This document shows, piece after piece, positions 1 to 64,000 of a DNA stretch of 64,000 nucleotides (position 1 is its first letter; each line of letters opens with the position of its first letter). Where the stretch lies: contig JBDUUL010000001.1 in the NCBI GenBank assembly GCA_039938515.1, positions 233,760 to 297,759 on the forward strand, written 5' to 3'. The stretch comes from Nitrososphaera sp. (GTDB lineage Archaea; Thermoproteota; Nitrososphaeria; Nitrososphaerales; Nitrososphaeraceae). The position numbers were made by a program, and so were the translations under genes. Under the pieces are notes generated by a model, which was given only the letters and a program-made list of their open reading frames with translations, had not been told where the DNA came from and made no database searches.

Positions 1-137
1 TCCTGTGCACAATCATAGGATATGCGCCCTTCACCTATGCAAGCCTTGGTGATGCTGTTGCCCCCGGCCAGCTAACCGTGAAGCAAATGCGCGAGATTTA
101 CCTGAAAATAGAGAATGGAATGGCTAGACTTACGTAG
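1..137 (+). CDS. aroD: 3-dehydroquinate dehydratase (type I), C-terminal end only
   Basis: The window opens inside this gene; frame 3 reads from base 3 to a TAG at 135-137. The visible 44 residues contain the GYAPFTYASLGDAVAPGQ stretch typical of the C-terminus of class I dehydroquinases, which convert 3-dehydroquinate to 3-dehydroshikimate in the shikimate pathway. The stop lies 10 nt before the next gene, aroE, whose enzyme uses this product, so the two are very probably co-transcribed. The catalytic Lys and His lie upstream of the window and cannot be checked. Confidence 0.88.
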   Translation, partial: LCTIIGYAPFTYASLGDAVAPGQLTVKQMREIYLKIENGMARLT

Positions 138-147
138 ATAAATTATA

Positions 148-1041
148 TTGGCGGTATTCCGTGTCCCAACAGGCGGAGACAGCACGACATCAAAGTCAAC
201 TACTATCGCCAAGACATACTGCATTATTGGTGATCCAATAGATCACTCTCTGTCGCCAGGAATGCAAAACGCTGCATTTGCAGCACTTAACCTCAACTGC
301 GTTTATATCGCATTTCGAGTCCCTGCGACAGAGCTAGCAGAATCTGTAGCGTCACTGCGTGCCTCCGGCATTGCGGGATTCAATATTACAATACCTCACA
401 AGGTCGCGGTGGTAAAGTATCTCGATGCGCTTGACGACAGCGCGAAAAGCGCGGGCGCTGTTAATACTGTCAAGAGCAATTCAGGAGCATTTACCGGATA
501 CAATACTGACATTGACGGGTTTATCAAACCACTGCATGCCCGCCAGGTTGACTTTTCGGGCATGCGGATACTTCTTCTCGGGGCAGGGGGCGCAGCTAGG
601 GCTGTAGTGGCTTCGTTGTCAAGGGAACAAAAAATAGCAGAACTCGCCATCGCGAACAGAGATCCGGACAAGGCTGAAAAGCTTGCCGAGTTTGGATCAA
701 ATTCTGGATTGCGCACGACAACATTGTCACTGCAGCAGGCCGGCCTGATGGCGCGAAATTCTGACCTCATAGTAAATGCAACAAGTATCGGCCTGAAAAA
801 CGAAAAAAGTTTGATAGAAGCACAGGATATCAGGAAGGGCTCAATAGTTTACGATATCGTTTATCGACCTGTTACCACGTCGCTGCTAGAAAACGCAAAA
901 AAGGCGCAGGCCATAGTGGTGTATGGCTACGAGATGCTTATAGAGCAGGGTGCTCTGGCGTTTGAAATCTGGACGGGTCTTACCGCGCCAAGAAGCGTAA
1001 TGAAGAAGAACCTGCTAGGCATTTTTGGGGAACCTGCATGA
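148..1041 (+). CDS. aroE: Shikimate dehydrogenase
   Basis: Reduces 3-dehydroshikimate to shikimate with NADPH. The N-terminal substrate domain has the IGDPIDHSLSPGMQN motif (about residues 27-41) with its Ser-x-Ser, then NITIPHK with the catalytic Lys (about 80-86) and a later NTDIDG. The cofactor domain has the glycine-rich LLLGAGGAARA at about 141-151. At 297 residues it is slightly longer than the usual 270-285 because of an N-terminal extension. No ATG lies before the conserved core, so TTG at 148 is taken; it follows the aroD stop by 10 nt. The end overlaps aroK by 4 nt (ATGA), suggesting translational coupling. Confidence 0.93.
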   Translation: MAVFRVPTGGDSTTSKSTTIAKTYCIIGDPIDHSLSPGMQNAAFAALNLNCVYIAFRVPATELAESVASLRASGIAGFNITIPHKVAVVKYLDALDDSAKSAGAVNTVKSNSGAFTGYNTDIDGFIKPLHARQVDFSGMRILLLGAGGAARAVVASLSREQKIAELAIANRDPDKAEKLAEFGSNSGLRTTTLSLQQAGLMARNSDLIVNATSIGLKNEKSLIEAQDIRKGSIVYDIVYRPVTTSLLENAKKAQAIVVYGYEMLIEQGALAFEIWTGLTAPRSVMKKNLLGIFGEPA

Positions 1042-1907
1042 ACAGAATCTCGGCGCAGGCGACGATGCACGGCGCCGTTTCCATCGTAAATGCCATTGGG
1101 GCAGGAAAAGGTTCGGCTCTTGGGATTTCTCTGCAAACTGTTGCAGAGGTCGCGGTGGAATTCGGAAAGGGACACTCGATTCGATTCCTTTCCGGAAAAA
1201 CTAGCGATTTGCTCATAAATGCAATTGTGCGAAAGATCCTGCCACCTAGGCTGTTGAACGAAGGGGCAGTCACGGTGAGGGTGACATCTGAGATCCCAAT
1301 AGGTTTTGGTCTCAAAAGTTCAAGCGCTGTGTCCAATGCGGTTGCACTTGCCTGTAGCAGACTTGCAAGCGATCAAACTGACGATTCTGCCGTTCTTGAC
1401 GCAGCTGTGAGTGCCTCGCTTGAGGCCAAAGTCTCGATTACGGGCGCATACGATGACGCCTGTGCATGCTATTATGGAGGCATTGTCACGACCGATAATA
1501 GCAAGAGGGAGCTAATTCACCATTCTGACGGCCCGGACGATCTGTATGCGGTTATCCTGCTGCCCCGCAAAGCCAGCCGGGGCGAAGTTGCTAAACTGAA
1601 GGTTTTTTCAGATTTGTTTGAAGTTGCATCCGATCTTGCCATTGGAGGGGAATACTGGAAGGCGATGAGGCTGAACGGTACCCTCGTATCCGCAGCTCTG
1701 TCTACGGACTATTCTCCGACACTCAGGGCCCTTGAAGCGGGCGCACTTTCGGCCTCCGTCTCGGGCAACGGGCCCTCAACCGCGGCTATCGTCGATGCAC
1801 AGACTCTGCCCGCGGTTAAGGCCGCCCTCTCGGAATTTGACGGCAGGGTTATCACCTCCAAAGTTAATAACCAGAAGGCGTCGGTTGAGCTGGTAGACAA
1901 TGGTTAG
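1038..1907 (+). CDS. aroK: Shikimate kinase, archaeal GHMP type
   Basis: Phosphorylates shikimate to shikimate 3-phosphate. It is not related to bacterial AroK/AroL but belongs to the GHMP kinase superfamily, as in other archaea. The ATP-binding motif IPIGFGLKSSSAVSNA lies at about residues 86-101 (the GHMP P-x3-GLxSS/A signature), and a C-terminal SGNGPS motif (about 237-242) matches GHMP motif 3. Length 289 residues is normal for the archaeal enzyme. The ATG overlaps the aroE stop by 4 nt and the end overlaps aroA by 8 nt, placing it firmly in the shikimate operon. Confidence 0.93.
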   Translation: MNRISAQATMHGAVSIVNAIGAGKGSALGISLQTVAEVAVEFGKGHSIRFLSGKTSDLLINAIVRKILPPRLLNEGAVTVRVTSEIPIGFGLKSSSAVSNAVALACSRLASDQTDDSAVLDAAVSASLEAKVSITGAYDDACACYYGGIVTTDNSKRELIHHSDGPDDLYAVILLPRKASRGEVAKLKVFSDLFEVASDLAIGGEYWKAMRLNGTLVSAALSTDYSPTLRALEAGALSASVSGNGPSTAAIVDAQTLPAVKAALSEFDGRVITSKVNNQKASVELVDNG

Positions 1908-3204
1908 CGTCCAGGTCTCGAGATCAAGCCTGAAAGGAAGCGTCAGGTGCCCTTCCAGCAAAAGCTACAGCCACAGGGCGATCGCCGTTGCCTCGCTTTG
2001 CCCCGGGAAATCGACCATACAAAATGCATTGCTTGCGCGAGACACGCTCGCAACGCTTGCGGGCTGCCGTTCATTTGGCGCTAGCATAACCCATAGTGAT
2101 ACGACTGTTACCGTGCAAGGTCATGAACGCCTCGACCTTCCTGAGAATGTGATTAATGCCGAAAATTCGGGGACCACGATTCGAATCCTTGCCGCAATGT
2201 CAGGATTGGCCTTGCCCGCTGGATATACCGTTCTCACAGGCGATGAAAGTCTGAGAAAAAGGCCGATGCTTCCGATTCTTCAGGCCCTAAATGAGCTTGG
2301 AGTGGAAGCATTTTCAACAAAGATGAATGGGCGACCGCCGTTGGTAATCAAGGGAGGCGGAATAAGAGGCGGCCATGCCGTAATTGATGGGAGCATATCC
2401 AGCCAGTTCATATCCGGGCTTTTAATCGCAGGCATCTACGCGGAACGGGAAATCGCTCTGGACATTGCGGGGAATTTAGTGTCGAGGCCCTATGTCCTGG
2501 CCACGATCGCCACTATGAAACGGTTCGGAGTAAGTATTGATGCAAGTGACGACCTGCTCCACTATAAGATAAAAAGCGGCAGATACAAGCCGACCTCGTT
2601 TGAAGTCCCGAGCGACTTTTCAACCGCAGCACTCCTTTTGGCCGCAGGCGCATTGGTTAGCGAAAGCCTCGTCATAGAGGGGCTTAATTTTGAACTGCCG
2701 CAAGGCGATGCGGCCATAATTGACATTCTTCAGAAGATGGGTTCGAATCTGAGAGTTGACAGGGCCAAAGGCAGAGTGTCTATTGAAAAGTCTGAGAAAC
2801 TCGAAGGAGGGGAGTTTGACCTCGGCGATACCCCCGACCTTTTACCGGTGGTTTCAGTTCTCGCTCTAAAGTCAAGGTCTCCAGTGGCGATAAGAGGAGT
2901 TGCCCATGCTCGCGTGAAGGAGACTGACCGGGTCGCAAACATAGCGTTGGAACTTGCCAAACTCGGAGCGGATGTTTCGGAATACCCCGACGGGCTCTCC
3001 ATCAAGGCACCCCCGACGCTCAGAAATGCCTCTCTAGAAGCTTATAACGATCACCGACTATTCATGGCGTTTACGATTGCTTCCATGCTCACCGACAAGT
3101 CGGTCGTGGCCGGCGCCGAATCCGTAGACGTGTCGTATCCAAACTTTATTTCCGACATGCATGAGCTTGGAGCAAATATCTCGCCCATGCCCGACCGAGA
3201 ATAG
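1900..3204 (+). CDS. aroA: 3-phosphoshikimate 1-carboxyvinyltransferase (EPSP synthase)
   Basis: Transfers the enolpyruvyl group of PEP to shikimate 3-phosphate. Motifs in order: N-terminal SSKSYSHRAI (about 19-28) with the Lys-Ser pair that binds substrate, NSGTT (about 89-93), ISSQFISGLL (about 165-174), DLLP (near 314) and the C-terminal RVKETDRVANIALEL stretch with the catalytic Lys-Glu. 434 residues is standard length. ATG at 1900 overlaps the aroK stop by 8 nt. A 59-nt gap follows before aroC. Confidence 0.95.
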   Translation: MVSVQVSRSSLKGSVRCPSSKSYSHRAIAVASLCPGKSTIQNALLARDTLATLAGCRSFGASITHSDTTVTVQGHERLDLPENVINAENSGTTIRILAAMSGLALPAGYTVLTGDESLRKRPMLPILQALNELGVEAFSTKMNGRPPLVIKGGGIRGGHAVIDGSISSQFISGLLIAGIYAEREIALDIAGNLVSRPYVLATIATMKRFGVSIDASDDLLHYKIKSGRYKPTSFEVPSDFSTAALLLAAGALVSESLVIEGLNFELPQGDAAIIDILQKMGSNLRVDRAKGRVSIEKSEKLEGGEFDLGDTPDLLPVVSVLALKSRSPVAIRGVAHARVKETDRVANIALELAKLGADVSEYPDGLSIKAPPTLRNASLEAYNDHRLFMAFTIASMLTDKSVVAGAESVDVSYPNFISDMHELGANISPMPDRE

Positions 3205-3263
3205 CTTTTTGGGTAACACCCAAAGAGCCAAATACAGTTCAGGAGGACGGACAGAAGGAAGTC

Positions 3264-4361
3264 ATGGTAACAGGGAGCATCATCGGCGAACGCTTTGTGA
3301 CGCTCAGCTTTGGGGAGTCCCATGGCCGATGTGTCGGTGCAGTGGTTGATGGATGTCCCGCCGGCCTTCAGCTCTCCGCGAATGACATTCAAACTAACCT
3401 TGACCTGCGAAAGCCCGGGCAATCGGTTATTACAACCCAAAGAAAAGAAGAGGACCGAGTCGAAATACTTTCAGGGGTTTTTAAAGACCGAACCACTGGC
3501 GCTCCGATCTGCATGGTTATCTGGAACAAAGACGCCGATTCCCGTTCATACGAGCTCATTCGCGACACTCCTAGACCTGGACATGCCGACTATCCTGCTG
3601 AGGTCAAGTTTGGAGGTTTTGCCGATTATCGCGGTTCAGGCAGGTTCTCCGGAAGGCTTACTGCGACAATTGTGATGGGTGGTTCTATCGCAGCAAAACT
3701 TCTCAAAGACTCGCTTGGCATTCAGACTTTCGCATACACGACACAGATCGGAAAAATAAGAGCTGACAATATCACTGAAAACGGAATAGCGTCAAGATAC
3801 TCAAACGAGGTAAGGTGTGCCGATCCTGAGGCGGCCGAGAAGATGAGGTCTGCTATACTTGAAGCGCGGCAAGAAGGGGATTCCCTTGGCGGCGTGATCG
3901 AATGCACAAGTACTGGTCTCCCGGTGGGTCTGGGTGAGCCTATCTTTTCCTCGCTTGAGGCCGACTTGAGCAAGGCATTGTTTGGCATTCCCGCTGTAAA
4001 AGCCGTGGAATTTGGCACTGGATTTGATGGTTCGGCCCGCAAGGGTTCCGAAAACAATGACACTTACTATATGCAAAAAGGCAGGGTTCTGACCCAAACT
4101 AACCACTCAGGAGGCATCCTGGGAGGGCTGTCAAACGGGATGCCATTGGTTCTCAGGGTCGGTTTCAAGCCTGCAGCCTCAATCGCCAAGAGCCAGCGCA
4201 CGCTCAACACTAAGACAATGGAGCAGACGGAACTTAGAGTGCCCGGCCGTCACGATCCGTGCGTGGTTCCTCGTGCGCCTCCGGTGGTCGAGGCCGCAGT
4301 CTCCATGGTTCTCGCCGACCACGCACTCAGAGGAGGTTTCATCCCTCCAGTCCTAAAGTGA
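3264..4361 (+). CDS. aroC: Chorismate synthase
   Basis: Converts EPSP to chorismate with reduced FMN, the last common step to Phe, Tyr and Trp. Signature blocks are LSFGESHGRCVGAVVDGCPAG near residues 13-33 (the FMN-binding His is in GESHG), RPGHADYP at about 104-111 and the C-terminal RHDPCVVPRA block near residues 330-340. 365 residues is typical. ATG at 3264 is preceded by a purine-rich AGGAGG at 3241-3246 and GAAGGAAG closer in, one of the few Shine-Dalgarno-like stretches in the window. The end is followed after 29 nt by the start chosen for the mutase-aminotransferase fusion. Confidence 0.95.
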   Translation: MVTGSIIGERFVTLSFGESHGRCVGAVVDGCPAGLQLSANDIQTNLDLRKPGQSVITTQRKEEDRVEILSGVFKDRTTGAPICMVIWNKDADSRSYELIRDTPRPGHADYPAEVKFGGFADYRGSGRFSGRLTATIVMGGSIAAKLLKDSLGIQTFAYTTQIGKIRADNITENGIASRYSNEVRCADPEAAEKMRSAILEARQEGDSLGGVIECTSTGLPVGLGEPIFSSLEADLSKALFGIPAVKAVEFGTGFDGSARKGSENNDTYYMQKGRVLTQTNHSGGILGGLSNGMPLVLRVGFKPAASIAKSQRTLNTKTMEQTELRVPGRHDPCVVPRAPPVVEAAVSMVLADHALRGGFIPPVLK

Positions 4362-4390
4362 GAAATTATGAAGGTGTCGGTGTAGTCAGA

Positions 4391-5785
4391 GTGGCGAACC
4401 AGGAAAAAGAGGACGAACTCGAGCAATTGCGCCTGGAGATGAAAAGGGTTACCGAGGAAATACTCCACAAAGTCTCCCGGCGGATGAAGATAGCCGCGGA
4501 AATAGGAGCCGTCAAGGCGAAGCGGGGACTTGAAATCAAGGACGAGAAAGCGGAGGGCGAGATGAGGCAAGTTGTCAACAAGGTGGCCGACGAAATCGGC
4601 CTGGAGAGGACCTTTGCAAGCCGACTGCTCAACATTTTATTGACAGAATCAGAAGCCGTCCAATTTTCAAACCGGGCCCAAAGGAACGCTCCTAAACAGA
4701 CTCACCTTGGCGTCTTCGCCCGGGCTAAGGCATTGGAGGCTGATGGCAGGAAAATCATCCATTTGGAAGTCGGCGAGCCTGACTTTGCGGCACCGGCTTC
4801 TGTTGGAGTAGCCCTTGGGGATTCCTTCAATTCAAGGCAATATCATTACACAGACGTCCAAGGAATCCCTAAACTCCGACGCGCCCTGGCTGACAAAATA
4901 AAAAGGCAAGAAGACCAGCTCATAATTACGCCGGGTGGGAGGTTTGCAGTCTTTGCTGCAATTGCCGGGCTTCTTCGGGAAGGAGACGAACTCATAATTA
5001 CCGAGCCTGCATGGCCGGCCTATCGCGAGTGCGCGGAATTTGTCGGAGCCACGGTAAGATCGGTCAGGTCAAGTCTCGAGGACTGCTGGGCGCCGGACCC
5101 CGAGAAGATCGTCCAGCTAGTAAATCCCGCGACTAGAATGATCGTATTGAATTACCCAAACAATCCTACTGGCAAGGTACTCGATTCGGGATTGATGGAT
5201 CGGCTCGTGTCCTTGGCCAGAAAGCATGGCCTGTATCTATTGAGCGATGAGGTCTACTCGGAGTACTCCTTCCGCCCGTTTGTCAGCGCACTGGACTATG
5301 ATTACGATCGCATAATTGCAGTGTCTTCTTTCTCGAAGACCTATGCCATGACAGGATTTAGAATCGGCTACGCCTGCTCAAGCAGAGACGTTATTGCAGC
5401 CATGAAAAAAGTCCAGGCAATAGGGATAACCAGCGTGGCTGAGCCCATTCAAATTGCCGCCGCGGCAGCACTAAAGGAGGACGTCTCGCAAAATGCCAAG
5501 ATTATGAAGCAGAGGCTGGATTATGTCTGCGAGCGTCTGGAAGGAATGAGGCTGAAGTTTGCAAAGCCCGAAGGCGGGATGTATGTATATGCCAAGCTTC
5601 CAGCCGGCCTCCGCGATGCTGATTTTGTTGAAATGCTTCTTGAAAATGGAGTGGCAGTAGCCCCAGGAAGTGGGTTTGGAGACGCATATGGCAATTTTAT
5701 ACGCATTTCAGCTTGTGCACCAATCGACGCGCTCAAGGGCGGGATGGACAAGCTGAACGATGTGCTTGAAACGGCGCACAATTGA
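4391..5785 (+). CDS. Chorismate mutase (AroQ) - class I aminotransferase fusion
   Basis: A two-domain enzyme. Residues about 5-95 form an all-helical AroQ chorismate mutase with the expected basic residues (KVSRRMKIAAEIG, then VKAKRG and a downstream Glu-rich turn), converting chorismate to prephenate. Residues about 105-464 are a fold-type I aminotransferase with YPNNPTGKV and the PLP lysine in SSFSKTYAMTGFRIGY. The likely role is prephenate or aryl-pyruvate transamination in Phe/Tyr synthesis, directly before tyrA. The reading frame stays open upstream into aroC, but the mutase homology begins at GTG 4391, giving 464 residues. Substrate specificity of the aminotransferase cannot be read from sequence. 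Confidence 0.88.
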   Translation: MANQEKEDELEQLRLEMKRVTEEILHKVSRRMKIAAEIGAVKAKRGLEIKDEKAEGEMRQVVNKVADEIGLERTFASRLLNILLTESEAVQFSNRAQRNAPKQTHLGVFARAKALEADGRKIIHLEVGEPDFAAPASVGVALGDSFNSRQYHYTDVQGIPKLRRALADKIKRQEDQLIITPGGRFAVFAAIAGLLREGDELIITEPAWPAYRECAEFVGATVRSVRSSLEDCWAPDPEKIVQLVNPATRMIVLNYPNNPTGKVLDSGLMDRLVSLARKHGLYLLSDEVYSEYSFRPFVSALDYDYDRIIAVSSFSKTYAMTGFRIGYACSSRDVIAAMKKVQAIGITSVAEPIQIAAAAALKEDVSQNAKIMKQRLDYVCERLEGMRLKFAKPEGGMYVYAKLPAGLRDADFVEMLLENGVAVAPGSGFGDAYGNFIRISACAPIDALKGGMDKLNDVLETAHN

Positions 5786-5794
5786 GACAATGAT

Positions 5795-6685
5795 ATGAGC
5801 ATCACTACTCGGAAGGGACAAATTTCCAAGGTTGCAGTAATCGGCGCCGCAGGCAGGATGGGCAAGTGGTTTGTCAGGTACCACGCCAACAGGGCTGCGG
5901 TCGTAAGTGCATTTGACATCAGAACCCCCGGTGGCTTTGATGCTTTTTCTAATGTCAGAGTGGCAACGCAGCTTGACAGATGCATTGAGGATTCTGATGC
6001 GATTGTAATTTGCGCCCCGGTGACCGCTATGCCGGAACTAATTCGAGAATGCGCGATGCTCGCCAAGAAAGGCGCCGTGCTCGCCGAAATTTCATCCGTA
6101 AAAAGACAGTCACATCTGGCTTTGAAGAAAATAAGGGGCGACATTGTGCCCCTTTGCTTGCATCCCATGTTCGGTCCGGCTGCAGGTGAAGCGGACCTGA
6201 AATGGATTCTAGTCCCGGTCAGAAATGGGCAAACTGAGATCCAGGTGGCAAGGAGCCTTTATCCTTCAATGAATATCGCACAGGTAAATACTTGGAAGGA
6301 TCACGACCGAGCGATGGGCATCATTCTCGGCCTGACATACGCTGTCAACCTAGCCTTTGCCGATACCATCTCGAAGAGCGATCTCGGCCTCTTAAAGAGC
6401 CTCTCTGGAACCACCTTTGCAGTTCAGTCCATGCTGGCCGAGAGCATCGTGGCCGAAGAACCCGGGTTAATCGGTGCAGTCGTATCCTCGAATCCCGAGA
6501 CACTGAAATATGTGAAGCAATTCTCAATGGCATTTGATGAGCTAAAAAGACATGTCGGGGACAGCGACCAAATCGTGTCAAGAGCAACCGCTCTCAACAA
6601 GAGGTTGAGTGAGTCACACTCACTTGAAAAGTCCTATGAACTCCTCTACAAAGTGGTTTCATTGCTCAAGCAAGCGAAAAATTAG
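5795..6685 (+). CDS. tyrA: Prephenate/arogenate dehydrogenase
   Basis: NAD(P)-dependent oxidative decarboxylase for tyrosine synthesis. The N-terminal Rossmann motif VAVIGAAGRMGKWF is at about residues 13-26. The conserved LHPMFGP (about 126-132) carries the substrate-site His, and the helical C-terminal dimerisation domain follows. 296 residues is a normal monofunctional TyrA. ATG 5795 lies 9 nt after the stop of the chorismate mutase-aminotransferase, which supplies either prephenate or arogenate, so this gene completes the tyrosine branch of the operon. Which of the two substrates is used is undecided. Confidence 0.9.
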   Translation: MSITTRKGQISKVAVIGAAGRMGKWFVRYHANRAAVVSAFDIRTPGGFDAFSNVRVATQLDRCIEDSDAIVICAPVTAMPELIRECAMLAKKGAVLAEISSVKRQSHLALKKIRGDIVPLCLHPMFGPAAGEADLKWILVPVRNGQTEIQVARSLYPSMNIAQVNTWKDHDRAMGIILGLTYAVNLAFADTISKSDLGLLKSLSGTTFAVQSMLAESIVAEEPGLIGAVVSSNPETLKYVKQFSMAFDELKRHVGDSDQIVSRATALNKRLSESHSLEKSYELLYKVVSLLKQAKN

Positions 6686-6708
6686 CCTTGCAATCTTATT
6701 CAAGACCG

Positions 6709-6957
6709 ATGACAGTCCGCTTTATGTACCGGGATCCATGGCTGAAACCGCTAGATGGATACACCGTCGAGTCGCAAAATTGCCCTTACTGTTCGAGCCT
6801 GTTCAAGGGAACAGAATTTGTAACGACCTGCGAGTTCTGCTCGATTGGCTACCTTCACACGCCATGCGCCGATTCACACATTGCTGATTCTCACAAGAAG
6901 GAGCTTTCAGAAAAGTGGAAGGACCACAGGGATAGGGCTTTGCACGATTTTCAATGA
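6709..6957 (+). CDS. Small zinc-binding protein (RING/treble-clef-like cysteine pattern)
   Basis: An 82-residue protein of unrecognised family. Its centre holds CPYC and CEFC pairs followed by an H-x2-C and a further His, which would form one or two structural zinc sites like a degenerate RING or treble-clef finger. The C-terminus is a charged helix (KKELSEKWKDHRD). ATG 6709 is used; TTG 6688 directly after tyrA is an alternative that adds seven residues. It starts 23 nt after tyrA and may be the last gene of that operon. Its stop overlaps the convergent downstream gene by 7 nt. Confidence 0.6.
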   Translation: MTVRFMYRDPWLKPLDGYTVESQNCPYCSSLFKGTEFVTTCEFCSIGYLHTPCADSHIADSHKKELSEKWKDHRDRALHDFQ

Positions 6958-7277
6958 CCTCTGTGTGCCCTTTCCGCAACCAGGACAAGCCGGTTATCAT
7001 ATTCAAACGCCAGGCTTTGCTGTTTCAGGAGCAGCCTAATCTCGTTTGCATGCTTTTCCATAATGGCAACGTTAATTTTGTTTACATGAATCTCTACCCT
7101 GACGTACTTTACGGGCTCATACTTGCCCTCAAAGAAGCCGTCAAACTCGATCAGTGACATACCACTGTACTGCGTCGCCATTTGCCTTATCACTTCAAGG
7201 TAGCCTTCAACCCTCGGCAGGTAGAATTTGACAGAGTGTCTTAGGGTCTTGACTCTGTATCCGCTTGATCGTCTCAT
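6951..7277 (-). CDS. Conserved-looking hypothetical protein, 108 aa
   Basis: Not recognised. A basic, mixed alpha/beta protein without membrane segments or cysteine motifs; it opens with an Arg-rich stretch (MRRSSGYRVKTLRHSVKFYLPR) that could bind nucleic acid. Predicted strands such as KYVRVEIHVNKINVAI suggest a compact fold. It converges on the zinc protein at 6709-6957 (7-nt overlap) and diverges from the coiled-coil gene at 7333. ATG start. Its composition and codon use resemble the neighbours, which supports coding, but no function can be given. Confidence 0.55.
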   Translation of the reverse strand: MRRSSGYRVKTLRHSVKFYLPRVEGYLEVIRQMATQYSGMSLIEFDGFFEGKYEPVKYVRVEIHVNKINVAIMEKHANEIRLLLKQQSLAFEYDNRLVLVAERAHRGH

Positions 7278-7304
7278 TGTGTCAACTTTGTTTGCGCATC
7301 GACA

Positions 7305-7312
7305 TTTTTAAT
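7305..7312 (+). promoter_or_regulatory. TATA box for the coiled-coil gene at 7333
   Basis: TTTTTAAT centred 25 nt before the ATG at 7333, the spacing expected when transcription starts at the start codon. Confidence 0.45.
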
Positions 7313-7332
7313 CGTTGGATGGAATCTGCTCC

Positions 7333-7965
7333 ATGGATGCATGCCAAAGGCAAAAAACCTTCTCGTTTAATGCGGGTTCATTCGAGCTCGACGACGGCAC
7401 CGAACAGTTCTTGCGAGAACAAGAGGCCATAAGTTCCGATTTTGGTTCAGTAATTTACGTGGACGCAGAGCGCGCAGCTGCACTTTTCACCAGTCTTGTT
7501 ACCGGCAGAAAGGAAACCGTCTCCCTCCACCATGAGAACGAATCTGCCGTCCGGGAACTGGAATTGCGAATTGCCGCGCTAACGGGTGAAAAAGCCGAGC
7601 TCGGAAACGATATTGCAGCATCTGAAGAACGACTAAAGCTCGCCAACAAGGAACTTGCAGCTCTTTCAACCATTGTACAAGAAAATGCCAATTCAATCCA
7701 GGCACTCAAAGACGAGATTGCCGCGCTGAAATTGCAGTCTAAAAGGCCGACCGAGAGTGCCAGTCCCCCTGTCGCCTCGTCGCCGGCAGACTCTTCCGGA
7801 AGACTACGCTTAGAACTGCAGTCTCTGCGCGTGCAGCATGCTGAAGCTATTTCGGCGCTCAAAGTTCTGGAGGGGGAGAATAATGAGCTTTACAAGGAGC
7901 TTGAGATACTCAGAAAACAGAACGTGGTGCCCCAAAAGGGCATGGCCTCTGTGGAACAACGTTAG
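7333..7965 (+). CDS. Coiled-coil protein of unknown function
   Basis: 210 residues. Residues 1-60 are a short globular part; about 70-135 form a heptad-rich coiled coil (repeated EL.IAAL and KLANKELAAL patterns); a Ser/Pro-rich linker follows, then a second short coil (about 160-195). No transmembrane segment or signal peptide. ATG 7333 is chosen over an upstream TTG (7315) because the TATA-like TTTTTAAT sits 25 nt before it. Such proteins often act as scaffolds, but nothing here indicates a partner. Confidence 0.6.
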   Translation: MDACQRQKTFSFNAGSFELDDGTEQFLREQEAISSDFGSVIYVDAERAAALFTSLVTGRKETVSLHHENESAVRELELRIAALTGEKAELGNDIAASEERLKLANKELAALSTIVQENANSIQALKDEIAALKLQSKRPTESASPPVASSPADSSGRLRLELQSLRVQHAEAISALKVLEGENNELYKELEILRKQNVVPQKGMASVEQR

Positions 7966-7975
7966 CTTTTAAGAC

Positions 7976-7983
7976 TTATATAT
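7976..7983 (+). promoter_or_regulatory. TATA box for the small membrane protein at 8005
   Basis: TTATATAT centred about 25 nt before ATG 8005, the spacing expected for a leaderless transcript that begins at the start codon. Confidence 0.5.
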
Positions 7984-8004
7984 CGAATAAAAAAATGTTG
8001 GAAT

Positions 8005-8172
8005 ATGGTCCAGAAAATGACAGCTGTTTGGCTAATCATTCTCACCATAATGGTGTGCGCTGCTGTCCCGGGCGTGTTAATTTTGTTGACCACTACGCCC
8101 CCTGCGACGCCTGCCAAGCTAATAGATGGCTACCTTATGGCCAAGGTCATCGCGCACTCGTTTCTGAACTGA
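8005..8172 (+). CDS. Small single-pass membrane protein, 55 aa
   Basis: A short reading frame from ATG 8005 to TGA 8170-8172. The product starts MVQKMTAVWLIILTIMVC and has one hydrophobic segment (about residues 7-30) followed by a short soluble tail ending AHSFLN, so it is a membrane-anchored or signal-anchored peptide. The TATA box at 7976-7983 at leaderless spacing is the main support. An overlapping frame at 7995-8243 is open but reads as low-quality sequence with many Cys, His and Pro. No homologue is recognised. Confidence 0.5.
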   Translation: MVQKMTAVWLIILTIMVCAAVPGVLILLTTTPPATPAKLIDGYLMAKVIAHSFLN

Positions 8173-8250
8173 GTGAATCCTATATTCGCCGACCGACCTT
8201 GACATTTGCCTCGGCATACCGAGGAGGCCTCATGAAAGACTGATCGGGAT

Positions 8251-8796
8251 TCAGGTAGAGACAAAAAAGGACGCTAAAGACATGGCAACAATCGCGAGAT
8301 TTGTCGCAAAGTGTAATGCGTACGAGTAGTTGACCCCGCTTTTAAGAAAAATCCTCTGATACAGAAATCCAATCGGCAGCAGCACGAGAGCGACATGGAC
8401 CGCTACTCCCATTGCGATATGAAGAAATGCCCAAGCAACAACAAGTTTCTTTGATTTACGGAAATAGAGTTCTTCGAAATAGTTTACGTGTATCAGCATG
8501 TAGACCAGAGGCGGAACAAAAGGAAGTATTCCCATGATGCCTGCATCCGCATAGGGACCAAGGGCGATATTCCAGCCGAGCCAAGACCATCCTAGAACAG
8601 GAAGGCTGGCCAAGTACTGGGCCCCAAAAAGTACGTAGAGCGCCAAACCACCCACCGTCAGAGGAAGAAACTTCAGTGATTTCAAGCCCGATTTCATATT
8701 CTGGAGCCGTATCTTGGTCTCCTTTGCGAGGAAAACGGAAGGAACAACCGTAACCGCGTATATCGCGATCAGCAGAAGGGAATCCAATAAGGCCAA
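8251..8796 (-). CDS. CPBP-family-like intramembrane protein (putative Rce1-type protease)
   Basis: 181 residues with about five membrane segments. Three short motifs typical of the CPBP (CAAX protease and bacteriocin-processing) family appear in order near the C-terminal half: EELYFR (E-E-x3-R), a WAFLH segment with the second metal-site His, and HFATN (H-x3-N). In known members these Glu and His residues form an intramembrane active site. Substrates of archaeal members are mostly unknown. The ATG start gives a hydrophobic N-terminal segment at once. It is a single gene between divergent and convergent neighbours. Confidence 0.55.
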   Translation of the reverse strand: MALLDSLLLIAIYAVTVVPSVFLAKETKIRLQNMKSGLKSLKFLPLTVGGLALYVLFGAQYLASLPVLGWSWLGWNIALGPYADAGIMGILPFVPPLVYMLIHVNYFEELYFRKSKKLVVAWAFLHIAMGVAVHVALVLLPIGFLYQRIFLKSGVNYSYALHFATNLAIVAMSLASFFVST

Positions 8797-8893
8797 AACT
8801 ACTCGGTCAAGCCCATATTAAATACAAACCCGGCTCCACTAGCCGCATCACACGCGAACGGCCTACCATCGAAAATCAATTAATATCTCGCCT

Positions 8894-9334
8894 ATGCAAA
8901 GTACCGCGTTGCCCGATTACTATGCGGTACTCGGTCTCACCCCGGAGGCGACGTCGGATGACATCAAGAAGTCATTTAGGAGCTTGGCAATGAAGCATCA
9001 CCCCGACAAAAACGGAAACTCTGAAGAATCGAGGCAGACATTCATGAAAATCGTGGAGGCTTATGAGGTGCTATCCGACGAAAACGCGCGAAAGAAATAT
9101 GACAGCAAATCGAACAGATCCTGCGAACAACCGGCCTCAACGGCATGGGTGCCCCCTGCGGATTTCAACAGGGTTTATAGTTATGACCACATCAAGCGCC
9201 ACCGCGTAGATTCTTCGGTTAAAGGAGGCATGTGGGATATTTCGGATGAGGCCAACTCGGGCATGTGGAAGGCCACCATGCTTTTGTTCGCGTGTCTTGG
9301 TGCAATCGTGCTTTACATAATATTGGTTCACTGA
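8894..9334 (+). CDS. Membrane-anchored J-domain protein
   Basis: Residues about 7-70 form a J domain: DYYAVLGL, then the HPDKN loop whose His-Pro-Asp stimulates Hsp70 (DnaK) ATPase, then YEVLSDENARKKYD. The middle is a polar linker, and the C-terminal residues (about 124-146, LLFACLGAIVLYIILV) form a membrane anchor, so the J domain probably recruits DnaK to the cytoplasmic membrane face. It lacks the Gly/Phe and zinc-finger regions of DnaJ. A TATA-like TTAATATC at 8880-8887 would fit a leaderless start at TTG 8909 (giving MPDYYAVLGL) better than ATG 8894; both are open. Confidence 0.82.
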   Translation: MQSTALPDYYAVLGLTPEATSDDIKKSFRSLAMKHHPDKNGNSEESRQTFMKIVEAYEVLSDENARKKYDSKSNRSCEQPASTAWVPPADFNRVYSYDHIKRHRVDSSVKGGMWDISDEANSGMWKATMLLFACLGAIVLYIILVH

Positions 9335-9549
9335 CGCCTACGTCGATTTCTTTTGTGCTCTTCCTGACGCTGCTCCGCCTTGCCAAAAGTTGCATATTTC
9401 AATGCAAAAAAACCTCCAACGGCAAACCCCGGGATGGAAATAAAAATCATGGAGGTGCTCCTCGTCCCCAATGCCAAAAGAATTGCCAGCGCGGCGGAGA
9501 CTAGACTGGCGACCATAAGAATCAGAACCTGTCCTTTTGTCGCTACCAA
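9328..9549 (-). CDS. Small membrane protein with two predicted segments
   Basis: 73 residues; two hydrophobic segments (about 8-29 and 32-52) and a very basic C-terminus (KRNRRRRQ) predicted to face the cytoplasm. No family is recognised. It converges on the J-domain gene with a 7-nt overlap, and its upstream region abuts the A-type ATPase subunit F gene on the other strand. ATG at 9549. Coding is supported by the clean hydrophobic pattern rather than by homology. Confidence 0.5.
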   Translation of the reverse strand: MVATKGQVLILMVASLVSAALAILLALGTRSTSMIFISIPGFAVGGFFALKYATFGKAEQRQEEHKRNRRRRQ

Positions 9550-9674
9550 CCAATTGTGGGTACCTGTCGCTGTATAATTCGCTTTCTGTCATACCTTGGT
9601 CTCCTTCCAACGGGGTAATGGCCGCACTTTGGATCTTCGCAAGAATTAATAGTCATGCTCGATCAACAGCACCC

Positions 9675-9971
9675 GTGCGTATTGTCGCTATTGGTAGCAG
9701 GGTCTTCGTTACCAGTTTTCAATTAGCGGGCGTCAAAGGGATAAAGGTGGAGTCCTCAAACGAAGCGCTCTCCGAGATCAATAAATTTGGTGAAAATAGT
9801 GGCGTTGGACTCGTGCTCCTAAGCGATGATATTGGCAAAGAGATCCGTCCTTCTTTGACTGCCCTTCGAACCAAGCGCCCAATTCCACTTATCTTCGAGC
9901 TGCCTGCTCCGGGAAGCAAGAAGGAAAAAGTGGATTATAGGGCCCTTCTGAAACAAATACTTGGGGTCTAG
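9675..9971 (+). CDS. atpF: A-type (V-type-like) ATP synthase subunit F
   Basis: A 98-residue protein matching subunit F (NtpG-like) of archaeal ATP synthases: an N-terminal VAIGSRVFVTSFQLAGV strand-helix, a central GVGLVLLSDDIGKEIR and the C-terminal IPLIFELPAPGS. Subunit F sits on the central stalk and contacts subunit D. The frame is open back to 9537, but homology begins at GTG 9675, and an AT-rich ATTAATAG at 9644-9651 lies about 27 nt upstream; ATG 9618 is the alternative. No other ATPase subunit lies in the window, so it is separated from the main atp operon. Confidence 0.75.
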   Translation: MRIVAIGSRVFVTSFQLAGVKGIKVESSNEALSEINKFGENSGVGLVLLSDDIGKEIRPSLTALRTKRPIPLIFELPAPGSKKEKVDYRALLKQILGV

Positions 9972-9975
9972 TCGT

Positions 9976-10308
9976 TTATTTCCATCCTTCAAAGAGGTCC
10001 AGAATTGAGCGACCCCTTTCGGTTATGACAAACGCGACCCGGGGTATCTGGTGCTGGTCTCTGATTATGCACTCTTTAATCATCTGACACTGTACTAGTT
10101 TGTTGATGACCCCTGACGCGTCCCGATAGCTTCCAAACCGTTTGCGGGTGAGCTTGTTCAGGGTGGTGCCGCCAGGCTCGTTTGCCACGCTCAGAACGTA
10201 CAGAATGCTCTCTATTGTAATCCTTTTTCCCCGTAAAGGTCGAGCCCGGATGGACTTTGGGGTGGAGTGCGTGTCCTTGTCCGGAGTGGTAGATTGGCCT
10301 AATCCCAA
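9976..10308 (-). CDS. Winged-helix DNA-binding protein
   Basis: 110 residues. After a polar N-terminal tail (about 1-28) comes a winged helix: helix ITIESILYVLSVANE, a second helix LNKLTRKRFG, a recognition helix around SGVINKLVQCQMI and a beta wing (RVAFVITERGRSIL). The final GRSIL-DLFEGW resembles small archaeal transcriptional regulators. Its promoter region (10309-10442) carries two strong palindromes. Regulon unknown. It converges on atpF with only 4 nt between the stops. Confidence 0.65.
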   Translation of the reverse strand: MGLGQSTTPDKDTHSTPKSIRARPLRGKRITIESILYVLSVANEPGGTTLNKLTRKRFGSYRDASGVINKLVQCQMIKECIIRDQHQIPRVAFVITERGRSILDLFEGWK

Positions 10309-10335
10309 ACGAAACGAACTGAATGCGAACTGCTA

Positions 10336-10395
10336 GGCGGAAAAACCATCCGCCAATAAGAACTGAAAGATTCCTACAGTTTCGACCCCGGGGTC
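10336..10395. repeat. Two palindromic elements upstream of the winged-helix gene
   Basis: GGCGGA/TCCGCC with a 7-nt loop at 10336-10354 and the perfect 12-bp palindrome GACCCCGGGGTC at 10384-10395. Both lie in the 134-nt gap between the end of the epimerase gene and the start of the winged-helix gene, the position of an operator or of an RNA hairpin at the epimerase 3' end. Nothing else was found in this gap. Confidence 0.4.
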
Positions 10396-10442
10396 TAGGC
10401 CTCGACGATAAAGAAACGGAGCGAGCTCCGTACCAACTGCGT

Positions 10443-11504
10443 TCAGGCTACAAGACTCCTGATGACGGAGTGCATTTTGCGGGCCACCTCGTTGCCGTAT
10501 GGGTGTGATGTTATCCTAACGTCCTTCATTCTGTCGACAACATGTGCAAGCGAGTCCCTCCGGTGAGGTGGGAACAGGACGTTTGCCTTCAGCAAAAGCG
10601 TTTCCCATCGCTCCGAAACGTGCCTCAAAGTGATACACGGTTTTCCGAGGACCACTGCCTCCTCCTGCACCCCTCCCGAGTCGGTCAGAACTAGCCGGGA
10701 ATTCCGAAGCACGTGAAGAAATTCGGTGTAGCCTAATGACTCTATCGGTATGATATTTTCGGGAAGACTCAAGCCAAACCTGGAAAGACTCGACCTGGTT
10801 CGAGGGTGGACAGGAAACACAACCTTGTACTGCTTTATTCCTTCAAGATGCCGCAGCAACCTTACGAGAGTTTCGGGGTCGTCTACGTTCTCCTGCCTGT
10901 GAAGAGTGAGAAGAATATACTCGCTCGGCAGACTCTGGAGGGCATTGGTTTTGCCAGCGTCTGTCTCGGACAATTTCTTGCAAACGTCAACAATGAGATT
11001 TCCGCAGACCTGTACGTTCTCATTAATCCCTTCATACTGCAAGAACAATTTGGAAAGATCGGTAGGCGGCAAAAGGTGGTCTGAGAGCGAATCTATTTCT
11101 ATCCTGGCTCGCTCTTCTGGGACTTGAAGGTCAAAGCACCTCAGCCCTGCCTCGATGTGGACTATCTTGCATCCAGCTTCAGCTGCGGCCCGCGCGCCGG
11201 CCAAGCTCGAATTGGTGTCACCATAAACTAGGACAAACCGCGGACGCGCATATCTGAAAAACTTTGTCATCTCAGCGGCAAGGGTAGGTATGTCGGACGT
11301 ATCGAGGCGAAGGTCAAAGTCGGGCTTGACCCCAAGTTCCCTGAAAAATACATCTTTCATTTGCCCCGAAAAGTGCTGGCCGGTGTACAGCAATGCGTGT
11401 CCGATGTCGTCATTTCCAAGTGAACTGAGCAGTTCAGAAAGCTTGATAATTTCCGGCCTTGTGCCAGCCACGGTTACCACGTTGACGTTTTGTTCGACTT
11501 GCAT
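10443..11504 (-). CDS. wecB: UDP-N-acetylglucosamine 2-epimerase (non-hydrolysing)
   Basis: Interconverts UDP-GlcNAc and UDP-ManNAc. The start VVTVAGTRPEIIKLSEL (about 9-25), the YTGQHFSG region, VYGDTNSSLAGARAAAEAG with HIEAGLRC, HRQENVDDP and the C-terminal LTDSGGVQEEAVVLGKPCITLR block are family hallmarks. 353 residues is near the family norm of 360-380. It lies on the same strand as the membrane glycosyltransferase, secreted protein and LpxD-like gene, suggesting a role in supplying an amino-sugar for surface glycans or protein glycosylation. Confidence 0.92.
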   Translation of the reverse strand: MQVEQNVNVVTVAGTRPEIIKLSELLSSLGNDDIGHALLYTGQHFSGQMKDVFFRELGVKPDFDLRLDTSDIPTLAAEMTKFFRYARPRFVLVYGDTNSSLAGARAAAEAGCKIVHIEAGLRCFDLQVPEERARIEIDSLSDHLLPPTDLSKLFLQYEGINENVQVCGNLIVDVCKKLSETDAGKTNALQSLPSEYILLTLHRQENVDDPETLVRLLRHLEGIKQYKVVFPVHPRTRSSLSRFGLSLPENIIPIESLGYTEFLHVLRNSRLVLTDSGGVQEEAVVLGKPCITLRHVSERWETLLLKANVLFPPHRRDSLAHVVDRMKDVRITSHPYGNEVARKMHSVIRSLVA

Positions 11505-11551
11505 GGCTTATCCCTAGCACTGCCAAAAGCAGGTATTGTATATCTGCGATA

Positions 11552-12925
11552 TCATGCTACATCCCGCGCTATGTTCTGCACCTCTTCAGTTACAAACCCG
11601 TGCGAAGTCTTTGTGTTTGACCACGATTTTACACCAAAGGCTTTGATGAAACTCACGTACCAGTAGTTCGAGAAGGGGATAAGGAAAAGCGTTTGAGCAA
11701 CAAGCGGCAGGCCCTTGCGACCATAGGACCTAAGCAGTGCAGCAGCCTGCAAAGAAATCGCCGTTATTGTCAACGCGGTCCATGTCTCTAGTGATAAAAA
11801 TGAGTACGTGAATGGAAAGTATCCGAACAAGGCGTTGTAAAAGGCTGCAATGCCCGGAATCAAAAGCATCGCAAGTCCTGTAAAAGCTGACACGGGGCTG
11901 AGCCAGTAAACGAAGCCTATGATATCGCGCCGATCAGTAATCCGCATCTTCAGTAGCTGCAAGAAACCTTTTCCCCAGCGAGCCCTCTGTCTAAACATGA
12001 TGTCAAGAGACGGGGGTTTTTCGTCGTAGTTGATGCACAGAGGAGCGAAGGAAATTCGATAACCGCTTCGAAGCAGCCTGAAGGTGAGCTCATAGTCGTC
12101 AACTAGGTGGTTCGCAAACATTCCAACCTTCAAAAGAGCAAGGCGCTTGATTATGTATCCAGTGCCTCCGAGTGGGGTCCTGCGTCCGAAAAAGTCCCTC
12201 AAGGTCATGTATGGGGTAGACCACAAGTCGCCTTCTAGGGACAACAACCTAGTCAGCAGGTTAAACCCGCGGTTGCTTGGGACGTACCTGCCCTGAACTG
12301 CAGCTGTCTTTTTGTCATTCTCCAGTAGCGGTATTGCATTTGCAATAAAATCGGCTGACAGAATGCCGTCCCCGTCCAGCACTAGAATGTATTCGCCTCT
12401 CGATTTCTGGACGCCGAAATTCAATGCGATTCCTTTACCTGCTTCGGCGGTGTCAAGTCGATAAGCGTGAACCCTGCCATCATTGACCGACTTGGCCTGC
12501 TCGAAAGTGAGGTCCGTACAGTTATGGCAAACCACTATGAGTTCAAGATTGTGATAGGTTTGGTCGAGGCAGTTGTTGATGGTGCGCTTTATGACACTTG
12601 CCTCGTTGCGCGCAGGTATGACTATCGTGCATAGAGGCCTGCGGATGAGATTAAGCGGGTTTGAATTGTACTCGCTTATTGCTCGCGCCTGGCGATTCTT
12701 TGTTTTGCCGTACACTGCCAGGTACACGATGAAAACGAAGATCAGCATTCCAAAATATAGCATATTGAAAGCGAGTAATGGTAGCGTGACAAGGGTGAGG
12801 TTTATTGTAGGATCTACAAGTGGCTGATCGCCTGAAATCTTGGGGTAAATTGTTGATCCCAGTACAGCAGCCCAAACGCATACAAGGGCAACGAGCAGCA
12901 AGGTCCATTTGTTTTCTGAAGCCAT
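11552..12925 (-). CDS. Membrane-bound family 2 glycosyltransferase
   Basis: 457 residues. Two N-terminal membrane segments (about 8-28 and 45-72) precede a GT-A domain with TIVIPARNEASVI, the sugar-nucleotide DGDG motif (about 188-191), a VDDYEL acid motif and QRARW, the Q-x2-RW signature of processive synthases (cellulose, chitin, hyaluronan type). Three or more membrane segments follow (about 335-440). It probably polymerises or transfers sugar across the membrane. Its position 48 nt upstream of wecB on the same strand suggests that UDP-ManNAc or a derivative is a substrate; this is inference. Confidence 0.85.
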   Translation of the reverse strand: MASENKWTLLLVALVCVWAAVLGSTIYPKISGDQPLVDPTINLTLVTLPLLAFNMLYFGMLIFVFIVYLAVYGKTKNRQARAISEYNSNPLNLIRRPLCTIVIPARNEASVIKRTINNCLDQTYHNLELIVVCHNCTDLTFEQAKSVNDGRVHAYRLDTAEAGKGIALNFGVQKSRGEYILVLDGDGILSADFIANAIPLLENDKKTAAVQGRYVPSNRGFNLLTRLLSLEGDLWSTPYMTLRDFFGRRTPLGGTGYIIKRLALLKVGMFANHLVDDYELTFRLLRSGYRISFAPLCINYDEKPPSLDIMFRQRARWGKGFLQLLKMRITDRRDIIGFVYWLSPVSAFTGLAMLLIPGIAAFYNALFGYFPFTYSFLSLETWTALTITAISLQAAALLRSYGRKGLPLVAQTLFLIPFSNYWYVSFIKAFGVKSWSNTKTSHGFVTEEVQNIARDVA

Positions 12926-13083
12926 CTAGCAATTCGTTCCTGGAAGAAATTCCAAATTATTCAGAACGACTTTCTCGATTTTTGTATTAATGAGTTGGGA
13001 AGGAAAACTACTTGGAGATTTGATGTACTCCGGATCGAATAAGCGTTAAATAATTTGCCTTTGTTTCTTAGATTCTCCACACT

Positions 13084-13587
13084 CTACATTCCCAGCTTCG
13101 ACCAGAGATAACCAGCAAATGATGCAAGCTGGGTGACTAGTCGGTCCCAGATCGATGGGGCCGCACTTACTACATAGTCCTTTTGCAGTGATGCATGCAT
13201 GTTTGCAAAATTGGACGCATAAATTAAAATAGTGACGTTGCCGGTCTCGAGGTGCAGAAGTGCCTTGAAACCATCCTTGTTACTCCGAGCAATTGGTGCG
13301 TGAGTCGTAATACCATTTTGGGTATAATTCATGCTCAGGCGATAGATTGCAGAAACCGGCTTTACCACAAAGTTGACAATATTGTCGCCGGAATGCAGCT
13401 GCTGAGAAGGCAATTCTATGCTCGGGACCTCGCCGTTGTTTTGCAGAGCAAGATTCGGATCCGGGTTGAACTCCGACGTGCCGGGAGGCGGCAGGGGTAA
13501 TTGCTCAAAAGAAAGCTCCGGCTGGGCCAAGACAGCAATTAAAAGAAAGGTCGCAAGCGCTAGTGTTACAGTGGGCTGTAATTTCAG
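13084..13587 (-). CDS. Putative secreted protein with a probable CTG start
   Basis: No ATG or GTG precedes the body of this protein. TTG at 13530 would start it at LAQPELS, but the frame continues upstream through a textbook Sec signal peptide (K-L-Q-P then LALATFLLIAVLA) that begins at CTG 13585-13587. A TATA-like TTTTATT (minus strand, 13610-13616) lies about 26 nt before this CTG, the leaderless distance. The mature part (about 145 residues) has a Pro-rich start, an Asn-rich beta-like middle and a C-terminal aromatic helix, FAGYLWSKLGM. No family recognised; an extracytoplasmic or surface protein is likely. Confidence 0.5.
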   Translation of the reverse strand: MKLQPTVTLALATFLLIAVLAQPELSFEQLPLPPPGTSEFNPDPNLALQNNGEVPSIELPSQQLHSGDNIVNFVVKPVSAIYRLSMNYTQNGITTHAPIARSNKDGFKALLHLETGNVTILIYASNFANMHASLQKDYVVSAAPSIWDRLVTQLASFAGYLWSKLGM

Positions 13588-13609
13588 TAATTGAGAAATG
13601 ACACAATTG

Positions 13610-13616
13610 AATAAAA
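13610..13616 (-). promoter_or_regulatory. TATA box of the secreted-protein gene
   Basis: TTTTATT on the minus strand, centred 26 nt before the CTG at 13587; it supports that codon as a leaderless start. Confidence 0.4.
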
Positions 13617-13657
13617 CAGTAGTCTTGGGTGCCGGCGCGCGTTCCGATGCAAGCTAT

Positions 13658-14623
13658 CTAACCGGCTGCCGCTTGAGCGGGCCGCTGCCCTGCCATCAGA
13701 AATAGTTCTTCCGTGCGAACCTTGTTCTTTATCGACTTGGCTGGGACTCCCGCGACGATATCATTGTCATCGACATCATGAATTACTGATGCCCCGGAGG
13801 CAATGATCACGTTATTGCCAATTTTGATTTTGTTCTTAAGAGTCGAGTTGAGGCCCAGCCAGCAACTGTTTCCAATGATGGTACTGCCTCCTACCACGGA
13901 GCCAGCGGTGAGCTCGCAGTTTTTGCCGATCACCACGTTATGCGCAACATGCACCAGAGCATCAATCTTGGTTCCCGAGCCTATTATTGTGTTTGAAAGC
14001 GAGCCACGCGCAATTGACGCGTTGGCACATATCTCGACGTCATCGCCGATTATTACCTGTCCTAGATGCGCAAAGCGCTCAAGACTGCCATCAGCGTGTC
14101 TTTCAAAGGCAAAACCATCCGATCCTACAACTACCCCTGACTGAATGGTACATTTGTTACCAACAACGGTTTTTTGCGCAAGTATTGAATGCGGGCCGAT
14201 AGAGACGTCATCGCCTACCGTGCATTCATCGCCTATAAAGGCAAATTCTCCTATGTTGCAACCCCTTCCAATCGAGCTGTTTTTTGAAATTACAGCGGTC
14301 GCTGCCACGCCGGAAGCCCGATTTGAGTGGAGCATCAAGTTGAGGACCCTCACAAAGCTCAGTCGCGGGTTGTCTGTGAAGAGAAGCAACTGGCCGGGGT
14401 TAGGTCGGACAAAAGAGGCAAGGCTGCTGTTGCAAATGACTACACCTGCCCTTGAACTTGTAATTGCGGCGACTGCTTTCTGTCCCGAGTAGGAGCAGAA
14501 TGAGAGCTGATTTTCGTTAGCGGCTTCTAGCGCTCCTGCAGAATCCACGCACCTCTCTCGACCGGTTGACACGTGCGGGATTTCCAATTTCAACAACAGG
14601 CTTGGTATATCCCATGATTCCAT
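13658..14623 (-). CDS. lpxD: LpxD-like UDP-acylglucosamine N-acyltransferase
   Basis: 321 residues from ATG 14623 (TTG 14689 would add 22). It shows full LpxD architecture: an N-terminal uridine-binding domain (about 30-100, with QLSFCSYSGQK, AGVVIC and DNPRLSFVRVLNLMLH), then a left-handed beta-helix of hexapeptide repeats (about 110-290), GSDGFAFE at about 168-175, and VHVAHNVVIG at about 224-233, where the His is the LpxD catalytic base. C-terminal GVPAKSIKNK is typical. In bacteria it N-acylates UDP-3-acyl-GlcN for lipid A. Archaea make no lipid A, so the substrate here is probably another amino-sugar nucleotide. A TATA-like GGTTATATC-type stretch lies at 14654-14662. Confidence 0.82.
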   Translation of the reverse strand: MESWDIPSLLLKLEIPHVSTGRERCVDSAGALEAANENQLSFCSYSGQKAVAAITSSRAGVVICNSSLASFVRPNPGQLLLFTDNPRLSFVRVLNLMLHSNRASGVAATAVISKNSSIGRGCNIGEFAFIGDECTVGDDVSIGPHSILAQKTVVGNKCTIQSGVVVGSDGFAFERHADGSLERFAHLGQVIIGDDVEICANASIARGSLSNTIIGSGTKIDALVHVAHNVVIGKNCELTAGSVVGGSTIIGNSCWLGLNSTLKNKIKIGNNVIIASGASVIHDVDDNDIVAGVPAKSIKNKVRTEELFLMAGQRPAQAAAG

Positions 14624-14755
14624 AGCCTTACTCGAAGGTCGAATTCGAACTTTGGTTATATCTGGATTAGGAAACAAGCATTCTACCAATCTGCCTAGGC
14701 GATTAGATGGTAATCTTTCAGCTAAGATTTCATGCGCACAGACCAGTACCTCGCG

Positions 14756-15436
14756 CTAGTCTCGTCTTACATCGGAGCCCTTCGTCCCCTGAAACTTGGA
14801 AATCACCCCAAGTATGTCGATGAGCTCCTGCTCCCTTATTTTGGGCTGCGCTGCATCAACGGACCTGACTTCTTTTTCGGGCTCCTGCAACATCGGGCTC
14901 GTAGCGATTTGTGAAATAATCTCAAGTATCTCGTTGGATTCATTTATCGAACGGAGGATCCTGTTTGAAAGCGCTTCGAGTTGCGAACTAGTCTGGTCAA
15001 ATTCTACTCGACAAACCTGGTCTCTTCTTACTTCGCGCAACTGCGTCGATAGCTGATCTCTTGTCATGTCGAGGGTGGCCTGTATACTCTGGAGGCTCTC
15101 GTTCACAGATTCGTAGCGCCTCGAAATGTCTGCTTCAACCTGCTGTATCTTTGCCTCGAGCAGCTGGCTCAATGAATCCATAAGTTTTGCAATAATTCGT
15201 TCTTCCAGAACGGTCGCGGATTTTTCAACTGATTCCTTTAATAATGTAAAATCACTTCGCATGCCCTGAATCTCAGTTTGCGATGATGACTCTTGAGAAA
15301 GGCCTCCCTTTTCCTGAGATACCTCGGGGTTTTTTCGCCTCGCTAATTTCTGATCCTCGATCGCCTTTAGTTTTTTCTCAAGTTCCCTGAGGCGTTCCTT
15401 GTTTTTCTTCTTGTCCTTGAGCTTGCCGATGTCCAA
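14756..15436 (-). CDS. Coiled-coil protein of unknown function
   Basis: 226 residues. A Lys/Arg/Glu-rich N-terminal helix (about 1-35), a Ser/Gln-rich linker, and a long coiled coil (about 60-180) with heptads such as LLKESVEKSATVLEERI; the last 40 residues return to a short amphipathic helix, IREQELIDILGVI. No membrane segment. The 187-nt space to the divergent phosphatidyltransferase gene at 15624 holds promoters for both but no other gene that I could see. Function unknown. Confidence 0.6.
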   Translation of the reverse strand: MDIGKLKDKKKNKERLRELEKKLKAIEDQKLARRKNPEVSQEKGGLSQESSSQTEIQGMRSDFTLLKESVEKSATVLEERIIAKLMDSLSQLLEAKIQQVEADISRRYESVNESLQSIQATLDMTRDQLSTQLREVRRDQVCRVEFDQTSSQLEALSNRILRSINESNEILEIISQIATSPMLQEPEKEVRSVDAAQPKIREQELIDILGVISKFQGTKGSDVRRD

Positions 15437-15623
15437 ACAGGCTCCAGATAACTACGCAATCTTGTGCAAACGATTTATACCTATAGCTCGTGCCCGGAGC
15501 GCCATAAAGTTACTATTGCGTTCAAAACCGTTTTCACCCTATTATTCGGTTGGTATCATTACTCAGATCCTGACTTTTCAAGCTATCTTCATATGTGAAG
15601 CGTTTTCAGAATAGTTTTGACGA

Positions 15624-16220
15624 TTGCTCAATAGGCTGAGGGAATCGCTGCAGCCCGCCATGGAGAGGCTCGGGGAATCCTTTGCATCGACAGGCCTCTC
15701 TGCGGATTTTTGGACGGCATTTGGGCTGGCGGTCTCCTTTGCGGCAAGTGTTGCTTATGCTTCGGCCGCTTTAGGGTTCAATCAGTACCTTGCACTCGTT
15801 GCGGGCGGCGCATTACTCCTGCTTTCAGGTTTTTTCGACGTGGTAGACGGGAGTGTAGCACGGATTACCAAGCGCACCTCGAACAGGGGTGCTTTTCTGG
15901 ATTCAACATTTGACAAGATTGCCGAGGTCTCAATTTTTGTTGGCATCTCCTTCGGACGGCTTGCTGATCCGATATTGTGCATGCTGGCGCTTGGCCTCTC
16001 ATTGCTTGTAAGTTATACCCGGTCAAGGGCTGAGACTCTAGGTGTGCGCCTTCAGGGAATTGGAATAGGGGAGAGAGCGGAACGGATCTTGATAATCGCC
16101 ATACTGGGAATGCTTCCGTTTTCAGGAGCAATGCAGTGGGCTGTCTTACTAGTCATCATTGTGGCAGGGATAACCCTCTGCCAGCGAATAGTTTTTACGG
16201 CAAAAAAATTGTCTACCTAA
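15624..16220 (+). CDS. CDP-alcohol phosphatidyltransferase (archaeal phospholipid head-group synthase)
   Basis: 198 residues with about six membrane segments. It carries the complete family signature D-x2-DG-x2-AR-x8-G-x3-D-x3-D, visible as DVVDGSVARITKRTSNRGAFLDSTFDK spread over about residues 73-99. These Asp residues bind metal and the CDP moiety. In archaea such enzymes join CDP-archaeol to inositol phosphate, serine or glycerol phosphate; inositol phosphate is a reasonable guess, but specificity is not readable. TTG start at 15624. Its 3' end overlaps the convergent S26e gene by 8 nt. Confidence 0.85.
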   Translation: MLNRLRESLQPAMERLGESFASTGLSADFWTAFGLAVSFAASVAYASAALGFNQYLALVAGGALLLLSGFFDVVDGSVARITKRTSNRGAFLDSTFDKIAEVSIFVGISFGRLADPILCMLALGLSLLVSYTRSRAETLGVRLQGIGIGERAERILIIAILGMLPFSGAMQWAVLLVIIVAGITLCQRIVFTAKKLST

Positions 16221-16500
16221 GCCTGCCGGCTGTTCTTCTGTCAGACTCGGAGCGGACCTTGACGATTCCTCTGTGAACGGCGCATGAGACGCAGTAGAAC
16301 TTGACATCAGTTGACTGCGGGATAATTGCGCCCTGAGCCTTTAGCTCCTTGGCAAGAGTGGGCTCGACAAGCGTTATTCTGCCCGTAACTTTCTTCGCTT
16401 TGTCCCTAGGCACCAAGGCCCCGCACTGGCTGCAGTGTACTGTGCCTGAACTCCCCTTTCCGCCCTTTGAGCGTCCTCTGCTGGCTCGTTTCTTTGGCAT
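16213..16500 (-). CDS. rps26e: Small ribosomal subunit protein S26e
   Basis: 95 residues from ATG 16498-16500 (the open frame extends further, but homology begins at MPKKRASRGRSKGGKGSSG). CSQC and CVSC pairs form the zinc ribbon of eS26. In eukaryotes eS26 lies at the mRNA exit channel next to the 16S/18S 3' end. The gene is found in eukaryotes and in the Thaumarchaeota/Crenarchaeota side of the archaea but not in Euryarchaeota, which agrees with the assignment of the organism. It converges on the phosphatidyltransferase gene. Confidence 0.92.
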   Translation of the reverse strand: MPKKRASRGRSKGGKGSSGTVHCSQCGALVPRDKAKKVTGRITLVEPTLAKELKAQGAIIPQSTDVKFYCVSCAVHRGIVKVRSESDRRTAGRLR

Positions 16501-16548
16501 TAATTCATTTAAAAACTCCTGATTCCATCCTTTAAATCTTGTGGACAA

Positions 16549-16936
16549 GCCTGTTAGCCGCTTTTAATCCAGCAATATGCCTGTTGGCGATTCAATACCG
16601 CTAGGCCGTCTTTCTTCAGTTGTTGAAAATTTCTGAAGTTATGATACCACAACATTAACGAAAAAGCTTATAGCTGGGAGCCGCCCAATATGGGGTAGAA
16701 GGGGCAGGTGCAACTTGCATTTCGACCGCCATCCCAAAAAGGTTCGAGATGCGCGCCGATTCCCCTTTACGTCTTCATGCCTGTAATTTAGCTTCCTTCA
16801 GAAGCGTTTTCACTCCACCCTGCGAAATCCCACGGGTGCCGCTACATGGCCTGAAACCAAAAAGCCCCGGCAGAAATTTCCTTTAGAACGACCATTTTAC
16901 GTTATACTATTATTCTGACCTTTCGACTTCACCTGT
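16549..16936. other. Intergenic region with a possible structured RNA
   Basis: 388 nt without a convincing protein gene. A TATA-like CTTATAG lies near 16667-16674. Downstream, GAAGGGG (16698-16704) can pair with CCCCTTT (16762-16768), closing a 71-nt segment that contains smaller hairpins (for example TGCA/TGCA around 16708-16719) and a GGTTCGA box at 16741-16747. The box recalls a tRNA T-loop, but the flanking bases do not form a T-stem and no anticodon arm is evident, so it is not called a tRNA. The rest holds only the promoter of the PfkB gene (GTTATACTAT at about 16901-16910). Confidence 0.3.
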
Positions 16937-17851
16937 ATGAGACTAGGGATCGTGTCCAACGTGGTTATCGATGAGATAGCCACCGAGGACGGGAATGCGG
17001 TATGGGATCTCGGCGGTCCCCCTTGCTACTGCGGGCTGACTGCCCGGCGCTTCAAACTTCAAGTTAGCCTGGCGACGCGGGTCGGGCACGATTTTTCGGA
17101 TGAATATGTTAAATTTTTCGAGAATTCCGGGCTTGAACTGGCCGACTTTAGAACAGCTGAAAGCAGGACAACAAGCTTCAAGCTGCAATACGACGCAGAT
17201 GGAGAACGACAACTTTATCTCAAGAGCAATTGCGGCCAAGTCCGACCTCGCGATATTGACAGCTTAAAAGCGGACGCATGGCTCGTGTCGCCTGTCTACG
17301 ATGAAGTGCCCAATCAGACCTTGTCCAGAGTGAAGGAGGCAAGCAAGGCCGTCGACGGCTCGGTGATGCTTGATCCGCAAGGATATTTGCGGTCAGCAGA
17401 CAGCGATGGACGCATTACAATGGCTTCAGCCACAAACCTCGATTTGGCCGGCATCGACATCGTCAAGGCGGATCAAACGGAGCTACGAATTTTGACGGGC
17501 GGACTTTGCGGGCTTGAGGGCATGGAGTCTCTCAGGTCTAAAGGGATCGGCACCGTTCTTGCAACGGAGCACAGGCAGGTCAGCCTTTTGCACGAAGAGA
17601 CGCTGTATTGGGTGAAAATTCGCGACATCAAGGCCTCCGACACTACCGGAGCCGGCGACATACTTTCATCGGCTTTTATCTGTGCCCTCTTGAAAGAAGA
17701 CGACCCGCTTTGGGCGCTATGTTTTGGTGCCGGGGCTCTGACGGCGGCGCTTGAGTCGGGAAGAAAGGGGATAGACAAGATTCCTGAAATGGCAAAAATT
17801 GAGCAGAATGCATCTTATTTTTACAATTCGGTGGGCTTCAAAAAGCTGTGA
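16937..17851 (+). CDS. PfkB-family carbohydrate kinase
   Basis: 304 residues of ribokinase-like fold. An N-terminal GGPPCYCGLTARRF stretch (about 27-40) resembles PfkB signature 1, and DTTGAGDILSSAF (about 235-247) is signature 2, with the catalytic Asp in GAGD and the anion hole formed by its glycines. Substrate could be a sugar, a nucleoside or an inositol; shared operon position with an inositol-type phospholipid enzyme is not seen. ATG 16937, with an AT-rich TATA-like stretch about 30 nt upstream. The NAD kinase-like gene begins 43 nt after its stop. Confidence 0.85.
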   Translation: MRLGIVSNVVIDEIATEDGNAVWDLGGPPCYCGLTARRFKLQVSLATRVGHDFSDEYVKFFENSGLELADFRTAESRTTSFKLQYDADGERQLYLKSNCGQVRPRDIDSLKADAWLVSPVYDEVPNQTLSRVKEASKAVDGSVMLDPQGYLRSADSDGRITMASATNLDLAGIDIVKADQTELRILTGGLCGLEGMESLRSKGIGTVLATEHRQVSLLHEETLYWVKIRDIKASDTTGAGDILSSAFICALLKEDDPLWALCFGAGALTAALESGRKGIDKIPEMAKIEQNASYFYNSVGFKKL

Positions 17852-17894
17852 CTTAGCTTTAAATCCGAGCGCATACGCCGTTACCCTGCGGAAA

Positions 17895-18899
17895 ATGAAG
17901 GTAGCCTTAGCAGGCGTGGATTCCGCAGACAGCGCGCTGCTGCTTCAGGCACGAAAGACGCTTGAGGAACATGGAATCCGCACAATGTACATGAAGGGTG
18001 ACGATTTTGAGACGGCCCGCGAGGTTGACGCAGTCATTGTCGCCGGCGGTGATCGAGGAATCCTCAATTATTTCCACAGAGTCGTTACGCAGTCCGCGCC
18101 GGTCCTTGGAATTTATGAAACTGACGCGACGGGGTTTCTGGCCCAGCTCGAATTAAGCGGTTTGGCGTCGGCTGCAAGAAAGCTCAGGCAGCAGGAGTTC
18201 GGAATAGACGAGGTGGTTCGCCTTGCAGTCAGCGTCGATGGCAAGGAGGTCGAGCCGGTCCTCAACGACGTGGCCGTCTTTCCGAACAAAAGTGCAACTC
18301 TGATGGAGCACGCACTCAAGATAGACAGCTCTGATGTCTGGAACGACAAGAGCGACGGCGTAATAATTGCAACCCCTGCCGGATCAACCGCTTACTCGAT
18401 GTCAGCTGGCGGACCTATGGTACTACGTAAGTCGCAGGTCTTCGTTGTGGTTTCGGTGAACTCGCTTGATAACACAAGGCGACCTCTGATTGTGTCCAAC
18501 TCCAGCTATGTCGAGATTACTGACATCACCAGCCGATATCATTGCGAGGTTGTGCTCGATGGCGGCGTTAGGATGCGCGTCCGCAATCGACTTGCTGCAA
18601 GCAAGCATCAGATTCCTGCGCGGCTTCTGAGGCTGGAAGGAGACTCGTCGGCTACGTCTTTGATTGCCAAGAAGGTTCAGCTATCGGAGGACATGCTCAA
18701 GATGCCCCCAAGCGCCAAATTGATTCTAAAAACGCTTGAATACGAGGGTCCCCTCAGCCAGCGCGACCTTGCCTCAAGAACGATGCTTCCTGAGCGAACC
18801 ATACGACTTTCAATAAGCCATCTTTTGAATGGTGGTTATGTGCGCAGAAAGACTTCTCTGAGAGACGCGAGGCAGCGGATTTATGAGCGAAAAATCTAG
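17895..18899 (+). CDS. NAD kinase-like protein with C-terminal winged helix
   Basis: 334 residues. Residues about 1-255 match the NAD kinase fold: VDAVIVAGGDR (about 44-54, where active enzymes have GGDGT), VLNDVAVF (about 122-129, ND in place of the usual NE) and TPAGSTAYSMSAGGPMV (about 160-176), which is well conserved. The expected GINxGxxGFL loop appears as GIYETDATGFL. Residues about 265-334 form a winged helix (LILKTLEYEGPLSQRDLASRT, then TIRLSISHLLNGGYV). It may make NADP or be an NAD(P)-sensing regulator derived from the kinase. ATG 17895 is taken; the frame is open into the PfkB gene. Confidence 0.78.
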   Translation: MKVALAGVDSADSALLLQARKTLEEHGIRTMYMKGDDFETAREVDAVIVAGGDRGILNYFHRVVTQSAPVLGIYETDATGFLAQLELSGLASAARKLRQQEFGIDEVVRLAVSVDGKEVEPVLNDVAVFPNKSATLMEHALKIDSSDVWNDKSDGVIIATPAGSTAYSMSAGGPMVLRKSQVFVVVSVNSLDNTRRPLIVSNSSYVEITDITSRYHCEVVLDGGVRMRVRNRLAASKHQIPARLLRLEGDSSATSLIAKKVQLSEDMLKMPPSAKLILKTLEYEGPLSQRDLASRTMLPERTIRLSISHLLNGGYVRRKTSLRDARQRIYERKI

Positions 18900-20575
18900 A
18901 CACCGATGTCTTTTACCATGGGCTCTTTAGCTGAATTTGCCAGGAAGTGGGATCTCTCGATGGCCGCCCTCACGAATGCCGCAAATGACTGCTCTGGCTT
19001 GCCGGGTCTACTGCTGAATTCCGCATGGTATTGTACTGCAAAGTAAAACCTGTTGGCGGGGACCTCGAGTATTTCCGTTCGTCTTCCTCCGTCCGAGTGC
19101 GCAGAAAACACCATTCCCGCGCTGGTAAGCACTTGCTCAAAGTCGCGGTTGAATTCGTACCGATGCCTGTGGCGCCGGTTGATTTTTGACGAGATGTAAA
19201 TTCTCTCGGCATTGCTCTTGGTCTTTATAAATACCTCATGGGATCCAAGCCGCATGGTGCCTCCCAGCTCACGAACTTCTCGTTGTTCGGGCAAAAGGTC
19301 GACAACCGGAAAGTCTGTCTTGCCGAGCTCGGTTGAATTTGCGCCGGCCATTTCGCATCGATAACGGGCGTAGGCCACGATCGCCAGCTGAAATCCAAAG
19401 CAAATCCCCAGGTATGGGATGTCCTTTTCGCAGGCATAGTTAGCCGCCTTGATAATGCCTTCGCTTCCCCGCGCGCCGAAACCACCCGGTACAAGTATGC
19501 CGTCGTAACTGGCCAAACTTGACAGAGCAGCCTCGCCGCTTGTGTTTTCAAATCTCTCGGAATCTATCCAGTCGATTTCCGCCTTGGCTTTCATGCTTGC
19601 CGCGGCGTGAGAAAGAGCATGGCTGACGCTGACGTAACTATCAGGCAGGGTCACGTACTTGCCGACGACCGCTATTCGCACAGACCCCTTGCTGTTGACA
19701 AAAGATGAGGCGATCGACTTCCAGTCACCCCATCGAAGACCAGCTTTTCGTAGGCCCAGTCTGCCCGCTAGAACCTCGTACGTTCCCTGCTGCTCGAGAA
19801 TCTCTGGTACTTTGTAAATGGATTGTGCGTCGTGGCACGAAATAACGCAATTCTGATGCACACTTGCGAAAAGGGATATCTTTCGTGCTGCATCTGGGCT
19901 GAGCGGACTCTTGCAACGGATTGCAAGCAAATCAGGTTGAATGCCTATCCTGCGTAGCTCCTGAACACTGTGTTGAGTCGGTTTTGTCTTCTGCTCGCCG
20001 ACTACGTCAAGGCTCGGAGCAAGCGTTACGTGGGCAAATAGACTGTTGCCTTCCCCGAGCTCAAGTTTCATTTGTCGGAGAGCCTCGAGAAATGGGAGGC
20101 TTTCAATGTCTCCCACCGTGCCTCCGCACTCGACAACTATGATATCCAGCTTTTCCCTCACCGCAATTTGCTTCAGCATATCCTTGATCGCATCGGTAAC
20201 GTGCGGGATTATCTGAACACACTGACCAAGATACTTTCCCTCGCGCTCTCGCTTTATCACGTCCATGTATATCCTTCCAGTCGTAATGTTGTGATCGCGG
20301 GTCATGGCCCGGTCGATGAATCGCTCGTAATTGCCGATGTCCATGTCGCACTCACCGCCGTCGTCAGTAACAAAAACTTCGCCATGTGCTACAGGGTTCA
20401 TTGTTCCCGCGTCGTAGTTGACATACGGATCGATCTTGATGCAGGAAACCCGATAGCCGCCCAGCTGGAGCAGTTTGGCGATGGATGATGTGACCACGCC
20501 TTTACCCAGCCCCGACATCACACCGCCTGTAACAAAGATGAACTTTGGAATGATACTTGGGGATCTCGTCTGCAC
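18896..20575 (-). CDS. pyrG: CTP synthase (glutamine-hydrolysing)
   Basis: Makes CTP from UTP, ATP and glutamine. The N-terminal synthetase domain starts [17 protein letters not shown] with the P-loop (about 11-27) and continues with [15 protein letters not shown]. The C-terminal class I glutamine amidotransferase has [12 protein letters not shown], the nucleophile in [10 protein letters not shown], and a late QYHAEF with the catalytic His-Glu. 559 residues is slightly longer than the usual 530-550. It converges on the NAD kinase-like gene with a 4-nt overlap. Confidence 0.95.
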
Positions 20576-20666
20576 ATTGCCGTTTAGGTAATCGGCTTTT
20601 TAATCGTTATCGGATGGACGACGGATTAGGTTAATAAGATTAAAACGCCGAACTAAAAGCAAATAG

Positions 20667-21044
20667 ATGAATAACGAACGAAAACTACGAGGCAGAGCAG
20701 CCATCGAGGAGGCTCACCAAAGTGTATGGGGTCCAGACGAAGTAAGGCTGGACACCAAGATCTCTGACATGTACGGCGTAGAGATCGAAGAGGCTCTGGA
20801 TATTCACGCAAACTATCATGCCGAGAGAATTTTTCGGCTGGTAGAAAAGCGGGCTTTCGCTGCTGGCATGACACGAGAAAGGCTGAGTGCACACTTGGCG
20901 CAGCTGGAATTCGCTGAACTCTCCCGCCAGGTTGCCAAAGGCGCGCTTGCAGAGCCGGCCGCGGCAGACATCATCTACCGCTCGCTTGAGAAGCTCGAGA
21001 GCAAGTCCAAACCCGAGGATAGGTACGTCAATTTTTACGGCTGA
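20667..21044 (+). CDS. Hypothetical protein, 125 aa
   Basis: Not recognised. A mostly helical, charged protein: EIEEALDIHANYHAERIFRLVEKRAF, then MTRERLSAHLAQLEFAELSRQV. No cysteine motif or membrane segment. The ATG at 20667 lies downstream of an AT-rich stretch (TTAATAAGATTAAAA, about 20631-20645). The C-terminal 10 nt overlap the convergent winged-helix gene. Its codon use resembles the neighbours, and the 91-nt gap to pyrG suggests divergent promoters. Confidence 0.6.
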   Translation: MNNERKLRGRAAIEEAHQSVWGPDEVRLDTKISDMYGVEIEEALDIHANYHAERIFRLVEKRAFAAGMTRERLSAHLAQLEFAELSRQVAKGALAEPAAADIIYRSLEKLESKSKPEDRYVNFYG

Positions 21045-21322
21045 TCCAGATAGCCGGCTTGCGAGAACAACTGCAAGACAAGCTGTAGCGTTAAGTCATC
21101 ACGGTTGAGTCCGTAAACTACGTTCGCCAGCTTGTTCTGTTTGACCCATCCAATTTCTATCAGGTCGTCGAGGTTACTCTTGATGTCGTCGCGCTTTAAT
21201 CGCGTTTTTTTATGGAGCGAGTATATCGTTGCAAGTTTTCTGTCCTCTGCAAGAGCTCGGAGGATCTTAAGTTTTCCTACGCTTCCAATGCCCTGTTCGA
21301 GCACGTTTTTCTTATCCTCCAT
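21035..21322 (-). CDS. Winged-helix protein overlapping the orc1/cdc6 3' end
   Basis: 95 residues. Helices KLKILRALAEDRKLATIYSLHKKT and RDDIKSNLDDLIEIGWV followed by a short wing (NKLANVVYGLNRDD) form a compact winged helix. The start ATG 21320-21322 lies inside the last codons of the orc1/cdc6 gene (11-nt overlap), so the two are translationally coupled and probably act together, for example in origin or promoter binding. This role is inference. The 3' end overlaps the convergent 20667-21044 gene by 10 nt. Confidence 0.65.
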   Translation of the reverse strand: MEDKKNVLEQGIGSVGKLKILRALAEDRKLATIYSLHKKTRLKRDDIKSNLDDLIEIGWVKQNKLANVVYGLNRDDLTLQLVLQLFSQAGYLDQP

Positions 21323-22475
21323 TCTTATCTGTCTCTAATCTTTTCAGAAGGAGCGATTCGACCTCGCTAAGGGATGCGCCGTGCAACCCGATTTCTCGGA
21401 AGGATCTTATGTCTATCGTGCGCCTGGACTTCAGGTCATCTAGGTAGTCCTCAACGTCGATCCTCTTTGTGCCGATCTGGTCTGCCACTTCTGAGGCAAA
21501 CGCTCTCACGTCTTTTAGTTCAACGAACGCCTTCTTCCTGCTCTTGAGCGCGCGGACAAGAGCCAAGAGCGCGACGATGTGATTCTTGCTCAGCTGCTCG
21601 ATGTCCTCGGAAGTTACGCTGGGGCTCATCTGTCCGTGGACAGTCCTGATGTGCTCAAGGGTTACTCTGCTTGATCCGCTGGACTCGGCCAAATTCCCCG
21701 CGTACAGCAGAAGGTCAAGTGCAAAACGTATGTCACTCCTGACATCCGGCGATGCAGTAATTACGGACACCTGATCAATAACGTCCGAACCGAGGGCCTT
21801 TGGCGCGAACGCCTCAGAGCTGCGCGACTCGAGTATGTCTGCTATCTGCTCAATTGAGTAGGGCTCAAAAGCAACGGGGATGCGCCCCAGCGTGCTAAGC
21901 TCGGCAGCGTCAAGCCTACTGTGAAACTCTGTACTGCGAGCGATGAAAACGACTCCCTTCACGTTGCAGGGCTTGTCCGGCTCAAATTCATTAAGCCTGG
22001 TGAGGTCATAAATGATACTTGTCTCCTTGCTTATCTTGATAAGATAATCAATCTCGTCAAGAACAATGAGCGCATATCGGTTGTTCTCTCGCAAATACCG
22101 AAGCAGGTACCTCAACATGTCTTCCGCACTAAGACCCTGAGCAGGCAGTTCGGGCGCGACCCGGTCGAGCAGGGACCGATATATGGCGTACTTGTTTCCT
22201 CCCTGGAGCTTCAGGTTTACGTAGGCTACAGAGAGCTTCTGCCTGTTTCTTTGATACAACTCTTGGAGCCTCGTCGTAGCTCTCAGAACTGAGCTGGTCT
22301 TGCCTATCCCTGCAGGCCCTATCACCTGCAGTATTGTGAGTGGAAAGTGGTCGGGGTCGGTGGCAGACCTGGAATACACGTTCACTATCCCGGCAATCTC
22401 ATTCTCGCGATGAGGCAACTGATCGGGAAAGTAGCGTGGAGACAGCTTGGACCTGTCCCGGAATACCGAGCTCAT
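21312..22475 (-). CDS. cdc6: Orc1/Cdc6 replication initiator
   Basis: 387 residues from ATG 22473-22475. AAA+ ATPase: Walker A IGPAGIGKTSSV (about 50-61), Walker B ALIVLDEIDYL (about 135-145), sensor 1 VVFIARSTEF and a Cdc6-type arginine region, followed by a C-terminal winged helix (about 300-387) that in relatives binds origin recognition boxes. The frame is open a further 84 nt upstream, but homology starts at SSVFRDRSKLSP and the TATA box lies between. A perfect inverted repeat flanks this TATA box. Its product marks a possible replication origin nearby. Confidence 0.92.
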   Translation of the reverse strand: MSSVFRDRSKLSPRYFPDQLPHRENEIAGIVNVYSRSATDPDHFPLTILQVIGPAGIGKTSSVLRATTRLQELYQRNRQKLSVAYVNLKLQGGNKYAIYRSLLDRVAPELPAQGLSAEDMLRYLLRYLRENNRYALIVLDEIDYLIKISKETSIIYDLTRLNEFEPDKPCNVKGVVFIARSTEFHSRLDAAELSTLGRIPVAFEPYSIEQIADILESRSSEAFAPKALGSDVIDQVSVITASPDVRSDIRFALDLLLYAGNLAESSGSSRVTLEHIRTVHGQMSPSVTSEDIEQLSKNHIVALLALVRALKSRKKAFVELKDVRAFASEVADQIGTKRIDVEDYLDDLKSRRTIDIRSFREIGLHGASLSEVESLLLKRLETDKNGG

Positions 22476-22494
22476 CGACTTGACGACACCGAGG

Positions 22495-22559
22495 TTGAGC
22501 GCCCCTAGACAATATATAGATGCGCTCAAAGCACTACATGAAGAGGCACCATCGCTCAA
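22495..22559. promoter_or_regulatory. Inverted repeat around the cdc6 TATA box, with a third half-site
   Basis: TTGAGCGC (22495-22502) and GCGCTCAA (22522-22529) are perfect complements separated by 19 AT-rich nt that include the cdc6 TATA box (TCTATATATT on the minus strand, 22511-22520). A further CGCTCAA occurs at 22553-22559. The arrangement is that of an operator or initiator-binding site controlling cdc6 and perhaps the divergent trpC. Confidence 0.55.
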
Positions 22560-22597
22560 TCATAGTTAATACAGTCCCACAAGACCACCATATTGTA

Positions 22598-23398
22598 GTG
22601 AGTAGGTTCTCAAAGCCGGCCGGTTATATTGAAAAATTGGCGGATAACGCATATAGGGCTATAGATGAGGGTGTTTACAGCGAATCCTTGGGGCTTGAAC
22701 ACGGCCCTATCAGTATGAGAAAATCGCTTTTATCCGCATCACATACGGCGCTGATAACAGAGGTAAAGTACTCATCGCCCTCTAAAGGCAGGATAAGAAA
22801 TGCCACAAACGGGCCAGCTGAAATTGCCTCTGCTATGGTTAAGGGGGGCGCTGCAGGCCTATCCGTGCTTACACAACCGTACCTCTTCAACGGATCCCTG
22901 GGGAATCTGGCATCGGTGCGAAAGAACACAACAGTACCACTGATGATGAAAGACATCATTGTAAGCAGGGTTCAAATCGACGCAGGGAAGGGTGCGGGTG
23001 CGGATTGCATACTGTTAATCAAGTCGTTGTTCGACCGTGACCTTGCAGAGGAAAGCCTGGATTCGTTGGTCGATTACGCCCGAAGGCGGGAAATTGAAGT
23101 CCTTCCAGAGGCCTTCACCCCTCAAGAATATTCCGATCTCATCAGCTCAGCCTATCCGCTGGTTGGAATTAACAACCGCAACCTGGACACCCTGGAAATA
23201 GACCTGCGGAATACAGAGCTGCTCATCAAATCCTGCGGCAAAGGAAAAAGCCTGGTGATATCTGAGAGTGGCGTCGGCTCTGCAGAAGACGTAAGGCGAC
23301 TCAACCGCGCAGGTGCTGATGCGTTCCTCGTAGGAACTTCAATAATGGCGAGCGATGACATCTCAAGCAAGGTGTCTGAGCTTTACCATGCACTCTGA
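22598..23398 (+). CDS. trpC: Indole-3-glycerol phosphate synthase
   Basis: 266 residues from GTG 22598; the frame is open to 22520, but homology begins at VSRFSKPAGYIEKL. TIM-barrel enzyme that closes CdRP to indole-3-glycerol phosphate. Visible active-site strands: ITEVKYSSPSKGRI with the catalytic Glu and Lys (about 53-66), LMMKDIIV with a second Lys, LPEAFT, VGINNRNLDTLE and VISESGVG. A TTAATA box at 22566-22571 lies about 28 nt before the GTG. First gene of trpCBA; divergent from cdc6. Confidence 0.92.
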   Translation: MSRFSKPAGYIEKLADNAYRAIDEGVYSESLGLEHGPISMRKSLLSASHTALITEVKYSSPSKGRIRNATNGPAEIASAMVKGGAAGLSVLTQPYLFNGSLGNLASVRKNTTVPLMMKDIIVSRVQIDAGKGAGADCILLIKSLFDRDLAEESLDSLVDYARRREIEVLPEAFTPQEYSDLISSAYPLVGINNRNLDTLEIDLRNTELLIKSCGKGKSLVISESGVGSAEDVRRLNRAGADAFLVGTSIMASDDISSKVSELYHAL

Positions 23399-23402
23399 TC
23401 GC

Positions 23403-23410
23403 TTTTAATA
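23403..23410 (+). promoter_or_regulatory. TATA box of trpB
   Basis: TTTTAATA centred 26 nt before the GTG at 23433; trpB may therefore be transcribed from its own leaderless promoter as well as from that of trpC. Confidence 0.5.
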
Positions 23411-23432
23411 GCCCTAATGCCAACGAAGGCTG

Positions 23433-24656
23433 GTGTTAACTTCCTATCCCATTGAGGGCAGATTTGGGAAGTACGGGGGCAGGTTTATCCCGGAAACACT
23501 CCTTCCCGCGGTCGAGGAGCTGGAATCGGCATACCTTAGACTCAAGGCAGATGTCGAGTTCAAGAAAGAGCTTGACTATTTACTCAGTCGTTTTGCAGGC
23601 AGGCCTACTCCTCTCTACGCCGCAAAAAATCTGACCGAGAAGATTGGCGGTGCGAGCATACTTCTCAAGCGCGAAGACCTTCTGCATGGCGGAGCTCACA
23701 AAATAAACAACACGCTTGGTCAAGCCTTGCTTGCAAAGAAAATGGGCAAAAAACGGATAATCGCGGAAACCGGCGCGGGCCAGCACGGGGTGGGCGCTGC
23801 AATCGCATGTGCTGCCCTTGGCATGAAGTCGGTCGTATACATGGGTTCAAAGGATGTAGAGAGGCAGAAATTGAATGTTTTTAGAATGAAGTTGCTCGGA
23901 GCCGAAGTCATTCCAGTTGAGTCTGGAAGCAAGACCCTCAAGGACGCGATAAACGAAGCACTTCGGGACTGGATAGCCAACATCCGCGATACATACTATC
24001 TTCTGGGCTCGGCGGTAGGCCCTCATCCCTATCCTATGATAGTCCGCGACTTTCAGAGCGTGATAGGAAGCGAAATTAAACTGCAATCAATGGAGTTTTT
24101 TGGACGGCTACCAGACTTTGTGGTCGCGTGCGTGGGCGGAGGCAGCAATGCAATCGGATCTTTTTACCCATTTCTCGATGATGCAGACGTGCGGCTGCAC
24201 GGAGTCGAGGCGGAAGGTTCTGGCATTAAGACGGGAAAACATTCTGCTACCTTATGCACAGGTTCTGAAGGGGTTTTGCATGGCATGAGGACCTATCTCA
24301 TGCAGGACAAGGACGGCCAGGTAATGGAAACCCACAGCATCTCCGCCGGCCTCGACTATCCAGGGGTCGGTCCAGAACACGCAATGTTGAAGGACATTGG
24401 CCGCGCGGAGTACTCTAGCTGTACCGATGATCAGGCTGTCGATGCGTTTCTCGCACTTTCAAGGTACGAGGGGATAATACCCGCGCTTGAATCTTCTCAT
24501 GCGCTGGCGCACGCCATGGAGCTGGCCCGCACGCTCGACCCTTCAAAACGCATAGTTGTAACGATTTCCGGAAGGGGCGACAAGGACGTGCAGCTTATAG
24601 AGGATTACCTTTCACGCCAGCCGCGCAGAGGACGGCGAAAAAGAGCTGGCAAGTGA
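23433..24656 (+). CDS. trpB: Tryptophan synthase beta chain
   Basis: Condenses indole with serine to give tryptophan using PLP. Canonical TrpB1 features: [15 protein letters not shown] near the start, [17 protein letters not shown] with the Schiff-base Lys (about 78-94), AETGAGQHG, the phosphate-binding CVGGGSNA and a C-terminal SGRGDKD. 407 residues is normal. GTG 23433 is used. A Lys/Arg-rich tail ([10 protein letters not shown]) ends the protein, and the gene end overlaps the probable trpA start by 11 nt. Confidence 0.95.
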
Positions 24657-25461
24657 CGGAAGGATTCAGCAGACATTCGCTGAGCTTCGAAAGAAGCGGG
24701 AATGCGGTTTGGTATGCTACATCATGGCAGGTTACCCAGACTCGCGTTCGTCGATAAGGATTGCCGATTCGCTAATACGAGGAGGCGCCGATGCAATTGA
24801 AATTGGGATTCCATTTTCCGACCCTGTCGCCGACGGACCAACTATCCAGAAAGCCTCAACCGCCTCACTACAGGCAGGCATGACGCCTTCAAAGGCCCTC
24901 GGAATCGCTCGCTCAATCAGGAGCGCTCACGCACGAACGCCCCTTCTTGCAATGACCTACTCGAATATAATTCTGAGAAATGGAATTTCTTCCTTTTTAC
25001 ATTCTGCCAAACTCTGCGGGATAGACGGATTTGTCATTCCAGACCTTCCGGTAGAGGAGGCCGGCGAGTTCATCGATGAGTCCAAAATCAAAAACCTTGA
25101 TACTGTGTTCCTTGCCTCGCCCAACACCCCGAAAGAACGGATTGAGCGCATAGCAGGCAAGACTACTGGCTTCTTGTACTTGGTTTCCGTATATGGAACA
25201 ACAGGCAGCAGGGCTCAATTCGAGCAGTACAGCGCGGATGCAATCGCCTCAGCCAAGGCTGCAGTGGCCGGCAAGGTGCCGGTTGCAGTCGGCTTTGGCA
25301 TCTCTCGCCCCGCCCATGTAAAGTTCATGAAGGACGCAGGCGCCGATGCAGTCATTGTTGGAAGTGCAATCGTGGACATCATTACCCGGCGGAAAAAAAT
25401 GGAAGACGGTCTTAGGGAATTGGAATCGTTCGCACGACGGCTAAAGCGCGCATGCAGGTAA
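24646..25461 (+). CDS. trpA: Tryptophan synthase alpha chain, probable CTG start
   Basis: Cleaves indole-3-glycerol phosphate to indole and passes it to TrpB. Conserved [18 protein letters not shown] carries the catalytic Glu and Asp; [22 protein letters not shown] and VAVGFGIS follow. The usual N-terminal helix (here [16 protein letters not shown]) is present, but there is no ATG, GTG or TTG before it. TAG at 24598 closes the frame upstream, and the first standard start, TTG 24709, would delete the helix. CTG 24646 gives [11 protein letters not shown] and 271 residues, the family length, overlapping trpB by 11 nt. ATT at 24604 or 24664 are poorer alternatives. Confidence 0.88.
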
Positions 25462-25526
25462 ACCATTTTTTTGCCGGGTGCCAAAGCGGCAAAGTACTTT
25501 AGACAGCCTGATTCAGAATTTAGAGC

Positions 25527-26345
25527 TTGAATGAGCGCGAACTCAAGTATAGGTTCTGGCAGGCAGTCTGCGATGGGTCGATAGGAAACAATGACCTGTT
25601 TACTATTCCTCGCCCGAGCGAGGCAACCAAGCTCCATGTGGTAGAAGAAGCCGAATTCCGCAACTTTGACCTGCTTATCGCCTCGATTGGAACTTCTGAA
25701 GGAGGTCTCACCACGCAAGCCGATGGCAGTCCTGCATTTGCATCGCAGACCTCGAGTCTATACTATCACTTTGCGATAAAGAATCGATGCAGAATAGACA
25801 AGTTAAGTTTCTTTCCGGTGGAGTTAAAATCCGATAATGACGTGCTGGACGAGCGGCTTGCAAGGCAGGTTGCAAATGCCCTTTTCGCGTTTGGAAACTC
25901 AATCGTGGTCTTTGACCAAAACCACTCAAAGAGAATCTCAAAGTCGCCTTTGGTCAAAGCCTTGCCCTCCACACTGGTAACCTATTCAGAGCCGGGCGGC
26001 TTTGAAGTGCTTTCGAAACCGATTCTGGATTCTCGATTACAGCGCAAGTCGATAGACAAGAGAAAACTGGCAGCTTTGCTGATGAGCTCTGATCCTCAGC
26101 TCAGTCACTCCAGAGTCTCAAAGCGACTCGAATTGATAGAGTTGATTCTGAACAAGGTCTTATTCAATCAACACTACTTTTTTTCACCCGGCTTTGGCCT
26201 ATCAACAGACGAGATCGGTTTTCTAGCCTCAATCATGGGATGCAGCATACCGCGTCAGAGGCGCATGCTTGCTGACCTTATACGGGAGACGAGCAACAGC
26301 AAGCTGACTGATTATATCGACTGTCCTAATGTAGATCACGTTTAA
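25527..26345 (+). CDS. PD-(D/E)XK nuclease-like protein
   Basis: 272 residues, not assigned to a named family. The central part looks like a restriction-type nuclease core: an acidic strand FDLLIASI (about 47-54), then FFPVELKSDNDVLDERLARQ (about 94-113), where E-x-K follows a hydrophobic strand and the next helix carries Arg/Gln as in RecB-like members, then FGNSIVVFDQ. The C-terminal half is helical and contains no obvious second domain. TTG 25527 is the start, with a TACTTTA stretch about 30 nt upstream. No recombination gene adjoins it; radA lies 2.4 kb away. DNA processing is possible but unproven. Confidence 0.5.
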   Translation: MNERELKYRFWQAVCDGSIGNNDLFTIPRPSEATKLHVVEEAEFRNFDLLIASIGTSEGGLTTQADGSPAFASQTSSLYYHFAIKNRCRIDKLSFFPVELKSDNDVLDERLARQVANALFAFGNSIVVFDQNHSKRISKSPLVKALPSTLVTYSEPGGFEVLSKPILDSRLQRKSIDKRKLAALLMSSDPQLSHSRVSKRLELIELILNKVLFNQHYFFSPGFGLSTDEIGFLASIMGCSIPRQRRMLADLIRETSNSKLTDYIDCPNVDHV

Positions 26346-26405
26346 GTTAGTGTTAAAGAACAATCTTGGCATCCCTTCTTATTCGATGTGAAAAAGTAGT
26401 CTATC

Positions 26406-26555
26406 ATGAGTCTTCTAGTCGAACAGGAAGAAATCATCGAGGGAGTCCCGGTGTGCGGCGCCAACCTGTCCTCGCCAGTTGTAGACACAGCATACTACAT
26501 CGACGAGATACACTACAGAATCGGCAGCAGGATGTACGTTGAAAATGCAGACTAA
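26406..26555 (+). CDS. Small acidic protein, 49 aa
   Basis: ATG 26406 to TAA 26553-26555. The acidic product begins MSLLVEQEEIIEGVPVC and ends RMYVENAD, with an amphipathic Glu-rich start. TTCTTATTC at about 26376-26384 is a TATA-like element at leaderless distance. The stop overlaps the next small gene by 11 nt, suggesting a coupled pair. No homologue is recognised. Confidence 0.45.
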   Translation: MSLLVEQEEIIEGVPVCGANLSSPVVDTAYYIDEIHYRIGSRMYVENAD

Positions 26556-26826
26556 GCGAAACAGCACCAATCCGGTTCCTGAGCTGGATGAAGACAGGGA
26601 CATGGAGCTGGAAAATATCATCGGAAATCTAATGATCGCCCAGTACCAAGTCGACAAGTTGCGATCGCGCCTCAGCGAGCGTGTAGGTGGCTATGGTTCG
26701 GCGAGCAACAAGAAAGCTTCGGCGCACATTTTCAAACACGCAGACAAATGGTACAAAGTCACCGTAAAAGTTGACGAAATGGCGATAGGACAACGCGACC
26801 TTTCCTCGAGCGAGGAAATCAAATAG
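26545..26826 (+). CDS. Small hypothetical protein, 93 aa
   Basis: ATG 26545 (TTG 26539 adds two residues). A charged N-terminal helix (LDEDRDMELENIIGNLMIAQYQVDKLRSRLSERV, about residues 14-47) could form a coiled coil; the C-terminal half HIFKHADKWYKVTVKVDEM looks beta-stranded. No cysteines or membrane segment. It overlaps the 49-residue gene upstream and converges on the HExxH protein. Function unknown. Confidence 0.55.
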   Translation: MQTKRNSTNPVPELDEDRDMELENIIGNLMIAQYQVDKLRSRLSERVGGYGSASNKKASAHIFKHADKWYKVTVKVDEMAIGQRDLSSSEEIK

Positions 26827-26871
26827 CGCGTGGAACTGGACAATCCACGACAACACCTTTTTGTTTTTTAG

Positions 26872-27201
26872 CTAAGGAAAGACTATGCCCGAGTTATCTG
26901 AGGCATACGCGAGAATATTGATTGTAAGTTGAATCTTTCTTCCATGAAAGTCTACAATGATTACCTCGACGTCATCTAAGGATTCCGAAGTGTCTGGCCC
27001 CTCCAGGGCCTTTATGACTACGTGAAGCGATTCGTGCGATATGACAAGCGGCATGAATAGCTCGGTTCCAGTAAAACTCGTCAGGTTAGCCTTTGCCTCG
27101 GCTGCGGCTTGGACGATTATCATGGTGCTACCTTCATACGTAAAGTAGCCTGGAGACTCATCTACCGCGCAGGCAAATGCGAAATCGTCAATGGCACCCA
27201 T
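26872..27201 (-). CDS. Very small protein with an HExxH zinc-protease motif
   Basis: 109 residues. HESLH at about residues 56-60 (in PLVISHESLHVVIKALEG) matches the H-E-x2-H zinc-binding motif of metalloproteases, within a helix flanked by hydrophobic residues. A third ligand could be Glu67 or Asp70 in the following helix-loop (EGPDTSE), but this is a guess. The rest is beta-rich (VEVIIVDFHGRKIQLTINI). At this length it would be a minimal or partial protease domain, or a zinc protein with another use. ATG 27201; no signal peptide. Confidence 0.5.
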   Translation of the reverse strand: MGAIDDFAFACAVDESPGYFTYEGSTMIIVQAAAEAKANLTSFTGTELFMPLVISHESLHVVIKALEGPDTSESLDDVEVIIVDFHGRKIQLTINILAYASDNSGIVFP

Positions 27202-27265
27202 ATTGAATAGCTACTTCCTCGCAGTGTTTGAGTTCAGGAAGCGTAAAATTAGACTGCTCAACCGG

Positions 27266-28135
27266 TCATTCCTTGTCTTCATAAAGGAGTTTAAGTTCGT
27301 CTAAACTCAACTTTGAACCCGCTTCGAGCTTCTTTCGAGCCGATTCTTTCACTTTGAACAAGGCGTCGTCCGGAATAGAGTAGCCATACTGCTCACGCTG
27401 ACGCTTCCGCATTTCTGCCATGGAATCCATTCTCAAGTTAACAGATTCAAACCTCTTTAGATTGTCCGTGTATTGTGAAAGAAGCGAATCTTTTTCGGAG
27501 GCAAGCCGGCGCTTTGAATCATAAAGCTCGTCTAACCTACCATTGATCTGACCAAGCAGACTCTTCTTTTGTTCAGATTCTGCCTCCAGACCCATAATGA
27601 CATCTCGGATCTTTGTCGCCTGCTCTGTTAACTGCGCTAGCTGTTCTGAGACCATTCTAGTCGCCCTTATGGCTTCAAGTTTCATCGACGCGTCCTTGAG
27701 CCGAGAAAGCAGCTCGCTTTTTTCCCGTTCGTTTTTGTATTGGCCAGTGTCAAGTTGAGCCTGGATTGCCTGTACTTGCGCGCCTATCTCAGTCTCACTT
27801 TCCGAGGGTAGCCGGCTCTGCATTAATGACAAGAAGTTTCTTGACTGTGTTATTTTGTCGCTGACAGACAGCAGCAAGGCGTTCTGCTTGCCCACTAGGT
27901 CTTTGTTCTGTCGGGATTGCTCGAGGATGCCTTCCATCTCTGACCTGGCATTTCTAATCGATGATTGAATGGTCTGCGTTAATTCGCGATCAATCTGAAC
28001 TAGCCTCCCAGACTGTTCCTTTAGTTCCAAGTTCAACCTTCGCCTGAGACCGACGAGTTCGTCCCAGCCTAGCGAGGCGACATTGTCAGTGGGCTCTGGT
28101 CCCTGCTGTTCTGAGTCCAACTCGATAGGAATCAT
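27266..28135 (-). CDS. Archaeal coiled-coil protein
   Basis: 289 residues from ATG 28133-28135; the open frame upstream encodes an unlikely hydrophobic run. Almost the whole protein (about 20-240) is a long coiled coil with a central break near GTM-like hydrophobic turns; the C-terminus ends in a compact helical hairpin (YGYSIPDDALFKVKESARKKL, then LSLDELKLLYEDKE). Proteins of this shape are widespread in archaea with no assigned role. The divergent AT-rich region at 28146-28160 probably carries its promoter. Confidence 0.65.
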   Translation of the reverse strand: MIPIELDSEQQGPEPTDNVASLGWDELVGLRRRLNLELKEQSGRLVQIDRELTQTIQSSIRNARSEMEGILEQSRQNKDLVGKQNALLLSVSDKITQSRNFLSLMQSRLPSESETEIGAQVQAIQAQLDTGQYKNEREKSELLSRLKDASMKLEAIRATRMVSEQLAQLTEQATKIRDVIMGLEAESEQKKSLLGQINGRLDELYDSKRRLASEKDSLLSQYTDNLKRFESVNLRMDSMAEMRKRQREQYGYSIPDDALFKVKESARKKLEAGSKLSLDELKLLYEDKE

Positions 28136-28188
28136 TACAAGAAGATGATATAAAAATAATACTACCACTAAGTCAAAAGTGAGAATAG

Positions 28189-28335
28189 TTGGAAATCCCG
28201 CAAGCATACACCAACCAAATTGTGACACCCTTCGGTGATTGCGGCGCGCACAAGCTTGACTATGTTATTTCTGAAAAAAATCCTGATGTCCGTGAGTGTT
28301 ACTGCGATTTTCATATCCGCAGAACCATAGCCTAA
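28189..28335 (+). CDS. Small Cys-containing protein, 48 aa
   Basis: TTG 28189 to TAA 28333-28335. The product begins MEIPQAYTNQIVTPFGDCG and ends ECYCDFHIRRTIA, with a C...C-x-C...H pattern that could hold one metal ion. GATATAAAAAT (28147-28157) is the nearest TATA-like element, leaving a short leader. The opposite strand is also open across this interval, with a less protein-like composition. Moderate to low support. Confidence 0.35.
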   Translation: MEIPQAYTNQIVTPFGDCGAHKLDYVISEKNPDVRECYCDFHIRRTIA

Positions 28336-28423
28336 GCAGTTTGGTGCCAAATTTGAAGCTGATTATATAAATTAACACAGTGTGGAGCTATTCTTATATC
28401 CAAGCGTGCTCGACGTTAAGCTG

Positions 28424-28639
28424 TTGGCAACACAAGCATATTGTGTAAAGTGCAAAGCAAAGCGGGAAATGAAAGGAGAAAAACAGGTAACAATGAAAAA
28501 CGGCCGCCCTGCAACGCAGGGAACATGTCCGGTCTGCGGAACAAAGATGTTCAAGATTGGCGGAGGCGCTTCGGCGGCCAAGCCCAAAAAGGCAGTCGCA
28601 AAGGCCAAGGCAAAGCCTAAGGCCAAGCCGAAGAAGTAG
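28424..28639 (+). CDS. Zinc-ribbon protein with Lys/Ala-rich tail (DUF5679 type)
   Basis: 71 residues from TTG 28424 (GTG 28406 or 28382 would extend it). The first 40 residues form a zinc ribbon: AYCVKCKAKREM, then MKNGRPATQGTCPVCGTKMFKIG. The last 25 are Lys/Ala/Pro repeats (KAKAKPKAKPKK), typical of proteins that bind nucleic acid. CTTATATCC at 28393-28401 lies about 26 nt before TTG 28424; a second TATA (ATTATATAA, 28362-28370) could serve the longer forms. A strong hairpin follows the stop. Confidence 0.7.
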   Translation: MATQAYCVKCKAKREMKGEKQVTMKNGRPATQGTCPVCGTKMFKIGGGASAAKPKKAVAKAKAKPKAKPKK

Positions 28640-28644
28640 TTTAA

Positions 28645-28676
28645 GTTGTCTAGGAGTACCTAGACAACAACTTTTT
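28645..28676 (+). terminator. Hairpin plus T-run terminator
   Basis: GTTGTCTAGG and CCTAGACAAC form a perfect 10-bp stem with an AGTA loop (28645-28668), followed by AACTTTTT. It lies 6 nt after the stop of the zinc-ribbon gene and before the radA promoter, as expected of a terminator or 3'-end stabilising hairpin. Confidence 0.6.
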
Positions 28677-28733
28677 CAATTTTCAGACTTATTATTGAAC
28701 GAGGGACTCCCCCTCCCCGGGGTGCTTCATTGA

Positions 28734-28740
28734 TTATATA
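28734..28740 (+). promoter_or_regulatory. TATA box of radA
   Basis: TTATATA centred 28 nt before the ATG at 28765, compatible with a leaderless or nearly leaderless radA transcript. Confidence 0.55.
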
Positions 28741-28764
28741 CTTGCGAGAAAAAGCATACTCGAA

Positions 28765-29787
28765 ATGACTGAAACCCGCAACGTGGTCGAACTTGAGATA
28801 GAAGACATTGAGGGAGTCGGACCGACGACCGCCCGCAAAATGAAAGACGCCGGCATTACGTCGGTAATGGAGCTGGCCACTGCAGTAGCGGATGAGCTCG
28901 CAGCCGACCTTGGCGGCTCGAAAGAAACCGCGTCGACATTTATCATGGCAGCTCAAAAGCTACTTCGTGAAAGCGGTATTCTTGATAAGGAATTTACAAC
29001 CGCAGATGTCGAGCTTGAAAAAAGAAAATCGCTCCTCCGGTGCACCACCGGTGCCAAAGCCCTAGATGACCTTCTGCTCGGAGGCATCGAGACCCAGGCT
29101 ATCACTGAATTTTACGGAGAATTTGGAAGCGGCAAGAGCCAGGTGTGTCACACCCTGTGTGCCACTGCCCAGCAGCCTGTTGAAGAAGGCGGCCTAGGCG
29201 GAGGCGTCATTTTTATTGACACCGAGGGCACTTTCAGGCCTGAGAGGGTCGATCAGATCGCCCGTGCAAGAGGGCTCAACTCTGAGGAAGCGCTGAAAAA
29301 GATCGCAATTTGCAAAGCATACAATAGCAGCCACCTTGAGCTTATCGTGAAATCTATGGGCAAATACATTGACGACTTTAAAGCGAAAATCATAATCATT
29401 GATAGCATAATTTCGCTGCACAGGGCAGAATTCGCCGGGAGGGGAACGCTTGCCGACAGACAACAAAGGCTCAACGGCATCATGCACAAACTTGTAAGGA
29501 TTGCCGAGATTTACAACGTGGCCATAATAGTCACCAACCAAGTGCAATCTACTCCAGATACCTTCTTTGGGGATCCTACAAAGCCCGCAGGCGGAAACGT
29601 AATAGGACACGCATCCACCTACAGAATCTACCTTCGCAAGGCAGGGAACGACAGAATAGCAAAGATGATCGACTCGCCGTACCATCCTTATCAGGACGTT
29701 CGGTTGACTGTAAATGAAAAGGGGATTGACGATGTCGATGCCGACAGCCCTAAAAAGAAGGGGGCAAAGGACAAGGAATCAGACTAA
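28765..29787 (+). CDS. radA: RadA recombinase (archaeal RecA/Rad51)
   Basis: Catalyses strand exchange in homologous recombination. 340 residues: an N-terminal helix-hairpin-helix DNA-binding domain (DIEGVGPTTARKMKDAG, about 14-30), a linker with the polymerisation region, then the ATPase core with Walker A GEFGSGKSQ (about 118-126) and Walker B KIIIIDSI, and the L2-type region TNQVQSTPDTFFGDPTKPAGGNVIGHASTYR. The C-terminus is acidic and Lys-rich. Its last 4 nt overlap the convergent trpD stop. Confidence 0.96.
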   Translation: MTETRNVVELEIEDIEGVGPTTARKMKDAGITSVMELATAVADELAADLGGSKETASTFIMAAQKLLRESGILDKEFTTADVELEKRKSLLRCTTGAKALDDLLLGGIETQAITEFYGEFGSGKSQVCHTLCATAQQPVEEGGLGGGVIFIDTEGTFRPERVDQIARARGLNSEEALKKIAICKAYNSSHLELIVKSMGKYIDDFKAKIIIIDSIISLHRAEFAGRGTLADRQQRLNGIMHKLVRIAEIYNVAIIVTNQVQSTPDTFFGDPTKPAGGNVIGHASTYRIYLRKAGNDRIAKMIDSPYHPYQDVRLTVNEKGIDDVDADSPKKKGAKDKESD

Positions 29788-30863
29788 AGGCCGAGGTAAT
29801 CTTTCTCGGCAGTTCCGAGTTTTTTCAAATCGCCGCAGCGCTCAACGAGTCCCGTCAGCTGTCGCCTCGCGGCGCCGGTGCTAATTGCCTCACGGGACCG
29901 TTTTACTCCCTCTTCAAAGCTGGCGCACGTTGCGGAGACTAGTAGTGCCGCGGCGGCATTTAGTACCACAACGTCTTCCTTCTGCCTCGAACCGATTCCG
30001 TAAATGACCTTCAACGTCTCTGTGACAGATTCCTCCTTGGATGCAACTTGCAGGTCTGTTATACCGGTCTCCTTCATACCCAGTTCGCCAGGCGAGACAA
30101 CTGTACTCTCCTTGCCACTGTTACGAATCCAAGTAACCTTGCTGGAGCACGTAGTAGACAGTTCGTCCAGTCCATCGGAGCCGCTAACTATCATCACATT
30201 TGCTCCATGCTCTCCGAGGGCCTCAACTAATCTGGCTGCCAGCGACTCTGAATAGACACCGATTACCTGACCCGAAAGGTTTTCGCAAGGGTTGCACAGC
30301 GGGCCCGCGATGTTAAAGACGGACCTGACTCCCATCGCTTTCCTTGCCGAGGAGACATTCCGCATGAGAGGGTGAAACATCGGGGCAAAGAGAAATCCAA
30401 GACCTATTTCTTCAATTGACTTCTGTACACCAGAAGGAGGGCTGTCAAGCGCAAAACCAACTGCTTCCATAAAATCTGCACTTCCGCAAACTCCTGAAGA
30501 GGAGCGGTTGCCGTGCTTGGCGATAGTTGCGCCGGCAGCCGATGCCACAATACCGGCCACCGTGCTTATGTTGAAAGTTGACTTGGAGTCGCCGCCGGTA
30601 CCGCAAGTATCAATAATTTTTCCGGCGCTTTTTGGAGAGATCGTTCTGGAATGTTTCTTGATGGACCGAACCGCAGCGCGGATTTCTGCAGGGCTCTCGC
30701 CCTTCATTGCTAGCGCAACTAGAAACGAGGCAATTTCAGCGTCGCCGAGCCTGCCAAGAAGCATGTCGTCAAATGCCTGTTCCGCTTCATGCTCTGTAAG
30801 GTCGCAGCGGTCTAGCATCCGTCGGATAAGTTGCCTGATTTCAGTCGACGTGCGCAGGATCAC
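29784..30863 (-). CDS. trpD: Anthranilate phosphoribosyltransferase
   Basis: Transfers phosphoribose from PRPP to anthranilate. Key motifs: DTCGTGGDSKSTFNIST (about 86-102, PRPP loop), KHGNRSSSG with the downstream GSADF, and GLDELST near residue 229, near the magnesium-site region. 359 residues is normal. It overlaps trpG by 4 nt (ATGA), so trpG-trpD form a coupled pair separate from trpCBA and in the opposite orientation. trpE and trpF were not found in the window. Confidence 0.94.
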   Translation of the reverse strand: MILRTSTEIRQLIRRMLDRCDLTEHEAEQAFDDMLLGRLGDAEIASFLVALAMKGESPAEIRAAVRSIKKHSRTISPKSAGKIIDTCGTGGDSKSTFNISTVAGIVASAAGATIAKHGNRSSSGVCGSADFMEAVGFALDSPPSGVQKSIEEIGLGFLFAPMFHPLMRNVSSARKAMGVRSVFNIAGPLCNPCENLSGQVIGVYSESLAARLVEALGEHGANVMIVSGSDGLDELSTTCSSKVTWIRNSGKESTVVSPGELGMKETGITDLQVASKEESVTETLKVIYGIGSRQKEDVVVLNAAAALLVSATCASFEEGVKRSREAISTGAARRQLTGLVERCGDLKKLGTAEKDYLGL

Positions 30864-31447
30864 TTCTTTACCATTGCGACAAAGTTTGACAGGAGTCTCT
30901 TGCCCTCGTCTGTCAGCACTGACTCGGGATGGAACTGAACACCCTCAATCAGGTACTTGTTGTGGCGGATTGCCATAATCTCACCGTCGTCTAGCGCGGT
31001 CGCAGTCACTGTCAGGCAGGAAGGAACCGTGCCTTTTTCTGCGACTAAGGAGTGGTACCGGGTCGCCCTGAATGGATTTTTGAGGTTCTCAAACAAATTG
31101 TCCTTCGTATATCTTATGGTGCTTGTCTTTCCATGCCTGACCCTGCCTGCATTCACGACCTTTCCTCCGAAAGCATGTACTATTCCCTGGTGCCCGAGGC
31201 AAACGCCGAGAATGGGAATTTTCTCGCCGAGTTCAAGAATTACATCAGTGCAAACGCCAAAATAGTTCCTGTCTGCCGGATGGCCCGGTCCTGGAGAGAT
31301 AACGATTGCATCAGGGTTAATTTGCGCTATTTGATTGACCGAAATTGCATCGTTGCGAACAACGGCAGGTTCCGTGCCAATCTCGCCAAGAAGCTGGGCT
31401 AGGTTGTACACGAATGAATCGTAATTGTCAATAATCAATATCCTCAG
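30860..31447 (-). CDS. trpG: Anthranilate synthase component II (glutamine amidotransferase), probable CTG start
   Basis: Supplies ammonia from glutamine to TrpE. Motifs: IIDNYDSFVYN at the start, VISPGPGHP, the nucleophile region GVCLGHQGI and the late FHPES with catalytic His and Glu. TTG 31438 would start the protein inside the first strand; CTG 31447 gives MRILIIDNYDSF, the usual N-terminus, and a GGAGG (minus strand, 31457-31461) lies 9 nt before it. 195 residues is standard. No trpE gene adjoins; the next gene upstream is GAPDH in the opposite direction. Confidence 0.92.
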   Translation of the reverse strand: MRILIIDNYDSFVYNLAQLLGEIGTEPAVVRNDAISVNQIAQINPDAIVISPGPGHPADRNYFGVCTDVILELGEKIPILGVCLGHQGIVHAFGGKVVNAGRVRHGKTSTIRYTKDNLFENLKNPFRATRYHSLVAEKGTVPSCLTVTATALDDGEIMAIRHNKYLIEGVQFHPESVLTDEGKRLLSNFVAMVKK

Positions 31448-31591
31448 GCGAAGCAGCCTCCAAAGTCTGAAAAATTACTTACAAGCGTGGTTAAACGGTC
31501 GCCAAAAAAGATCGCCTCGATACATGCCTCTCTGATATTGGTCGGCCCAAACGCTATTTAAGTCTAGTGAAGTTTTTCAAAAACCAAGCAA

Positions 31592-31599
31592 TCTATATA
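31592..31599 (+). promoter_or_regulatory. TATA box of the GAPDH gene
   Basis: TCTATATA (followed by AAAAG) lies about 47 nt before the TTG start at 31643, which predicts a leader of roughly 20 nt, unlike the leaderless genes nearby. The rest of the 195-nt gap 31448-31642 shows no gene. Confidence 0.45.
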
Positions 31600-31642
31600 A
31601 AAGATGCGAACGATCCGCTGATCGTTACTGTAGTGAGTTTTC

Positions 31643-32686
31643 TTGGTCAAAGTCTTCATTAACGGATACGGCAACATTGGAAGGAGGCTGGCGACGGCAC
31701 TGGCTGCAGACAAAGAATTCCAGCTTATGGGTGTAGCCAAGTACAGCCCGGACGAGAAGGTAAAAGAAGCTCTGGACAACCGCCTAGATGTTTTTGTCCC
31801 GGACGGGCAGGAGGATGCATTCAAGGAAAAAGGCTACGCGGTCACAGGCAAAGTCAGCGACGCGGTGAAGGCAAGCGACATTATTGTTGACGCCGCAAAA
31901 GAGGGCGGAGGTTTTGAGAACAAAAGAAGCCTATATCTTCCCATGAAGAAACGCGCCGTCTTTCAGGGCGGTGAGGAGAGGCATGGCGAATTCGCAGTCG
32001 CAGACATGATACACAATTCAAGAGTGAATTATCGTCAGGCGGCAGACAAGGACTATGTAATTCAAGGCAGCTGTAATGTCTCTGGGATGGGCAGAATCAT
32101 GCAGCCACTTATCGAAAAATACGGCGACCGAATCTTGAGGTGGGACGTCGAGCTAATCCGCAGGTGGGCCGACCTCGAGGATGTCAAACCGGTAAAGGAT
32201 TCAATCGAGTGGGACCGCGAGCCTCACCACCAGAATGATGTGAAGGACTTTATCCCTTCTGCCAATCTCTACGTCGATGCCTTCAAGGTTCCTTCTCGCA
32301 TGATGCATCTTCACCAGATGTTCATCCGGTTCAAAGGCGCCGCGCCCTCGAAGGATGACATTTCAGAGTGTTACAAGAGCGAATTCGGAGTGTCTGTTCT
32401 TCGAAGCGCCAAAGGCACAGGCGATGTCCGCAAGAAGGCAATCGAGCTAGGTTTTGCACATGGCGACACTAACATGGTGCACATACACGAGGATATCATG
32501 AGAGTTCAGGGAGACGTCATAAAAATAGGATACTCGGACGACCAGACGGGTATGGTCATACCCGAAAATCATTTGCTACTGCAGTCCATGGCTTTCAAGC
32601 GTCCGCGGAATGAGGCACTGCTTCGCACTGACAATCTCTTTCGGCTCTCCGAGAAGAAGCGGATCATGGAACAGGAATTCAAGTGA
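31643..32686 (+). CDS. gap: Glyceraldehyde-3-phosphate dehydrogenase, archaeal type II
   Basis: 347 residues. N-terminal VFINGYGNIGRRLATAL (about 4-20) is the dinucleotide-binding motif of archaeal GAPDH; GSCNVSGMGRI (near residue 150) contains the catalytic Cys. LHQMFIRFKG in the C-terminal half lines the active site. The archaeal enzyme uses NADP or NAD and serves mainly gluconeogenesis in this lineage. TTG 31643 gives the normal start, MVKVFINGYG. Monocistronic, followed by a small zinc protein. Confidence 0.95.
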   Translation: MVKVFINGYGNIGRRLATALAADKEFQLMGVAKYSPDEKVKEALDNRLDVFVPDGQEDAFKEKGYAVTGKVSDAVKASDIIVDAAKEGGGFENKRSLYLPMKKRAVFQGGEERHGEFAVADMIHNSRVNYRQAADKDYVIQGSCNVSGMGRIMQPLIEKYGDRILRWDVELIRRWADLEDVKPVKDSIEWDREPHHQNDVKDFIPSANLYVDAFKVPSRMMHLHQMFIRFKGAAPSKDDISECYKSEFGVSVLRSAKGTGDVRKKAIELGFAHGDTNMVHIHEDIMRVQGDVIKIGYSDDQTGMVIPENHLLLQSMAFKRPRNEALLRTDNLFRLSEKKRIMEQEFK

Positions 32687-32780
32687 TCTCGCTTTTTGTC
32701 ATTTAGCCGAAATGGATAAGAAGCAAAATGCACCAGCCGGAAACGTTCAAGTATGCTATAATATCATAGGAAAAGTACGC

Positions 32781-32918
32781 ATGGTCAAGAATTCTTCCGT
32801 CGCTAAGGAATGTGCCCTGTGTGGCACGATGCTTGCCCCCGGAAGCGACGTGAGCATCTGCCGAGAATGCCTGAAGTGCGCTGACTGTTGCGTCGGCCTC
32901 GAAAAACTCGACAGCTAG
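32781..32918 (+). CDS. Small zinc-ribbon protein, 45 aa
   Basis: ATG 32781 to 32918. Product begins MVKNSSVAKECALCGTML and has three Cys pairs (CALC, CREC, CADCC), enough for one or two zinc sites. TATAATA at 32757-32763 lies 21 nt upstream. The frame is open further upstream (ATG 32712), but that extension would overlap the promoter. It converges with 4 nt spacing on the HTH-CBS gene. Unknown function. Confidence 0.55.
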   Translation: MVKNSSVAKECALCGTMLAPGSDVSICRECLKCADCCVGLEKLDS

Positions 32919-32922
32919 AATA

Positions 32923-33474
32923 CTACTCTACCATTTTGAGCGTATCCGTAATCGTGACTATGCCTATCACCTTACCCTTTTCACTGACGAGAATGGATTT
33001 GGCAAACCTGACGAGGGGTATGAGGGCCTTGGCGGGAGTTGAAACATCAACTATTGGGGGTGGGGGTTCCATTACCTCGGAGACGAGCAGGTTTTTTATG
33101 TCCTCACCCTTCTCGGCCACAGCCTTTGCGACCCCGTCCTCCGTCAGGATTCCTACCGCATGGGTCGCTTCAAAGACTGGAAGCTGACTTATGGAATTCT
33201 GCCTCATAGAATCGATTGCCCTGTGCAGTTTTTCTTTTTTCTGGACGGATATTAGCAGCCTGCTGCAGATATCTCCGGCTTTGGTGGAAGACTTGCCCTC
33301 AAGCGAAGCAAGGACCTCAAAGATTCTTCTAGCGGTCTCGTAGCTTGGCTTACACCTGCCTGACTCAACTTGGTTTAACATTGACGTGCTGATGTTTGCC
33401 ATGTTGGCAAGCATGCGCTGAGAAACGCCAAGCCTCATGCGCGCCTGCTTGATGTAATCCAGCTTTGGAAGCAA
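32923..33474 (-). CDS. Transcriptional regulator with XRE-type HTH and paired CBS domains
   Basis: 183 residues. Residues about 8-60 are a lambda-repressor-type helix-turn-helix (ARMRLGVSQRMLANMANISTSMLNQVESG). Residues about 70-183 are two CBS motifs (SISQLPVFEATHAVGILTEDG and SILVSEKGKVIGIVTITDT), which in other proteins bind adenosyl ligands such as AMP or SAM. It is thus a likely energy- or metabolite-responsive repressor. The TTG at 33472-33474 is the start; the upstream gap of 173 nt to aRF1 carries divergent promoters. Target unknown. Confidence 0.85.
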   Translation of the reverse strand: MLPKLDYIKQARMRLGVSQRMLANMANISTSMLNQVESGRCKPSYETARRIFEVLASLEGKSSTKAGDICSRLLISVQKKEKLHRAIDSMRQNSISQLPVFEATHAVGILTEDGVAKAVAEKGEDIKNLLVSEVMEPPPPIVDVSTPAKALIPLVRFAKSILVSEKGKVIGIVTITDTLKMVE

Positions 33475-33647
33475 TCACGAGAAGTAAGTACCGCTGCAAT
33501 TATACACCTTTCGAGCAACAAAGCGCGCCGCCAATAGAGCAGCCCGCGACGCGTTCTAGCCGTTCGCCTCTAGCGTTGCGAGACGGGCAAGCACCTACTA
33601 GATCACTTATATTATGTGCAAGGGGTTTTTTATTGTTATTAGAAATA

Positions 33648-34925
33648 ATGGGCAGCGACAATGGGAAATGGAATTCTGTCGAAAGATACAAGCTTACCAA
33701 GATGATAAACGAGTTATCCAAGATCTCCGGCCATGGGACTGAGCTTGTATCAGTCTATGTTCCGCCGCGTCGGCCGCTTTACGACGTTATCTCGCAACTT
33801 CGCAACGAAGCCGGCACAGCGTCGAACATAAAGTCTGACCTTACACGGACTCACGTGCAGGACGCCCTGAGCAGGACTGTGGAGTTTCTCAAGACACTCC
33901 GAGATACGCCAAAAAATGGTCTCATAGTGTTTTGCGGCGCCATCCCCAATGACAAAGGGATAGGGAAGGAGAAAATAGAGATTTTTCCAATCCAGGATCC
34001 CCCCAAGGAAGTGAAAATAAGCCTTTACAGGTGCGACGACCACTTTTGGACCGACCATCTTAGAGACATGCTAAAGGACGACAAGGTCATGGCTGTTTTG
34101 GCCGTCGATACCCAGGAGGCAGGGTTTGGAATACTTACCGGCGATCGGTCCGAAACCGTCGACTCTATTACCTCGGGCGTAGCTGGAAAGCACCGCCAGG
34201 GCGGCCAGTCTGCCCGTAGATTCGAAAGGCTTCGCGAAAACGAGCTCAATGAATTCTACCACAGGATTGCAGCGCACGCAAAAAAGATATTCATCGATCA
34301 GTACAATGTAAAAGGCCTTATAGTCGGCGGGCCGGGCCCGACCAAGGAGAACTTCCTCAAAGAAGAGTATCTGGATTACCGACTTCAGAACAACATTATT
34401 GCAACTCTCGACACTTCATACTCAGGTGACGAGGGCGTCCGGGAAATTATCAATAAGGCACAGAACGAAGGAGTTCTTACAGAGTACAGGGTTATGGAGG
34501 AAAAGCAGCTCATAAAAAAGTTCATGGGCGAGGTACACTCGGGAAGAGGCCTAGGCATCTATGGATTGCAGGATGTCCTTTCTGCACTTCGGGCAGGCAG
34601 CGTCGATCTCGCGCTCGTGACCGATGACATTCCCTATGTAAAAATCGATTTCAGGTGCAAGAGCTGCAAGCGAGTTCAGGAAAAGGTCGTGGATAGAACT
34701 CAGGTTATAGCGACCAAGCAAGAATTTCTAGCAAAGCCCTGTCCTAATTGCGGTTCTGCCGACATTGAAGCGTCAGAAATCGATATTGTGGATTACTTGC
34801 AGGAGCTTAGCAGCGCGTCAGGTGCTAGACTCGAAGTTATTTCAGGCCAGACCGAGGAAGGCCAGCAACTTTCAAGTCTTGGAAGGATCGGCGCAATTTT
34901 GCGCTATAGGTTGGTTCAATCCTAG
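33648..34925 (+). CDS. prf1: Peptide chain release factor aRF1
   Basis: Recognises all three stop codons and releases the peptide. 425 residues from ATG 33648. Visible hallmarks: NIKS (about 60-63) for stop codon decoding and GGQ (about 185-187, in KHRQGGQSARRF) for peptidyl-tRNA hydrolysis; the C-terminal domain has a zinc-type CKSC/CPNC pair (about 340-385). The frame is open back to 33465, but homology starts here. A TTATATTA stretch (33607-33614) serves as TATA box. Confidence 0.95.
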   Translation: MGSDNGKWNSVERYKLTKMINELSKISGHGTELVSVYVPPRRPLYDVISQLRNEAGTASNIKSDLTRTHVQDALSRTVEFLKTLRDTPKNGLIVFCGAIPNDKGIGKEKIEIFPIQDPPKEVKISLYRCDDHFWTDHLRDMLKDDKVMAVLAVDTQEAGFGILTGDRSETVDSITSGVAGKHRQGGQSARRFERLRENELNEFYHRIAAHAKKIFIDQYNVKGLIVGGPGPTKENFLKEEYLDYRLQNNIIATLDTSYSGDEGVREIINKAQNEGVLTEYRVMEEKQLIKKFMGEVHSGRGLGIYGLQDVLSALRAGSVDLALVTDDIPYVKIDFRCKSCKRVQEKVVDRTQVIATKQEFLAKPCPNCGSADIEASEIDIVDYLQELSSASGARLEVISGQTEEGQQLSSLGRIGAILRYRLVQS

Positions 34926-34927
34926 GG

Positions 34928-35047
34928 TTACGCACAACTGCAAATTTCCGGTTCGAGAGAGCAGCCCGAGCAGAGAACAAGAGGGCCACATCCGGCAGGC
35001 GTGCATGCCTCAATTGTTCGGGCATCCTTTCCGCATCGACACTTCAT
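34928..35047 (-). CDS. Tiny Cys-rich protein, 39 aa
   Basis: ATG 35045-35047 to TAA 34928-34930. Begins MKCRCGKDARTIEACTPAGC and ends LEPEICSCA; it has eight cysteines in 39 residues (C-x-C, C, C, C-x2-C, C-x-C), enough for two metal sites. A minus-strand ATAAATATTG (35071-35080) lies about 29 nt before the ATG, fitting a near-leaderless promoter. It fills the gap between aRF1 (3 nt from its stop) and the GHKL gene. Either a metallothionein-like or zinc-knuckle peptide; no homologue recognised. Confidence 0.5.
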   Translation of the reverse strand: MKCRCGKDARTIEACTPAGCGPLVLCSGCSLEPEICSCA

Positions 35048-35159
35048 AAAGTGAGACCCGCATTCAAATTCAATATTTATGTTACGGGCTTGCTCAGGGC
35101 GCCCACGCTTGAACTTGACAATCCATAAATAAAGGCAGCCGAATACGGGAATTATTACG

Positions 35160-36746
35160 ATGCCAACCGAGCTGAAGGTTCATCCGTCCTTTTTTAAGGA
35201 ATTCGCCACAAAAACATGGGTCTCACCGACCGAGATTGTAAAGGAGCTTGTTGAAAATGCGTTTGACGAAGACGCAACGCGAGTGCTCATTACTATTTTG
35301 AAAGACGGTTCGCTTGCAGTCGAAGACGATGCGGGAATGGATCAGGTCGGCATGGAAAAGTTCCTGCTGCTCGGATCTCCCCACAAGCGAGTTGAGACGG
35401 TTTCTCCGAAACTCAGGCGCATAAGGACTGGCAGATACGGAACTGGTAGGCTTTCATTCCTTACCTCTTTCGAGAAGATGAAAATCAGAACCAAGCGCGG
35501 ATCCTTTAGCAAGTCAATAGTGATAGATAGCAACGTTCTCGACCAGTTGTTTGCAGGAAATGCAAAACTTCAAGAGCTGCGCGAGCCAGCACTCGGGAGA
35601 AACGGGACCGAACTTGTCATGAGCGGCTCGAAAGGCGAGGTCGACCTTTTCAGAATCATGAAAGAGGTGCGCAAGTTGGCAGTGCTGCGCCACCCGATGT
35701 TTGAGGTAGGCATCAAGACTGCAGATTCATTCAAAGAATGGGACTCTAGCGGTGCCCAGCTAATCAGGGCCCCGGAGATTCAAGGGCATAAAGTGCCTGT
35801 CAACCTCGATAACGGAAGGATTACGGGCGAGATAATTATCGCCAGGCGTCCACTATCCGAGGATGAGAGGGGCATAGCAGTTATGGTGGGCAGTCATATT
35901 GTCATACGGACGAACTTTGGATTTGACGCACGAATGAGCAGGGTCACCGGCCAGGTGCGATGCGACGCCCTGACAACTCGGTTCGCCGACAAATCAGCTA
36001 TCATTGAAGACGAGGAATTTGCAAAATTCAACCAGCAAATGAGGGCTTTTGTGACGAGTTCTGTTATTCCGGCACTTAGCGAATATGAGGACGTGCTGAT
36101 AACCCGCGAAGAGTCGAGAATATACCGAGAAATCGATAAAGTCCTAGGTCAGGCGCTGGTCGATACGTTGGAGACTACGGAGGAAGTGCAAGGCTACGAA
36201 ATGGTGGATGTCAAGGAGGTTGTCAAGGCCGACGAAAAGCCTTCAGCTCGCAAGCCTGCGCGGTCCAAAGAAATCGAGGATTATGATGAGCCATCGCCAT
36301 TTTCTCAGACGGCTGAAAGCGAAAGGTCAAGAAACCCATCATCAATGGACTCACAGTCCATCGCAGCAGGGCAGGAGCTGGTTGACGTTGTCGACGAGCG
36401 TCAGGCTGATGGCACTATAGTCAGGACGAGAAAGATTCGCAAGCCGATCCTAAAGAAAACCTTTGCCCTCAAGAGAATAGGCTACAAGGTGATACCTTAC
36501 GAGGACGAATCCGATTCAAGGTACAGCTTCACAAACGAGGGCGTCGTTTTCGTTAACAAGGCCAATTCAACGTACAAAGCGGAAGCTGCCAGAGGAGATG
36601 AGTTTTTGCTTCGGCACATTATCGGCCTGGTCGCGGAGGCCGTCGCCCAGTCAAAGCACCCGGAGGGGAAGGACGCTCTGGAGCTTCAAAACCGCCTCGT
36701 TTCTGAAGCGATTCGTATTCACGACTACTCCGTGATGCGAAAGTAA
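35160..36746 (+). CDS. GHKL-type ATPase of unknown function
   Basis: 528 residues. The N-terminal 130 residues show a Bergerat ATP-binding fold: EIVKELVENAFDED (N box, E-x3-N), EDDAGMD (G1 box) and RTGRYGTGRLSFLTSF (G2-like lid), as in Hsp90, MutL, MORC and topoisomerase VI B. Residues about 150-330 are a mixed transducer-like region; about 345-410 are low complexity and Ser/Glu-rich; the last 100 residues form another conserved-looking domain (RIGYKVIPYEDESD onward). No kinase HisKA or MutL C-terminal motif is seen. ATG 35160; a CATAAATAAA box is about 30 nt upstream. The proteasome beta gene follows after 94 nt. Confidence 0.75.
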   Translation: MPTELKVHPSFFKEFATKTWVSPTEIVKELVENAFDEDATRVLITILKDGSLAVEDDAGMDQVGMEKFLLLGSPHKRVETVSPKLRRIRTGRYGTGRLSFLTSFEKMKIRTKRGSFSKSIVIDSNVLDQLFAGNAKLQELREPALGRNGTELVMSGSKGEVDLFRIMKEVRKLAVLRHPMFEVGIKTADSFKEWDSSGAQLIRAPEIQGHKVPVNLDNGRITGEIIIARRPLSEDERGIAVMVGSHIVIRTNFGFDARMSRVTGQVRCDALTTRFADKSAIIEDEEFAKFNQQMRAFVTSSVIPALSEYEDVLITREESRIYREIDKVLGQALVDTLETTEEVQGYEMVDVKEVVKADEKPSARKPARSKEIEDYDEPSPFSQTAESERSRNPSSMDSQSIAAGQELVDVVDERQADGTIVRTRKIRKPILKKTFALKRIGYKVIPYEDESDSRYSFTNEGVVFVNKANSTYKAEAARGDEFLLRHIIGLVAEAVAQSKHPEGKDALELQNRLVSEAIRIHDYSVMRK

Positions 36747-36840
36747 CGCCTCGGGAATCTGGCTTATGCCGGAGCGACTCATACCGCAACAGTCTGAGAG
36801 AAACGACTAAATCTAACTGCCGCTGGCAAATGGATAGAAA

Positions 36841-37446
36841 ATGGCATTTGAATTCATGCCGGGCGCTACGGTCGTAGGGATTTCTTATAGCGATGGCGTT
36901 ATTTTGGCAGCAGAGAAACGAGTTTCTTTTGGAACATTTGTGGTTAACAAGAACATAAAAAAGACTTTTCCTGTCACCAAGTACGTAGGCGCGGCATGCG
37001 CCGGGATGGTTGCAGACATGCAGGTACTGGTAAGACAGGTTGAAGCGCTGTCCAAGATAAGGAAACTTGAGACTCGCCGTAACGTGCCGCCGAACTCTGT
37101 GGCGAAACTAATGTCCGTGATCATGTTCGAGCGCAGGTATTTTCCTTTGTTGACTCAGGTAATTGTCGGCGGGATCGATACCAAGCCTGAAATTTACACG
37201 CTTGACCCGTTAGGTTCGGTGCTACCTGACGAGTACGCCGCCGTTGGGACTGGGGCCGAAATGGCGCTTGGCATCATGGACGCAGAGTACAAGCCGGCAA
37301 TGACCGAAGAAAAAGCCCGAGAGTTGGCAATACGCGCAATCAAGTCTGCCACTCAACGAGATGCTGCAAGCGGCGACGGCATCGATGTCCTCTACATTAC
37401 CAAATCGGGAACAAGAGAAGAAACGCTGGCGCTCAAGAACGCGTAA
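36841..37446 (+). CDS. psmB: Proteasome beta subunit, catalytic Thr replaced
   Basis: 201 residues of Ntn-hydrolase fold, one of the subunits of the inner 20S ring. GISYSDGVILAAEKR, AGMVADMQVL and the C-terminal ASGDGIDVLYI align well with archaeal beta subunits. Aligning GATVVGI with the usual TTTVGI puts Ala9 at the position of the nucleophile Thr1, while Glu17 (Glu25) and Lys33 (Lys41) remain. It is therefore probably a structural beta subunit or one activated only by a partner, as in archaea with two beta genes. Another psmB should be elsewhere. The 3' end overlaps the convergent PUA gene by 14 nt. Confidence 0.9.
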   Translation: MAFEFMPGATVVGISYSDGVILAAEKRVSFGTFVVNKNIKKTFPVTKYVGAACAGMVADMQVLVRQVEALSKIRKLETRRNVPPNSVAKLMSVIMFERRYFPLLTQVIVGGIDTKPEIYTLDPLGSVLPDEYAAVGTGAEMALGIMDAEYKPAMTEEKARELAIRAIKSATQRDAASGDGIDVLYITKSGTREETLALKNA

Positions 37447-37924
37447 CTTTTACTTCTTTTGCGGCTTCCCATATCTTGTCGCTGATATAGTGCAAGTTCT
37501 CCACTACGTACCCTTTGGTCATACTAGCGGCTGCCTGCGAATCATCCAGGGCTAACCCGACCGCGAGAACCTTGCCATGCTGCTGGTCTCTTACTGTCAC
37601 GATGCTTCCTTTCTTAAATTCGTCAAATCTGGTAACCCCGGGCCTCATTACATTAGCTCCATTGCAGACAAACTTTACTGCCCCCATGTCGACCGTCACA
37701 GTCGGAAATTTTTGCAGCAACTCGGCCTCCCCAAGGAACGGGATTATTTTGTCTTCAGAAACCTTTGCGCAAACAACCTCGTCTGATACCAAAAGCGATT
37801 TCTGGGCGTCAATTTCGTACGATTTGAAGTTCTTTACTCGAGGCACGCTTCCTTGTGGCCACGAGGATCTCATCGTGTCCAGGAGCGATGATGTGTCAGA
37901 TTTTGAAAGTACCGCTACTTTCAC
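37433..37924 (-). CDS. PUA-domain RNA-binding protein (MCT-1/Tma20-like)
   Basis: 163 residues. N-terminal half is a small alpha/beta domain (MKVAVLSKSDTSSLLDTMR...); the C-terminal half is a PUA domain: VTVDMGAVKFVCNGANVMRPGV, then GSIVTVRDQQHGKVLAVGLA. This architecture resembles archaeal relatives of eukaryotic MCT-1/Tma20 and the C-terminus of eIF2D, which bind ribosomes or RNA. ATG 37924. It converges on psmB (14-nt overlap). Ribosome-related role is inferred from family only. Confidence 0.78.
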   Translation of the reverse strand: MKVAVLSKSDTSSLLDTMRSSWPQGSVPRVKNFKSYEIDAQKSLLVSDEVVCAKVSEDKIIPFLGEAELLQKFPTVTVDMGAVKFVCNGANVMRPGVTRFDEFKKGSIVTVRDQQHGKVLAVGLALDDSQAAASMTKGYVVENLHYISDKIWEAAKEVKVTRS

Positions 37925-38012
37925 ACTTGTCCGGGTCTCCAGGCACCCGGGGACCGGATCCTACAATTAATTTATTCGAATCACGAGCGACTGTGGAGGC
38001 CAGTCTGGGTCC

Positions 38013-39026
38013 TTACTTGTTGCTAAAGACGCTATCGCGGATCTCTATCATGTCTCTCAGGATAGCACTCGCGGTCTCCATTCCGCCTGCCCCCTTTCCT
38101 ATTATAGTCTGCGTGCCCGAGTGCTCGGAGGAAAATGAAACGGCATTTAGCGTTCCGTTGACGCAGATTGGATCGGAGTTCGGAACCTGTCCCGGGGATA
38201 CCTCAAGTCGCTTGCCGTCGCACGTTGCAAGCAGCTTCAAGGCGGACCCTGACTTTATTGCCCGCCGGATGTCAGCCTCAGTTACTTCCGTAATGCCTGA
38301 CCTTCTGACATCGCGGAGTGTGACCTTCATTCCCATTATCCAGTTTGCCATAATGACAAGTTTCGCAGCGGCGTCAAAACCCTCTACGTCAAGCGTGGGA
38401 TCGGCCTCTGCGTATCCCTTCTTGCTGGCATCACCAAGGGCCTCTCGATAACTCATTCCCTCTGCCATCAGGCTGAGGATGTAGTTTGTAGTCCCATTCA
38501 AAATTCCGCGAAATGACGTGATTCTGTCTCCCTTAAGGCAGCGCTTGGCAAACTCGAGGATTGGAGTCCCGCCTCCTACCGTACCGCTGAACCGCAGCAT
38601 TACCCCATTATAGCTGGCCAGCTCGAGAAGTGAGGGAAAGGCCAAGGCCAATGGGCCCTTGTTGACGCTTATTACGTGCTTGCCGGTCCTCATGGCAGAA
38701 ATGATATGCGACATTCCCGGCTCGCCATCCTTCAGGTTGGTTGCGGTGCATTCGATTACGATTTCAGCCTCGACGTTTTCGATTACCTGATTGGCATCGA
38801 AATTCGCGCCCTTGGCCTTGCCGGCGACGCTTCCAGTCTCCTTCTTGTTCTCCAACAACCTTTTCAGGTCTACCCCCGCAGGAGAGACAATCGCAGTCTT
38901 GGCATCCACGCAAGCGACAATTCGTGGCTTCATACCGTATTCAGTGTACAGGTCGGCAGAGCGAGATACAAGTAGCTTGGCCAGACTCTGTCCGACGACG
39001 CCAAAGCCGACAAGAATTATTCGCAC
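38013..39026 (-). CDS. hom: Homoserine dehydrogenase
   Basis: 337 residues from GTG 39026. Reduces aspartate semialdehyde to homoserine for Thr and Met synthesis. N-terminal VRIILVGFGVVGQSLAKLL binds NAD(P); VISVNKGPLA and the signature FRGILNGTTNYILSLMAEG with GYAEADPTLDVEGFDAAAKL (catalytic Asp and Lys) are intact. No ACT or aspartokinase domain. The open frame extends 39 nt further, but the TATA box CTTATTA (39050-39057) sits 26 nt before the GTG, which fits a leaderless start. Confidence 0.94.
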   Translation of the reverse strand: MRIILVGFGVVGQSLAKLLVSRSADLYTEYGMKPRIVACVDAKTAIVSPAGVDLKRLLENKKETGSVAGKAKGANFDANQVIENVEAEIVIECTATNLKDGEPGMSHIISAMRTGKHVISVNKGPLALAFPSLLELASYNGVMLRFSGTVGGGTPILEFAKRCLKGDRITSFRGILNGTTNYILSLMAEGMSYREALGDASKKGYAEADPTLDVEGFDAAAKLVIMANWIMGMKVTLRDVRRSGITEVTEADIRRAIKSGSALKLLATCDGKRLEVSPGQVPNSDPICVNGTLNAVSFSSEHSGTQTIIGKGAGGMETASAILRDMIEIRDSVFSNK

Positions 39027-39049
39027 CGCCGTACGCTTGGCGTCAGGTA

Positions 39050-39057
39050 CTAATAAG
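39050..39057 (-). promoter_or_regulatory. TATA box of the homoserine dehydrogenase gene
   Basis: Minus-strand TCTTATTA, centred about 26 nt before GTG 39026; decides between that start and the upstream in-frame extension. Confidence 0.5.
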
Positions 39058-39136
39058 AATAACATAACTGACGCGCATTATTGCATTCCGGACACGCAGC
39101 GGCTTGCTAGTCAATGATACCTTACCCGGATAGCAA

Positions 39137-39955
39137 ATGTTTTATCAGGACAGACAACAGCTAATTGCGCAGGTTCGTCCTTTAGTGTATGAAATGTTTC
39201 CGATTCTCGTGCTTATAGGGTTCGCGGCAGGCACGCTAGGATCGATGATTGGAGTCGGGGGCGGCATAATTATCGTACCGTTCCTGACTTTTTTTGGGAT
39301 GCAGCCTGCACAGATTGCCAGTACGAGTCTGTTTGCAGTAACTTCCACGAGTGTGTCTTCGAGCATCGAGTACTCCAGGCAAAAGAGAATAGACTACAAA
39401 CTTGCGATCTCGATGGCGGCGGCCGCTCTACCCGGCACCGTGCTTGGCGCCGTGCTATCGCACAGCATCTCTCTTGAGTCATTCAGGTTGTACTTTGCCA
39501 TCTTGCTCGCCATAGCAGGGCTTTACGTTCTCTACAAGACGCGCATCCTGAGAGAGCCCCAGACCAAGAGTCCGACCTTTTCAACCAAGTTGGCGGTGGT
39601 TGCCCTGAGCTTCGTGGCCGGAGTGATTTCAAGCCTGTTTGGTGTTGGAGGCGGTATTATCTTCGTGCCGGCGATGCTTTTGCTTCTGGGCATTGCCATG
39701 CAGCGCGCAGCGCCGACTTCGCAGATGATTCTGCTGATAACCTCCATAGGCGGGCTTGTGGCACATATTGCACTAGGGCATCCGGATTACGTGTCCGGCA
39801 TTTTGCTTGCCGCCGGCGCGGTCATTGGAGGCCAGGTTGGTGCTCGGTTATCAAAGAGAGTGCGAGATTACTATTTGCAGGCCGCCCTGGGAATTGTGCT
39901 GATTGGCGTATCTGCGAAACTTATCTACGACTGGATGGTTCAGAGCAGGTTATAA
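39137..39955 (+). CDS. TauE/SafE-family membrane permease
   Basis: 272 residues with about eight membrane segments in two similar halves, each starting with a glycine-rich turn (TLGSMIGVGGGIIIVPFL near 35-52 and SSLFGVGGGIIFVPAMLLL near 170-188). This internal repeat is the hallmark of the family, which exports or imports organic sulfonates, sulfite or related anions. Gene context (homoserine dehydrogenase on one side, the tandem SDR on the other) gives no substrate. ATG 39137; an ATG at about 39191 would remove 18 residues before the first membrane segment. Confidence 0.85.
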   Translation: MFYQDRQQLIAQVRPLVYEMFPILVLIGFAAGTLGSMIGVGGGIIIVPFLTFFGMQPAQIASTSLFAVTSTSVSSSIEYSRQKRIDYKLAISMAAAALPGTVLGAVLSHSISLESFRLYFAILLAIAGLYVLYKTRILREPQTKSPTFSTKLAVVALSFVAGVISSLFGVGGGIIFVPAMLLLLGIAMQRAAPTSQMILLITSIGGLVAHIALGHPDYVSGILLAAGAVIGGQVGARLSKRVRDYYLQAALGIVLIGVSAKLIYDWMVQSRL

Positions 39956-40024
39956 GCGGCTTTGTAATGCTCAAAGCGTCCCAGCGATTCTGTTGGGCCA
40001 CACCTTTGGAAGGCAGACTCGGAG

Positions 40025-41839
40025 CTATTGACGGCCCTCGTCGATGTAGTATATCGCCTCGTTTCCGCCACCTGATATTCCCGAGGCCAGAGTCAGCACT
40101 GACTCGCTGAGGTTCTTCGGGTCGGGTTGACTGCCTTCGGCTGTGCCTGCGAGAACTAAATACAGTCGTATTTGCGATCCCAATACATCGCCAAGTTCCT
40201 GGTTTACAGTCGCCGTGTAAGGACGCAAAGCTGCTCGGAAAACGTCCGCTCTGGCGCGCACTTCGCCAGAGATTTTCTTGCCAACTGGAGAATCGGGACC
40301 CACGATTACGAGGCGGCCATGTGCACCTTTGTATTTTGAAGGCTCCTGCACAGCCCCTTCTGGAGCCATAGCGTTGACCGCTTCCTTTACAAGAAGGCCC
40401 GGCACGTGGATGTAGTTGGAAACGAGTGCGTCCCATTCTGCTCTAGAAAGAGTGCCCATTTGCTTTCCATAATCATAGTCACCTGTAAAGTGAATTAGTG
40501 CATTGACTTGACCGAATTTAGATTTGGCCGTGTGCAAAATCCGCCTGACAGAATCTTCTTCAGCCAAATTCAGCGCATGACTGTGAAAGTCTTTATACTT
40601 GTCGCTGTCCTTTGGATTGCCGTACAGGATAATCACCTGCTTTGCACCGAGCGAGTTAGCCATTTTTGCAACCTCTTTGACCCTCTCGATGTCTTTGGAG
40701 GCTGAGGAGGTGGTTGTGAGAATTATGACCTTGCCCGAAACCCGGGGGTCTCCTTCTCTTATCACGGAGGTTCCCACAATGGGCTTAACGGGGTAGAAGA
40801 CCCTGTCGTTTGGTATGACCCTGCCGTTTATCAGCCTGCCAATCTTTTCCCCGCAAAGATTGACAACCATCTCGGCCACGTCATCTTGTGACAGGAACTC
40901 CCCGTCTACAATCATCTTGCTCGTATTGGACTGGATCTTTTCGGCGATTTCCTGAATCTTGCTCAGTGCGCTTGAGACAAGGTCTACTGCCTTTTGCATT
41001 TCCTCGTCTGCAGTGCGCCCTCGCGCTTTTTGGATGCCTTCTGCCACTTTCAACACGCCCGCCTTGACCACCTGTTCGTCCTCCCCCAGTAATGGCAGAG
41101 CATCCGCAGTCACCTTTTCAATTTCAGCCGCGCTCAAGCCGGGAAAGCCCCCTATGCGCAGAAATTCTGCCGCCGCTTTTGGATAGACCGTCTTGTATAT
41201 CCTGTCCGAATGAACCGGCCCCGGGTTAGTCGCAATGGAGCGAATTTCTCTAGAGGCCATTTCCCATGCAAGTGCCTCCGCAAGCCTGTTCTTGGCACCT
41301 TGTGACGCGGTATAAGGCGTTCTAAACCTGTAGGGTCTTTGCTCGTACCTGTTCTCCTCAGAAAAGAAAGTTGAAATGGTCAGAATGGTTGACCCGGGCT
41401 GCATCACGCGAAGGGCACAGGCAGAGGTCCAAAAAGTGCCTGTTAGATGGATTGTCACGCAATCCCGAAATTCCTGGACCGATGCATTCGTAAAGGCTTT
41501 CACGGGACCGGAAACGCCTGCGTTGTTCACAACTATGTCCACCTTTCCAAATTGTTCTTTTAGCTGCTCAAACATTGCGGAGATTCCAGACTCGTCGGAA
41601 ACGTCCACACCCGGAAACGCTGTTACGGAGGCAGACGAACCAACCGACGAAATGATGTCTTTGAGAATCTTTGAAGTCTGATCCAATGGTTCCTTTCGCC
41701 TGCCCATGATAACGATATTAGCACCTCCCTGAGCAAATCTGCGCGCTATAGCCTGACCAATTCCGGTTCCGCTACCCGTGATAACCACAACCTTACCTGC
41801 AAAATCAAGGGGCCGACTGAGAGATTGATTCTGCGTCAC
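40025..41839 (-). CDS. Tandem short-chain dehydrogenase similar to the N-terminal half of Chloroflexus malonyl-CoA reductase
   Basis: 604 residues, two SDR-like domains. Domain 1 (about 12-330): TGSGTGIG (21-28) for the dinucleotide, NNAG (105-108), catalytic Ser156 in ISTFFSEENRYEQRPY, Tyr176 in TPYTASQGAK (the usual Lys of YxxxK is Gln180) and NPGPVHSDRI (205-214). Domain 2 (about 365-604) is a degenerate Rossmann domain without clear active-site motifs. Domain order, STFFS/STIFS, and PGP-x2-SDRI resemble the malonate-semialdehyde-reducing half of the Chloroflexus enzyme as I recall its sequence. A role in malonyl-CoA/malonate semialdehyde reduction of the 3-hydroxypropionate cycle is possible; a degenerate or different SDR is the alternative. 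Confidence 0.7.
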   Translation of the reverse strand: MTQNQSLSRPLDFAGKVVVITGSGTGIGQAIARRFAQGGANIVIMGRRKEPLDQTSKILKDIISSVGSSASVTAFPGVDVSDESGISAMFEQLKEQFGKVDIVVNNAGVSGPVKAFTNASVQEFRDCVTIHLTGTFWTSACALRVMQPGSTILTISTFFSEENRYEQRPYRFRTPYTASQGAKNRLAEALAWEMASREIRSIATNPGPVHSDRIYKTVYPKAAAEFLRIGGFPGLSAAEIEKVTADALPLLGEDEQVVKAGVLKVAEGIQKARGRTADEEMQKAVDLVSSALSKIQEIAEKIQSNTSKMIVDGEFLSQDDVAEMVVNLCGEKIGRLINGRVIPNDRVFYPVKPIVGTSVIREGDPRVSGKVIILTTTSSASKDIERVKEVAKMANSLGAKQVIILYGNPKDSDKYKDFHSHALNLAEEDSVRRILHTAKSKFGQVNALIHFTGDYDYGKQMGTLSRAEWDALVSNYIHVPGLLVKEAVNAMAPEGAVQEPSKYKGAHGRLVIVGPDSPVGKKISGEVRARADVFRAALRPYTATVNQELGDVLGSQIRLYLVLAGTAEGSQPDPKNLSESVLTLASGISGGGNEAIYYIDEGRQ

Positions 41840-41892
41840 GCTCTTGAGAGCCCGATGAAGGTCTATTAAATTTAGCGAGGTTACACTTGTCG

Positions 41893-42294
41893 TTACGGGG
41901 CTTTCGAAATCTGACCGGTTACCATCCTGACATGCATGGCGATCCGGTCTGCGATCTCTGCCATAGTATGGCTAAAGTGCGTGTCGTATTCGCTGTGCCA
42001 CTTGCCATAAATTCTAACAAGGGATCCGACGGGGTCCACGCGGATTTCACCTTCGAATAATAAAACTTCCTTCAACATTGCACTCAGTTGAGCATCGTTC
42101 TGGAGGGTGTCGGCAAAACTACTCGAGCCAGTCCAACGCACGTCGATTACCTGCTTGCTACCGAATCTACCTTTGGTAATCGGCTCACATTTGGCGAGAA
42201 GCCGCTCGTTATCATCGGAATTGCACTCGACGATAAAATGGAGCTGATATGAGTCGAGCGCCCCATATGGCAGCGGAGAAGGATCGTTAGACAC
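41893..42294 (-). CDS. Hypothetical protein, 133 aa
   Basis: Not recognised. Soluble, mixed alpha/beta, with a strand-rich start (YQLHFIVECNSDDNERLLAKCEPI) and a C-terminal amphipathic helix (HFSHTMAEIADRIAMHVRMVTG). Two cysteines without a pair motif. It lies between the tandem SDR and another small gene, all on the minus strand; the 6-nt gap to the upstream 100-residue gene suggests they form one transcript. ATG 42294. Confidence 0.55.
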   Translation of the reverse strand: MSNDPSPLPYGALDSYQLHFIVECNSDDNERLLAKCEPITKGRFGSKQVIDVRWTGSSSFADTLQNDAQLSAMLKEVLLFEGEIRVDPVGSLVRIYGKWHSEYDTHFSHTMAEIADRIAMHVRMVTGQISKAP

Positions 42295-42300
42295 GATCGT

Positions 42301-42603
42301 CTAGCTCCTCTGGATTACTTGAACATAACTGAAGTTCCTGCCGCTTACCCTCACTAGTCCTCTGTTTGTAACTACCCTTGGCCCAAATCCGAACATCTGG
42401 CTAGAAGCCTGTAATGATTCAATCTTTGTGGACCCGACGGGAAGTGCCTGCGCCTCGTACCCTTCGCGTTGCATTTCTTCGGCAATCTGTTCATTTAATG
42501 TCCTTAGTTTTATTGTCACTGGCTCAATTTCGCCGTGATCTTCCTCGTGAACTAACTCGCTAGAATGGGATTGCTTTTCTAAAGGCTGATCGCGCGGGCT
42601 CAC
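42301..42603 (-). CDS. Hypothetical protein, 100 aa
   Basis: Not recognised. A polar, acidic N-terminal tail (about 1-27) precedes a compact region (VTIKLRTLNEQIAEEMQREGYEAQALPVG, about 29-57, then IESLQASSQMFGFGPRVV). The C-terminus NRGLVRVSGRNFSYVQVIQR is strand-like. The second half could be a small DNA/RNA-binding or regulatory domain, but there is no motif to rely on. Sits 33 nt downstream of purE on the same strand, so it may share the purKE transcript. Confidence 0.5.
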   Translation of the reverse strand: MSPRDQPLEKQSHSSELVHEEDHGEIEPVTIKLRTLNEQIAEEMQREGYEAQALPVGSTKIESLQASSQMFGFGPRVVTNRGLVRVSGRNFSYVQVIQRS

Positions 42604-42636
42604 TGGGATACATAATCTTTTGTGGCTAAATAAATT

Positions 42637-43188
42637 CTACTGCCTTCTTATGGAGTCTAGGTACTGATCGGCCCCTATTTGTTCAAGGCGTTCGCCCTTC
42701 TTGCGCACCTCTTTCTTGAGATTGTTCTTGAAACGCTCTAGTTTTGCTGCCAGCTCGGGGTCGGCGGTAGCAAGAATCTGGCAGGCAAGAATTCCCGCAT
42801 TCTTGGCCCCGTTGATGGCGACCGTGGCGACGGGTACTCCGACGGGCATTTGCGCGATGGAAAGAAGCGAGTCAAGGCCGTCCAAGCTCGAGGTCTTGAT
42901 CGGGACGCCGATGACTGGAAGCGTCGTCATGGAAGCAACCATTCCGGGTAAATGGGCAGCCCCGCCAGCACCAGCGATTATAACCTTGATGCCTCTTGCC
43001 TTCGCAGATTTGGCATATCGTGACATAAAATCTGCGGAACGGTGGGCAGAGACTATTTTGACTTCGTGAGTCACCTTGAAAGATTCAAGCAAGTCTGCGG
43101 CCGCCTTCATTACCGAGAGGTCAGAGTCGCTACCCATAATGATTCCAACTCGGATGGTGGGCAACTTATCCGGCCTCCTGAATACCAA
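42637..43188 (-). CDS. purE: N5-carboxyaminoimidazole ribonucleotide mutase
   Basis: 183 residues; class I PurE. Moves the carboxyl group of N5-CAIR to C4. [13 protein letters not shown] (about 14-26), [10 protein letters not shown] with the catalytic His (about 44-53) and [16 protein letters not shown] (about 71-86) are intact, followed by VIGVPI and the ILA-rich C-terminal helix. A Lys/Arg-rich tail ([16 protein letters not shown]) extends the usual 160-residue protein. It overlaps purK by 23 nt, so the two are coupled and act consecutively. Confidence 0.95.
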
Positions 43189-44386
43189 TTATTTTCAGAG
43201 CTGCACGGGCGTTGCTTGCTCGAGTGCTGGCCTCCCGTACTGTTTTGCCCAGGGCCGTGATATGGCCTAACTTGCGCCGGGGCCTCGAGGTGCTCTTGCC
43301 GTAGATATAAAGCGAAGTTTGTGGTACGGCTAGCGATTTTTGCAGTCCTGTGACAGAATATGACCCGTCGACACCCTCTGGCCCCAAAATATTTACCATG
43401 GCCGCCGGCGAGAGGAGCTTTGGCTTTGCCAGTGGCAGGTTCAGGACGCAGCGGAGGTGCTGCTCGAACTGAGATACAGAACAGGCCTCGTTAGCATAGT
43501 GGCCGGAATTGTGAGGACGCGGAGCGACTTCGTTTACGAGGATCTCACCCGCATATGACCAAAACATTTCCACGCCGAAAATACCTGCACTTCCAAAGGC
43601 GGCCATAGTCCTTCTGGCAATGAGGTCTGCCTTCCGTGCGACAGGCGGCGGCACGCCCGCAGGGGCTAACGTAGTATCAAGTATGCTGTTCTCGTGGATG
43701 TTGTGAGCAAGTGGAAAACATTCTATCTGGCCAGCAGGATTCCGTGCCACCATTATCGAAAGCTCCTTTCGGAACTTGACGAACTTTTCCACAAAGCACT
43801 CCTTTTCTCCAAAATAATCAATCGCATCTGGAATCTGGCGCGCAGATCGAATGAGAAAGTTTCCCCTACCGTCGTACGAGTCTTCGGCAGCCTTCATCAT
43901 TAGCGGGTACCCGAATTGATCGCATAGCTGTCTCAACTCTTCCGAGGACTTGACAGGGGCAAAATCAGTCACGGGAATATTGTTTTGACGCAAAAAGTTC
44001 TTTTGCCTCAGCTTGTTCTGGATGGTCAAAAGTGCTGCAGGACGGGGTCTAACCGGGAAGCCGCTGGCTTCAAGTTCATGAAGCGCTTTAGAATTTGCCA
44101 GTTCGATTTCGAAGGTTATAAAATCGACTTTTCTTCCAAGCTCTCTAATAGCCTCATCGTTCTTAAAGTCAGCTACAATTTGCTCGTCGGCAACGCCAGA
44201 GGCAGGGCAGTCGGGAGAGGGGTCAATGATAACAACGTGAATTGCCATCCGCTTGGCCTCGGCTGCTATCATTTTACCGAGCTGCCCGCCTCCAATGATC
44301 CCGATGCGGACCTTGCGGTTCAATGAAAAGCTGTCTATCTTTTCTTCAAGAGCAGGCAAACTGAAGCGGAGTTCTATCCTGCACAC
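43166..44386 (-). CDS. purK: N5-carboxyaminoimidazole ribonucleotide synthase
   Basis: 406 residues, ATP-grasp fold. Carboxylates AIR with bicarbonate and ATP. The start of the conserved part is [21 protein letters not shown] (about 27-47); the ATP-grasp core includes [17 protein letters not shown] (about 165-181) and [17 protein letters not shown] near residues 288-304. The GTG at 44386 adds about 25 residues before the Rossmann part. Divergent from purC: the 106-nt gap holds both promoters. Confidence 0.93.
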
Positions 44387-44462
44387 TAAAATTCCTATCT
44401 AAGGCCACAGAGTAAGCGATTCTGAAAAAAACAGCTTCACATAGCCCACATTACCTACACTT

Positions 44463-44471
44463 TTTATTATA
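44463..44471 (+). promoter_or_regulatory. TATA box of purC
   Basis: TTTATTATA centred 26 nt before the TTG at 44493; supports TTG as a leaderless start. The minus-strand side of the same gap serves purK. Confidence 0.55.
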
Positions 44472-44492
44472 TTCGTCGCCTCAGCAGTTCCG

Positions 44493-45326
44493 TTGAAGCT
44501 GCTGCATCAGGGCAAGGTGAAGGACGTTTACGCTGCAGAAGACGGCAACCTCCTTTTCCATTTCACGGACAGAATTTCTGCCTTTGACGTGAGGTTTCCA
44601 ACGCCCGTTCCTCGCAAGGGCGAGGTGCTGTGCAGGTTTGCCGAGTACTGGTTCACGACCCTCTATGCTCCAAATCACATGATACGAGTCGTCGATCGGG
44701 ATAAAATGCTGGTAAGGCCGCTCAAAATGATTGGCTTGGAATGCGTGGTGAGAGGTTACTTCTATGGCAGCCTTGCGGAGAGGTTCAATTCCGGTCTGCC
44801 CACGCCGTTAAGTGCAAAAACAAGGCCAGAGCTGGCCTCGCGGCTGGATCACCCTATATTTGACCCCACGACCAAATCTGAGGAGCACGACCGGCCCGTC
44901 ACCACTCAAGAGGCTATCGAAATCGCCTCGATTACGCATAAACAATACGACTATCTGTCAGAGACCTCCGTCAGACTATACCAAGAGATGTCTGACCGCG
45001 CCTCCGCGGCGGGCTATATAATGTCGGATGTCAAGTTTGAATTCGGTTTTGATGCGGCCGGCGACATTGTCCTTGCTGATTCCCTAGGACCAGACGAATT
45101 CAGGCTCTGGAAGGCGAGCGATTATTCTCCAGGCAAGATCCAGGACAGCTACGACAAGCAAATCCTAAGGGATTGGTTAGTAGAAACCGGCTTCAAGAGG
45201 CAAGTAGACATGCTCGCGGCAGAAGGGAAGAAGCCAACGGCCCCCGCGATACCTCAGAACATATTACAAAAGCTTAGCGAGCGATATATCGCTGCCTACG
45301 AGTCGGTAACGGGTCGAGATCTGTAG
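44493..45326 (+). CDS. purC: SAICAR synthetase
   Basis: 277 residues. Joins aspartate to CAIR in purine synthesis, the step after PurE. Motifs: HQGKVKDVYAAEDGNLLFHFTDRISAFD at the start (residues 5-32), VVRGYFYGSLAERF (about 88-101), and SDVKFEFG with DSLGPDEFRLW (about 179-207). TTG 44493 gives the natural N-terminus and lies 26 nt after its TATA box. Located opposite purK, so three consecutive pathway enzymes share one divergent locus. Confidence 0.95.
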   Translation: MKLLHQGKVKDVYAAEDGNLLFHFTDRISAFDVRFPTPVPRKGEVLCRFAEYWFTTLYAPNHMIRVVDRDKMLVRPLKMIGLECVVRGYFYGSLAERFNSGLPTPLSAKTRPELASRLDHPIFDPTTKSEEHDRPVTTQEAIEIASITHKQYDYLSETSVRLYQEMSDRASAAGYIMSDVKFEFGFDAAGDIVLADSLGPDEFRLWKASDYSPGKIQDSYDKQILRDWLVETGFKRQVDMLAAEGKKPTAPAIPQNILQKLSERYIAAYESVTGRDL

Positions 45327-45472
45327 CATTTTGCTCAGTTTTCGACCACGTATTTTTACCGATTGGCCAGAAGGTGGGGCCTATTCTTGGATTTTCTTCT
45401 TGATTGCAAAGGTATCATTTACCAAGCTGATATTCGTCGCCCCGCCAGTAGTGCCATGCGTGCGTTACTAGT

Positions 45473-45511
45473 ATGCTGCGTACGCGCTATTAGTACGTAG
45501 ACAGTACGCAT
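45473..45511. promoter_or_regulatory. Palindrome and half-site cluster upstream of the ArsR-type gene
   Basis: Within the 248-nt gap 45327-45574, GCGTACGC at 45478-45485 is a perfect 8-bp palindrome, TAGTACGTA follows at 45491-45499 and GTACGC recurs at 45504-45509. It lies 64-102 nt before the regulator start and has the appearance of a multi-site operator, probably for autoregulation. No gene was seen in the remainder of the gap. Confidence 0.45.
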
Positions 45512-45574
45512 ATTGGTCATTGCGTGTCAATGGCGGTAATACTGGTTTATCCATTTGCCAACGAATTATGATTT

Positions 45575-46204
45575 ATGCATTTTTTACCCCCTGCAAATAA
45601 GATAACAAAATTGGCAAACAGCATTTTTACAAAGGGCGTTACAAAGAAAAAATTGATTGTACTTAACGAAAAAACTGCCCTGGCACTCTCCGATCCTGTT
45701 CGCGCGAAAATCCTTCTTGCTCTGACCCACAGACCCATGAATGCGGAGGAAATTGCCGCCGCGCTGAAGCCCTTAGGAATGGACAAAGCGACAAGCACAA
45801 TCAGACATCACTTGGATGTGCTCAAGGGCTGCAATCTGGTAGAGGTCTCGCGAATTGACGAAGTACGCGGCGCTGTGACAAAATACTACTCTCCTCGCGC
45901 AAAGCTGATGGAGGAACAGACCTCGGACGATATTGAGCTAAATGCAAAGCTGGTTGATGAAACCTGCAGAAAACTCGCAAAGCTAATGGCAGCAGCTGTC
46001 AAAAACTTGGGATTAACCGAAACCAAAGAAGGGCTGCCAGCCTGTTCGCTTTGCAGCTCGAGCCATGCAAGGGAGCTGTCGTTGATCACCCTGCTCAACT
46101 ATTGCACTCTCAGAGTGCTGGAGGACGAAACCTTCCAGAAGGCATTGGCCGTGCCCGCCGCCGCGCCAAGAGACGCGCGGCCTTCCCGGTCAAAAGGATC
46201 CTAA
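45575..46204 (+). CDS. ArsR-type winged-helix regulator
   Basis: 209 residues. Residues about 28-110 form the winged helix: TALALSDPVRAKILLALTHRPMNAEEIAAAL, then STIRHHLDVLKGCNLVEV as recognition helix and a VTKYYSPR wing. The C-terminal part has an amphipathic helix and a CSLCSS motif (about 157-162), which could bind a metal or sense redox state. ATG 45575; TTG codons slightly downstream are also possible. A palindromic cluster upstream suggests autoregulation. The end overlaps the convergent C2H2 gene by 4 nt. Confidence 0.8.
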   Translation: MHFLPPANKITKLANSIFTKGVTKKKLIVLNEKTALALSDPVRAKILLALTHRPMNAEEIAAALKPLGMDKATSTIRHHLDVLKGCNLVEVSRIDEVRGAVTKYYSPRAKLMEEQTSDDIELNAKLVDETCRKLAKLMAAAVKNLGLTETKEGLPACSLCSSSHARELSLITLLNYCTLRVLEDETFQKALAVPAAAPRDARPSRSKGS

Positions 46205-46428
46205 CGACGCCTGGAAGTCGCTTTGCTCAGGGCTTTCTGAACGCCTTCTTGTTGGTCAAGCCAGTCGTCAAAATAGGTCAAGAGCAGATGGGCGGCAAGT
46301 TCCTCTTTCGAATGGTCTACCTTCAAATGAATCGGCATGTAATCTGCAGACAGGTAAAGATTGCATATATAGCAGAAAGGATTCAGCTCGTGCTTCTGGA
46401 TTGTCTTGCGACGTGCTCGCATCACCAC
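46201..46428 (-). CDS. C2H2 zinc-finger protein, 75 aa
   Basis: One classic finger: CYIC (about residues 19-22) followed after 11 residues by HLKVDH, that is C-x2-C-x11-H-x4-H, inside a small basic protein with Arg-rich ends (RARRKTIQKHE and SKATSRRR). The C-terminal helix EELAAHLLLTYFDDWLDQQEG may mediate dimerisation. Small C2H2 proteins of archaea are usually DNA-binding, but no target is known. ATG 46426-46428. Confidence 0.65.
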   Translation of the reverse strand: MVMRARRKTIQKHELNPFCYICNLYLSADYMPIHLKVDHSKEELAAHLLLTYFDDWLDQQEGVQKALSKATSRRR

Positions 46429-46503
46429 TTTCAGTTTTTTGATCAGGCAATTACAGTATATAACGACTAATGCGTCGCTGTACCTACACTGGCTGAACTC
46501 GAG

Positions 46504-46941
46504 CTATTCAACTATAATTCGGAGTAGGCCCCGCGTCTGAGTGCTCTGTAGCTTCTGAACAAGCCTCCTTGGAATGCTAGCGGACCCGCTGTCGCATGCG
46601 ATGCAGAGGGTTCGTGGACAGATGAAGCTGCTTGTCCGAGTGACTATGTCTGCAGTGTGCTCCAATGAAAGCTCCCTGTGTCCCTTACCCCCCACAAGCC
46701 AAACCTCGTTTTCCACAACCAATTCTAATTTCACGAATGATTCGTCCCGCCTCAGGCGGTTTTTGAGTTGATCACTTAAATCCGAACATGCCTTGTTTGC
46801 GCGCACACCCGCAATGCAGTCGCCGCGCAGGCTAAGGTGTTCATGCTTTGTTATTTCAATCGTCCTTGCATGAAAGCAGCGGACATTTGGATGACCAAAA
46901 AAGACGACCTCATCTTCTACCAATGGGACCGGGTCGCGCAT
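46504..46941 (-). CDS. DUF371-family protein
   Basis: 145 residues. FFGHPNVRCFHARTIEITKHEHLSLRGDCIAGVRANKAC near the N-terminus is the signature of DUF371, a widespread archaeal family of unknown function. The remainder is beta-rich (ESFVKLELVVENEVWLVGG) and ends ARRLVQKL-like. ATG 46939-46941 is used; because the minus-strand TATA (TTTTATAT, about 46947-46954) is too close to it, TTG 46923 (giving MVEDEVVFFGHPN) may be the real leaderless start. It diverges from the proteasome alpha gene. Confidence 0.82.
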   Translation of the reverse strand: MRDPVPLVEDEVVFFGHPNVRCFHARTIEITKHEHLSLRGDCIAGVRANKACSDLSDQLKNRLRRDESFVKLELVVENEVWLVGGKGHRELSLEHTADIVTRTSSFICPRTLCIACDSGSASIPRRLVQKLQSTQTRGLLRIIVE

Positions 46942-47021
46942 GATGATATAAAATGTATGAACCCTGATCATTGCAAAAAGTGAGGTAAACTTAAATTGTC
47001 GGTTACAAAAAAATAGCTGAA

Positions 47022-47759
47022 TTGTTACCAGCAGCAGCGGGCTATGACCGAGCAATTACTGTATTCTCCCCTGACGGCAGGCTTTACCAGGTTGAATATG
47101 CAATCGAAACTGTCCGAAGGGGAACTCTTGCCATTGGAATTAAGAGCAGGGACGGTGTGATTCTTGCAGTTGAAGAGAAGGCAAGGAAGTTGCAGATTTC
47201 TAATGTCACCCAGAAGATTTTCCAAGTAGATGATCACATAGGCGTCGCAGCTGCTGGATACATCCCTGACGCTAGGACTCAGGTAGACCACGCCAGATTT
47301 TTTGCCCAGAGCAACCGTTTGATCTATGACGAGCCGGTCGACGTTGAGGGCGTGGCAAAGAACCTCGCAGATATGGCACAACAGTTCACGCAATATGCAG
47401 GTGTGAGGCCGTTTGGTGTTGCATTAATCTTGGCAGGGGTAGACAAGAACGGTTCTGAGCTCTTCTTGACTGATCCGAGTGGCACTTACATAGGATACGA
47501 TGCCGTTGCCATCGGAGCCGGCAGTGATCAGGTGACCGATTTCCTTGAAAAGTCATACAAGGCAGACATTCCAATGGAAGACGCGGCAACTCTGGCGATT
47601 GAGTCGATTTACCTTGTCAGCGAGGAGAAGAGTGGTACTCGTCATCTAAAGATGGCCATAATCGACGAAAATACACGAGCCATGCGCAAGGTCGAGGATC
47701 AGGAAATCGAAAAGTACGCCACAAAGGCAAAAGAGAACGCTACAAAGCGCGGTGCCTGA
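47022..47759 (+). CDS. psmA: Proteasome alpha subunit
   Basis: 245 residues. Forms the outer rings and gate of the 20S proteasome. YDRAITVFSPDGRLYQVEYA (about 8-27) is the alpha-type N-terminal helix and gating region; RRGTLAIGIKSRDGVILAVEEKA and IGVAAAGYIPDAR follow, with RPFGVALILAGVD in the middle. No N-terminal Thr is expected in alpha subunits. TTG 47022 gives a short Leu-Pro-Ala tail. It lies about 9.6 kb from the psmB gene of this window. Confidence 0.95.
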   Translation: MLPAAAGYDRAITVFSPDGRLYQVEYAIETVRRGTLAIGIKSRDGVILAVEEKARKLQISNVTQKIFQVDDHIGVAAAGYIPDARTQVDHARFFAQSNRLIYDEPVDVEGVAKNLADMAQQFTQYAGVRPFGVALILAGVDKNGSELFLTDPSGTYIGYDAVAIGAGSDQVTDFLEKSYKADIPMEDAATLAIESIYLVSEEKSGTRHLKMAIIDENTRAMRKVEDQEIEKYATKAKENATKRGA

Positions 47760-47889
47760 TTTCAGGCGGCACTTCTGTTCTTCTTTTTCCTGAACCAAGC
47801 TGCTACTCACTGACCGCTTGTATCCAGATTTTTCTTTTCCAGCTTTTTAAGAATCTGCAGAGGTGAGAAGATTAAATTAAGGAAATAGA

Positions 47890-48567
47890 GTGATTTCAGG
47901 AAGTTTGGCTGTCAAGATAGGTGCACCCTGTCCGAATCTCCAGGTCTCCAAGTGGGTCCAAGGAAAACCCACCAATATTGACTCGGAAAAAGGAAATGTG
48001 GTGTTGGTGGAGGTTTTCCAGGTTAACTGTCCTGGCTGTTTTCTTTATGGGATTCCCGAAGCCATCGATATTTACAAGAAGCACAAGGACAGAGGTCTGA
48101 CAGTGATAGGCATGGCAACAGCGTTTGAGGACTATGACAAGAATACCATTGAGAATTTGGAAAAGCTCGTGGCTACTGGCGAGGTCATCGGGGAGACGTA
48201 TAAGGCACTTGCACAATATGGCCAGCTCAAAGGTGAGTCAAAGCTCCCCTACTCGATCCCGTTTCCTTTGGCAATGGACAAACTGGTGAAGGAATCGGCA
48301 CAAATTTCAGAGGGCAAGGTAATGGATTTTATCGAGGCGAACGTCCCAGATTTTCGGACGCTCACCGAAAGGGAGCGCCAGGTCCTTATGAAGCGCGTCC
48401 GCGAATACCTTTCGAGAAAGGAATTCTCCGCAAAGACATTTGAGGACTTTATGCTTCGGGGAACACCGTCATCAATTCTGGTCGATCGCAAAGGAATTCT
48501 GAGGCATACGGCATTTGGCTCAAACGGCATGCTGGAACAGTCTGTCGAAGCATTGCTTAGCGAGTAG
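47890..48567 (+). CDS. Thioredoxin-fold redoxin (AhpC/TlpA-like)
   Basis: 225 residues. N-terminal thioredoxin fold with strand VVLVEVFQVNCPGCFLYGIPEAI (about 36-58) holding a CPGC redox motif. A long helical insertion (about 95-180) contains LTERERQVLMKRVREYL, and GTPSSILVDRKGILRHTAFG (about 192-211) provides the cis-Pro region. No signal peptide, so cytosolic. GTG 47890. The domain resembles TlpA/ResA or peroxiredoxin-like thiol proteins; the reaction is not deducible. Ends 2 nt before the SPOUT methyltransferase gene. Confidence 0.75.
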   Translation: MISGSLAVKIGAPCPNLQVSKWVQGKPTNIDSEKGNVVLVEVFQVNCPGCFLYGIPEAIDIYKKHKDRGLTVIGMATAFEDYDKNTIENLEKLVATGEVIGETYKALAQYGQLKGESKLPYSIPFPLAMDKLVKESAQISEGKVMDFIEANVPDFRTLTERERQVLMKRVREYLSRKEFSAKTFEDFMLRGTPSSILVDRKGILRHTAFGSNGMLEQSVEALLSE

Positions 48568-48569
48568 AT

Positions 48570-49448
48570 TTGCATCGATTATCTGTTGCACTGCCTGACT
48601 CGGCGCTTTCCGACGAGCAGACAAAGCGAGAAAAGACGGTGAAAATCGGCCAGTTCGCTCGCTCTTGCTCTATATTCAGGGTAAATAGGATATACATTTA
48701 CCACGACTCACTCTCAAGGTTCGACGCCTCTGATGCTAAGTTGATGTCGACTGTGCTGAGGTACTTGGACACTCCGCAATATCTCCGGAAGCGGCTCTTT
48801 CCGCGGATTAGTGAGCTTGAATATGCCGGCATCCTGCACCCAATTAAGGCACCCCATCACAAACCCGCTCAGACACTAAAGGAAATCCGGCGGGGAGACG
48901 TAAGATCAGGAGTGCTGGTCGAGGAAAAAGGGACTCTCTTTGTCGATGTCGGCCTTGGGACCCTATTGCCTTTCAAAGGTCAAGGACGCGACGGCCAGAA
49001 GGTGGACGTAGTCTTCGTTTCTGAATACCCCCGGCTTAACGTGAGACAGGCGCAATCCCACGAGATAAAAGATTATTGGGGGTTTGATGTCCAAGAGCAA
49101 CCCTCGTTAACTTCGCTTCTATCGGCAGAACGAACTTCTCTAGTTTTGCTTACATCGCGCAAAGGGCCTTTCTATACAAAGTTGCTTACCCAGATTGAAC
49201 AACGTCTGCGAGAAATTGAGAGCGTTTTGCTGGTATTTGGATCGCCGAAATACGGCATCCAGGAAATACTCGCCCGGGAGAATTTGCGCGGGGCAGATCG
49301 AGCTCGAACAACTGACGATCATATCACAGTCAACATGTTTCCCAACCAAGCGACAGAAACTATCCGGCTCGAGGAAGCAGTTCTTGGCACGCTAGCTATT
49401 CTGAATCTATCAATAAACCGTGCGACTTTCGCAGAAAAATTCGTATAG
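48570..49448 (+). CDS. SPOUT-class RNA methyltransferase (Methyltrn_RNA_3 family)
   Basis: 292 residues. VALPDSALSDEQTKREKTVKIGQFARSCSIFRVNRIYIYHD at the N-terminus, LFPRISELEYAGILHPIKAPHH, and a late VLLVFGSPKYGI plus MFPNQATETIRLEEAVLGTLAILN trefoil-knot region. The family includes the eukaryotic SPOUT1/CENP-32 protein. A TRAM-like OB insertion occupies about residues 105-150. Location directly before rpl3 is a recurrent archaeal arrangement and suggests rRNA as substrate. TTG 48570 lies 2 nt after the redoxin stop. Confidence 0.85.
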   Translation: MHRLSVALPDSALSDEQTKREKTVKIGQFARSCSIFRVNRIYIYHDSLSRFDASDAKLMSTVLRYLDTPQYLRKRLFPRISELEYAGILHPIKAPHHKPAQTLKEIRRGDVRSGVLVEEKGTLFVDVGLGTLLPFKGQGRDGQKVDVVFVSEYPRLNVRQAQSHEIKDYWGFDVQEQPSLTSLLSAERTSLVLLTSRKGPFYTKLLTQIEQRLREIESVLLVFGSPKYGIQEILARENLRGADRARTTDDHITVNMFPNQATETIRLEEAVLGTLAILNLSINRATFAEKFV

Positions 49449-49490
49449 AGTTTAACTTATTAAAGGGAACTGAAGTGTGATGCAGTATCA

Positions 49491-50495
49491 ATGGGCCATC
49501 GTAAGTATAGCGCTCCAAGAAGAGGCAGTATTGCCTTTAGGCCACGCGCTAGGGCGCAGAGTTTAGAGGCCAGAATTAGAACCTGGCCCGAGTTTACCAG
49601 TGACAAGGTCTCACTCGCAGGATTTGCCGGTTTCAAGGCAGGATGTCTTCATGTATTGAGCATTGATGATAGGGAAAAGACCCCGAACTTTGGCAAGCAG
49701 TTGCTTAATTCTTCAACAGTAATCGTCACGCCGCCCTTGAGAATAATAGGGATAAGGGGGTACAGGAAAGACCTCTACGGTTTACATGCGGTTTTTGATT
49801 TATACGCAAAAGACCTTCCAAAGGAACTTTCAAGGAGGTTTGAAGCCAAGTTCAACGAGGAATCTCTAACGAAATCAGAATCAAGGCTCAACGAACTTGA
49901 AGAAGTCATGGCAATAGTGGCCGTCGAGCCTTCGCAGATCAATCTATCGCAGAAAAAGCCGTTTGTCTTTGAAATGCCTGTAACTGCGAAGGATGTAAAG
50001 TCGGCGTTTGATTATTTAAAAGGCAGCCTGGGCAAGGTCGTCAGAATCGGCGACGTATTTCAGGCAGGCCAGAATCTCGATGTCTTTGGAATAACTCGAG
50101 GAAAGGGCGTCGAAGGCCCTATCACGCGGTTCGGAGTCAAGAGAAAGCAGCACAAGTCAAGAAAGAGCGTGCGCGCAGTTGGAACCCTTGGGCCGATTTC
50201 TCCTGCAGTCGTTATGTACACAGTCGCAAGGCAAGGACAGCGAGGCTTCCACCAAAGGACCGAATATAACAAAAGAATTTTGGTTGTTTCAAACACAGAG
50301 AAAGATTCCCAGTCTTCCAGCGCGATTAACCCACCGGGCGGGTTCAAGCACTTTGGCCTGGTCTCAGGCGATTACATTATTGTGAGAGGCTCAGTTCCTG
50401 GCGTTCCAAAGCGTCTGATCAAGATGAGGCATCCCATTCGAAACCTTCCCAAGAAAGTAATGGAACCGAAGATACTGGAGATCATTGCACATTGA
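49491..50495 (+). CDS. rpl3: Large ribosomal subunit protein L3
   Basis: 334 residues. MGHRKYSAPRRGSIAFRPRAR at the start, then AGFKAGCLHV, DVFGITRGKGVEGPITRFGVKRKQHKSRKSVRAVG and GQRGFHQRTEYNKRI, the conserved loop reaching the peptidyl transferase centre. Normal archaeal length. First ribosomal gene of the S10-type operon here; ATG 49491 follows the SPOUT gene by 42 nt. End overlaps rpl4 by 4 nt (TTGA). Confidence 0.97.
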   Translation: MGHRKYSAPRRGSIAFRPRARAQSLEARIRTWPEFTSDKVSLAGFAGFKAGCLHVLSIDDREKTPNFGKQLLNSSTVIVTPPLRIIGIRGYRKDLYGLHAVFDLYAKDLPKELSRRFEAKFNEESLTKSESRLNELEEVMAIVAVEPSQINLSQKKPFVFEMPVTAKDVKSAFDYLKGSLGKVVRIGDVFQAGQNLDVFGITRGKGVEGPITRFGVKRKQHKSRKSVRAVGTLGPISPAVVMYTVARQGQRGFHQRTEYNKRILVVSNTEKDSQSSSAINPPGGFKHFGLVSGDYIIVRGSVPGVPKRLIKMRHPIRNLPKKVMEPKILEIIAH

Positions 50496-51316
50496 CAAAG
50501 GCTAGCATTTTATCAGTACAGGGAAAAGTTCAAGGAGATTTGGAGCTTCCACAGGTCTTTGAAACCCCGTACCGACCGGAAGTTATACACAAAGTCTATG
50601 TTAACGTGATGTCTCATTCGTACCAGAGGCAGGGCAGATATCCAGCAGCCGGCGAGATGGTTAGCGCCGAGTCTCGGAACACGGGTCTTGGCATCGCGAG
50701 ACTCGCCAGAGCCCGTGGCGAAGGATTCCAGCGAGCTGGGCAAGCTGCGAGCGTTGCAGGCGTGCGGCACGGCAGAGTGGCGCATCCTCCAGAATCATGG
50801 AAAACAATCTACAAAAAGATTAATGAAAAGGAGAGACGCCTTGGCCTCAGTTCAGCCATAGCCGCGACGAGCAATAGAGAACTCGTAGCGCAAAGGGGTC
50901 ACAAAGTTCCCGAAAATATACAGCTCCCCATTGTTGTTTCTAACGAAATTGAATCAATTCGCAAAGCTAAAGAGGTTCAGAATCTGCTGTCTGCCTTGGG
51001 AATGGATGCTGACTTGAAGCGGGCGCGCGGTTCTCACAAGGTCAATTCTGGAACCGCTAGAAGGCGTGGCAGGTCAGCAAGATCGGGGCTGAGCGCTCTT
51101 ATCGTCGTTGGCAACGAATCAAAGATGACAACTTTGTCCACGTCTATCCCGGGCATCGATATCAAACGCGCAGAGGAGATAAGTGTGTTGGACCTCGCAC
51201 CGGGCTCAAGGCCGGCGAGGCTTACGATCTATTCGGAAAATGCAGTGAAGCACTTTGAGGGGCTTAAAACCCGGGTAAACAACGTAATGGAAATTGCGAC
51301 GAGGTCATCAAAGTGA
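50492..51316 (+). CDS. rpl4: Large ribosomal subunit protein L4
   Basis: 274 residues. QVFETPYRPEVIHKVYVNVMSHSYQRQGRYPAAGEMVSAESRNTGLGIARLARARG shows the archaeal/eukaryotic L4 with its long rRNA-penetrating loop, followed by HGRVAHPPESWKTIYKKINEKERRL. Starts at TTG 50492, overlapping the rpl3 stop by 4 nt, and overlaps rpl23 by 4 nt. Confidence 0.96.
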   Translation: MTKASILSVQGKVQGDLELPQVFETPYRPEVIHKVYVNVMSHSYQRQGRYPAAGEMVSAESRNTGLGIARLARARGEGFQRAGQAASVAGVRHGRVAHPPESWKTIYKKINEKERRLGLSSAIAATSNRELVAQRGHKVPENIQLPIVVSNEIESIRKAKEVQNLLSALGMDADLKRARGSHKVNSGTARRRGRSARSGLSALIVVGNESKMTTLSTSIPGIDIKRAEEISVLDLAPGSRPARLTIYSENAVKHFEGLKTRVNNVMEIATRSSK

Positions 51317-51651
51317 GCAAGAGAGAAACCGAGAAAAAACCTGCCCCTGCTGCAAAAGAATCAGAAGTCATGGTTGCATCGTCGATGAGCCCAGAGGAGG
51401 CTTCCAGAATTATCTATGCACCTTACGTTACAGAAAAAACCTTTAATCAAATCGAAAAGGAGAATAAACTCGCATTTATGGTCTCCGTAGAATCAAGCAA
51501 GACGCAGATAATTGAGGCAATAAGGGTTTTGTACGAGGCCGAGGCACTTAACGCAAACACCGCTATCACTATTCATGGGAAAAAGGCTTTTGTCACATTC
51601 AAGGCGCCCGAAGGCGCAAGGGATCTGGCTACTAAGCTCGGCTTGGTGTAA
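51313..51651 (+). CDS. rpl23: Large ribosomal subunit protein L23
   Basis: 112 residues with a Lys/Glu/Ala-rich N-terminal tail of about 25 residues. Core IIYAPYVTEKTFNQIEKENKLAFMVSVESSKTQIIEAIRVLYE is the uL23 fold at the peptide exit, docking site of SRP. GTG 51313 overlaps the rpl4 stop. The 63 nt after it lead to rps19; the rpl2 gene usually found here is absent. Confidence 0.95.
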   Translation: MSKRETEKKPAPAAKESEVMVASSMSPEEASRIIYAPYVTEKTFNQIEKENKLAFMVSVESSKTQIIEAIRVLYEAEALNANTAITIHGKKAFVTFKAPEGARDLATKLGLV

Positions 51652-51714
51652 ATATTGTTGGCCTGGCTCGCTAGATTTAAAAGTAGTAGGTGCGTCGCGG
51701 GAGAGTTGATCTGA

Positions 51715-52122
51715 TTGGTTCGAGAGTTCAAGTTCAAAGGTTATACTCCAGAGCAGCTCCAATCTCTATCAATTGAAACGGTTTTGCCGCTCCTTAATGC
51801 CCGGCAGAGGCGTTCTCTTGATAAGCGCGTCAGCTATTACATGAACGACGACAAGCGGAAACTCAGGGAAAAAGTCAAGCTTGCACGCGAAGGCAAGCTA
51901 AAGGGCAAGCTGCGCACACATGTCAGAGACATGATAATTCTCCCCGACATGGTGGGATTAACGATTCATGTTCACAACGGGAAGGAATTTGTTCAAGTTG
52001 CAATTAGGGCAGAAATGATAGGCCATTACCTTGGCGAGTATGCGATTACAAACAAGAGAGTCCAGCACGGCGCACCAGGAGTAGGTGCTTCAAGGTCTAG
52101 CCTCTACGTCCCATTGAAGTGA
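51715..52122 (+). CDS. rps19: Small ribosomal subunit protein S19
   Basis: 135 residues. REFKFKGYTPEQLQSLSIE, ARQRRSLDKR, LRTHVRDMIILPDMVGLTIHVHNGKEFVQV and HYLGEYAITNKRVQHGAPGVGASRSS match archaeal uS19 in the 30S head. TTG 51715. A 62-nt gap precedes it (CTAGATTTAAAAGTAG), enough for an internal promoter. Confidence 0.96.
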   Translation: MVREFKFKGYTPEQLQSLSIETVLPLLNARQRRSLDKRVSYYMNDDKRKLREKVKLAREGKLKGKLRTHVRDMIILPDMVGLTIHVHNGKEFVQVAIRAEMIGHYLGEYAITNKRVQHGAPGVGASRSSLYVPLK

Positions 52123-52127
52123 TTTAG

Positions 52128-52604
52128 ATGCCTGAATTCAAATACGCATTTCAGAATTTTGACAAGGCTCGACACGTCCGAGCTTCGCTGAGAGAAAAGT
52201 CGATATCGCATAAACACTCGCGCGAAATAGCCGTTGCTATCAAGGGCATGTCAATCGAGAAGGCCCGCGAATTTCTCGAAAATGTCGTTTCTCGAAAAAT
52301 CGCCGTTCCGTACAGGCGCTACAACAACGAGGTTGCCCACAGAACCAACATTCGTGACGGCTTTTCTTCCGGCAGGTATCCAAAGAAGGCAGCCAATGAG
52401 TTCCTTCGATTGCTTGATAATCTCGAATCGAACGCAGAGTACAAGGGCATGGATCTCGACAGGCTACGCATAATAAGTGCAGTAGTCCACAAGGGTACTA
52501 AACTCGAAAGATTTACCCCGAGAGCAATGGGTCGGTCAAGCCCGAAAATCGATACACTAGTCCACGTGGAGCTGGTAGCTCAAGAGGCGAGGGTTGAAGA
52601 ATGA
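52128..52604 (+). CDS. rpl22: Large ribosomal subunit protein L22
   Basis: 158 residues. ARHVRASLREKSISHKHSREIAVAIKGMSIEKAREFLENVV is the globular part; the C-terminal FTPRAMGRSSPKIDTLVHVELV forms the beta-hairpin that lines the exit tunnel. ATG 52128 begins 5 nt after rps19; overlaps rps3 by 4 nt. Confidence 0.96.
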   Translation: MPEFKYAFQNFDKARHVRASLREKSISHKHSREIAVAIKGMSIEKAREFLENVVSRKIAVPYRRYNNEVAHRTNIRDGFSSGRYPKKAANEFLRLLDNLESNAEYKGMDLDRLRIISAVVHKGTKLERFTPRAMGRSSPKIDTLVHVELVAQEARVEE

Positions 52605-53308
52605 GCGCTGTAAAGAACGTGCTGAAAAATAGCTTTCGAAATATGGAACTCAACGAGTTCCTCACCGAACAGCTGAAAGACGCAGGTTACGCGGGAGTCG
52701 AGGTGCAGAAAACGCCGGTCGGTGCAAAGCTGACTGTCTTTGTTACCAGACCCGGACTGGTAATCGGCAGGAAAGGCACCGGCATTAAAGATCTCATGGC
52801 AAGACTCGAGCAAAAGTTCGGGCTCCAGAACCCGCAGATTTCTGTAATGGAAGTGACTACGCCTGAGCTCAATCCTCAGATAATGTGCAACAGGATCGCG
52901 CAGTTAATCGAGCGCGGCACTGCATTTAGAAGAGCCTCAATGTGGTCCATGAACACCATCATGAGCGCGGGTGCACTGGGAGTAGAGGTGACTATTTCCG
53001 GCAAGCTTCGCACGGAGCGCGCTCATTTTGAAAAACACACGCTTGGAGTCGTTCCAAAGAGCGGCGATGTTGCAGGTAAAATTGTCCGCCTCGGGATCAC
53101 ACACGTTCTTACCAAGATGGGACTTATGGGAATCCAGCTCAGAATCGCGTCTAAATCAAGCGTTCCTCAAGAGTTTGAATACAAGGATGCATCTGGGACA
53201 ACTTCTGGCCCATTGTCGCAAGCGACAGACGGGCAGAATCCATCTTTGCCACAAACTGACCAGACTACTGCTTCGAATCAGGGAGGGAGTGCGGATGGCT
53301 CGGCTTAA
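52601..53308 (+). CDS. rps3: Small ribosomal subunit protein S3
   Basis: 235 residues. KH domain with VFVTRPGLVIGRKGTGIKDLMARLEQKFG (GxxG loop, about 48-76), then RRASMWSMNTIMSAGALGVEVTISGKL, part of the mRNA entry helicase site. The C-terminal 40 residues are Ser/Thr/Gln-rich and poorly structured. Overlaps rpl29 by 14 nt. Confidence 0.96.
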   Translation: MSAVKNVLKNSFRNMELNEFLTEQLKDAGYAGVEVQKTPVGAKLTVFVTRPGLVIGRKGTGIKDLMARLEQKFGLQNPQISVMEVTTPELNPQIMCNRIAQLIERGTAFRRASMWSMNTIMSAGALGVEVTISGKLRTERAHFEKHTLGVVPKSGDVAGKIVRLGITHVLTKMGLMGIQLRIASKSSVPQEFEYKDASGTTSGPLSQATDGQNPSLPQTDQTTASNQGGSADGSA

Positions 53309-53504
53309 AGTCAAGACATTACGCGAAATGAATGATACCGACCTGGCAGACAAGCTGCTGGAGCTTCAGACAGATCTTGCGAAATTGAGGGCAGAGAAGA
53401 CAAAGGGAACGCTGAAAAAATCAAGCGGCGATGTGCGTTGGGTACGAAGGGATATTGCTCGAATGATGACCATTATTAATGAAAGGAAGGTCGCGACCAA
53501 GTGA
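53295..53504 (+). CDS. rpl29: Large ribosomal subunit protein L29
   Basis: 69 residues from ATG 53295. Two-helix protein: LKVKTLREMNDTDLADKLLELQTDLAKLRAEKTKGTL, then DVRWVRRDIARMMTIINER. The frame is open upstream inside rps3, but the natural start is MARLKVK. It overlaps rps3 by 14 nt and the Rpp29 gene by 4 nt. Confidence 0.95.
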   Translation: MARLKVKTLREMNDTDLADKLLELQTDLAKLRAEKTKGTLKKSSGDVRWVRRDIARMMTIINERKVATK

Positions 53505-53785
53505 GCAATATCTCAGAGATAGAACTTGTCTCACCGTTAGCTCACGAGATCGTGGGCTCAAGACTAACTGTTTGTGACTCGGGTTGTCGTGCGCTAGTGG
53601 GTACGAGTGGCCAGGTAGTTCTCGAGACCAGGAACATGGTTCACATTCGAACAGACAGCGGCATTAAGAAAATCGTCAAGGAGGCTGTGAAGAAATTTTA
53701 CCTAAAGAACGAATTTGGCGGTTGCTTTATAAGTGGTTCATCTTTGATAGGGAGACCTGAAGAAAGAGTTTCACGAACGAATTGA
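53501..53785 (+). CDS. rnp1: RNase P protein component 1 (Rpp29/Pop4)
   Basis: 94 residues, Sm-like barrel. ELVSPLAHEIVGSRLTVCDSGC, LVGTSGQVVLETRNMVHI and IKKIVKEAVKKFY match archaeal Rpp29, which with Rpp21 supports the specificity domain of RNase P RNA in tRNA 5' processing. GTG 53501 overlaps rpl29. Its usual place between L29 and S17 is kept here. Confidence 0.93.
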   Translation: MSNISEIELVSPLAHEIVGSRLTVCDSGCRALVGTSGQVVLETRNMVHIRTDSGIKKIVKEAVKKFYLKNEFGGCFISGSSLIGRPEERVSRTN

Positions 53786-53805
53786 AATTGGTAGATTGAT
53801 GACAA

Positions 53806-54147
53806 TTGGTTAGAAATATTGGAGTATCTGTCGTTTCGCCGCGCAAAACTTGTGAGGACGAAATTTGCCCATTCCATGGGAACCTTTCAGTCCGAGGAAA
53901 GCTTATTCGCGGAATAGTGGCTAGTGCCAAGGCAAAGAAGATGATAGTCGTATCCAGGGAGTATCCGCGCCCCGTACCCAAGTACAAGAGGTATGAGAGG
54001 AGCAGATCAAAAGTGCATGCATACCTGCCTGAATGCATCGAAGTCAAAGAAGGTGAGGAAGTGGTCGTTGCAGAGTGCCGTCCGCTGTCAAAAACCGTTT
54101 CCTTCGTCGTGGTGGAGGTAAGTACCAAGGATGGCGGCGGGAACTAA
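53806..54147 (+). CDS. rps17: Small ribosomal subunit protein S17
   Basis: 113 residues. DEICPFHGNLSVRGKLIRGIVASAKAKKMIVVSREYPRPVPKYKRYERSRSKVHAYLPECIEV is the OB fold of uS17. The short N-terminus with two Cys is as in archaea. TTG 53806. It ends with a Gly-rich tail overlapping rpl14 by 17 nt. Confidence 0.95.
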   Translation: MVRNIGVSVVSPRKTCEDEICPFHGNLSVRGKLIRGIVASAKAKKMIVVSREYPRPVPKYKRYERSRSKVHAYLPECIEVKEGEEVVVAECRPLSKTVSFVVVEVSTKDGGGN

Positions 54148-54571
54148 GTCTAGGGCAGTCTCGGCGAAAGGCGTCGAGGAATTTAGGCCATATATCACTC
54201 GGGCTCTCCCTGTTACGGCTAATTTGGTGTGTGCCGACAATACAGGGGCCAAGATTCTCAGGATAGCCCAAGTTACTCGATACAAGGGCCGCCATTCAAG
54301 GCAGCCCTCAGCGGCAGTCGGAGACTTTGTCACCGTAACCGTTAAGAAAGGCCCTGCCGAGCTTCGAAAGCAGATTTTCGGCGCGGTGATTGTCAGACAA
54401 AAGTATCCCATTAGGAGGCCGAATGGTGTAAGGGTTGTGTTTGAAGATAATGCGGCTGTCCTGGTAACGCCCGAGGGCGAAATCAAGGGGACAGACATTA
54501 AGGGCCCGGTGGCATCAGAGGCAGCGGAGAAGTGGCCAAGAATAGCAAACCTTGCTGGGATGATCATTTAG
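54131..54571 (+). CDS. rpl14: Large ribosomal subunit protein L14
   Basis: 146 residues. ITRALPVTANLVCADNTGAKILRIAQVTRYKGRHSRQPSAAVGDFVTVTVKKG and QKYPIRRPNGVRVVFEDNAAVLV are conserved uL14 blocks at the subunit interface; the C-terminus GPVASEAAEKWPRIANLAGMII is complete. ATG 54131 overlaps rps17 by 17 nt. Confidence 0.96.
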   Translation: MAAGTKSRAVSAKGVEEFRPYITRALPVTANLVCADNTGAKILRIAQVTRYKGRHSRQPSAAVGDFVTVTVKKGPAELRKQIFGAVIVRQKYPIRRPNGVRVVFEDNAAVLVTPEGEIKGTDIKGPVASEAAEKWPRIANLAGMII

Positions 54572-54580
54572 AGGAGATTC

Positions 54581-54967
54581 ATGATGGCTAAAGTAAACCC
54601 AAAACTTATCCACGTGCCAAAACACCAGAGAGATAAACGGATAGGCGCCACGCTAGATGATGCACTCAGGCAACAGTACGGGCGAAGAGGGACGCGTGTG
54701 GTCCAGGGCGATTCGGTACGCGTTTTGCGTGGAGAATACAAAGGTGTTGAAGGTAAAGTGGAAGAAGTAATCACAAAATCAGGGAGCTTGTATATCGAGG
54801 GAGTAAAAAGAGAAAAAATTCGTGGCGGCACTGTCAAGGTGCCAATTCACGCGTCAAACGTCATGATCACCTCGCTCAAGCTCGACGACAAGTTCAGAAC
54901 GGCACGCTTGCAGAGGAAATCGGGCACGAGCGAGCAGTCCAGCCAATCAGAGGAGCGGTCTCAATAG
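54581..54967 (+). CDS. rpl24: Large ribosomal subunit protein L24
   Basis: 128 residues. KOW motif VVQGDSVRVLRGEYKGVEGKVEEVITKSGSLYIEGVKREKI (about 45-85) is complete, followed by VPIHASNVMITSLKLDDKFR typical of archaeal uL24. A Ser/Glu/Gln-rich tail of about 20 residues ends it. Two ATGs in tandem (54581, 54584). Confidence 0.94.
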   Translation: MMAKVNPKLIHVPKHQRDKRIGATLDDALRQQYGRRGTRVVQGDSVRVLRGEYKGVEGKVEEVITKSGSLYIEGVKREKIRGGTVKVPIHASNVMITSLKLDDKFRTARLQRKSGTSEQSSQSEERSQ

Positions 54968-54969
54968 AA

Positions 54970-55683
54970 ATGGGCAAAAGAGGAGGAGACTCGAGGATGA
55001 AGAGGCAGTTGGCGCCTGTCTTTTGGAATATTAGAAGAAAAGAGAGCCAGTTCGTAGTAAGCGTTAAACCGGGGCCTCACCCAAAGCGGCTATCCTACCC
55101 GCTGGGCATGGTCCTCCGCGACGTTCTTGGCGTAGCTGCAACGATGCTTGAGGCGCAGCGCATACTGGTAGCCGGCAAGGTCAAAGTCGACAATATTGTT
55201 AGGAGGTCACCCAACTTCGCCGTTGGGCTAATGGACACTATTGAACTCTCAACAGGGCAAACTTACAGAATGGTGCCAAAAGACTCTACGCTATTGGTGC
55301 CTGTTTCTATTGACGAGTCGGAAAAGACCGTGAAACTATCCAAGGTCACCAGCAAGACCTCAGTACGCGGTAAAAAGATACAATACGGATTCCATGACGG
55401 CAAGACAAAGATATCAGACAAGGTTCTTCGAGTTGGCGATACTTGCCTAATTGAGCTGCCGCAGGCCGAAATTAAGGATCATTTAAAGTTCGAGAAGGGA
55501 TGCACAGTACTTATCATTACAGGTGAAAACGCCGGCAAGATAGGCAAGGTCGAAGACATCAGGGACGGCATATTTTCTCTTCCAAAGAGGGCCTTGGTCA
55601 CATTCGAGCAGAGGTCCGTCGAGCTACCCGTGGAAATGGTAATGGCGGTGGGCGCGGAAAAGCCCATAATTAGGGTGAACTAA
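54970..55683 (+). CDS. rps4e: Small ribosomal subunit protein S4e
   Basis: 237 residues. SRMKRQLAPVFWNIRRKESQFVVSVKPGPHPKRLSYPLGMVLRDVLG at the N-terminus, an S4-like RNA-binding region (QRILVAGKVKVDNIVRRSPNFAVGLMD), and the C-terminal KOW segment IITGENAGKIGKVEDI. Archaeal/eukaryotic protein, absent from bacteria. Begins 2 nt after rpl24. Confidence 0.96.
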   Translation: MGKRGGDSRMKRQLAPVFWNIRRKESQFVVSVKPGPHPKRLSYPLGMVLRDVLGVAATMLEAQRILVAGKVKVDNIVRRSPNFAVGLMDTIELSTGQTYRMVPKDSTLLVPVSIDESEKTVKLSKVTSKTSVRGKKIQYGFHDGKTKISDKVLRVGDTCLIELPQAEIKDHLKFEKGCTVLIITGENAGKIGKVEDIRDGIFSLPKRALVTFEQRSVELPVEMVMAVGAEKPIIRVN

Positions 55684-55687
55684 TTAA

Positions 55688-56227
55688 ATGAGTGAACAAG
55701 CACAAACAGAACAAATCGGCTCGACCGACATGAAACGCATTCGCGTAGATAAGGTTGTAATAAACATCGGCGTGGGAAAATCCGGCGACCCTATTGAAAA
55801 GGCAAAAAAAGCACTCCTTGAACTTACGGGTCATCAGCCGGCCGTAAGAGGCGCCAAAAAGTCCGTCAGAGATTTTGGAATTCACAAAGGTGAGCCGATT
55901 GGCGCGATGGTAACGCTCAGAAGGGATCCCGCCAATGACTTTCTCAAACGCATCGTTGCGGCCAAGCGCAATACTCTGAAGGCCAGTTCATTCGACAACT
56001 TTGGCAACATCTCGGTTGGAATACACGAGCACATCGACATACCCGGCACCAAATATAATCCCGAAATCGGCATCTTTGGAATGGATGTCAGCGCCGTTCT
56101 TGTAAGACCAGGTTATCGCATCGCACGAAAAAGCAGAAAGAGCGCCAAGATCGGAAAAAGCCACAGGATAAATAGGGAAGAAGCAATGGACTTTTTCAGG
56201 CAGCAGTTTGGAGCGGAGATTGAATAA
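55688..56227 (+). CDS. rpl5: Large ribosomal subunit protein L5
   Basis: 179 residues. RVDKVVINIGVGKSGDPIEKAKKALLELTGHQPAVRGAKKSVRDFGIHKGEPIGAMVTLR covers the 5S rRNA-binding face; the late GIFGMDVSAVLVRPGYRIARKSRKSAKIGKSHRI is archaeal-type. Its TAA shares one base with the rps14 start. Confidence 0.96.
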   Translation: MSEQAQTEQIGSTDMKRIRVDKVVINIGVGKSGDPIEKAKKALLELTGHQPAVRGAKKSVRDFGIHKGEPIGAMVTLRRDPANDFLKRIVAAKRNTLKASSFDNFGNISVGIHEHIDIPGTKYNPEIGIFGMDVSAVLVRPGYRIARKSRKSAKIGKSHRINREEAMDFFRQQFGAEIE

Positions 56228-56406
56228 TGCCAAAACCTAGAGGTTATGAAGAGACGGGAAGGAAGAAACTTGCTCACGGCAAGGGTACCAGATGGTGTCG
56301 CAGGTGCGGCGCATTCAACGGAATGATTCAAAAATACAACTTGATGCTTTGCAGGCAGTGCTTTAGAGAAGTGGCCGCGAGTCTAGGATTCGTCAAGTAC
56401 GAATGA
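56227..56406 (+). CDS. rps14: Small ribosomal subunit protein S14 (zinc type)
   Basis: 59 residues, ATG 56227 to TGA 56404-56406. It starts MPKPRGYEETGRKKLAHG and contains WCRRCGAFN and LMLCRQCFREVAASLGF, giving the C-x2-C...C-x2-C zinc site of archaeal uS14. Lies between rpl5 and rps8, its standard place; the ATG overlaps the rpl5 stop by one nucleotide. Confidence 0.94.
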   Translation: MPKPRGYEETGRKKLAHGKGTRWCRRCGAFNGMIQKYNLMLCRQCFREVAASLGFVKYE

Positions 56407-56420
56407 GAGGGTGTGGTTAG

Positions 56421-56813
56421 ATGCCAGCGTTAAATGTCATATCGAACCTTTTCACTACAATTTATAACAACGAGTCCCGGCGAAAGAAAGAGTGTGTCGT
56501 ACTTCCCGCTTCAAGGTTTGCAAGTGAAATCCTCCGGGTAATGCAGAAGCACCGGTATATCGGGGAATTCGAGCAGGTAGACGACGGGAGGGCAGGCAAA
56601 TTCAAGATCCAGTTGCTGGCCAAGATTAACAAATGCGGCATAATTACACCGCATTTTTCGGTTAAGAAAGATCAGTACTTCAACTGGGAAAGGCAATTTC
56701 TGCCTGCATACAGCATGGGATTACTACTGGTTTCTACTAGCAGGGGGATAATGTCTCACCACGAGGCTCAGTCCCAAAATCTGGGAGGCGTTCTTGTTGG
56801 CTACGTCTACTGA
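56421..56813 (+). CDS. rps8: Small ribosomal subunit protein S8
   Basis: 130 residues. NVISNLFTTIYNNESRRKKECVVLPASRFASEILRVMQKHRYIGEFEQVDDGRAGKFKIQLLAKINKCGIITPHFSVKKDQ matches uS8, and the C-terminal STSRGIMSHHEAQSQNLGGVLVGYVY is the conserved rRNA-contact block. Overlaps rpl6 by 20 nt. Confidence 0.96.
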   Translation: MPALNVISNLFTTIYNNESRRKKECVVLPASRFASEILRVMQKHRYIGEFEQVDDGRAGKFKIQLLAKINKCGIITPHFSVKKDQYFNWERQFLPAYSMGLLLVSTSRGIMSHHEAQSQNLGGVLVGYVY

Positions 56814-57360
56814 AGAAGCGATCGTCGGGGAGGTTGAAATCCCCGATTCTGTAAAAGTTACACAGGAGCGAAACACCATTGTTGCAAAGGGAAAGGCCGG
56901 CACCGTGAAGAAAGACTTTACGAAACTGCCTGCGACAATCTCGATTGACGGAAACAAGGTGGTGATAAAGCCGCATGGCAAGCGCAAAAAGGACCTTGCA
57001 GTCACAAACACCGGAGCCAGCATAATTAGAAGCATGATAAAAGGTGCGGAAAAGGGCTTTACATACAAACTCAAGGTCATCTTTGCTCACTTTCCTATTT
57101 CGGTAAAAGTAAAGGACGGCCAGGTTCTCGTCGAGAACTTTTTCGGCGAGCGTTCACCTCGGGTTTCTACCATTGTGGGAGAGGGCACCAAGGTTACGGT
57201 CGCAGGTGAGGACATTCTAGTTCAGGGTCCGAGCCTGGAAGATGTCTCGCAGACAGCCGCGAACATAGAACTCTCTACAAAGATAAAAGACAAGGACCAG
57301 CGGGTCTTCCTTGACGGCCTATATGTCTACGCGCGCGAAGATGGAATGCAGCGCGGGTAG
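56794..57360 (+). CDS. rpl6: Large ribosomal subunit protein L6
   Basis: 188 residues. VEIPDSVKVTQERNTIVAKGKAGTVKKDF and the second repeat FPISVKVKDGQVLVENFFGERSPRVSTIVGEGTKVTVAGEDILVQGPSLEDVSQTAANIE form the two duplicated uL6 domains. TTG 56794 overlaps rps8. The operon ends here; L32e, L19e, L18, S5, L30 and L15, which usually follow in archaea, do not. Confidence 0.95.
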   Translation: MLATSTEEAIVGEVEIPDSVKVTQERNTIVAKGKAGTVKKDFTKLPATISIDGNKVVIKPHGKRKKDLAVTNTGASIIRSMIKGAEKGFTYKLKVIFAHFPISVKVKDGQVLVENFFGERSPRVSTIVGEGTKVTVAGEDILVQGPSLEDVSQTAANIELSTKIKDKDQRVFLDGLYVYAREDGMQRG

Positions 57361-57428
57361 ATATTTCTACCATTTGCATCTAGCCTTCAAGAAAGATTTA
57401 TTTTGTGCTTGACTTTGCTAATGGTTGC

Positions 57429-57537
57429 GCCGCTGTAGCTCAGCATGGTAGAGCAAATTCGTAGCGCGACATGTGCTTTGAAGCTCAACTGGCTGTTAAC
57501 CAGTGGGTCATCAGTTCGAGTCTGATCAGCGGCGCCA
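57429..57537 (+). tRNA. tRNA-Asn (GTT) with an intron and encoded CCA
   Basis: Acceptor stem GCCGCTG/CAGCGGC (57429-57435 with 57527-57533), discriminator G and encoded CCA (57535-57537). D arm GCTC/GAGC (57438-57454). Anticodon stem ACTGG/CCAGT with loop CTGTTAA, anticodon GTT at 57495-57497. Variable loop GGGTC, T arm ATCAG/CTGAT with loop TTCGAGT. Between the D arm and the anticodon stem there are 32 extra nucleotides, described separately; without them the tRNA is 77 nt including CCA. Lies 68 nt after rpl6. Confidence 0.93.
57457..57488 (+). other. tRNA intron at a non-canonical position, with bulge-helix-bulge fold
   Basis: GAGC (57451-57454, exon) pairs with GCTC (57483-57486, intron); each strand then has a 3-nt bulge (AAA and AAC), and TTC/GAA form the inner helix. 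Cutting after the second base of each bulge removes 32 nt between tRNA positions 27 and 28; because of the flanking adenines, 26/27 gives the same product. An inner AGCGC/GTGCT hairpin stabilises the intron. Confidence 0.8.
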
Positions 57538-57586
57538 TACTTTTACTTCAATAACCATTTTCTGTTCGCGACCAAGTTACGATAGC

Positions 57587-57593
57587 TTTATAC
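57587..57593 (+). promoter_or_regulatory. TATA box of the HTH-membrane protein gene
   Basis: TTTATAC centred 25 nt before TTG 57615, supporting that leaderless start rather than ATG 57642. Confidence 0.5.
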
Positions 57594-57614
57594 TGTAATC
57601 TGCGGTCAAATCCA

Positions 57615-58103
57615 TTGCAATTCTCCAGCCAGGTTCTACAGATGACAAAGAATGCAGATAGCGCAGATTCTAACGAGAAGAGAGGGCAGCTAGAAGACAT
57701 CCTTCGCGGCAAAACACTAATGGTTTACTCGTACATGATAAAGAGGAAGGAGCCAATCGGCGTAAGGGAGCTGCAGCGAGACCTCGGTTTCTCATCTCCT
57801 AGCGTAGCTACGTACCATATCGAAAAGCTACTCGGGCTGTCGCTGGTCGGACAGGACGAATACGGGAGATACTTTGTTGCGCAAAAGGTTCAAGTCGGGG
57901 TACTCCAGGCATTTGTAAATCTCGGCGGCTTTACCTTTCCTCGGTTGACTTTTTTTGCAGCTTTTTTCACAACCATGCTCCTGGCTTATATAGCGTTCAA
58001 TTTGGAGCACCTAGACGTCTACGCAGTCGCATTTGCCGTCGCTGGAGCAGGGGCATTCTGGTACGAAACAGTTCGAGTTTGGACGAGACGCCGGATCGCC
58101 TGA
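57615..58103 (+). CDS. Membrane-bound winged-helix regulator
   Basis: 162 residues. Residues about 25-90 are a winged helix (LMVYSYMIKRKEPIGVRELQRDLGFSSPSVATYHIEKLLGLSLV, with a wing YGRYFVAQ). Residues about 108-155 hold two membrane segments (RLTFFAAFFTTMLLAYIAFNL and VYAVAFAVAGAGAFWYE). It is probably a DNA-binding domain tethered to the membrane that senses an external or lipid signal. TTG 57615 fits the TATA box; ATG 57642 would drop nine residues. Target unknown; the tRNA gene is upstream. Confidence 0.72.
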   Translation: MQFSSQVLQMTKNADSADSNEKRGQLEDILRGKTLMVYSYMIKRKEPIGVRELQRDLGFSSPSVATYHIEKLLGLSLVGQDEYGRYFVAQKVQVGVLQAFVNLGGFTFPRLTFFAAFFTTMLLAYIAFNLEHLDVYAVAFAVAGAGAFWYETVRVWTRRRIA

Positions 58104-58160
58104 CGGATTTCAGGCCTGCAGCCTTGTCACGATATTTCAAAACTCGAGTATTGAAATATT

Positions 58161-58520
58161 CTATATTTCGATGATGTCAAGCGCTATTGCATCGGCGAGC
58201 AGATCAAGATGGCGGCTCGCAACGATATAGCCATTCTTTATCTCGGAGGAAGATATCCACCTATTTGATGAGCTAAAAAGCCGTTCCTTTTTCATGCGCG
58301 ACTCGACCTGTTCTACATCAAGCTCTTTCTCTTCAACCTCTTCTGTTTTGGTATGTTTTATCGTAAGCAAGACCTTTTTGACCAGAACTCGTCTGCCGAA
58401 TCGCTGCGAAAAATCGCGAGCATTTTCGTCTATCTCGAGCATCTTGACCTTAATCTGAAACCTATTCAATGCGTCACGCGTTGTCAGCAGCCGTTCGTCG
58501 ACGAACCTGTCGTAGCTCAT
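58161..58520 (-). CDS. Hypothetical protein, 119 aa
   Basis: Not recognised. A charged alpha/beta protein: MSYDRFVDERLLTTRDALNRF, QIKVKMLEIDENARDF, RRVLVKKVLLTIKHTKTEEVEEKELDVEQVESRM, then a C-terminal helix LDLLADAIALDIIEI. No cysteine or membrane motif. The ATG 58518-58520 lies 27 nt from a minus-strand TAATATAG (58543-58550), so it has its own leaderless promoter separate from the thiolase operon upstream. Confidence 0.55.
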   Translation of the reverse strand: MSYDRFVDERLLTTRDALNRFQIKVKMLEIDENARDFSQRFGRRVLVKKVLLTIKHTKTEEVEEKELDVEQVESRMKKERLFSSSNRWISSSEIKNGYIVASRHLDLLADAIALDIIEI

Positions 58521-58542
58521 CAATACCTGACATGCTCCTTGA

Positions 58543-58550
58543 CTATATTA
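58543..58550 (-). promoter_or_regulatory. TATA box of the 119-residue hypothetical gene
   Basis: Minus-strand TAATATAG centred 27 nt before ATG 58520. Confidence 0.45.
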
Positions 58551-58553
58551 ACG

Positions 58554-58922
58554 TCAAGTATTATTCGGTATGCAACTGAACTTGTAGTAAGGCATCCCGT
58601 CAATCACGCCGCACGAGACCAGCCTCACAGGAGAGCCCACCTTTGCTATCGCAGGATCTGCTATCGATCCGACAAGTCGCAACTCTCCAATTTCAACCAG
58701 ACCAAAGGCATCGGCTCTGCTTCCCAGTTTACTTTCTGACAGTTCAATTATTTTTCCGACCTTGCGACGATAGGGCTTGAGTTTGGTCATGCGGGAGCAA
58801 GTCTTGCAGAATTGGGACACGGGCCAGCTGAACTTCGAGCATGACTCGCAGTAGCTGGCACACAATTTGCCCGACGCAACTAATTTCAAAAACTCGGCGC
58901 TTGTCAAGTCGCTAATTAGCAC
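58554..58922 (-). CDS. DUF35 zinc-ribbon/OB-fold protein (thiolase partner)
   Basis: 122 residues. An N-terminal helix (ISDLTSAEFLKLVASGK), a zinc ribbon with YCESC (about 24-28) and FCKTC (about 38-42), and a C-terminal OB fold (GKIIELSESKLGSRADAFGLVEIGELRLVGSI, about 56-87). In known archaeal systems DUF35 proteins form complexes with thiolase-fold enzymes and bridge acyl-CoA intermediates. Overlap of 11 nt with the thiolase gene makes such a complex very likely here. ATG 58922. Confidence 0.85.
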   Translation of the reverse strand: MLISDLTSAEFLKLVASGKLCASYCESCSKFSWPVSQFCKTCSRMTKLKPYRRKVGKIIELSESKLGSRADAFGLVEIGELRLVGSIADPAIAKVGSPVRLVSCGVIDGMPYYKFSCIPNNT

Positions 58923-60018
58923 TCATAATCATAACGGTCGCCGAAGAGCCTGCGGCTGCTAGGTTGTGGACCAGACCGCACTTTAATGTTGATGAGACCT
59001 GCCTTTCACCAGCCTTATGAGAGAGTTGTGAAAAAATCTCGGCGACCTGAGCTATACCTGTTGCCCCTACAGGATGGCCACAGCCTAGGATGCCACCGCG
59101 TGGGTTCAACACTGTGTCGCCGGTCTCAAGAAACCGGCTCCCCTTTCCTGCCACAGCAAGGCCCAGGTCCTCAAGCGCCATTATTTCAAGAATCGAGAAC
59201 GCGTCGTGCAGCTCGGCAACATCCACGTCTGAAGGCCTTAACCCCGCCATTTCAAACGCATCACGGCCAGCGTGAATGGCAGAATCTATCCGAGAGAGTT
59301 CAGGTGTAGACCCCGCAAGACTGGCCGAATTCGTCCTCTGTCCTATTCCAGAAATCCATACGGGAGTTGAAGGTACCTGCCGTGCAAGTTTTTCAGACAA
59401 GAGCATGACTGCCGAGGCGCCATCGCATGCTGAAGAGCATTCTAAGAGCTTGAGCGGTTCAACAATCTTTCTCGAATTCATTACCTGGTCTACTGTGACC
59501 TCACTTGGGAAAAGCGCCTTTGGATTCTTGGCAGAATTCTTTCGGTTGAGAACTGGGACCATCGCCAGCTTTTCTTCGGCAAGTTGGTATTTCCTCATGT
59601 ACGATTTTGCGAATAGGGCCGCCCAATGGACTGGAAGAAAGTATGACCCGCGCGTAATGTCTGAAGTCAATCTGTAGCCGGTGCTTTCCCTTTTCTCCGC
59701 CCCCGTAACCAAGACAGCACTGCAGAGTCCCGAGGCGATGAGGGAAAAGCCAGTTGCAATCGAGTTGGTACCTGAATTGCAGAGGTTATCTATGCGCTGA
59801 GCCAATTTTGGCTGAATTCCAAGCATCTCCGACACTACTGGACCCAAGTACTGCTCGTTCGAGCAGCTAGAGACCAATACGCAGTCTACGAGTTCTCTAA
59901 GCACGGGGTTTGACCGAAGGATCTCCGCACAGGGGCCTGCGGCCAGTTCCGCTACTGACTGGTCCGATTGCTTTACAAAAGCAGAAGTCGCAGACGCGAC
60001 AACCGCTACGCGCGCCAC
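58912..60018 (-). CDS. Thiolase-family enzyme (acyl-CoA acetyltransferase)
   Basis: 368 residues. Nucleophilic Cys80 in IDNLCNSGTNSI, active-site His in ELHDAFSILE, and GGILGCGHPVGATG with the late catalytic His. A CoA-binding loop region lies between residues 90 and 250. Archaeal thiolases of this type act in acetoacetyl-CoA condensation/cleavage or in the mevalonate pathway and work with a DUF35 subunit, encoded next to it (11-nt overlap). Overlaps the upstream oxidoreductase gene by 13 nt. Whether it serves the 3-hydroxypropionate/4-hydroxybutyrate cycle is open. Confidence 0.85.
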   Translation of the reverse strand: MARVAVVASATSAFVKQSDQSVAELAAGPCAEILRSNPVLRELVDCVLVSSCSNEQYLGPVVSEMLGIQPKLAQRIDNLCNSGTNSIATGFSLIASGLCSAVLVTGAEKRESTGYRLTSDITRGSYFLPVHWAALFAKSYMRKYQLAEEKLAMVPVLNRKNSAKNPKALFPSEVTVDQVMNSRKIVEPLKLLECSSACDGASAVMLLSEKLARQVPSTPVWISGIGQRTNSASLAGSTPELSRIDSAIHAGRDAFEMAGLRPSDVDVAELHDAFSILEIMALEDLGLAVAGKGSRFLETGDTVLNPRGGILGCGHPVGATGIAQVAEIFSQLSHKAGERQVSSTLKCGLVHNLAAAGSSATVMIMSAN

Positions 60019-60995
60019 CCAAAACAGTCGATGAGTTCCCTAAATGAACTTTCTGCGTCATCTATAGGATTTACCTGCAGTATGGCCCTTGTTATTCCAG
60101 TCTGCGCAAGGCAGTTCAGTTGTTCTCTGCATTGCTCAAAGCTCCCGGATACTGCCAGTGAATCCAGCATTTTGTCAGGCACATGTTTTGCAGCTGCATC
60201 GCTGCCCGAAACTGTAAAGGCATTCTGTATGGCCTCAACTTCGGCTCTGTATCCTGTCTCTGCCAGGAACTTGCTGTAATACCTGCCGGCACCGACATAG
60301 AAGGCCAGCGTCTTTCTCGCCCTCCGACGTGCTTCATCAGGACGTGTATCGGACGCGGCGCATATTATCGACAGAGCAATTTCAAAGTCATCATTTTTTC
60401 GAAGAGACCTGACTTTTTCAACAGCCGAGGCCAGTTCATGGACCGGTCTCAGATAAAATAAGACCCCGTCTGCAAGTTCAGAGGCAAGCGAGACCATTCG
60501 GGTGTTTATAGCCGCGACGTATATCGGGATTGTCGGCCGGACTGGCTTTTCAAGAATTCGGAAATTGCGGATTTTAAAAAATGTGCCATCGTGGTTAACT
60601 TTTTCCCCGGAAAGCATTTTCCGCAGGCACAGAATATATTCTCGCATCCTCTCCAGGGGCTTTTCAAATGATATTCCGTGCCAGCCTTCGACTATTTCAG
60701 CAGTGCTCGCTCCCAGCCCGATGACCATTCTTCCGCTAGACATAGAGTCGATGGTAACTGCGCCCATAGCCACAGTTGCGGGAGTCCTGGAGTAGATACT
60801 CATGATAGAGGTACCCAGCTTGACGGCTTTGGTGACCTGACTGAGCGCTCCTAGAGTGCCGAATGATTCTCGCCCCCAGGATTCGGGCACCCATATGGAA
60901 TCCGCGTTTGCGCTATCAGCCATCATCGCGCATTTCAGCAAGTCCGAAGCGGATAGCAGCGGGCCAAGGCTGTAGCCTATTCTTGTACCGGTCAT
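60006..60995 (-). CDS. Luciferase-like (LLM class) F420- or flavin-dependent oxidoreductase
   Basis: 329 residues, TIM-barrel of the bacterial luciferase superfamily. RIGYSLGPLLSASDLLKCAMMADSANADSIWVPESWG (about 5-41) resembles methylenetetrahydromethanopterin reductase and glucose-6-phosphate dehydrogenase (F420) relatives; KAVKLGTSIMSIYSRTPATVAMGAVTIDSMSSGRMVIGLGAS is the core. The family uses reduced FMN or F420; the genus makes F420. The substrate is not evident. It overlaps both the nucleotidyltransferase (4 nt) and the thiolase (13 nt). Confidence 0.82.
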   Translation of the reverse strand: MTGTRIGYSLGPLLSASDLLKCAMMADSANADSIWVPESWGRESFGTLGALSQVTKAVKLGTSIMSIYSRTPATVAMGAVTIDSMSSGRMVIGLGASTAEIVEGWHGISFEKPLERMREYILCLRKMLSGEKVNHDGTFFKIRNFRILEKPVRPTIPIYVAAINTRMVSLASELADGVLFYLRPVHELASAVEKVRSLRKNDDFEIALSIICAASDTRPDEARRRARKTLAFYVGAGRYYSKFLAETGYRAEVEAIQNAFTVSGSDAAAKHVPDKMLDSLAVSGSFEQCREQLNCLAQTGITRAILQVNPIDDAESSFRELIDCFGWRA

Positions 60996-61675
60996 GCTAT
61001 CTTGGCAGAAGGGAGCTCTCTTGAAGCTTCCTCTATGTCCTTGTGCGAGTCAATCGACCTCCAAAAGATATGATCATACTTTACCGCCCGCAATTCTCCG
61101 TTCTTTGCGAGTGCGGGTAGGGCCGTGACCTCAATATTCCCGCTGTCTGGAAGGTAGTCAAAGACTTTTTGAGTGAAGTAGTATACGCCTGCATTTATCC
61201 ACCTGTCAGGTATCTGAGGCTTTTCCACAAATCCCGTAACGCGTTCTTGACCGTCCACCTCGACCACGCCGAAAGGACTTCTCAGTTGGACAAGCGCTAT
61301 TCCTTGTGATGGGCCATCATGAAGCTTGTTCGGGTCCAGCTCGGTCAAGATGTCTCCGTTCACAAGGAAAAAGCCACTCTGCCCGGACAGCAGACTTTGT
61401 GCGTTCTTTAATGCGCCTCCTGTACCCAAAGGGTCGTCTTCCACTGCGTATCCAACTTTTACTCCCAGCTTGTTACCGCTGCCTATGTATTCGATAATGC
61501 GTTCCTTCATGTATCCGACGCATATTATAATCTCAGAAACTCCAAAACTCTTTAGCCACCTGATCTGCCATTCAATTATTGGAGCATTTCTTACTTCAAT
61601 CATTGGCTTTGGCCTCTCATCGGTGAGAGGCTTCAGTCGCTTGCCATAGCCACCAGCGAGAATAACTGCTTTCAT
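60992..61675 (-). CDS. Sugar-1-phosphate nucleotidyltransferase
   Basis: 227 residues. AVILAGGYGKRLKPLTDERPKPMIEVRNAPIIEWQI (about 3-38) is the nucleotide-binding signature with the catalytic Arg and Lys; FFLVNGDIL (about 102-110) holds the metal Asp and FVEKPQ the second catalytic Lys. The C-terminal domain is short and lacks a beta-helix. It makes an NDP-sugar (dTDP-glucose, GDP-mannose or similar). First gene of the four-gene minus-strand operon; no dehydratase lies next to it. Confidence 0.88.
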   Translation of the reverse strand: MKAVILAGGYGKRLKPLTDERPKPMIEVRNAPIIEWQIRWLKSFGVSEIIICVGYMKERIIEYIGSGNKLGVKVGYAVEDDPLGTGGALKNAQSLLSGQSGFFLVNGDILTELDPNKLHDGPSQGIALVQLRSPFGVVEVDGQERVTGFVEKPQIPDRWINAGVYYFTQKVFDYLPDSGNIEVTALPALAKNGELRAVKYDHIFWRSIDSHKDIEEASRELPSAKIA

Positions 61676-61862
61676 CCAACCAACTAATCTGGCGAATTTT
61701 ATAAAACGTTATGCCACACAGTTCTCGCCTTTTTGCAATTAGAATGACAAATTCAAATCGACCTTTCATCAGAGCTAGTACATTTCACCCGAGCATGATT
61801 TGCAACATCGTAAAGGATCCAAGAAATATGCTCGGTTTGCATTAGTTTTTGCTATAGCAATG

Positions 61863-62306
61863 CTACTTCGAGGCCTGTTGACTGCGGGCCAGAACTCGCT
61901 TGTCTGCTACGGATTTCCAGATCCCAAGACCGATCAAGATTCCGCCGAGCAAGACCGTCGAGCCGACGGTCCCTGCAGCGCCGGCCTTACTTAGTGCGCC
62001 CTGCGCGATCAAGCCCACCATTCCTGCAGTGATAATTCCGCCATTGACAATAAGGAGGACCGCGACAGGAGTTGATGGCTTCCTTCTGCTTATTACGAAC
62101 CCGATAATTGACATAATTACTGCTCCTCCGCCAAAGACCCCGCCACGAATAGCTACGTTGAATGGCAAAAAGCCTGAGTCGCTCGGTGCACCCGAACTTG
62201 ATTTGGATGACGCCACCATAACGTCTGCTCCATAGATTATCAAAAGCGCAAGGGATGCAAGCAACAGCCCAAGTGCAACCTGCGTACTGGACATCAATCT
62301 GCTCAA
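61863..62306 (-). CDS. Membrane protein with four segments, unknown function
   Basis: 147 residues. Four hydrophobic segments (about 10-30, 50-72, 80-103, 112-130) rich in Gly and Ala, linked by short loops; the C-terminal tail is basic (KSVADKRVLARSQQASK). No family recognised; composition is typical of small archaeal DUF membrane proteins. ATG 62306, or the ATG four codons later (62294). The gap 61676-61862 contains the promoter of the nucleotidyltransferase gene and nothing else that I can identify. Confidence 0.6.
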   Translation of the reverse strand: MSRLMSSTQVALGLLLASLALLIIYGADVMVASSKSSSGAPSDSGFLPFNVAIRGGVFGGGAVIMSIIGFVISRRKPSTPVAVLLIVNGGIITAGMVGLIAQGALSKAGAAGTVGSTVLLGGILIGLGIWKSVADKRVLARSQQASK

Positions 62307-62354
62307 GCTCGAACAGAATTAATAAACGTACCCGCCTTGATAGTGTGCCCCCCA

Positions 62355-62897
62355 ATGGACGCCAAGACTCTGCTCTACTCTGCGATCGACAGGATAGGAA
62401 AAGACACTATTAGGTCAGACCTCGTGATGGATTTCAGACTTTCTGACAAGTACATTTCAAGAATAATCGAAGAATGTCTTGCTCGAATGGATGCTGAAGG
62501 CGTAGACGCGCTGAGCGAAGATATCTGTGAGGGGCTGCTTCATTTCTTGTTGACGGCGCTTTCAATACCTTCTGAGAGAAAGATTTCTGTTGAGGGAGTT
62601 GACGTCGATATCGTAATTCCTTCGGCTAAGGTTCTCAGAAAGAGCCCGGACAAGGCGTTAATAATTCAAGTTTTGAGGAGCCACGAGCCCCAAAGCAAAG
62701 AAACCGCTCGCCTCGCCGCAAAAATACAGCCAGTCGCGGAGAATATCTGGTACGTTGAGAACCATCCCAAAAGAACCGATGGATTCAGAACCTATTCGAT
62801 ATACCCTGGCCACCATCGATTCTCCAGAATAATAATCGATATAATGGCATTCCTTGATGAAAAAGGCGTTTCAGGGCTAAAGCTGGTCCACGGGTAG
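62355..62897 (+). CDS. Hypothetical protein, 180 aa, next to the biotin genes
   Basis: 180 residues from ATG 62355. The N-terminal 75 residues are helical (MDAKTLLYSAIDRIGKDTIRSDL, then ISRIIEECLARMDAEGVDALSEDICEGLLHFLLTAL). The second half alternates strands and helices: VDVDIVIPSAKVLRKSPDKALIIQVLRSHE, IQPVAENIWYVENHPKRTDGFRTYSIYP. It could be a nuclease- or nucleotidyltransferase-like fold, but I see no clear catalytic set. An ATTAATAA box at 62319-62326 lies about 32 nt upstream. It converges on bioD with a 21-nt overlap, which argues for gene compaction and not for a shared pathway. Confidence 0.6.
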   Translation: MDAKTLLYSAIDRIGKDTIRSDLVMDFRLSDKYISRIIEECLARMDAEGVDALSEDICEGLLHFLLTALSIPSERKISVEGVDVDIVIPSAKVLRKSPDKALIIQVLRSHEPQSKETARLAAKIQPVAENIWYVENHPKRTDGFRTYSIYPGHHRFSRIIIDIMAFLDEKGVSGLKLVHG

Positions 62898-63581
62898 AAA
62901 CCCCGGCTTTACGGACTTTTGCAGCGAGTTTGCCACCTCCGCGAGGTCGAGTCTGTGCTTTTTTTGCAAAGTTGCAATAACTTCAATACCGCTTAGTTCC
63001 TCGATACATCGGGGGGCCTCTCGTTCTACAATGGAGGGTCTCAAGGGCATCATATTTACTACTATTCCTAGGATTTTGATGTGATATGCACGGCATGCCA
63101 TAATCGTAAGCAATGTGTGGTTGAGAGAACCGAGAAAGGGCGTGGTCACGATTATTACAGGCAATCCCAGCCGCTTCACGAAATCGGCCAACGTCTTTCG
63201 GCGAGTGATTGGAACCATTATTCCCCCGATTCCCTCGACTACCGCAAAGTCATGTTTTGCAGCCAGAGCTAAGGTTGATTTGCATACGATTTCAAGACTA
63301 GGTGCCTTCATTCCTAGCACCCTTGATGCCATGTATGGTGAGGCGCCGAGGGGATAGTAGGACGGATTTAGCACCCGGTCGGTTTCTGCCGAGCCAGATG
63401 CTTTTGCAAGCAGCGCCGTATCTTCAGAGTTAAAGCGCTTGGAGAAAGGACGGTCAGACGAGGCAAACGGCTTGCAGGCCACAACGTCAAGCCCTTTGCG
63501 TGCCAAGAGCAAAGTCAATCCGGCAGTGACCACGGTCTTTCCCACACCCGTGCTAGTCCCGGTGATAAAGACTCCCTGCAT
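62877..63581 (-). CDS. bioD: Dethiobiotin synthetase
   Basis: 234 residues. FITGTSTGVGKTVVTAGLTLLLARKG (about 5-30) is the P-loop, KPFASSDRPFSKRFNSEDTALL follows with the substrate-binding Ser, and VVEGIGGIMVPITRRKTLADFVKRLGLPVIIVTTP is the conserved middle. It closes the ureido ring of dethiobiotin from DAPA, CO2 and ATP. Divergent from bioA: the 40-nt gap holds both promoters (CTATTATAAC at 63584-63593). Confidence 0.93.
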   Translation of the reverse strand: MQGVFITGTSTGVGKTVVTAGLTLLLARKGLDVVACKPFASSDRPFSKRFNSEDTALLAKASGSAETDRVLNPSYYPLGASPYMASRVLGMKAPSLEIVCKSTLALAAKHDFAVVEGIGGIMVPITRRKTLADFVKRLGLPVIIVTTPFLGSLNHTLLTIMACRAYHIKILGIVVNMMPLRPSIVEREAPRCIEELSGIEVIATLQKKHRLDLAEVANSLQKSVKPGFLPVDQL

Positions 63582-63621
63582 CAGCTATTATAACTGACTT
63601 TTGTAGGGAAATTTAACCGAA

Positions 63622-64000
63622 TTGGACTACCAAAGTGTCGATCGAGAATTTGTTTGGCATCCCTATACCCAAATGAGAGACTGGATGGCCGACCGCGGGC
63701 GTTTGAAGACAATATCTTCAGGCAGGGCGTTTGAACTTGTGGACACAGACGGCAGAGCCTACCTCGATGGGATCGCTAACATGTGGTGCAATGTATGGGG
63801 ACACGGTCAAAACGCTGTGACACAGGCAATGATCCGTCAAATAGGTAAAATTCCGCACTCCACACTTTTTGGTCTCGGCAGCGAGTCGGCAGCGAGACTG
63901 TCCAGGACCCTGACTGGTATCGCCAGAGGAATGAAGCGATCCTTCTACACCGACAACGGGTCCTCTGCAATTGAGGCATCGCTCAAGATGGCTCTACAAT
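63622..64000 (+). CDS. bioA: DAPA aminotransferase (BioA), N-terminal part
   Basis: 126 residues before the window ends. SVDREFVWHPYTQMRDWM (about 5-22) is the BioA start; GRAYLDGIANMWCNVWGHGQNAV (about 44-66), HSTLFGLGSESAARLS and FYTDNGSSAIEASLKMA (about 108-124) match PLP-dependent class III aminotransferases of biotin synthesis. It converts KAPA to DAPA with SAM as amino donor. TTG 63622 is used. The catalytic Lys lies outside the window. Confidence 0.92.
   Translation, partial: MDYQSVDREFVWHPYTQMRDWMADRGRLKTISSGRAFELVDTDGRAYLDGIANMWCNVWGHGQNAVTQAMIRQIGKIPHSTLFGLGSESAARLSRTLTGIARGMKRSFYTDNGSSAIEASLKMALQ

Follow-up and report, generated by a model that had tools for sequence, protein, structure and literature searches.

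Ammonia-oxidising archaea (AOA) have a real, conserved, lineage-specific putative enzyme that resembles bacterial malonyl-CoA reductase (MCR). The protein is a tandem short-chain dehydrogenase (SDR), in which a catalytic SDR domain is followed by a helical insert of ~100 residues and a degenerate SDR domain. It is likened to MCR in its working and is not classed as MCR, because two defining features of that enzyme are missing: the catalytic lysine and the fusion of four SDR domains in one chain of ~1220 aa, where the archaeal protein is a single unit of 604 aa. Some role of the tandem SDR in the 3-hydroxypropionate/4-hydroxybutyrate (HP/HB) cycle is quite probable. The chance that it works in this cycle as an MCR-type enzyme, most likely as the NADPH-dependent malonyl-CoA reductase, is about even; we infer substrate, reaction and every catalytic role from the sequence, its invariance, the fold match and the distribution. 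One conserved gene is thereby named as the candidate for a missing step, open to direct expression and assay. If the candidate holds, it would contradict the view that the known malonyl-CoA reductases are without homologs in AOA, and would add an SDR with glutamine at the position of the catalytic lysine.

The thaumarchaeal HP/HB cycle is said in the title of Konneke et al. 2014 to be the most energy-efficient aerobic pathway of CO2 fixation. It drives much dark primary production (PMC8287830). In N. maritimus, malonyl-CoA reductase was listed in 2018 among four unidentified enzymes of the cycle, its activity having been shown in extracts, and succinyl-CoA reductase was likewise unidentified (PMC6038301); by 2020 the malonyl-CoA reductase gene of AOA was described as one that cannot be found by homology (PMC6964070). 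Both papers bear out the premise of the initial annotation of this gene, that the thaumarchaeal enzyme has no agreed gene, and no later identification was found in the openly readable literature to 2026. The nearest prior hint concerns Nitrosocaldus, which is without the iron alcohol dehydrogenase (Fe-ADH) reductase and in which SDRs with ~30% identity to Caur_2614 were put forward as possible malonate-semialdehyde reductases (PMC5797428). According to the same paper, which cites Otte 2015, the Fe-ADH was characterised as malonate-semialdehyde reductase in N. maritimus.

The gene and its surroundings

The window, the whole stretch of 64,000 nucleotides analysed here, comes from Nitrososphaera sp., and the reading frame, strand and GTG start of the tandem SDR gene (Table 1) are those first annotated. 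Orthologs of 46–70% identity, from four archaeal families of the order, keep this frame, which rules out a chance open reading frame or a pseudogene. The start codon lies ~25 bases below the motif TTTAATA, a spacing that would be compatible with a leaderless promoter of the gene's own.

Table 1. Features of the tandem SDR gene in window coordinates
Feature	Position	Strand	Basis and remarks
Tandem SDR protein, MCR-like, candidate malonyl-CoA reductase	40025..41839	(-)	604 aa, GTG start; ORF read, orthologs, distribution, AlphaFold, Foldseek
TATA-like TTTAATA	41864..41870	(-)	Upstream of start codon, read directly; putative promoter
Catalytic SDR domain, residues 14-214	41198..41800	(-)	Pfam adh_short 1.7e-40; tree groups it with MCR SDR1/SDR3
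NADP(H)-binding TGSGTGIG, residues 21-28	41756..41779	(-)	Invariant or nearly so in orthologs
Thr157, counterpart of MCR Thr165 (N half) / Ser731 (C half)	41369..41371	(-)	Invariant in 53; alignment; MCR roles from PMC10470521
YRFRTPYTASQ, residues 170-180: YxxRxxY (malonate-binding in MCR), Gln at catalytic Lys position	41300..41332	(-)	Y170, R173, Y176, Q180 invariant in 53
HSDRIYKTVYPKAAAEFLR, residues 210-228	41156..41212	(-)	Almost invariant; Arg213 aligned with MCR Arg215/Arg785
Helical insert, residues 215-316, where MCR has its extra domain	40892..41197	(-)	AF2 helices 237-250, 255-273, 278-311
Degenerate second SDR domain, residues 362-604	40028..40756	(-)	AF2 Rossmann fold; profile at full strength in AOA families only

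In the window the gene has purine genes and the gene of a TauE/SafE permease as neighbours, and no HP/HB gene was recognised beside the tandem SDR at the loci examined. Such neighbours would suit an AOA-specific oxidoreductase that derives from the same SDR stock and acts outside the cycle, for example in lipid, cofactor or nitrogen metabolism; AOA have many lineage-specific genes, and the sequence of the first domain is close to generic SDRs. An invariant malonate-type pocket and an MCR fold over the whole chain, as described below, would then be coincidence, and this alternative appears fairly improbable.

Three further observations concern the locus. A TauE/SafE-type permease gene adjoins the tandem SDR gene, or is one gene away from it, in three AOA families (39137-39955 (+) in the window; 2624-3376 in locus L047, 3143-4090 in L050 and 2112-3686 in L051). 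Between purE and the SDR gene, on the same strand, are two small reading frames without a Pfam match, 41893-42294 and 42301-42603 (-). In family f9, a reading frame of ~150 aa lies directly against the 3' end of the SDR gene or overlaps it (L047 3564-4010, L048 3530-3982, L049 3559-4017, and also L055, L056, L060, L062 and L063), and its L047 copy matched no Pfam or NCBIfam family.

Fold, domain order and kinship with MCR

Among PDB structures, those closest to the tandem SDR are MCR chains. In a Foldseek search with the AlphaFold model of the window protein, the top 25 PDB matches are all MCR, include both halves and span the chain from end to end, with E-values of 2.7e-26 to 1.8e-18 and TMq 0.65-0.72, whereas the next ordinary SDR follows at 9e-14 and covers one domain only. 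The model of an ortholog of 49% identity matches the MCR halves over the whole chain at 1e-24; against the same model 2et6, the peroxisomal MFE-2 tandem SDR, gives a clearly poorer 2.6e-19 with TM 0.56 and rmsd 18.8. MFE-2 also has two SDR domains per chain, but both are catalytic, whereas the AF2 models and Foldseek give the archaeal protein the order seen in MCR, a catalytic SDR domain and then a degenerate one. The rmsd of the models to MCR in Foldseek is 6-10 Å, so the relative placement of the domains or the inserts differ.

Sequence scores are a poorer guide. The phmmer E-value of MCR among PDB sequences, 8e-43, sums two MCR domains and was rejected as proof of kinship, because per domain other SDRs score equally: MCR reaches 65-85 bits and glucose dehydrogenase 87 bits. 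In whole genomes, one generic SDR scored 102 bits, more than the ~90 bits of MCR domains. The tandem SDR is not distinguished from ordinary SDRs by its sequence score, and the case for MCR is therefore built on the architecture, the fold, the tree and the residues of the pocket. The question of whether ordinary SDRs or MCR match best thus has a split answer, ordinary SDRs holding their own in sequence scores alone and the other four kinds of evidence favouring MCR. In FastTree phylogenies of the first domain, the archaeal family forms a clade with MCR SDR1 and SDR3 to which the generic SDRs do not belong (SH 0.96, bootstrap 0.83); the same clade is recovered with the motif columns removed (SH 0.87, bootstrap 0.65). 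Fold, tree and the YxxRxxY motif together support the kinship with Chloroflexus-type MCR that was initially proposed.

The two SDR domains differ in how they can be recognised. The adh_short match is the sole Pfam SDR domain found by sequence in the protein, and its NCBIfam matches, the best 25 of which were considered, all fell short of the family cut-off. The second domain (about 362-604) is without glycine-rich and YxxxK motifs and is recognisable only in structure prediction, where AlphaFold gives the confident Rossmann fold (pLDDT 86.5, pTM 0.88) that the initial annotation had claimed. It has no detected homology to MCR SDR4 in particular. A profile of this domain, tried as a means of finding MCR by sequence, matched mainly generic SDRs, and weakly; even the SDR2 and SDR4 domains of MCR hardly match one another, which makes such a test powerless. 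The helical insert occupies the same place as the CoA-binding (Arg799) extra domain (ED) of MCR, and sequence homology between the two is undetectable.

The proposal that the protein resembles specifically the malonate-semialdehyde (N-terminal) half of MCR did not hold up: it is like both halves, and the N half is not clearly favoured. With the C-terminal half of Roseiflexus and Chloroflexus MCR (SDR3-ED-SDR4; PDB 8hi5, 8a30, 8j29, 6k8s) the tandem SDR has in common a catalytic SDR with YxxRxxY and PGPxxxxR, an insert after PGP, a degenerate second SDR and the fold of the whole chain; it differs in standing alone, in having Gln for the catalytic Lys and Thr for Ser, and in an insert that is shorter (~100 versus ~150 aa) and not homologous by sequence. 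With the N-terminal half (SDR1-SDR2; PDB 8hi6, 8aew, 6k8v) it has in common the tandem order, the catalytic Thr, SxRI, YxxRxxY and a similar length, but Gln again replaces Lys, the insert is larger and a fused C half is absent. Thr157, Asn184, Ser211 and Ile214 match SDR1, not SDR3; traits of the C-half type are Glu162, a Pro preceding YxxRxxY, the distance between the strand and this motif, and the large insert that follows PGP. Bootstraps are split (AOA+SDR1 0.52, AOA+SDR3 0.30, SDR1+SDR3 0.12), the target-normalised TM is higher for the N half (0.74-0.77), and attempts to assign the protein to one half by hhalign or tree gave contradictory results. With such mixed residue states and split bootstraps, the sequence is silent on whether the substrate is a thioester or an aldehyde.

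The four SDR1-like residues, the slight preference of the bootstraps for SDR1 and the higher TM of the N half are what would be expected of a malonate-semialdehyde reductase, which turns the aldehyde into 3-hydroxypropionate as the N-terminal half of MCR does, the malonyl-CoA reductase then lying elsewhere. The Caur_2614-like SDRs (~30%) proposed as stand-ins in Nitrosocaldus, which is without Fe-ADH, point the same way (PMC5797428). Against this, the insert is much longer than that of the N half, and a plain aldehyde reductase should need no such cap. The enzyme would also be redundant in families f1 and f9, which have the Fe-ADH as well, and we regard this role as unlikely.

The pocket and a proposed mechanism

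All motifs quoted in the initial annotation are present: besides TGSGTGIG these are NNAG (105-108), ISTFFS (155-160), TPYTAS (174-179) and NPGPVHSDRI (205-214). Thr157, Tyr170, Arg173, Tyr176, Gln180 and Lys183 are invariant in 53 of 53 aligned sequences. The motif YxxRxxY, invariant in these orthologs, occurs in 0 of 52 generic SDRs, a small comparison set from few genomes and scattered loci. In the same set Arg213, invariant in the orthologs, is found in 2%, and five residues common to the tandem SDR, MCR SDR1 and MCR SDR3 (F159, Y170, R173, P208 and R213) each occur in ≤8%. In Roseiflexus MCR, the malonate moiety is bound by YxxRxxY, and Arg746, Arg785 and Arg799 are important for the binding of substrate or CoA; the MCR counterparts of Y170, R173 and R213 bind the substrate or the cofactor, and mutating several of them sharply lowers or abolishes activity (PMC10470521). 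Arg47, after beta-2, is common to the tandem SDR and both MCR halves and would fit NADPH as the cofactor.

The Ser/Thr-Tyr-Lys triad of MCR is incomplete in the archaeal protein: Thr157 and Tyr176 are present, and Gln180, four residues after the catalytic Tyr176, stands at the Lys position of YxxxK, as had been stated at the outset. A catalytically dead or structural homolog that has lost its lysine would account for Gln180, and mutation of Lys753 or Lys182 in Roseiflexus MCR abolished or sharply lowered activity (PMC10470521). The doubt that the initial annotation drew from this exchange is real. The invariance of Gln180, however, marks the change as old and fixed rather than as decay, and speaks for an altered, not a dead, site. 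The other cofactor and substrate residues are likewise invariant across families down to ~46% identity, a pocket that decay would not preserve, and a dead protein is very improbable indeed. A reading of the site as that of a divergent (FabI-like) SDR, with Tyr176 and Lys183 seven residues apart, was set aside because the distances to the PGP motif place Gln180, not Lys183, at the Lys position; Lys183 is possibly a helper residue.

For the favoured role as malonyl-CoA reductase, the reaction would be malonyl-CoA + NADPH -> malonate semialdehyde + CoA + NADP+. NADPH would lie in the first Rossmann domain, bound by TGSGTGIG, Arg47, Asp79 and NNAG, with its nicotinamide ribose held by Gln180 instead of Lys. 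Tyr170 and Arg173 of YxxRxxY may grip the malonyl carboxylate, Arg213 may be placed near the phosphates of the cofactor or of CoA, and Thr157 and Tyr176 would polarise the thioester carbonyl for hydride attack. The proton donor could be the Tyr170-Arg173 pair, a role proposed for it in MCR, or Lys183, which is also invariant. The insert and the second SDR domain are envisaged as forming a cap over the pocket and binding CoA.

Distribution and probable place in the cycle

The tandem SDR was found in 219 of 300 genomes of the class and AmoA in 205 of 300, both confined to families f1, f2, f3 and f9. Comparison of the two lists gives about 201 of the 300 genomes with both genes, and four AmoA-bearing drafts (G210, G223, G271, G301) without the tandem SDR. 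A profile of the second domain, run on 397 Thermoproteota genomes, reached full strength only in the four AmoA families. Among the archaea searched, the protein is confined to ammonia-oxidising lineages and present in nearly all of them. The two genome sets support its restriction to lineages that run the thaumarchaeal cycle: it occupies the same families as AmoA and none outside, a few drafts having one gene or the other. Because ammonia oxidation and carbon fixation characterise the same lineages, co-occurrence does not tell which of the two the protein goes with.

The Fe-ADH malonic semialdehyde reductase (Nmar_1110 type) belongs to the adjacent step of the cycle and to an unrelated family. 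This ~320-aa type was found in f1 and f9 and was not found in f2 (G037:C1, G053:C22) or f3 (G038, G054), both of which have the tandem SDR. Family f2 is probably Nitrosocaldaceae, as it has two 4-hydroxybutyryl-CoA dehydratase-type genes like those described for Nitrosocaldus, and the failure to find the Fe-ADH in it agrees with PMC5797428 for Nitrosocaldus. With the tandem SDR in all four families and the Fe-ADH found in two, the former tracks a need universal to AOA and not the Fe-ADH. A need common to all AOA, whichever enzyme follows in the cycle, speaks more for malonyl-CoA reductase than for malonate-semialdehyde reductase, as an argument from distribution and not a proof.

Two aldehyde dehydrogenases (ALDHs) of this genome are close to succinic-semialdehyde and glutamate-semialdehyde dehydrogenases. 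In Sulfolobales, one enzyme reduces both malonyl-CoA and succinyl-CoA; this Asd-like reductase would fill the same pathway step and is unrelated in fold, the tandem SDR being an SDR by Pfam and fold and not of the semialdehyde-dehydrogenase fold. No extra Asd paralog of the Sulfolobales type was found in this genome, which has one Asd and one ArgC/LysY only, and a moonlighting Asd is possible as malonyl-CoA reductase. The tandem SDR might also reduce succinyl-CoA, or both thioesters, and so fill two gaps as in Metallosphaera: the succinyl-CoA reductase is equally missing (PMC6038301), Sulfolobales set the precedent of a dual enzyme, and the pocket is of a carboxylate-binding kind. The pocket motif is nevertheless that of MCR, which acts on a C3 acid, nothing indicates a C4 acid, and this genome has an ALDH-family candidate for the C4 steps, all of which leaves a succinyl-CoA activity distinctly improbable.

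Malonyl-CoA reduction remains the preferred reading, and a wider form of it is conceivable, if somewhat unlikely: that AOA reduce malonyl-CoA with one MCR unit, unfused and with an SDR site based on Gln, and that this unit may be similar to the form before MCR's internal duplication; that the HP/HB cycle of archaea is linked at this step, by shared descent, to the 3-hydroxypropionate bicycle of bacteria; and that in families without Fe-ADH the enzyme might do both reductions.

Two observations were made outside the AOA. Non-AOA relatives, in families f8 and f10 (L175, L176), have 4-hydroxybutyryl-CoA dehydratase-family (HpaB_N) genes and are without the tandem SDR. MCR genes are present on contigs that binning assigned to Planctomycetaceae, Gracilibacteria and Gemmatimonadaceae (L070, L083, L085), through either transfer or binning error.
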